From IMG/VR virus record IMGVR_UViG_3300033150_000277, positions 1-23,638 of that record: a DNA stretch of 23,638 nucleotides; one strand, 5' to 3'. Both the position numbers and the translations under genes were made by a program. Under the pieces are notes generated by a model, which saw nothing but the letters and a program-made list of their open reading frames with translations, made no database searches and had not been told where the DNA came from. The DNA is from a virus. Below, one piece after another: positions 1 through 23,638 of this stretch (its first letter is position 1; every line of letters begins with the position of its first letter).

Positions 1-15
1 AATAAGTGGAATAAA

Positions 16-2421
16 ATGGACGAAAACACACATAAAATAACAATTTTTCAAACAATTAAGGATACCTCAACACCATTCTTTCGTAATGTAGAGGTGGTAT
101 TATCAAGAATTAAGCAAGGTAAATGCAAGGAATTAGTAGAAGGTATACGTAAGGAGAAGGATAAGGAGAAGAGGAATGAATTAAAGAAACAACTACCTGC
201 TATATGTTTCTCTGGTGAGTTTAACAAGAGAGCCGATAGCTCTATTATTAACCATAGCGGTTTAATCTGTCTAGACTTTGATGACTTCAAGAACAAGGCA
301 TCGCTAACTAAGAAAAGAAAATTGCTAGAGGCTGATAAGTTTAGCTTTTCGGTATTTACCTCACCAAGTGGTAATGGAATAAAGGTGTTGGTTAAGATAC
401 CTAGAGATATAGATAATCACAAGCAGTACTTCCAAGCACTAGAGGAACATTACAGCTGTGAGTACTTTGACACCACTTGTAAAAACATATCTAGGGTTTG
501 TTATGAGAGCTACGACAAGGACATTTATGTTAACCCTAAGAGTAAGTTATGGGATAAGATAAAGGTAGACACCCAGGAACAGATAAGTACTAACACGGGG
601 CGTTTAACTATTAAGGTAGATGACGATGATGAGGTAATAAATAGGCTAACTACTTGGTGGGAGTCTAAGTATGGGATGATAGATGGTCAGCGAAACAATA
701 ACCTATACATATTAGCGGCAGCCTTTAATGAGTTCGGTATAGACCAAAACATGGCAACCTTTGTAATGAAGAGGTTTCACATGCAGGACTTCCCTGAGTC
801 AGAGGTTAAGCAGATTATTAATAGTGCATACAAGAACGTCCATAACTTCAACACAAAGTTCTTTGAGGATAAGGAACGAGTGAATCAGGTGAGGGATAAG
901 ATAAAACTAGGTGTGCCAAAAAAAGAAATCCGTTCTCAACTGATTGACGCTGGGGTTGAGGACGATGTAGCTGATGCTGTAATATCAGAAAAAGAGAAGG
1001 ATGCTAACAGCTTACAATTCTGGCACAAGAGTGATAAGGGGGTGGTGTCAATGATACATATTATGTTTAAGAATTTTCTACAAGATAGGGGGTACTACAG
1101 GTACTACCCTGATGGTGGGGATAACTTTATATTCATTAAGGTTAAGAGTAACAGGGTTGACAACACCACAGAGGTAGAGATTAAGGATGATGTGTTGGAT
1201 TACCTACAAGAGCTTGATGATTTGAGTATATATAATCACTTCGCTGATAGGACAAGGTATTTTAAGGAGGACTTCTTATCGCTACTAGACCCTAAGGAGA
1301 TACCTTTCTTAAAGGATGATAAGGATACGGCATATATATACTACCGCAACTGTGGGGTTAAGGTTACTAAGAATGGGTTAGAGATTATTGAGTATGAGAA
1401 CCTTGGTGGTTACGTGTGGAAGGACCAGATAATTGATAGGGACTTTGATATGTGTAACTCTGACGATTGTGACTACAAGACATTTATAAGTAATATATCT
1501 AATGGTAATCAGGGACGGATAAACTCAGTTAGGAGCACTATAGGTTTTTTATTACATGGTTATAAGGACAAATCATTCTGTCCTGCCGTTATAGTTAACG
1601 ATGAGGTTATATCGGATAACCCTGAAGGGGGAACAGGAAAAGGTTTACTGGTCCATGGAATCTCTGAGCTAAAGAAGAATATTATCATCAATGGTAAGGA
1701 GTTTGCTTTTGATAAGTCCTTTGCCTACCAGTTAGTGTCTGCTGATACGCAGATACTTACATTTGATGATGTGAGGAAAAACTTTAGTTTTGAGAATCTA
1801 TTTAGTGTAATAACCGAGGGTATAACACTAGAGAAAAAGAATAAGGATGCTATCAAGATACCATACGAGCACTCACCGAAGGTGGTGATAACTACTAACT
1901 ATGCTATTAAAGGTAAGGGTAACTCTTTTGAAAGAAGGAAGTGGGAATTAGAACTTACTAGGTATTACTCAAGTGACTTTACACCATTGGATGAGTTTGG
2001 TAGGTTGTTATTCGATGATTGGGATAAGGATGAATGGTGTAGGTTTGACAACTACATGTTAGATAATCTAAGGTACTACATAGAGAAAGGTTTTGTTAGG
2101 AGTCAGTTTAAGAACCTCAACACCAGGCGATTTATTGCTGAGACCAATCATGAGTTCTTTGAGTGGGCTACCGATAAGGATACATTACTTCTTAATAAAC
2201 GACTATACAAGAGTGATGAGTATAATAGTTTTATATTAGAGTATCCCGACTACAGTAGAAAGTTATCCCGTAAGATGTTTACCAAATGGTTAAAGTCTTA
2301 TGGTGTATATAAGGCTGGTAAGGAACCTAGTGAGGGAAGGGATAATATAGGTAGATACCTAGAGATAGTAGTAAAGGAAGATGATGGGGTTATGTTAAAT
2401 GATGAATCAGATTTATTTTAA
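16..2421 (+). CDS. Primase-helicase fusion: BT4734/VirE-N-like AEP primase with SF3 helicase
   Basis: This 801-aa protein probably primes and unwinds phage DNA. The N-terminus resembles the BT4734-like (VirE N-terminal) primase family: an hhhDhD-type motif LDFDD has D87 and D89, the motif SPSGNGIK lies at 116-123, and D152...S159-R160 follows as in that family. A primase C-terminal helical domain (about 206-275) contains DGQRNNNLYILA. The second half is an SF3/DUF5906-type ATPase: Walker A PEGGTGKG at 536-543 (K542), Walker B LTFDD with D584-D585, motif C sensor N628 in VITTN, and candidate arginine finger R640/R641. All key residues are present, so the enzyme looks active. The start at 16 places the primase domain right at the N-terminus, but the 15 upstream bases contain no in-frame stop, so a slightly longer protein cannot be excluded. 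The next gene begins two bases after the stop. Confidence 0.9.
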   Translation: MDENTHKITIFQTIKDTSTPFFRNVEVVLSRIKQGKCKELVEGIRKEKDKEKRNELKKQLPAICFSGEFNKRADSSIINHSGLICLDFDDFKNKASLTKKRKLLEADKFSFSVFTSPSGNGIKVLVKIPRDIDNHKQYFQALEEHYSCEYFDTTCKNISRVCYESYDKDIYVNPKSKLWDKIKVDTQEQISTNTGRLTIKVDDDDEVINRLTTWWESKYGMIDGQRNNNLYILAAAFNEFGIDQNMATFVMKRFHMQDFPESEVKQIINSAYKNVHNFNTKFFEDKERVNQVRDKIKLGVPKKEIRSQLIDAGVEDDVADAVISEKEKDANSLQFWHKSDKGVVSMIHIMFKNFLQDRGYYRYYPDGGDNFIFIKVKSNRVDNTTEVEIKDDVLDYLQELDDLSIYNHFADRTRYFKEDFLSLLDPKEIPFLKDDKDTAYIYYRNCGVKVTKNGLEIIEYENLGGYVWKDQIIDRDFDMCNSDDCDYKTFISNISNGNQGRINSVRSTIGFLLHGYKDKSFCPAVIVNDEVISDNPEGGTGKGLLVHGISELKKNIIINGKEFAFDKSFAYQLVSADTQILTFDDVRKNFSFENLFSVITEGITLEKKNKDAIKIPYEHSPKVVITTNYAIKGKGNSFERRKWELELTRYYSSDFTPLDEFGRLLFDDWDKDEWCRFDNYMLDNLRYYIEKGFVRSQFKNLNTRRFIAETNHEFFEWATDKDTLLLNKRLYKSDEYNSFILEYPDYSRKLSRKMFTKWLKSYGVYKAGKEPSEGRDNIGRYLEIVVKEDDGVMLNDESDLF

Positions 2422-2423
2422 TT

Positions 2424-2666
2424 ATGGATGAGTTAGATATTATAAGAAACTTTGAATTAGCGATGTATAATTCTTACTACTTCATTACCAAGGAGAAAGG
2501 TTTAGAGGATATGATATTTGATAATAAAGTATTCTTTGCTCATGATATCGACCATCCCCCCACTACTAAGGACCTAGAGGAACTAATAAAGTTCTTTGCT
2601 GATAAGGATGATTTTGAGAAATGTATTAAATTAAATAAACTAAAAGAAGATGATAAAAATAATTAA
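2424..2666 (+). CDS. Small acidic helical protein, unknown function
   Basis: This 80-aa protein is not assigned a function. It is rich in Asp, Glu and Lys. Its second half (TTKDLEELIKFFADKDDFEKC) resembles a helical pattern common in small phage proteins in which an acidic helix is followed by an E/D-x-x-x-K-C segment. It starts two bases after the primase-helicase stop, and its last 17 bases overlap the start of the next small gene, so it is almost certainly co-transcribed with the replication genes. No signal peptide or membrane segment is visible. An accessory role in replication or host takeover would fit the location but is only inference. Confidence 0.75.
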   Translation: MDELDIIRNFELAMYNSYYFITKEKGLEDMIFDNKVFFAHDIDHPPTTKDLEELIKFFADKDDFEKCIKLNKLKEDDKNN

Positions 2667-2780
2667 AGATATTATTAAAGCTTTAAATGATGACCCTTAT
2701 TTATTTGGGGCTTGCTATATAATGGTATTGTTTTGGTCTTTAATATTAGTAGCAATAATTTTTTAACTAAAAGAAGATGA
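2638..2780. repeat. 16-bp direct repeat at the starts of two membrane peptides
   Basis: The sequence AACTAAAAGAAGATGA occurs exactly at 2638-2653 and again at 2765-2780. In both copies it contains the ATG of a tiny membrane peptide, and similar A/T-rich sequence (AATAATTAAA-like) continues downstream. The A-rich AAAAGAAG just before each ATG could act as a leader. The most economical reading is a local duplication of a start region. Confidence 0.75.
2650..2766 (+). CDS. Tiny single-pass membrane peptide A (38 aa)
   Basis: ATG at 2650 opens a 38-codon frame too short for ordinary ORF calling. The peptide has a short basic amphipathic start (MIKIIKDIIKAL), a hinge NDDPYLFG, and one hydrophobic segment at about residues 20-38 that runs to the C-terminus (ACYIMVLFWSLILVAIIF). 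The layout suggests a single transmembrane helix with a Lys-rich N-terminal side. It fills what would otherwise be a gap between the upstream 80-aa gene (17-base overlap) and the next small frame. Its start region is duplicated at the next peptide. The function is unknown; a holin-like, anti-host or membrane-anchoring role is possible but has no direct support. Confidence 0.6.
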   Translation: MIKIIKDIIKALNDDPYLFGACYIMVLFWSLILVAIIF

Positions 2781-2890
2781 GAATAATTAAAAAAATAATA
2801 GAGGGTATAGTAATATTATGTATGATAGTAATATCGTTCTATATCTTTGCGAATTTTTTCATCATACTTTTAACATCACTAGCAGGATAA
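2777..2890 (+). CDS. Tiny single-pass membrane peptide B (37 aa)
   Basis: ATG at 2777 opens a 37-codon frame ending in TAA at 2888-2890, two bases before the helicase ATG at 2893. The peptide starts MRIIKKIIEGIV, much like its upstream neighbour MIKIIKDIIKAL. It then has one long hydrophobic segment (about residues 10-36, with VILCMIVISFYIFANFF), which predicts a single membrane helix. Because this frame overlaps the first 73 bases of a longer possible helicase frame starting at 2818, its existence argues for the shorter helicase. It is probably a paralogue or functional partner of the peptide at 2650-2766. The function is unknown. Confidence 0.6.
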   Translation: MRIIKKIIEGIVILCMIVISFYIFANFFIILLTSLAG

Positions 2891-2892
2891 CT

Positions 2893-4125
2893 ATGGAATT
2901 TAGAGATTATCAAATAGATATTATTGAAAAAGGATGTCGAGTTTTATTAGACAAAGGATTACTATATCTATCAATGGAGGTTCGTACTGGCAAAACACTA
3001 ACAAGTCTAGGTATATGTGAGAGAGTAGAGGCACGTAATGTATTGTTTATTACAAAGAAAAAAGCTATCAGTAGTATTGATTATGATTATCATTTGTTAA
3101 ATCCTAAATTTGACATTGAGATTATAAACTATGAAAGTCTACATAAGATACCTAACACTAAGTGGGATGTAATAATATGTGATGAGGCTCATAGTATGGG
3201 GGCTTTTCCTAAACCTAATAAACGTACTAAACAGATAAAGGAGTTAATGAAGTCTAACAATGCGATGTTAATACTAATGTCAGGAACACCTACGCCTGAG
3301 AGTTTCTCTCAGATGTATCACCAGGTATATTCACACCCTAATAATCCATTTAGTCAATACAGTAGATTCTATCATTGGGCTAAGGATTATGTTAATATCA
3401 AAAACCGATACATTAATAGTATGGTTATTAAGGATTACTCTGAAGGTATTAAAACTAAGATACTAGGTGATATGCAACCCTATATGATATCCTACACCCA
3501 GAAGGAGGCAGGCTTTAAGTCAGTTATTGATGAGGAAATACTAGAGGTCCAGATGAATGATAAGACGTATGATATGTGTAAAAGGTTGCAGAAGAATTTA
3601 GTATTAAAGGGTAAGGAAGAGACCATAGTAGCAGACACAGGTGTTAAGTTAATGCAGAAGCTACATCAACTATTTAGTGGCACCATTATCTTCGATAGTG
3701 GCAAATCGTCAGTACTTGATGACACAAAGGCACATTTTATATACGATAATTTCTGTGGCTCTAAAGTTGCTATCTTCTATAAGTTCAAGGCAGAGCTAAA
3801 GGCACTGAAGTCTGTATATGGAGATATGTTAACCGATGACCTTGAGGAATTTAATAACACCGACAAATCTATAGCCCTACAAATAGTTAGTGGTAGGGAA
3901 GGTATCTCCTTAAAGAATGCAGAATATATACTTTACTATAATATTGACTTCAGTGCTACTAGCTACTGGCAGAGTAGGGATAGGATGACTACGAAGACCC
4001 GAACACATAATAAAATCTATTGGATATTTAGCAAGGGTGGTATAGAGTATAAGATATATAAAGCCGTTAACGGAAAAAAGAATTATACAATCTCACACTT
4101 TAGAAGGGATTTATTAACTTTGTAG
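2893..4125 (+). CDS. SF2 DEAH-box helicase (DNA translocase)
   Basis: This 410-aa superfamily 2 ATPase probably helps replication, repair or recombination by moving along or unwinding DNA. Numbered from the 2893 start, the helicase motifs are: a Q-motif-like start MEFRDYQ; motif I EVRTGKT with K34; motif II DEAH at 97-100; motif III SGTP at 130-133; motif V around SGREGISL; and motif VI Q360-S-R-D-R364. The protein is compact, without obvious accessory domains, as in phage SNF2/RecG-like helicases. The start at 2893 was chosen because the domain begins exactly there in related helicases (FRDYQ), and the extra 25 residues of the frame from 2818 are an out-of-frame reading of the membrane peptide at 2777-2890. 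The gene ends 37 bases before the VRR-NUC gene. Confidence 0.88.
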   Translation: MEFRDYQIDIIEKGCRVLLDKGLLYLSMEVRTGKTLTSLGICERVEARNVLFITKKKAISSIDYDYHLLNPKFDIEIINYESLHKIPNTKWDVIICDEAHSMGAFPKPNKRTKQIKELMKSNNAMLILMSGTPTPESFSQMYHQVYSHPNNPFSQYSRFYHWAKDYVNIKNRYINSMVIKDYSEGIKTKILGDMQPYMISYTQKEAGFKSVIDEEILEVQMNDKTYDMCKRLQKNLVLKGKEETIVADTGVKLMQKLHQLFSGTIIFDSGKSSVLDDTKAHFIYDNFCGSKVAIFYKFKAELKALKSVYGDMLTDDLEEFNNTDKSIALQIVSGREGISLKNAEYILYYNIDFSATSYWQSRDRMTTKTRTHNKIYWIFSKGGIEYKIYKAVNGKKNYTISHFRRDLLTL

Positions 4126-4147
4126 TACCTATAAAAGAATTAAAAGT

Positions 4148-4155
4148 TATATTTG
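4148..4155 (+). promoter_or_regulatory. Candidate Bacteroidota -7 promoter element
   Basis: TATATTTG matches the TAnnTTTG -7 consensus of Bacteroidota housekeeping promoters and sits in the 37-base gap before the VRR-NUC gene. A clear TTTG -33 element at the usual 19-21 base spacing is missing; the nearest TTTG is at 4119-4122, about 25 bases away. Transcription would start almost at the ATG. In DNA this rich in A+T such octamers arise often by chance, so this is only a candidate. Confidence 0.25.
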
Positions 4156-4162
4156 TTACACA

Positions 4163-4405
4163 ATGACCGAATCGAAACTACAAAAGAAACGAATAACTGA
4201 GCTAGAGGCTGAGGGTTACTATGTGATAAAACTAATGAAAACCAATAAGAATGGGATACCCGATATACTAGCAATTAAACCTGGGGCAGATGTATTGTTC
4301 TCAGAGGTAAAAGGTAAAAGAGGGGTGGTATCTAAGTTACAAGAGTTTAGAATAAACGAATTAAAAGAACATGGCTTTAAAGCAGAAGTATACAGAGAGG
4401 GATAA
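4163..4405 (+). CDS. Stand-alone VRR-NUC nuclease
   Basis: This 80-aa protein matches the minimal VRR-NUC domain (a PD-(D/E)xK-type nuclease found alone in many phages and fused in FAN1). Visible hallmarks are GYYVIKL, then NGIPD with D34, FSEVKGKRG with E48 and K50, and the conserved Gln Q60 in KLQEF. All predicted catalytic residues are intact. The length is that of the domain alone, as usual for phage members. The gene lies in the replication block after two helicases, which suits a role in processing branched DNA or DNA ends during replication and repair. The substrate cannot be read from the sequence. The start is the first ATG after the helicase, giving an N-terminus (TESKLQKKRI) typical of the family. 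Confidence 0.88.
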   Translation: MTESKLQKKRITELEAEGYYVIKLMKTNKNGIPDILAIKPGADVLFSEVKGKRGVVSKLQEFRINELKEHGFKAEVYREG

Positions 4406-4421
4406 TAGTATTGAACTTGAG

Positions 4422-4709
4422 ATGGGTGTTATCTTTAAACTCACCGACAAGAGCACGGCTATGTGTGACCAGATATTTAATGCTTTAGAGATGATTGATA
4501 ATAAGTTTAAGGGTCGTAAAGATTTAGGATATAAAATAAAAGCAGATGAGGGTCATGATGAGTTTATTGAAATATCTATTTACTATAAACCTAATGACCA
4601 GTATATTGTTTTAGATATTAAAGAAATTAATGTGGATGCTTACTTAGACCACATGAATAACGACAGTTTGTTAGAAACTGATGATAAAAACCTAAGACAA
4701 ATATTATGA
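4422..4709 (+). CDS. Unknown small protein (95 aa)
   Basis: I do not recognise this protein. It reads as a mixed alpha/beta fold: a helix (MCDQIFNALEMIDNKF), a strand FIEISIYY, another strand YIVLDIKEI, and an acidic C-terminus. The start is uncertain. ATG 4422 leaves a 16-base gap after the VRR-NUC stop, while an in-frame ATG at 4371 would add 17 residues encoded inside the end of the nuclease gene. I prefer 4422 because the extra residues are charged and unpatterned. The stop overlaps the next start in ATGA (4706-4709), indicating translational coupling within the same operon. Confidence 0.7.
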   Translation: MGVIFKLTDKSTAMCDQIFNALEMIDNKFKGRKDLGYKIKADEGHDEFIEISIYYKPNDQYIVLDIKEINVDAYLDHMNNDSLLETDDKNLRQIL

Positions 4710-4918
4710 CACTTACCCCTGAACAAAAGAAAAATATTCCTCAGTTAATACTGACGGGAAAAACCTTAGAGGATATATCTGAGATGTATAAATGCAACTA
4801 TGACCAGGCGTGGGACGCATTTGTTGAACACATAAGCGTTCACACAATGTTACCCGTGGATGAGATGGATATGGATGATATGGAATTTTATGTTAAACTT
4901 TTAACACAACTAAATTAA
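4706..4918 (+). CDS. Small protein with HTH-like segment and acidic C-terminus
   Basis: This 70-aa protein is of unknown function. Residues about 17-40 (GKTLEDISEMYKCNYDQAW) resemble the two helices of a helix-turn-helix, as in small phage regulators. The C-terminal third is strongly acidic and Met-rich (VDEMDMDDMEF). The gene overlaps the previous one by four bases (ATGA) and the next by one base (TAATG), so it is translated as part of a tight small-gene cluster. A DNA-binding regulator is possible; a DNA mimic or adaptor would also fit an acidic tail. Neither is established. Confidence 0.7.
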   Translation: MTLTPEQKKNIPQLILTGKTLEDISEMYKCNYDQAWDAFVEHISVHTMLPVDEMDMDDMEFYVKLLTQLN

Positions 4919-5100
4919 TGAGTTATTTAAATATATTAAACGGAATAGATACAGAAATAATGAAGAAGAGATTATCATATAATGGTAAGAAAATCTACAT
5001 CAAATCACTAACAAGTACCTATGCCTTAGTTAGTTACAGTAAGGAAACTAGTAAGGGTAAGTTCAAGGTAGATGTTAAGGAGTTGGTAGAGATTAAATAA
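4918..5100 (+). CDS. Small basic beta-rich protein, unknown function
   Basis: This 60-aa protein begins at the ATG sharing one base with the preceding stop (TAATG). It is Lys/Ser/Thr rich and, after a short helical start, shows alternating strand patterns (KKIYIKSL, YALVSYS, GKFKVDVKELVEI), consistent with a small barrel such as an SH3-like fold. No family is recognised. It closes the tight four-gene run 4163-5100 and is followed by a 74-base non-coding gap that contains repeats. Confidence 0.65.
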   Translation: MSYLNILNGIDTEIMKKRLSYNGKKIYIKSLTSTYALVSYSKETSKGKFKVDVKELVEIK

Positions 5101-5174
5101 CCCTGAAAACACAGGTGTTATAACTCATCTATCTGTAGGTGGGACACGGATAACTCGCCTCTAAAAATAAACCC
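5101..5174 (+). promoter_or_regulatory. Intergenic region with inverted and direct repeats
   Basis: This 74-base gap is less AT-rich than the surrounding DNA and contains several ordered elements. AACAC-AG-GTGTT at 5108-5119 is a 5-bp inverted repeat with a 2-base spacer, and it overlaps the palindrome GTTATAAC at 5117-5124. ATAACTCATCT (5120-5130) and ATAACTCGCCT (5150-5160) are direct repeats with 9 of 11 identical bases, exactly 30 bases apart. Stems CCTG/CAGG (5102-5115) and AGGTG/CGCCT can also form in RNA. It may be an operator or a structured leader for the genes at 5175 and 5353. No exact TAnnTTTG promoter is present. Confidence 0.35.
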
Positions 5175-5366
5175 ATGAGTATACAACTAAAGGACGTAAA
5201 TAAGTTAAACTATGTTAATTTTCACATGAGAGAAATTAATGAACATAGTGATAATATATACGAGTCATTAATGGATAATGATATTACTGAGCTCTACAGG
5301 AACATAGATAGCTTAGTTAAAATTCTAAATGAAATAAAAAAAACACACAAACATGAAAAACTGTAA
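5175..5366 (+). CDS. Small helical protein, unknown function
   Basis: This 63-aa protein has a largely helical, charged composition and no recognisable family. The C-terminal half (NIDSLVKILNEIKKT) has a heptad-like pattern that could form a helical hairpin or dimer. The start follows an A-rich leader with no Shine-Dalgarno sequence. Its last 14 bases overlap the start of the metallophosphoesterase gene, suggesting co-expression. It is the first gene after the structured gap at 5101-5174. Confidence 0.65.
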   Translation: MSIQLKDVNKLNYVNFHMREINEHSDNIYESLMDNDITELYRNIDSLVKILNEIKKTHKHEKL

Positions 5367-6468
5367 TGAATTAGCACTGGAGAAATGGAATAATGGAGAG
5401 AGGAATAAAACACAGATAGCTAGAGAAGTAAAGGAAGAGCTCGGATTAGATGGTAAGGTAGACCAAATCCGTAAGAACATATCCAAGTATATACGTAGGC
5501 GTGAGTCCTCCGCACTCTTTGATGAGTGTGAACAAAAGGGATTACCTTTTGATAATGTCAGTAACTACTGGTATAAAGGTAAACACTTCTCTATACACCT
5601 TAAGGGCGATAAGGCTCCCACGTATGAGGAGATACGTGAGGACCTAATTAGTGACCTAAAAAAATACTCACCTAAGTTTCCGAAGATTAAACGCACCCCT
5701 TGTAAAGATGGACACCTACTAGTGGTAGACCCTGCCGATATTCACATTGGAAAACTAGCTAGAGCTATAGAGGGTGAGGAATACAACACTAGCATAGCCG
5801 TGAAGCGTGTTAAGGAGGGCGTACAGGGCATTTTAGACAAATCATCAGGGTGGAACATAGACCAGATATTATTTATCGGTGGGAACGATATTTTACACGT
5901 AGATACTCCAAGTAATACCACTACTAGAGGCACCCATCAAAACATGGATAGTATGTGGTATGAGGCATTTCTATCTGCCAAGCGTTTATACGTAGAGTGT
6001 CTAGAGATGCTACTAGCGGTAGCTCCTGTACATTTTACTTTTAACCCCTCTAACCACGACTACATTTCAGGGTTTATGTTATCCGATACCATCAGTGCGT
6101 GGTTTCGAAACTGCAAGGATATTACATTTGATTGTTCTATTCGTCACCGTAAGTATTTTTTGTATGGTAAAAATCTTATTAGCACCACCCACGGGGATGG
6201 GGCTAAGATGGCTGACCTACCATTAATTATGGCTCAGGAGGCTAAGAAGGAGTGGGCTATATCAGACCATAGGTATATATACACCCACCATGTACATCAT
6301 AAAACATCTAAGGATTTCTGTGGGGTAACGTGTGAGTCTCTGCGTAGTCCATCGGGTAGTGACTCGTGGCATTCTAAGGCAGGATACATAGGGAATCCTA
6401 AAGCTGTCGAGGGTTTTTTACACCATAAGGAACATGGACAAATTTCTAGATTGACGCATTTGTTTTAA
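5353..6468 (+). CDS. HTH plus calcineurin-like metallophosphoesterase
   Basis: This 371-aa protein couples a DNA-binding-like N-terminus to a binuclear-metal phosphoesterase. Residues about 14-50 (NKTQIAREVKEELGL...YIRRR) look like a helix-turn-helix. The phosphoesterase motifs follow in order: D129-x-H131 in PADIHIG; D179 in GGND; N234-H235-D236 in PSNHD; H280 in THGDG; and H313-V-H315. All expected metal ligands are retained, although the glycines of canonical GNH and GHxH are replaced by Ser and His. The family includes Mre11/SbcD-type nucleases as well as phosphatases, and related proteins occur in phages of Bacteroidota; the substrate is unknown. The ATG at 5353 follows an A-rich leader. 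It is the last gene of the + strand block, and its stop overlaps that of the convergent giant gene. Confidence 0.85.
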   Translation: MKNCNELALEKWNNGERNKTQIAREVKEELGLDGKVDQIRKNISKYIRRRESSALFDECEQKGLPFDNVSNYWYKGKHFSIHLKGDKAPTYEEIREDLISDLKKYSPKFPKIKRTPCKDGHLLVVDPADIHIGKLARAIEGEEYNTSIAVKRVKEGVQGILDKSSGWNIDQILFIGGNDILHVDTPSNTTTRGTHQNMDSMWYEAFLSAKRLYVECLEMLLAVAPVHFTFNPSNHDYISGFMLSDTISAWFRNCKDITFDCSIRHRKYFLYGKNLISTTHGDGAKMADLPLIMAQEAKKEWAISDHRYIYTHHVHHKTSKDFCGVTCESLRSPSGSDSWHSKAGYIGNPKAVEGFLHHKEHGQISRLTHLF

Positions 6469-9400
6469 TCTTCGTATTTTACCTCTTTTAACTCTACTTC
6501 TTCTAACTCGCCAACCTCTTTTAACTCTGCGTCTTTTATTACGGTTGTTTTTTTAGGTTCACCTAGTAGCTCCTGTAGTTTAGTACTTTTCTTATCTTTA
6601 AACATATCTTTTAAGTACATTCTACGTATATCTTTATAAAAAGGAATAAAACCTAAGTTTCCTAATCCTTCTAACACCATTCTTTCTTCTAACTCCTTTT
6701 GATATTTAGCTCTAGTTTCTTTTTGGGCGGCTGTTTGAGATTTAGAAGTAACTTTTATTAATCTACTCAAGGTTCTAGATAAAGGAGATAATGGTCCTGC
6801 AAATAAATATAAGAATATTTCTTCTGGAGATTTTGTTGACAACATTTCATCTGTAACTTGTGAAAAAACTATACTGTGCTTATAGGGGTCATATTTTTTA
6901 TTATTTCTTAAATCTTCTAAATATTCTGAATTAAATTTTTCTAAACCATAATTTATAAATACTTTAGGCACATTACCTAATCCACGACCTGTTAATAAAG
7001 ATAATGGTGCTCCAACTAATTGTCTTTTAATTATACTACCTAAATCCTCATCTTCATCACCTATTCCAAATAGAGCATCAAATGCTGAGGTAAGTAAGGA
7101 ATATAATACCATATAAGACGCCATCCTCATTTGCACAGCTATTATAGTAGCTAAAGCTTGAGTTTTTGATATTTCACCTGCTTTAAATAAAGAAACTATG
7201 GCATTTCTAGCAGTGGCATATTCATATTGAGAAAATCGTGCCATGTAAGAATTAGCTATTTTATATAATTGTGAAAATGTACTTTCGTTAGGTGTGGGTA
7301 TATTTTTAGGTATAACATTAAAAGGGTTAGCACTAGTAGCCATTTTCACCGATTGTTCATCTGCGTAATTAGTTGATTCCTTTATTTCAGATTTATATTT
7401 ATCAGTTAAATATTTTGATTTTCCTTCACCTATTTCTTCAAAATCTTTACTGTTTAAATCTACACCTGTTAATTCTTTAAACTTTTTAGAAAAATTTCCA
7501 AACCATAAAGGTCTAGATATTGCTTTATCTGGAGAAGATATTAATGTATCTGAAATTTTACCAGCAAAATCTTTTAATTGTCTCACACCTGTAAATTGAG
7601 ATAAATATTGAGCTTTATCTACTACATTACTTAAGGTTTTAGAAGATTTAGGTACTCCTGTATACAAAATATTTGAATCAGCCATTTTCCCTGTTAGGTT
7701 TTTAGTGTCGTACAACTTCATAGTTTCCGAACTACCTAAATTTTCCATAGCATTTAACCCCTCTGAACCCATAACAAAACTTCCATACTTACTTATTCCT
7801 TGAGAAAGACCTTGTGGATTAGAAATAGTGCCATAGAGTAAATTAGTTCCTAGTTCAGCCGCAGCTCTAGGGACAGAAGCTAATGCGGCTTGATATCCTA
7901 ATTTTTGCAATTTTTTAATTACAGTAGAAGCAACATCATATTGAACAAATGAGTCAGCAAAAGTTTTTCTTAATACTTCTTCTACACTTTTTTCTAATGC
8001 GGAAATAGATTCCTTGGATATTTTTTTTGATTTTGGGTTTTCAAATATTTTATCTTTAGCTTTTCTTAATGAAGAATTTACTGTTTTTATAGTTTCTGTC
8101 ATATAGAAATCTAATAATGTTTCTCTAGCACCACTTAATGTTGAAGAAATAGGGTCGAAATTAATAGCTTTAGCCCCTGGAGTACGTTCTCTTAGTGTTC
8201 CAGCTTTAGTGGACGGGTTAACTAATTTATTGGTTTTATTAAACAAATCTTCAGGTTGTTCTTTTTGCGTTACACTATGATGAACGTAGTTATTAATGGG
8301 TTTTATTTTTTCTCCTCTTAAAACAGATGAAGTAAACACTGCTTTAGGTTCTAAAAAAACATTTATCTCATCCAAAAGTTTTAGTGCTTTTTTTTCATTT
8401 TGGGTAAAACTATCTTCTATTTTTTCCATATTTATTTCCCCATCCACGGAAAATTCGTTTTTTATTTCTTCTAATAGTTTTATATCTCGTTGATTAAGCC
8501 TTTCACTACTCTCTAACCTTTCAATTGATTCGATTGTTTTATTTATAAAATCAATAGCTGGAGCAACTTGTTTGTTATTTGGATTTGATTCAAACTCACG
8601 CTGCAATCTATAAGTCATTATTTTATACTTAGACTTTTGAACTTTATTATTTGATTTCTGTATAGTTGGTATTTTAGTTTTATATAATAATGACTCAGCT
8701 GCTTCTATTTTTGATGAGACGTTTTTAGCAAAATTAGATTGAAATTTTGAATAAGAAGTAGCTAATTTACCTAGAGTATTATTCCATATAGTTTTACTAT
8801 TAAAATTACCTAGTATGTCATCCCAATAAAAAGTAGGGGTTCCTCTAAGAGATTCTTGCATTTTACTTTTATCTGAAAACAAACTTTTTAATTTACCGTA
8901 TACTCTAGAAAAACCTGTTAATATATTTTTCTCTTTTACCGCAGAAACTATGTTCTCTATATTTTTTGAGGATTTATTAGATTCTACACTTATTTTTAAA
9001 TCCATAGCAAATTTAGGAATATACCCATTAGATATATTTTCTTTAATAACTTTTAAGTTTTCTAAATTAGAGTAGTCTTTAGTTCCATCTTTTTTCTCCT
9101 TTACTAAACCTAGTAAATCATCTTTACTTAACTGATTTAAATACTTACCTAAATCTTTACCTCTTTCATCATACGTATTTTCAAGACTAGCTTTATTAGA
9201 TATTATGTTATCTAAATACCCATCTAAGTCTGCTTCTATTTCTTCGTTTAATTTAGCAGGTAAAGACTCATTAACCTCTTCATTAACCTCTATATCTACA
9301 CTATTAATAATATCAGAAGCTGTCTCCATAACTTCACCAGCCTCTGGTAGGCTAAGAACTTTTTTTCTTTGACCAAAACTTTCTAATAATTTAAAATAAG

Positions 9401-12400
9401 AATCAAATTTATTTAAAGGAATAATAGATGGGTCTATGGCAAATAACTCATCTAAAATTGATTGTAAATCAGGAGATGCTCCAATTTTATTCTTTAAGTT
9501 TTTCTTAGCTTGTCTTAATAATTTTTTTGATTTAGAAATTTTATCAGCTAATTCAGCTTTTTTATAAACTTTATCTATGTATTTAATAAAAGCATCTACT
9601 GACTTAGGGTTGTAGAGATTTACGGAACTTATTTTATTTATTATTACTCGTGCCTGATTTGATGTTATCTTACCTGTTTTTACAAGCTCTTTTACTTGGT
9701 TTGCAAGTTCTTTACGTTTAGTATTTACATCCCTTACAGCCCCTCTAGCAGCCCTTGCTTCTAATTTTATTTGGTCTTTAAGTGCAGCCATCTCATCAAC
9801 TACTACTTTTTTCTTCTTAGGTTTTCTTAGTATCTTTTTAACTGGCGGTGCCTTAGGTATCTTTATTTCTAGCTTTTCATTTATTTCTCTTACCGCACTT
9901 TCTCTTTCAATATCTGTAGCTTCTTCATAAAATTTACTTCCTTGTAAATAACCTTGTACAGACTCTAATATAATTTCTGGATTAGTGTCTTCACCAAAAT
10001 TTCTACCCTCTACCTTAGTAATTATTTCATCTACAATATTATCAACTCTTTCCTTAGATGGCTTTTCCTCTACCACTTCTTCAGCTACTGGTGTTTCCTC
10101 TACAACCTCTTCAGTAACTACTTCTTCTGTAGGAGTCTCTTCTATTATTTCTTCCGTAACCTCAGTAGTGGGGGTGGTGAGTTCTTCGATAAGAGACTCA
10201 TCTTTTATTACATACTGCTGTTGTTTCTTCTGTCCTTTTTTTAATACACCATCTACCGTTACTAACTTAACAACTTGTGCATCTGAATTGTTTATTGCCT
10301 CTACCTCCGCAGCTCTATATTCAGGTAATGTCATTCCTTTACCATCAATTTCTACCACCTCAACAGTGGTTCCTTCTGGTAGTATAACTTCAGCAACCCC
10401 TTCTTCCTTACCGTATTCTTCAGCTAAACTTTCATCTACAGATGAAAAAACACCTTCAGCACCTTCATGTGCATTTATACGAAATCCTTGTAAATCTTTT
10501 TTCCCCCCTATACCTTTAAATATCTTAACAGGTTTAGTGGTTGTAATAATACCTTCCGTAACATCTGTTACTTCTTGCTTGCCTTCACTCAAAACCTCAG
10601 GTGTTACTTCCACCTCTTCACTAGCCTCAGTAGTGGGAGTTTCTTCTACTACTTCTTCGGTAACTACTTCTTCTGTTGTAGTTTTAGTTTCACTTATTCT
10701 CTCTAATCGAGTATCAATATCTGATATACGTGTTCTTTCTTTTTTAGTTAAACTTTCGTTCTTACCAGCAATTTGTTTTTGTAATGCGGCTTTTTCTTGC
10801 AATAATGCAAAAGCTTCTTGTTGTCCAGCTACATCTATATCCTTAGGTATCTGATTAAAAATAGACACCATTTCATTCATTCTTTTTATCTCATTCTCAG
10901 CCTTACTTTTAGTTGTGGTTCCATCGGCTAGTTCAATTTTTATTTTATCCGTGTATATTTGTCTAGTTTTAGGATTTGTAACTAAATTTTTTGCTAGCTC
11001 AAATTGTTCAATATTTAATTTATCTATACCATTTTGTTTGTAAGCTTGGATAGAAGCTGTCATGCCTCCCATACCTCCGCCAGCTAAAAAACCTATTTTA
11101 GCAGATTGTAATGAATTAGCTAAAGTAATCTCAGTGCTTTCTTTACTAAAAAACTCTTTTTCTTTTAAAGTGTTGTAGATGTCTTTTATACTTCTTTCAG
11201 ATATATCTTGTAAAACCTCAGTTTCAGCCTCTATTAATCCTGAACCTATAACCTTAACCCCACCTTTTACTAATATATTTTTCACCTCTAGTTCTATTAA
11301 ATTTTCTAAAGATTTATAACTAGCTTTAGGACCTAATTTACCTAATGCACGAAATAAAATACTTTTAGAAACCCCTGTTTTATTTAATATTTTAGACACA
11401 CCTAATGATTCTAATATACCAGATGTTAAAGAAACTAAACCTGCTACACCTGCTTTTTCAGCTTCTGAAACATTTTTAAATTCCTCAATAGATTCCATTT
11501 CTTTAAAAACTGCATCATTAATTTGCAAACCAAAAGATATTGCCATTACATCACTTCGACCACCACTAGCTAACATGTGGGCTCCCATTTCAGCCATAGC
11601 AGTAGAAACCATACCCCATGTTGTTTTTTGAAATTGTTCCTGGTATTCATTAGTAACACCTCCTGTTATTTGGTCCTGTAGAGATGTTCTAATCATAGGT
11701 TTAAGTTCATTTTTTATTTGTTTAGATACTCTATCCCTATACTCCGAATTAGTTTCATCCTTTCTTTTTCCCGTAAATTCCCCCTCCTCATTAATTAAAG
11801 GCATTAAAGAATCTAAACCTTCCTCACCCATTACACTAGTAATTATATCTATCATACCACCTGATAAAGAAGCGTTTTTAGCATCAAATGTATTCACAAA
11901 ACTTTTCCACCAAGATTTTACCCAATTACCCTTTTGAGCCTCTAAAGCCACATGTTCCCCCATAATTTCATTTAGCTTAAACTTAACGTCATCTAAATGA
12001 GTTTTATCTTCTCTTAATTCACTTAACTGAGATTCTAACCCAGTGGCTCTTTCCGCAAATAACTCTTCTTGGGTTTTTATTTGTTCAGGAGTGAGTAATC
12101 CGTTCTTAGCGTTATCGATAAATAAATTATAATCTTTTTCAAATTGTTTTACATTTTTTTCGTATTCTAACCCTTTGTCTTGAAATCTTCCAATCCTGCT
12201 ATTCATATCTTTAATAGACTCATTAACAAGGTTTTCATCATAATACTTTAAAAATTCTTTTTTATCTTTTTTAGTTGATTCATAAATTGTTTCAATCGTT
12301 ATATCTTCATACTCTTCTTTATTAGCTTGTAAAAAAGATTTTAGTTTTTGAGCCTCTTCTATAGCACCATCTTCTGTCCACGTGTCGGTATCTATCATGG

Positions 12401-13034
12401 TTTCCTTACCATTAGCAGCCGTAACATTCATAGTCCCTAATCCCGTGTCTTCAAATGTAAAGCCGTGGTTGTTATATATTTTCTGAAGACCCTCGGCAGC
12501 TACCTCATTATCTGCCATCATTATCTCTCTACCATAAGCATCTAGAATAGATAATGGTATTTCATTTTGTTTTTTTAACTCTGTAACATTAGATGTAACT
12601 TTAAACGATTCAGCTAATACTTGGTCTATTTGTGATTGTTGTTGAGCTAATTTATCAGGGTCTAACTCTACCTCCACTTCCTCTTCAGTAGTTTGCTCAA
12701 CTACCTCTGGAGTTTCACTAGTAGGCTCTTGGGTAGTTTCAACTACTTCGTCTGAAACGGAAACATCCGAAACACCAGGTGTCTCCACTTCTTCTGTATC
12801 CGATGTAGTAACGACTTCTTCTTGTGGAGAATCCAACTCCGTAGTTTCGTCTTTTTTTTTTACCAGATTTGTAAAATCTTCTAAAGAACCTAATGTCTCT
12901 TCTCCAAAGTTTTTATGGAATTTATTAATATATGAATCATCATTTGTTATTAAATCAACAAAATCTTCATACTTACCAAACACCTCTTCTCCACCTAACT
13001 GAGAATACAAATCATTTATATATTTTTCATCCAT
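6465..13034 (-). CDS. Giant internal virion/ejection-type protein (2189 aa) with candidate ART-like domain
   Basis: This is probably a very large virion protein ejected with the DNA, by analogy with T7 gp16. The sequence shows: two N-terminal repeats (about 5-32 and 35-61) sharing YIN...GEE...G...EDF; an acidic linker (about 60-130); helical regions; hydrophobic and Gly-rich segments near 527-547 and 642-660 (IGFLAGGGMGGM); a candidate ADP-ribosyltransferase-like domain at about 835-950 (FKGIG, GVFSSVDESLAEEYG, QYVIKD) between E/V/T-rich linkers; a Lys-rich stretch near 1058-1085; long helices; and hydrophobic helices at about 1957-1990. No lysozyme motif was recognised. It is last in the - strand operon, eight bases after the 582-aa gene. 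The role is inferred from size, position and membrane-interacting segments; the ART assignment rests on pattern only. Confidence 0.75.
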   Translation of the reverse strand: MDEKYINDLYSQLGGEEVFGKYEDFVDLITNDDSYINKFHKNFGEETLGSLEDFTNLVKKKDETTELDSPQEEVVTTSDTEEVETPGVSDVSVSDEVVETTQEPTSETPEVVEQTTEEEVEVELDPDKLAQQQSQIDQVLAESFKVTSNVTELKKQNEIPLSILDAYGREIMMADNEVAAEGLQKIYNNHGFTFEDTGLGTMNVTAANGKETMIDTDTWTEDGAIEEAQKLKSFLQANKEEYEDITIETIYESTKKDKKEFLKYYDENLVNESIKDMNSRIGRFQDKGLEYEKNVKQFEKDYNLFIDNAKNGLLTPEQIKTQEELFAERATGLESQLSELREDKTHLDDVKFKLNEIMGEHVALEAQKGNWVKSWWKSFVNTFDAKNASLSGGMIDIITSVMGEEGLDSLMPLINEEGEFTGKRKDETNSEYRDRVSKQIKNELKPMIRTSLQDQITGGVTNEYQEQFQKTTWGMVSTAMAEMGAHMLASGGRSDVMAISFGLQINDAVFKEMESIEEFKNVSEAEKAGVAGLVSLTSGILESLGVSKILNKTGVSKSILFRALGKLGPKASYKSLENLIELEVKNILVKGGVKVIGSGLIEAETEVLQDISERSIKDIYNTLKEKEFFSKESTEITLANSLQSAKIGFLAGGGMGGMTASIQAYKQNGIDKLNIEQFELAKNLVTNPKTRQIYTDKIKIELADGTTTKSKAENEIKRMNEMVSIFNQIPKDIDVAGQQEAFALLQEKAALQKQIAGKNESLTKKERTRISDIDTRLERISETKTTTEEVVTEEVVEETPTTEASEEVEVTPEVLSEGKQEVTDVTEGIITTTKPVKIFKGIGGKKDLQGFRINAHEGAEGVFSSVDESLAEEYGKEEGVAEVILPEGTTVEVVEIDGKGMTLPEYRAAEVEAINNSDAQVVKLVTVDGVLKKGQKKQQQYVIKDESLIEELTTPTTEVTEEIIEETPTEEVVTEEVVEETPVAEEVVEEKPSKERVDNIVDEIITKVEGRNFGEDTNPEIILESVQGYLQGSKFYEEATDIERESAVREINEKLEIKIPKAPPVKKILRKPKKKKVVVDEMAALKDQIKLEARAARGAVRDVNTKRKELANQVKELVKTGKITSNQARVIINKISSVNLYNPKSVDAFIKYIDKVYKKAELADKISKSKKLLRQAKKNLKNKIGASPDLQSILDELFAIDPSIIPLNKFDSYFKLLESFGQRKKVLSLPEAGEVMETASDIINSVDIEVNEEVNESLPAKLNEEIEADLDGYLDNIISNKASLENTYDERGKDLGKYLNQLSKDDLLGLVKEKKDGTKDYSNLENLKVIKENISNGYIPKFAMDLKISVESNKSSKNIENIVSAVKEKNILTGFSRVYGKLKSLFSDKSKMQESLRGTPTFYWDDILGNFNSKTIWNNTLGKLATSYSKFQSNFAKNVSSKIEAAESLLYKTKIPTIQKSNNKVQKSKYKIMTYRLQREFESNPNNKQVAPAIDFINKTIESIERLESSERLNQRDIKLLEEIKNEFSVDGEINMEKIEDSFTQNEKKALKLLDEINVFLEPKAVFTSSVLRGEKIKPINNYVHHSVTQKEQPEDLFNKTNKLVNPSTKAGTLRERTPGAKAINFDPISSTLSGARETLLDFYMTETIKTVNSSLRKAKDKIFENPKSKKISKESISALEKSVEEVLRKTFADSFVQYDVASTVIKKLQKLGYQAALASVPRAAAELGTNLLYGTISNPQGLSQGISKYGSFVMGSEGLNAMENLGSSETMKLYDTKNLTGKMADSNILYTGVPKSSKTLSNVVDKAQYLSQFTGVRQLKDFAGKISDTLISSPDKAISRPLWFGNFSKKFKELTGVDLNSKDFEEIGEGKSKYLTDKYKSEIKESTNYADEQSVKMATSANPFNVIPKNIPTPNESTFSQLYKIANSYMARFSQYEYATARNAIVSLFKAGEISKTQALATIIAVQMRMASYMVLYSLLTSAFDALFGIGDEDEDLGSIIKRQLVGAPLSLLTGRGLGNVPKVFINYGLEKFNSEYLEDLRNNKKYDPYKHSIVFSQVTDEMLSTKSPEEIFLYLFAGPLSPLSRTLSRLIKVTSKSQTAAQKETRAKYQKELEERMVLEGLGNLGFIPFYKDIRRMYLKDMFKDKKSTKLQELLGEPKKTTVIKDAELKEVGELEEVELKEVKYED
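10094..10676. repeat. Direct repeat pair flanking the candidate ART domain
   Basis: Positions 10094-10130 and 10640-10676 match at 33 of 37 bases, with the last 16 identical. On the - strand both encode TEEVVTEEVVEETP. The offset is 546 bases (182 codons), so recombination between the copies would remove the candidate ART-like domain in frame. Confidence 0.8.
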
Positions 13035-13042
13035 ACTATCGG

Positions 13043-14791
13043 TTAATTACTTTTAAGTTTACTTGCGTTTAAATTTGGTTTGTTATCAGATTGTTGTATA
13101 ACACCAGTAGTTGTATATATAGCTTTTTTCTCTTTTCTTCCTACGTCTATTGCCTTTTTCATTATAGCATCAAAGGTATCCTGACTACCACCCTGTTTGT
13201 CAAAAGTTATAACATCAATATCAACTCCATTTATTTTTAATGGAAGTTCAGCATAATAATCTTCAGTTAAACCTGTTCCAAATTCAGTTATATCTCCAAA
13301 TGTCACCTCAGCATTTGGGGCATTTTTTTGAATATATTGAATTATAGTAGGCTTAACTGCGTTTATTTCTTCTGGGGTGTCAGCGTTATCAACGCCTTCA
13401 TGACCTGCTTCAGTTCCACCACTCCATAATAAATTTTGTACAGTTATATCTTCATCAGATGGTGTGAACGCCTCTCCTTCAACCTCTTCTGCTGTTATTT
13501 TAACATCTACATCCTTACCTTTATTTTCTCCAAGATATGCATGTATTTCATCCCATTCACCCTGGGAACCTGAAGAAGAAAACTGTCTAGTGTACTGAGA
13601 TAAAATTCTTTGCGTATCTAAAGTACCAGGTTTTAAAGCATCATCACCTACATGAATAGGTATGGTTTTAGTATCTGTTTTTTTCCATATCTCAATACCA
13701 TTTTCGGTTTTCTTGAATTTAAAATTAGTTTTATTCATACCATCAAAATCACCAAGAGAAGCTGCTTTAACAATATTGTATCCAGTAAGTAACTTCTGAA
13801 TCCTTTTATCATCACCATTCCCCTTATCCTTAGAACTTGGAGCTGGAGTCTCTCTATAATCAACCTGTTGATTGATAATATTCTCTACTATCTCTCGTGC
13901 CTCTTTTACCGCAGGGTCATCATGGTTTTGATGGTCTACATCTGGTACTAACATGTGGTTATCATCCACCTTTACCATTAAACTTTTCCCTTCTGGTTTA
14001 GGTTGACCTTCCTCATAAAATGTATACCCTCCATATTCAGATAAAATACTAGCCACTGAATTAGCATCGTTAACAATAGAGTTCACAATATCTGTTCTTG
14101 CTTCCTTATACTTCTCTCTAGCGGTAGCATCATAGATTCTACCTTTTTGAAATTCACCAAGTTGACTAGTGAATTTTTTTGCCTCCTCTACTACATCGGT
14201 TCGTTTATACTCTAAATTTCCTGGTGTAACCAATGAAGTAACAGATATAGGTTCCCCTGTTATATTACCATTCTCATCTACAGGATTTATATATAGGTTA
14301 GTATACCCACTTTGAGTAGGCATCCACTGTAAATTTTTATTTTTAAAATCAGCGATAGAGCCTAATCTCTCAGACGCAAACACAGATAATCCTGATAACT
14401 TACCATCATCTATACCTTGTTGTGTGTTAGCTATTGCCTCATTATAATGAGTGGTTAGTTTTTTAAAGTCATCCATTTGGCTAGACATAGACATCGTAGC
14501 CCTATTAAAATCATCAGGAGATATTTCTCTTCGTTTTAATTTCTCATGTAATGCGGCTAAGGTAGTTCTTCCCGATGCAATTCCATTATATACAAACTCA
14601 TTAAAGGATTGAGATTTACCAGCCTCATAATCTCCTAGCTCTTTGTATAGGTCACTAGCCATGGTATCATACTTCTCCCTAAATGCTGCCTTATCTTTCT
14701 CTACATCACCTAACTTAGTTATAATATCCTCAGCCACCATACTCCAATCAATCGGGGCTGCTCTTTGTACGTATCCTGCGTATTCTGCCAT
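13043..14791 (-). CDS. Putative internal virion (ejection) protein, T7 gp15-like by position
   Basis: This 582-aa protein has no enzymatic motif that I recognise. The N-terminal third is helical and charged (EKYDTMASDLYKELGDYEAG, then LHEKLKRREISPDDFNRATM). Later regions alternate strands and loops. Around 440-580 the protein is acidic and ends in a poorly structured Asn/Lys tail. No membrane segment or signal peptide is seen. It sits between the 249-aa and 2189-aa genes, with gaps of 12 and 8 bases. This matches the relative order and size ranking of T7 gp14, gp15 and gp16, so a soluble tube-forming ejection protein is a reasonable inference without sequence proof. The ATG at 14791 has an AT-rich leader and no Shine-Dalgarno sequence. 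Confidence 0.65.
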   Translation of the reverse strand: MAEYAGYVQRAAPIDWSMVAEDIITKLGDVEKDKAAFREKYDTMASDLYKELGDYEAGKSQSFNEFVYNGIASGRTTLAALHEKLKRREISPDDFNRATMSMSSQMDDFKKLTTHYNEAIANTQQGIDDGKLSGLSVFASERLGSIADFKNKNLQWMPTQSGYTNLYINPVDENGNITGEPISVTSLVTPGNLEYKRTDVVEEAKKFTSQLGEFQKGRIYDATAREKYKEARTDIVNSIVNDANSVASILSEYGGYTFYEEGQPKPEGKSLMVKVDDNHMLVPDVDHQNHDDPAVKEAREIVENIINQQVDYRETPAPSSKDKGNGDDKRIQKLLTGYNIVKAASLGDFDGMNKTNFKFKKTENGIEIWKKTDTKTIPIHVGDDALKPGTLDTQRILSQYTRQFSSSGSQGEWDEIHAYLGENKGKDVDVKITAEEVEGEAFTPSDEDITVQNLLWSGGTEAGHEGVDNADTPEEINAVKPTIIQYIQKNAPNAEVTFGDITEFGTGLTEDYYAELPLKINGVDIDVITFDKQGGSQDTFDAIMKKAIDVGRKEKKAIYTTTGVIQQSDNKPNLNASKLKSN

Positions 14792-14803
14792 TTTTTAAAT
14801 TTA

Positions 14804-15553
14804 TTAAGGGTTGCCGCCTAAGTAACCAAATGCCGCATAATTTAAGTTGTTATAATCTATTTGGTTTGTAGCTTGAGATTGTGATATAGGTTGACCTAAA
14901 GAATTATAATATATTTCTTGAAATTGAGGTTGTGAGCTTGCTGAAGCTCCCATTAGTGATTCCGTACCTCTAGTTTCAACTTGTTGTAAACTTCCTTGTC
15001 CCTGCTTTCCATAAGGATTTAAAGATGCTGAATAAGCTGTAGCACCTGTTCCTGCCGCCTCTACCCCTGATTGAATAGCCATCTGTTGCTGATTAGCAGC
15101 TTGTGCAGCTGCCGCTTGAGCCCCTTGTAATCGCATCATTTCCACATTTCTCAACCTATTTGCTCTTTCCCTCTCTAAGTTTTGCTCTTCAGTAAGTACT
15201 ATTCTATCCCTATCTGCCTGCATTCTATCTATCCGAGCTGCTTGACTTTCAGACTGAGCCCCTACCGCTTGTGTTAACCTACCAGTACCTCCTATTACTC
15301 CTGCGGCACCAGCCTCCTGCATAGCGTCTACTTGTCCAGCCGTAGCTCTAGATAAATTTCTTTCCTCTAACTCAATACCTTTAGTAGGAATTTGTAACGC
15401 CCCCATTACACTTCTGGTTTCTATTTTTTTATAGTTCTCTATTGCCTCTTCTGCTGCTTTTTCAGCGTCTTTCTTTTCTTCATTTGCTACTATCCCCTGA
15501 TATACAGCGTATGTTAATTGTGCGGATGCCACACCTGCCATTACCCAACTCAT
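14804..15553 (-). CDS. Putative internal virion (ejection) protein, T7 gp14/P22 gp7-like
   Basis: This 249-aa protein begins with a short hydrophobic helix (about 2-24, MSWVMAGVASAQLTYAVYQG), followed by a charged helix rich in Ala, Lys and Glu. It then has a long Ala/Gln/Arg-rich helical region (about 60-170, e.g. AQAAAAQAANQQQMAIQSG) and a Gln/Ser/Tyr-rich, low-complexity C-terminus. This architecture is typical of small phage ejection proteins that insert in the host envelope, such as T7 gp14 or P22 gp7; the assignment is from composition and gene order only. The start overlaps the stop of the cupin gene by four bases (ATGA), so the two are translationally coupled. Confidence 0.7.
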   Translation of the reverse strand: MSWVMAGVASAQLTYAVYQGIVANEEKKDAEKAAEEAIENYKKIETRSVMGALQIPTKGIELEERNLSRATAGQVDAMQEAGAAGVIGGTGRLTQAVGAQSESQAARIDRMQADRDRIVLTEEQNLERERANRLRNVEMMRLQGAQAAAAQAANQQQMAIQSGVEAAGTGATAYSASLNPYGKQGQGSLQQVETRGTESLMGASASSQPQFQEIYYNSLGQPISQSQATNQIDYNNLNYAAFGYLGGNP

Positions 15554-16062
15554 TTACTTAATAGTTTTATTAATTTATTTTTCAATTTAAAGGACACCTT
15601 TTTTTTACTTTCTACAAACTTATCGTAATCCTCATAACTGTCAGCTATTACTATCTTTTCAATCTCTTTCAAATCTCTAGTATTAGTAGGGTTATGGTGT
15701 ATGGTAATCCACACTAAATCTGTTAACGCTATTAAAGCTCTCTTTGTCCCTGGAGATGATATCATTGACAATGGACCCTCTAAAACCTCGCTAGTTTCCT
15801 CAGTAACAACTCTTACCTTGCCACTCATTAAAAAATTAGGGTGTTCATGTTTATGTATCTTACCTACCAATACCGTCCCTTTAGGGATAGATATTTCTCT
15901 TACATAGATGTTATCCGAAAAGGAATGTTTTAATGGGCAATTAATAGTGTCTCCAATAAAAACATTATCAATACCTTTTAAAAAATTACCAAAATTTTCT
16001 AATTCACTCCTAGTAACTCCGTTACTTTTCTTGATTTCGCTATGCTGAGTCTTTAAATCCAT
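15550..16062 (-). CDS. Cupin-fold virion-block protein
   Basis: This 170-aa protein has a cupin-like core. Strands precede KGTVLVGKIHKHEHPNF, with H70, H72 and H74 followed by G81 at the first cupin motif, and SSPGTKR (P104-G105) then H122 in the second. These residues could bind one metal ion. The last 16 residues form a basic amphipathic tail (KVSFKLKNKLIKLLSK). I chose ATG 16062; the same frame could open with GTG 16089, adding nine residues of low-quality sequence, but the ATG fits the genome's habit and sits about 20 bases downstream of a TATCTTTG element. Cupin-like proteins occur in phage structural clusters. Whether this one is enzymatic or a structural scaffold is not known. Confidence 0.7.
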   Translation of the reverse strand: MDLKTQHSEIKKSNGVTRSELENFGNFLKGIDNVFIGDTINCPLKHSFSDNIYVREISIPKGTVLVGKIHKHEHPNFLMSGKVRVVTEETSEVLEGPLSMISSPGTKRALIALTDLVWITIHHNPTNTRDLKEIEKIVIADSYEDYDKFVESKKKVSFKLKNKLIKLLSK

Positions 16063-16088
16063 AATAGTAGTAGTTACAACCTCCACCA

Positions 16089-16096
16089 CAAAGATA
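16089..16096 (-). promoter_or_regulatory. Candidate Bacteroidota -7 promoter element
   Basis: Read on the - strand this is TATCTTTG, a match to TAnnTTTG, in the 39-base gap between the 255-aa gene and the ATG at 16062. A start site a few bases downstream would give a leader of about 20 bases. No matching -33 TTTG is visible at normal spacing. It could provide extra transcription of the ejection-protein genes, or be a chance match in AT-rich DNA. Confidence 0.25.
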
Positions 16097-16101
16097 CTAA
16101 A

Positions 16102-16869
16102 TTAAGGGAAACTTTTGAATACTTCGCTAGAAATTGAGAATAATTCTACCTCACTAGTGCTATTATTTTCTAACAATGTTTCCATATAATACCCTCTAGC
16201 ACCATACGATTCTGCTTCGGCATTTTTTAAATACAATACATAATCACCAATTACTGGCGTTACAGAAGTTGGAGGAACTGGTGGTACAGCTAATGGATTA
16301 GGAAACATCTCAATAGAAGTATCTGTTAAGCCAGTTATAGTTCCGATTAATTCAATACCTGCATTATCTCTGTATAACTTATCACCAACAGCTACTATGC
16401 TACCTATATTAAAATTAAAAGTAAGGGTTATATTTCCAGGTGCCGCACCTGTAACGGTAAGGATATCTCCAATACCTTGTGCTGACATTAGGTCTAAGTC
16501 AGTGTTACCTGCTACTCGTCTAATATAGGTGTAGTAATCACCCTCCTTTAGTTGATACTGTGTAGAGTCCATGAAACCAGTGGACATATCTGTAGTAATA
16601 GTAGTGTCCCACGCAGAGTTACTATCTAATTGAATAGTTTTAAACATCTTGCTAGTTGTGGGGGTATCATTAAAAATAGGTGTAACAGTAGACTTATTTG
16701 GAGTTCCGTAGTAATTATTTCTATTATTGTTATTATAATGCTTCCACATATTACCACCATAAAATGTATAGAAATTACTATTCATACCTATCATCCACTC
16801 AGGTATATATGAGTGAAAGGATGTCCACCCTTTATTTGCTGGTGCGTATGTTATTGTTGCTTCTGCCAT
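16102..16869 (-). CDS. Tail structural protein (255 aa)
   Basis: This protein contains a pattern familiar from tail proteins of podovirus-like and T4-like phages: KGWTSFHSYIPEWMIGMNS, then YTFYGGNMWKHY, NNYYG and IFND (residues about 13-68). In many phages this segment lies within a larger tail protein. Here it stands alone, and the rest is beta-rich (strands around ILTVTGA, NITLTFNF, DYVLYLKNA), ending in SISSEVFKSFP. It is encoded 11 bases after the giant tail gene, suggesting that the two assemble together. No catalytic motif or membrane segment is visible. The ATG at 16869 has an AT-rich leader and begins with MAE, like the 582-aa gene. Confidence 0.7.
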   Translation of the reverse strand: MAEATITYAPANKGWTSFHSYIPEWMIGMNSNFYTFYGGNMWKHYNNNNRNNYYGTPNKSTVTPIFNDTPTTSKMFKTIQLDSNSAWDTTITTDMSTGFMDSTQYQLKEGDYYTYIRRVAGNTDLDLMSAQGIGDILTVTGAAPGNITLTFNFNIGSIVAVGDKLYRDNAGIELIGTITGLTDTSIEMFPNPLAVPPVPPTSVTPVIGDYVLYLKNAEAESYGARGYYMETLLENNSTSEVELFSISSEVFKSFP

Positions 16870-16880
16870 AATTTATATTT

Positions 16881-19800
16881 TTAAGGACACACTATCTTCT
16901 CTACTACCTGACCTACACTGTCAATTCGTATTACATTATTCTTAACCCCTGTCAATTCATCGGTTACATACCATAAGTATCCACCGTTGAATATACGCTG
17001 TTCACACTCACAGAAATGATATATAAAGTCATTTACTTCTGGATACTCTTTCTGTCCATCATGATAAAATATAGAGTAGGAAGGCGTAACAGCACACGCT
17101 AAACCACTAGTAGTTTCAGGACTCGCACTATCCATGTTAAATCTTCTATGAGTGGTACTAGGATTAATAGTTATAGTAATAGGTGTAGAAACACTAGTTC
17201 CAAAACAATTGGTTGCTGTTATGTTAAATGAATATACACCAGATTTAATAGTACTTCCACTTAATGTACCATTTAACGTATCGAATGATATTCCTGGAGG
17301 TAACACCTCTCCATCACATGTTCCTTTCAATGCAGATGTTCCTGTACCAGATACTAATACTGGAGCTGTTGTAGTACATATCTCTTGAACCTCATAAACA
17401 CTCACTGTATGTCGTGTAGTGTTTCCAGTAGTACAGTCGGTAGCTGTAAATACAGCACCATCAGTTCCACCATTTAATTCATAAGTGTCACATGTGGTAA
17501 CAATTGCCCAACTAATAGGATTGTTGGTTGCAGGGATATTTAATACTAGACCCTCACCTATCTCAAGCTCAATAGGGGGCTGAGTAATAACAGGCACGGC
17601 AACCTCAGTACATGATGAACAACTTCCTACCGCCTGAACTAACCCTCCCGTATCAATCACAGCATAATCTGTTGTAGGTGCAGGACCTATTCTATGGAAG
17701 GCATTATTACCATCATACGTATTTAATCCACTTAACTCATTATATACCACATCACCTACCGCTGGTAATGCAGCAGCCCCTGAGTGATACCTAGTATCTG
17801 GAGATGTAGTAGCTGCACAGACACTTGTTACTGTATCATCAGTAGTATCTATAGCAAATGATTGTAGCGTACTAGCTCCTGCTTGAGCTGTAAAAGCTCC
17901 TCCACCCTCAGCAATAACCTCTACCTCACCAGGAAGTAAATCATTTTTAAAGAAAGTAATATCTGTAAGAACAGCTACATTAATAGCTTGCCCCACTATT
18001 CTATTATTCCACTTAACATAAAAGCTGTTAACCCCTGAAGGTGTACATCTAATAGTTATATTCCCTCGCCTGTTAGTGTAGTCTACAATAGAATTAACCG
18101 TTCCACTAATAGATGCACTACTTGTAAGTGTAGCAGGTGGTGTAATATTATTTCTATAGTCATATATTAGATACAAGAACTTCTCCGTAGTTCTAGTAAA
18201 TGTAAATGACCCCTCATAGTTACTACCTACAATAGCAGGTACAGTAGCTGTGGATAGGGCTATTAATGTTTTTATATCCTCCTCTGTATACTCTACATTA
18301 GAAACTAAGTATCTTAAAGAATTTCCAAAATTAGGATTAAATGGTTTAATAGTAGAAGTACCTGTCAGTCCTGCTTTTAGTGTAACTGTATCTCCAGATG
18401 CAGGCATAGAATCTACACCTTCAAATGAATTAAAACTGTTATCTACCGCTAATGACCTAGGGGTAAAGGCTGTGTTATCAAAAACTATATCACCACCTGT
18501 AGTATTACTAGTGAAATCATATTGCTGATTAGAAACTAATCCACTATCCACACCATTATTAATTACCATTACTTTTCTAATAAGTCTGGTTTTTCCTGAT
18601 TGAGTAATAAGAAATGGATAACTTACACCACAAGCTGTAAATGCAATAGTAACTGTTCTGTTAGCACCTGTTCCATTAGCGGCAAAATCAACCGTTATAA
18701 TTTCTGAATCCTCTCCTGAATATGGAGATGCTTGACCATTAACTGTTACCCATGCACCTACCCAGGTTACTGTCCATTCTGTATTAGATGTTATATTAAA
18801 CGACTCCGTACTTGCACTACTACTTATATTAGGTCTAAATCCAAGGTCCGCATTAAAAATACACGGAGAAACTGGAGTATCATTATTAGCAAGTACATAT
18901 CTCTCTTTAAATGGGTCGATTGCTCCTATCTTTTGAGTGTTGGTATTAGATACAAATAAATCCTTAAAATAATCCCTCATACCCATAGAAGATATTTCAA
19001 ACATACCATTATTACTTAATCTCATTACAGCCCCTCGCCTAGCATCTGTAAAGTACATATCATTACCCCACGTAGCAAAACTCTCTGGGTTTTTACTTAT
19101 TCCATATTGACCTGTAAAGGTGATTTGTGTTCCTAATACCTGTGGTATAGATGCTATAGTACCACCACCTACTGCATCACTAAGTAAGTTTTTACCGTAT
19201 AATATTTTAGATACTTTATTCTCTTGAAAGGCTACTAAGTCGGTATCTCTAGCGTGTAGTTTTTGAATAGAACCAAAGAACTTATCTAAGTACTTAAAGT
19301 TAGCTAACGATAGATTAAACTCATTTAGGTTATTTATACCTGTGTTTTCTCTATATATACCACTATAGGTTATAGCTTCCTCTACTCGTTGTTGTTTATA
19401 ATCCTCTATAACAGAACTGGTTCTTGGGGAATACTTTAATGTAGGAGCATTAAAGTCACCACGTATTCTAAGTCCCTCTACACCATTACCAAAACAATAG
19501 GCATTATACATACTGTTTTCTGTGTCAGATGTAGTTGCCGAAGGTTTAGTTGAGGTATTTAAACTAACTACCGCTGGAGAATTTGATGTTAAGTTTTGAT
19601 TGGAAGACGCACCTAAGTTACCTTGGTGAGCCCCATTAATAATATCTAAAGTTTCACTCAGTTCGTAATAAATATCCGCAGGATTTTCTATAGGTAAGGT
19701 TTCGAAAACATTAGTATTTGTTTGTTGTATAATTTCAAACTTAACCGCTATATATCCTCTTTTATCTATAGGTCCTTGGTGAGGAGCCCCTGTTCCTCTA

Positions 19801-22460
19801 ATACCCATAAATACTGTTTTACCAGCAGTATACTCCGACCAGTTACTTGCGGTGTTTGGTGGAGGATTAGGACTGCCTGTAGTTTGAGCTAATTGATTAA
19901 AATTATCACCAGTTCCTGTTCCACTACCACCTTGTTTAACGCCAAATCCTCTTCTAAAGAAAACCTGAGAAAAACCCAAATCAGTACCGTCAGTATGTAA
20001 GTGTACAAAATCTCTATAAGCCCCACTTTCCCAAAACCACTCTTCTATATTAACATATTGTAATGGAGAGGTCCACTCTTGCCATTCCTGCCAATTATCT
20101 CCAGCACCAGTTGGACTTACACCTCCACTAGTACGTTGAACACCACTTACATTCTTTATTCGCATTCTTATTCTAGAACCAGCAGATATAGTCCTGTCAA
20201 TAGTAAATTTATTGGAAGCAGCAGCAGTTTGTGGGTAACTCACTGTTTCTCCTGTAGGTGTGGTAAACCAACTATTATGTCCTGGTACAATAGCCGCTTG
20301 TTGAGGAGTGTTGTTATCGTCCCAATTAATAAACTCATCAAAAATATTCTTCCAGTTTTTACAATGTACATTTACCACCCAATAATCTCCTATTTTATAA
20401 CCACTAGAAATAGGGAATTTTATTTTAAATATAATAGGAGGTAGGGGCGATAAATTAGTGTTACGTATCTCATTTCCATTCACCGCATCTATAGGTGTAT
20501 TTTCAGTTCCTTGACACCTTTGATATCCTGCGTCAGTAAAAACATCCCAATGAAAAGTATTAGCACCATCAATTACTATTTTATATCTAGCATCACTTAG
20601 CCACTGGTCGTGAGTTTCATTTTTACCATAATAATTCGTTCCACTAGTGAAAGGAATTAAATCTAATTCATAGTGAGTTGCAGAGTTTCCATAATAAACA
20701 GGGGTGTTTACAATAGATATTCTTTCCCTATTATTACCAGTAATATCAGGTTGTATATCTATCCAATCTCTCTCGGTAGAGAGGGGGTGATTAGTTCCGA
20801 TGGGATATTTACTCCAATGACTAGTGATATAATTTCTATTAAATACATCAGAACCATTAAATAAAGTGCTATCATCTACTTTTATCTTAAAATACAATCC
20901 TTCTGCTTGTGATTCCCCATTATCTAAAAAATCTTCAGGTTGACTTTGTATATCTAAAATTTTATATTGACTAATACTTTCAGTAGCCGTACCTTCAGCA
21001 CTCTTACAGATAATATAATCATTAATCTTTAATTTGTCTATATCTGACCTATTTATCCTAAACCACCTAAAAACTTCATCAATAAAGTAATATATAGGGA
21101 ATATATTATAGTAATCTCCCTTAGCTTGCTTAATAAATATTCTATATTTTTTAGCGAAAGCTGGGGCTTCATTATTTATAGATACCCTAATATCATTAGC
21201 AGTAAGTGAATTAGTAGGAGGAATATGAACCGTATTATTAGTAACATTAGATGTTAATACCGTAGTCATCCTACTGTAGTCATCTAAATAAACTAACCCT
21301 ATCTCATAATCTCTATCACTCCTAAATGTAGGAAGTGGTATGGAAGTTGGTAATGGTAAAGGTAATACTTCTAATTGATAATCTATATCTATAGGTGTTC
21401 CATTACTATCCGCTATATTATAAAACTGAACATAGTTTCCATAAGCAATTCTACTACCTATTAATTCTTGTGCTTTTGCTTTTAATGGAACATTATCAAA
21501 TAATCTAGTAATCTCATCTGGAGGTAATACCGTGTATATTTTATTATTATCAAATGTATTAGTAAACCTACCATTAGCATCAATACCTAAAGAAGGGTCA
21601 TTAATAATATTTTCAATTTTAAATGAATCAATAACATTAATATTAGTACTAGCTGTATCTCTAAAGAGTAATTGAATTTCTTTTATCCTAGGGTCTGGCA
21701 CCCATCCAGTCCCTGGATTAGAGCCGTTTATAAAATAATCTACATCTACCCTATTATATGTATTAACCATAGACTGAAAATCTCCTTCACCAAAATCATA
21801 ATTATATATCCCAGGTCTAAAAGCAGTGGATGAAAAGGGAGATATAGCACTATACTCATCATTCTCATACTTATACCTACAAGCAAACTGTAAAAATTTA
21901 TACCTTAAATTATCTTCTTGATTTGCTGTTATTGAGTTTTTTAAAGTAATTAAAGGAGAGTTTAACGGTGGTTTTACTATAACGGAAATATCATCCTCAA
22001 TAAAACCATTAAGAGCATAATATTTTTTTACATTTAATCTACGTGGAGGATTTAAATTATCGGTCCAGAATAATAAATCATCTATAATATTAACACCAGT
22101 TATTAAATAATTAGCATCAAACTTTAATACCCTACCTTTAGTATCTTTTAATAAAGTAGTGGTAATACTATTAATTTCATTATACTTTAGTACGTAATCA
22201 AAATCAGAATCTGTAACAAACCAATATATATTATTATTAGCCTCATCAGCAATTGCACCAATAGTTTTAGCACCTGTACCTGTAAATGTTTGATTACTAG
22301 CGTTGGTATTACCCTTGATATTCTCTAACGCCCCTACTCCTGCACCCTCAGATGCAGACACTTCAATATTCAACGCATCCCTATACTGACCGTCTGGAAT
22401 CAGACGTTCATCAAGGTCTTTGTTCATTATACCTTGTATAAAACTTTTAATTAACCTCAT
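16881..22460 (-). CDS. Giant tail protein, stabilization/muzzle-like, with BACON-like and Ig-like domains (1859 aa)
   Basis: This is probably a major distal tail component that carries receptor-binding modules. The N-terminus (SFIQGIMNKDLDERLIPDGQ) and a beta-propeller-like region (IYWFVTD, LLFWTDN) resemble the tail stabilization proteins of crAss-like and related phages. Around 1040-1150 come KLHARDTDLVAFQENKV and YFTDARRGAVMRLS, also typical of that family. Residues 1205-1289 form a BACON-like domain (W1229, W1237, ITQSG at the end). Residues about 1720-1765 match a He_PIG-type Ig domain (LPPGISFD, GTLSG, SFNITATN). Two related modules lie at about 1535-1616 and 1774-1859. No catalytic depolymerase motif was recognised. 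The start overlaps the preceding adaptor gene's stop in ATGA. Glycan binding is inferred from the BACON and Ig folds. Confidence 0.8.
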   Translation of the reverse strand: MRLIKSFIQGIMNKDLDERLIPDGQYRDALNIEVSASEGAGVGALENIKGNTNASNQTFTGTGAKTIGAIADEANNNIYWFVTDSDFDYVLKYNEINSITTTLLKDTKGRVLKFDANYLITGVNIIDDLLFWTDNLNPPRRLNVKKYYALNGFIEDDISVIVKPPLNSPLITLKNSITANQEDNLRYKFLQFACRYKYENDEYSAISPFSSTAFRPGIYNYDFGEGDFQSMVNTYNRVDVDYFINGSNPGTGWVPDPRIKEIQLLFRDTASTNINVIDSFKIENIINDPSLGIDANGRFTNTFDNNKIYTVLPPDEITRLFDNVPLKAKAQELIGSRIAYGNYVQFYNIADSNGTPIDIDYQLEVLPLPLPTSIPLPTFRSDRDYEIGLVYLDDYSRMTTVLTSNVTNNTVHIPPTNSLTANDIRVSINNEAPAFAKKYRIFIKQAKGDYYNIFPIYYFIDEVFRWFRINRSDIDKLKINDYIICKSAEGTATESISQYKILDIQSQPEDFLDNGESQAEGLYFKIKVDDSTLFNGSDVFNRNYITSHWSKYPIGTNHPLSTERDWIDIQPDITGNNRERISIVNTPVYYGNSATHYELDLIPFTSGTNYYGKNETHDQWLSDARYKIVIDGANTFHWDVFTDAGYQRCQGTENTPIDAVNGNEIRNTNLSPLPPIIFKIKFPISSGYKIGDYWVVNVHCKNWKNIFDEFINWDDNNTPQQAAIVPGHNSWFTTPTGETVSYPQTAAASNKFTIDRTISAGSRIRMRIKNVSGVQRTSGGVSPTGAGDNWQEWQEWTSPLQYVNIEEWFWESGAYRDFVHLHTDGTDLGFSQVFFRRGFGVKQGGSGTGTGDNFNQLAQTTGSPNPPPNTASNWSEYTAGKTVFMGIRGTGAPHQGPIDKRGYIAVKFEIIQQTNTNVFETLPIENPADIYYELSETLDIINGAHQGNLGASSNQNLTSNSPAVVSLNTSTKPSATTSDTENSMYNAYCFGNGVEGLRIRGDFNAPTLKYSPRTSSVIEDYKQQRVEEAITYSGIYRENTGINNLNEFNLSLANFKYLDKFFGSIQKLHARDTDLVAFQENKVSKILYGKNLLSDAVGGGTIASIPQVLGTQITFTGQYGISKNPESFATWGNDMYFTDARRGAVMRLSNNGMFEISSMGMRDYFKDLFVSNTNTQKIGAIDPFKERYVLANNDTPVSPCIFNADLGFRPNISSSASTESFNITSNTEWTVTWVGAWVTVNGQASPYSGEDSEIITVDFAANGTGANRTVTIAFTACGVSYPFLITQSGKTRLIRKVMVINNGVDSGLVSNQQYDFTSNTTGGDIVFDNTAFTPRSLAVDNSFNSFEGVDSMPASGDTVTLKAGLTGTSTIKPFNPNFGNSLRYLVSNVEYTEEDIKTLIALSTATVPAIVGSNYEGSFTFTRTTEKFLYLIYDYRNNITPPATLTSSASISGTVNSIVDYTNRRGNITIRCTPSGVNSFYVKWNNRIVGQAINVAVLTDITFFKNDLLPGEVEVIAEGGGAFTAQAGASTLQSFAIDTTDDTVTSVCAATTSPDTRYHSGAAALPAVGDVVYNELSGLNTYDGNNAFHRIGPAPTTDYAVIDTGGLVQAVGSCSSCTEVAVPVITQPPIELEIGEGLVLNIPATNNPISWAIVTTCDTYELNGGTDGAVFTATDCTTGNTTRHTVSVYEVQEICTTTAPVLVSGTGTSALKGTCDGEVLPPGISFDTLNGTLSGSTIKSGVYSFNITATNCFGTSVSTPITITINPSTTHRRFNMDSASPETTSGLACAVTPSYSIFYHDGQKEYPEVNDFIYHFCECEQRIFNGGYLWYVTDELTGVKNNVIRIDSVGQVVEKIVCP

Positions 22461-23377
22461 TTAATCCACTTATCTCTGCCCCTTAGAGTCATCAATAATC
22501 TTCCAGAGTGCATATTGCTTAATCTAATCTTAGCGTTTCTAAGTTTAGCCATTTTATCTTTCTTAGCTCTCCTTACTACATATTCCTGGGTATCTATCTT
22601 ATTATCTAAAATTGCCCATCTAATGTAGCTGTATATGTAGTCCTCTGCTAATTTATTAATTGTAACCGAATCATCGTTACCATTCTCCATACCATCAGAT
22701 ACATACTCTAGTACTATAGATTGAGCCTTAACACCTGAGCTAAAGTTAATAACACCTGCTTGTTTATTAATTCTAAAGCTGTCGTTTACATTAGCCTTAG
22801 ACGTATCTAATCCATAATCTCCACCTATTCCGTAACTAAAATACCAACAACCATCTACACACCATCCCCATTGTCCGTATCGTAGTCCATTTTCTAAGAA
22901 CTGTTGCTTAGGTAATCCTGCTAACCTATCTCGGTCTAGTTGAGATAATTCCTCCTCTAATACCTCTCCATTCTGGTCGAATAATAAATTACCATTATTA
23001 TCCTTTAGGTATTCATTAGCGTAGTTAATCTGACTATTTTCGTGTAAAGGAAATAATATACCATCCTTCTCTACTGATATACGTACATAGTTTACGTAGT
23101 CAGGAGGAAGAATAAACCTTAAGTCATCACCTACTGATTGCTGTAATACCTTTATGTTTCTTAATGCATCGTAGTTAATTTCTTGAATACCTCTCTTAGC
23201 GTGAAACAATACATTATATCTAGTAATATTATTAACCAACTTATCATCACCTACATACATTAACATAAAATTGTTAACAATATCTTTGAGTGATACATAT
23301 TGGTACTCTCCCCAATTTGCATTCTGAGGCACTGTACCTGAGTTGGTGTAGTATTGATAGTTAGTTATATATGCCAT
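22457..23377 (-). CDS. Adaptor/tail tubular ring protein (P22 gp4/crAss ring-like)
   Basis: This 306-aa protein has the features of portal-to-tail adaptor ring proteins of podoviruses. These are an N-terminal YVSLKDIVNNFM helix, the helical RYNVLFHAKRGIQEINYDA region, then LPPDYVNYVRISVEKDG, a variable insert, and a C-terminal half with GVINFSSG, IVLEYVSDGM, a helical NKLAEDYIYSYIRWAILD segment, and a basic tail RRAKKDKMAKLRNAKI. This pattern is shared by P22 gp4-like tail accessory factors and the tail tubular/ring proteins of crAss-like phages. It is followed directly by the giant tail protein (4-base overlap) and preceded by the partial connector gene (TAATG, 1-base overlap), as expected for neck components that assemble together. 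Confidence 0.78.
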   Translation of the reverse strand: MAYITNYQYYTNSGTVPQNANWGEYQYVSLKDIVNNFMLMYVGDDKLVNNITRYNVLFHAKRGIQEINYDALRNIKVLQQSVGDDLRFILPPDYVNYVRISVEKDGILFPLHENSQINYANEYLKDNNGNLLFDQNGEVLEEELSQLDRDRLAGLPKQQFLENGLRYGQWGWCVDGCWYFSYGIGGDYGLDTSKANVNDSFRINKQAGVINFSSGVKAQSIVLEYVSDGMENGNDDSVTINKLAEDYIYSYIRWAILDNKIDTQEYVVRRAKKDKMAKLRNAKIRLSNMHSGRLLMTLRGRDKWIK

Positions 23378-23638
23378 TATGTTTCTTTTTGGTCGTTAAT
23401 AGACTCTTCCTGTGCTGCAAAAGATGTTATACCTGGTTCTCTAATATTAACACCAGCATACTCCAATATCTTGAAAACAAGAGTATCTTGGTCTGAAAGA
23501 GGTAACTCAAAGTCTTGGTAGTCGGCAGCTGACTGATTAAATACAGGTGAGCCAGATACTGTATTATAGGTCCACTTAGGGTCAGATGGATAGCGTACAT
23601 ATAGAACATCGATGTTGTTTGTTATGGTTGATGGATAT
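23377..23638 (-). CDS. C-terminus of a connector/ring-type virion protein (truncated by window edge)
   Basis: On the - strand an open frame enters from the right edge and gives 86 residues before TAA at 23377-23379. It reads ...TNNIDVLYVRYPSDPKWTYN, then DYQDFELPLSDQDTLVFKIL and EYAGVNIREPG, ending QEESINDQKET. The pattern (I/V-Y-x-R-x-P, W-x-Y, DFELP, LV-KILE-AG) resembles the end of ring/connector proteins encoded next to the adaptor in crAss-like phages. Its stop shares one base with the next start (TAATG). The 5' end and full length lie outside the window, so the exact identity is uncertain. The 60-aa frame at 23427-23609 on the same strand is a shadow of this gene. Confidence 0.72.
   Translation of the reverse strand, partial: YPSTITNNIDVLYVRYPSDPKWTYNTVSGSPVFNQSAADYQDFELPLSDQDTLVFKILEYAGVNIREPGITSFAAQEESINDQKET

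What the first reader, a model, noticed from the sequence alone, without database searches (positions are those of the whole stretch)
10190..10530. Candidate ADP-ribosyltransferase-like domain inside a giant ejection-type protein
Residues about 835-950 of the 2189-aa protein read like an ART fold of the polyvalent-protein type: FKGIG at the first strand, GVFSSVDESLAEEYG, a VAEVILP strand, a possible ExE pair E910/E912, and QYVIKD at the end. The first position has Lys where active families usually have His or Arg, so activity is uncertain. If injected with the DNA, such a domain could modify a host target at infection.
Basis: partly seen in the sequence, partly recalled or inferred. Interest (0 to 1): 0.7.

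Follow-up and report, generated by a model that had tools for sequence, protein, structure and literature searches.

The report
Swappable ART-fold cargo in giant protein
A giant phage protein, probably injected into the host, carries a small domain shaped like the enzymes that attach ADP-ribose to other molecules; this domain sits in a slot where related phages carry different cargo, and its expected active-site residues are consistently replaced by others, so its chemistry is an open question.

Summary
In detail: window 10529-10176 (minus strand, residues 836-953 of a 2189-aa protein) encodes a discrete ~120-aa domain. Two AlphaFold models (mean pLDDT 76-77) match ADP-ribosyltransferases (ARTs): the top BFVD hit is a 'PolyVal ADP-Ribosyltransferase' (probability 1.00), and the first six PDB hits of the second model are all ARTs. 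A profile comparison with 13 accepted ART-PolyVal domains beats all 200-300 column shuffles.

Twenty-one further viral contigs carry the domain (22 sequences, 16 non-redundant). K840, K845, H856, F863, E910 and Q940 are invariant in all 22; the ART-PolyVal His is always Lys. This is a constrained, non-canonical subfamily, not a decayed ART.

The domain is also a mobile cargo cassette. In the closest relative (L017, about 75% identical DNA on both sides) this segment is replaced by unrelated polyvalent modules. Slot edges coincide in six giants, cargo runs from ~210 to ~1640 aa, direct repeats flank the slot, and 177 of 231 pairs of domain-bearing giants share nothing outside the domain. Catalysis and injection are inferred, not shown.

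The parts
6465..13034 (-). 2189-aa giant protein (polyvalent / ejection type) that carries the domain
   Evidence: ORF; residues 1348-2151 match PHROG 32588 at 5e-118; distant homology (21% id, E 2e-4) to Flavobacterium phage elemo giant annotated 'structural protein'
12849..13034 (-). N-terminal tag, residues 1-62: duplicated ~30-aa element ending in KKKD
   Evidence: 33 of 39 non-redundant giant N-termini carry KKK[DEGNF] or [EV]KKN at residues 39-89; shuffles give mean 1.0, maximum 5. Role inferred
10692..12848 (-). left scaffold, residues ~63-781
   Evidence: 66.6% id to L017 over residues 6-777; 25-30% id to L037, L041, L044, L045, L050, all ending at window residue 777-781
10065..10691 (-). 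cargo slot, residues 782-990
   Evidence: left homology ends at 777-781 and right homology resumes at 991-1002 in six giants; slot length 210 aa (window) to ~1640 aa (L045)
10085..10635 (-). DNA segment replaced in the closest relative L017 (551 nt here, 1238 nt there)
   Evidence: blastn: collinear 74.7% id up to 10084 and 76.4% id from 10636
10176..10589 (-). ART-fold domain, residues 816-953
   Evidence: AF2 models, Foldseek, hhalign with controls, 22-member family
10500..10520 (-). strand-1 motif FKGIGGK (839-845); K840 sits where ART-PolyVal has His; K840, G841, K845 invariant
   Evidence: 22-row alignment; profile alignment FKG to YHG
10467..10469 (-). H856, invariant His in the loop between strands 1 and 2
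   Evidence: 22 of 22
10413..10454 (-). strand-2/helix motif GVFSSVDESLAEEY (861-874); F863 at the Tyr position of H-Y-E ARTs
   Evidence: F863 22 of 22; aligned to the GFYFT motif of ART-PolyVal
   Evidence: AF2 helix; E912 not conserved
10203..10217 (-). last strand, Q940-K944 (QYVIK); Q940, I943, K944 invariant
   Evidence: aligned with the last strand of ART-PolyVal
10636..10682 (-). linker repeat on the left of the slot (TTTEEVVTEEVVEETP)
   Evidence: 47-nt direct repeat, 85% identical to 10090-10136
10090..10136 (-). linker repeat on the right of the slot (TPTEEVVTEEVVEETP)
   Evidence: 10077-10130 cross-matches L017's left linker at 83%
10615..10640 (-). inner linker repeat, left (TPTTEASEE)
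   Evidence: 26-nt direct repeat, 85% identical to 10150-10175; 10597-10644 matches L017's internal linker at 87.5%
10150..10175 (-). inner linker repeat, right (TPTTEVTEE)
6582..10064 (-). right scaffold, residues 991-2151
   Evidence: 72% id to L017, 28-50% id to about 30 giants in viral contigs

Best explanation
The feature is an ART-superfamily domain of a subfamily not matched by current libraries. It is carried as exchangeable cargo in the middle of a giant virion-associated (polyvalent) protein of a podovirus-like phage, probably of Bacteroidota. SHOWN by computation: the domain is real and under purifying selection, its predicted fold is ART-like, its active-site positions are conserved but non-canonical (Lys in place of His, Phe in place of Tyr), and it occupies a slot with fixed edges whose content differs between related phages. 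INFERRED: the giant protein is packaged by its conserved N- and C-terminal parts and ejected into the host with the DNA, and the cargo acts early on a host or anti-phage factor. INFERRED and least certain: the domain binds NAD or a related adenine nucleotide with a rearranged pocket (K840, K845, H856, E910 and Q940 are candidates) and either transfers or hydrolyses ADP-ribose or sequesters the nucleotide. I put ADP-ribose transfer or hydrolysis at about 0.4. Linker repeats at the slot edges probably let homologous recombination swap cargo.
For: Fold: BFVD rank 1 is 'PolyVal ADP-Ribosyltransferase', E 1.5e-3, probability 1.00, with more ART-PolyVal-like hits below it. PDB rank 1 is an ADP-ribosyltransferase catalytic domain for both models (PMC13171429), and with the 10-sequence model ranks 1-6 are all ARTs, five of them PARP1 catalytic-domain chains. 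hhalign against 13 ART-PolyVal domains: score 28.0, E 4.4e-4, none of 200 column shuffles reaches it (maximum 18.05); repeated with 10 rows (0 of 200) and 22 rows (0 of 300). Constraint: 22 members, K840/G841/K845/G850/H856/F863/P886/E910/S917/T926/Q940/K944 invariant; dN/dS 0.08. Cassette: swap against L017 at DNA level; shared slot edges in six giants; L006/L007 cassette 97.7% id while neighbouring genes are 90-91% and the rest of the giant gene barely aligns; 177 of 231 giant pairs share nothing outside the domain; flanking direct repeats. Same slot in L045 holds a canonical ART-PolyVal, E 7e-16. Context: adjacent genes are PHROG virion structural and short tail fibre proteins.
Against: Foldseek TM-scores are only 0.4-0.55 and no PDB E-value is below 0.06. 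Models rest on 8-10 sequences (pLDDT 76-77), and the loop with H856 is poorly predicted. Pfam ART-PolyVal hits stay below its cut-off (E 0.04-0.17). The strand-1 His of the accepted family is absent in all 22 members. Packaging, ejection and any enzymatic activity were not tested. The window contig and all relatives are uncultured viral contigs.
Confidence: 0.68

Rival explanations
1. An ordinary active mono-ADP-ribosyltransferase: Lys takes over the role of His in holding NAD, and D928 or Q940 serves as third residue, so the domain ADP-ribosylates a host protein as T4 Alt does.
For: ART fold; D928 is conserved in 21 of 22 and is aligned to the Asp of the GYDG motif by hmmsearch and hhalign; F at the Tyr position also occurs in accepted ART-PolyVal domains such as that of Roseovarius phage RPP1 (GLFFT).
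Against: His is invariant in 13 of 13 accepted ART-PolyVal domains and Lys in 22 of 22 here; the family was defined by H, Y and D (PMC5512222). The third position is ambiguous: the secondary structure favours residue 920 (Q or D) or Q940.
Confidence: 0.3
2. A catalytically dead ART fold kept as a binding module (host protein, nucleotide or ADP-ribose signal) or as an anti-defence sponge.
For: Replacement of the H-Y-E/D residues; human PARP9 and PARP13 are ARTs that lack ADP-ribosylation activity (PMC10789625).
Against: A cluster of invariant polar residues (K840, K845, H856, E910, S917, T926, Q940, K944) looks more like a retained active or ligand site than a decayed one; this alone cannot separate binding from catalysis.
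Confidence: 0.35
3. A structural spacer of the virion protein with no effector role.
For: It lies in a protein probably assembled into the virion.
Against: The same position tolerates unrelated modules of 210-1640 aa and the domain recurs in giants that are otherwise unrelated, which is not expected of a needed structural part.
Confidence: 0.1
4. Not an ART fold; the resemblance is a chance pattern of strands.
For: Modest TM-scores and sub-threshold Pfam scores.
Against: Three profile comparisons with different row sets beat all shuffles; the fold libraries converge on ARTs.
Confidence: 0.07

Closest known systems
ART-PolyVal, Pfam PF18760 (ADP-ribosyltransferase domain of polyvalent proteins; prototype Roseovarius Plymouth podovirus 1 vRNAP, CBX87992.1)
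   Same: Order of motifs (x-[YF]-x-G strand 1; G-[VIL]-[YF] strand 2 then A-x-x-Y helix; last strand [YF]-[VI]-[VI]), fold, and residence inside giant phage proteins next to other modules
   Different: His of strand 1 is Lys in all members; no GYDG motif; last strand reads Q[YI][VI]IK; scores stay below the Pfam cut-off
ARTD / PARP and diphtheria-toxin-like ARTs (H-Y-E class)
   Same: Top solved-structure matches
   Different: Triad residues replaced; no sequence similarity detectable by phmmer or hmmsearch
Polyvalent proteins of phages and conjugative elements (Iyer et al. 2017, PMC5512222)
   Same: Giant multidomain phage protein among virion genes; relatives carry LPD38, zincin-like HExxH stretches, ParB-like stretches and ART domains
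   Different: Here a slot with fixed edges and alternative cargo in an otherwise conserved scaffold can be delimited almost to the base; the window copy holds a single cargo domain
Cargo / ejection proteins of podoviruses (crAss001 cargo proteins, N4 vRNAP)
   Same: Conserved flanking regions with a variable middle; large proteins delivered at infection (PMC10172136, PMC5512222)
   Different: No packaging or ejection data for this protein

Membership tests
ART-PolyVal (PF18760) | score above the curated Pfam cut-off (31.2 bits) | tested here: not met
   13.1 bits, E 0.17 for the window domain; best member E 0.041; six-frame search of the window finds none
ART-PolyVal (PF18760) | His in strand 1 | tested here: not met
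   Lys in 22 of 22; His in 13 of 13 accepted members
ART-PolyVal (PF18760) | Tyr in strand 2 | tested here: not met
   Phe in 22 of 22, but accepted members also vary here (Y, F, W, L)
ART-PolyVal (PF18760) | Asp in strand 5 | tested here: inconclusive
   D928 conserved 21 of 22 and aligned to it by profiles, but the predicted secondary structure places residue 920 (Q or D) there
ART-PolyVal (PF18760) | residence in a polyvalent protein of a phage | tested here: met
ART superfamily (fold) | ART fold | tested here: met
   (predicted structures); profile comparison with shuffles
ART superfamily (fold) | binds NAD and transfers ADP-ribose | not testable with these tools
   needs biochemistry
ARTC / R-S-E class with ExE motif | Arg in strand 1, and ExE at the catalytic strand | tested here: not met
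   Lys at strand 1; E912 not conserved and E910/E912 lie in a helix
Polyvalent proteins | large phage protein combining unrelated domains, encoded with virion genes | tested here: met
Polyvalent proteins | delivered into the host with the DNA | not testable with these tools
   needs virion proteomics and translocation assay

The most novel reading that the evidence does not exclude
The 22-member family is a new functional class on the ART fold: a pocket built from invariant Lys, His, Glu and Gln in place of H-Y-E, acting on NAD or on a NAD-derived defence signal by a different chemistry, and spread between phages as an interchangeable ejected effector cassette through repeat-flanked slots in giant virion proteins.
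Probability: 0.22. Interest if true: 0.78.

Novelty: new variant of a known kind. Interest (0 to 1): 0.55.

Why it matters
Polyvalent proteins were proposed from domain architectures; here one cargo position can be delimited almost at base level and compared across relatives with different cargo. This gives a practical way to mine phage early effectors: read out what lies in the slot. A widespread ART-fold family with a conserved but non-canonical pocket would also test how far ART chemistry can move from H-Y-E and R-S-E, and whether phages inject proteins that act on NAD-based defences.

Tried and rejected
ExE pair E910/E912 as catalytic motif: rejected, E912 varies and both lie in a helix. 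Pfam, PHROGs, NCBIfam and PDB sequence searches: nothing above threshold for the domain. Bacterial genome contigs: no relatives of the domain or of the scaffold. Plasmids and isolate phage records: no convincing match. First hhalign with only six sequences was too weak (21 columns) and was replaced by a 13-sequence set. Considered a degenerate, drifting remnant: rejected because of 22-of-22 invariant positions and dN/dS 0.08. Considered an assembly chimera for the L017 swap: unlikely because other giants share the slot edges. The + strand ORF 9985-10854 (289 aa), antisense to the domain, was set aside as a mirror of the acidic/Val-rich coding strand; its conservation was not tested. Virion mass-spectrometry support for the elemo homologue was looked for in papers and not found.

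Full report
WHAT WAS CHECKED. The 2189-aa ORF lies at 13034..6465 on the minus strand, and the quoted motifs are at the stated residues. The window is the whole of a 23.6-kb virus record. Genes on the same strand next to the giant match PHROG virion structural proteins (249, 1859 and 306 aa) and a short tail fibre (179 aa); the opposite strand carries replication and recombination genes. The closest isolate phages found are Flavobacterium phages of the elemo group, distant relatives whose 3757-aa giant is annotated 'structural protein'. A Bacteroidota podovirus is therefore likely (inference).

FOLD. Sequence libraries give only sub-threshold ART-PolyVal hits (E 0.17 for the window domain, 0.041 for the best member). 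AlphaFold models from 8 and 10 homologues reach mean pLDDT 76 and 77 and pTM 0.73 and 0.69. The order of elements is strand (KIFKGI), strand (VFSS), helix (DESLAEEY), strand (VAEVIL), strand (TVEVVEI), helix (PEYRAAEVEAINNS), strand (VVKLVTV), strand (QYVIK). Foldseek against BFVD ranks 'PolyVal ADP-Ribosyltransferase' first (E 1.5e-3, probability 1.00), with further ART-PolyVal-like proteins below it. Against the PDB the first hit is the catalytic domain of a diphtheria-toxin-like ADP-ribosyltransferase for both models; with the second model ranks 1-6 are all ARTs (that toxin once, PARP1 catalytic domain five times), although E-values are only 0.07-0.31. As an independent test I assembled 13 accepted ART-PolyVal domains from isolate and crAss-like phages. 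hhalign gave score 28.0 and E 4.4e-4 over 88 collinear columns down to the last strand; none of 200 column shuffles reached it (maximum 18.05). It was repeated with 10 and 22 rows: 0 of 200 and 0 of 300. I take the ART fold as supported though not proven.

ACTIVE SITE. Twenty-two sequences (16 below 90% identity) were aligned. Invariant in all: K840, G841, K845, G850, H856, F863, A871, P886, E910, I914, S917, A919, V922, L924, T926, Q940, I943, K944. ART-PolyVal was defined by His (strand 1), Tyr (strand 2) and Asp (strand 5) (PMC5512222). The profile alignment puts FKG on YHG, so His becomes Lys, and GVF on GFY, so Tyr becomes Phe; Phe at that position also occurs in accepted members. The third position is ambiguous: D928 by profile alignment, residue 920 (Q or D) by secondary structure, or Q940 if the last strand is compared with the E-Y-I-V strand of PARP1 (that comparison is from my own knowledge). 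Purifying selection (dN/dS 0.08 between window and L001; dS 1.6 is near saturation) and the invariant polar residues argue against a decaying remnant.

CARGO SLOT. L017, from a 59-kb contig, encodes a giant 66.6% identical over residues 6-777 and 72% identical over 991-2145. In DNA the collinear match (about 75-76%) breaks at window 10635 and resumes at 10084; 551 nt here are replaced by 1238 nt there. The replacement holds other modules. One matches PHROG 3170 and has relatives in 200 phage records, including a protein annotated 'large polyvalent protein', and in MW202722, whose same giant protein also carries an ART-PolyVal-type match. A search with the C-terminal scaffold found 35 loci. In L017, L037, L041, L044, L045 and L050 the left homology ends at window residue 777-781, and the right one resumes at 991-1002. 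Cargo between the edges is about 210 aa in the window, 442 in L017, 517 in L037, 1132 in L050, 1430 in L044, 1499 in L041 and 1638 in L045. L045 has a canonical ART-PolyVal (E 7e-16) in the same slot. Two pairs of imperfect direct repeats flank the window cassette (47 nt and 26 nt, 85% identical), and the linkers cross-match those of L017 at 83-87.5%.

MOBILITY. Only 5 of the 22 domain-bearing giants match the window's C-terminal scaffold, though three of the others are cut off by a contig end soon after the domain (L001, L003, L068); 177 of 231 pairs have nothing alignable outside the domain. L006 and L007 share the cassette at 97.7% DNA identity, neighbouring genes at 90-91%, and little else of the giant gene. 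Several of these giants carry other typical polyvalent parts: LPD38 (E 8e-40) in L007, HExxH stretches in L007 and L004, a ParB-like stretch in L002.

MECHANISM. Most likely the protein is packaged and ejected by its conserved ends and delivers the slot domain to the cytoplasm, as N4 vRNAP and crAss-like cargo proteins are thought to be (PMC5512222, PMC10172136). What the domain does there is open: NAD-dependent modification with a rearranged pocket (about 0.4), binding or sequestration of a nucleotide or host factor (about 0.35), or something else. None of this was tested here.

NOVELTY. ART domains in polyvalent proteins are known. The Lys-type family and the near-base-level delimitation of an exchangeable cargo slot were not found in the libraries or in the papers I searched, a limited search. 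I rate it a new variant of a known kind.

Noticed in passing
window 12849-13034 and N-termini of the giants in L001-L081: Nearly all these giants start with a duplicated ~30-aa element followed by KKK[DE] or EKKN (33 of 39 non-redundant N-termini; shuffle mean 1.0, maximum 5), even when the rest is unrelated: a candidate packaging, processing or ejection tag.
   Followed up: partly
L017:8069-8890: Module that replaces the ART cassette matches PHROG 3170 (unknown function), contains HDFFGH and E-x-x-W-x-x-H stretches, and occurs in 200 phage records, 187 of them Mycobacterium phages.
   Followed up: partly
L017 residues ~805-935 of the giant: First replacement module (SGLFDGLKTQGKETMDLRG...) has no Pfam hit and no PHROG hit; identity unknown.
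   Followed up: no
L045 giant residues 1270-1418: Canonical ART-PolyVal (YHGS) in the cargo slot of a scaffold homologous to the window's: a natural comparison pair.
   Followed up: partly
L002 giant around residues 580-615: Another ART-like stretch (VYRGTALGNRSDKDGVTYVTPNRDYAAFYE), judged by eye, ahead of the family domain: possibly two ART-type modules in one protein.
   Followed up: no
L069 (giant of at least 4766 aa) and L070 (1638 aa): L069 is the longest carrier seen; L070 lacks the usual N-terminal tag and has a different start, so it may be another kind of element.
   Followed up: no
window 16881-22460, minus strand: 1859-aa virion structural protein (PHROG 14478) contains a BACON-like stretch (ITSNTEWTVTW...VTIAFTACGVSYPFLITQSG), judged by eye.
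   Followed up: no
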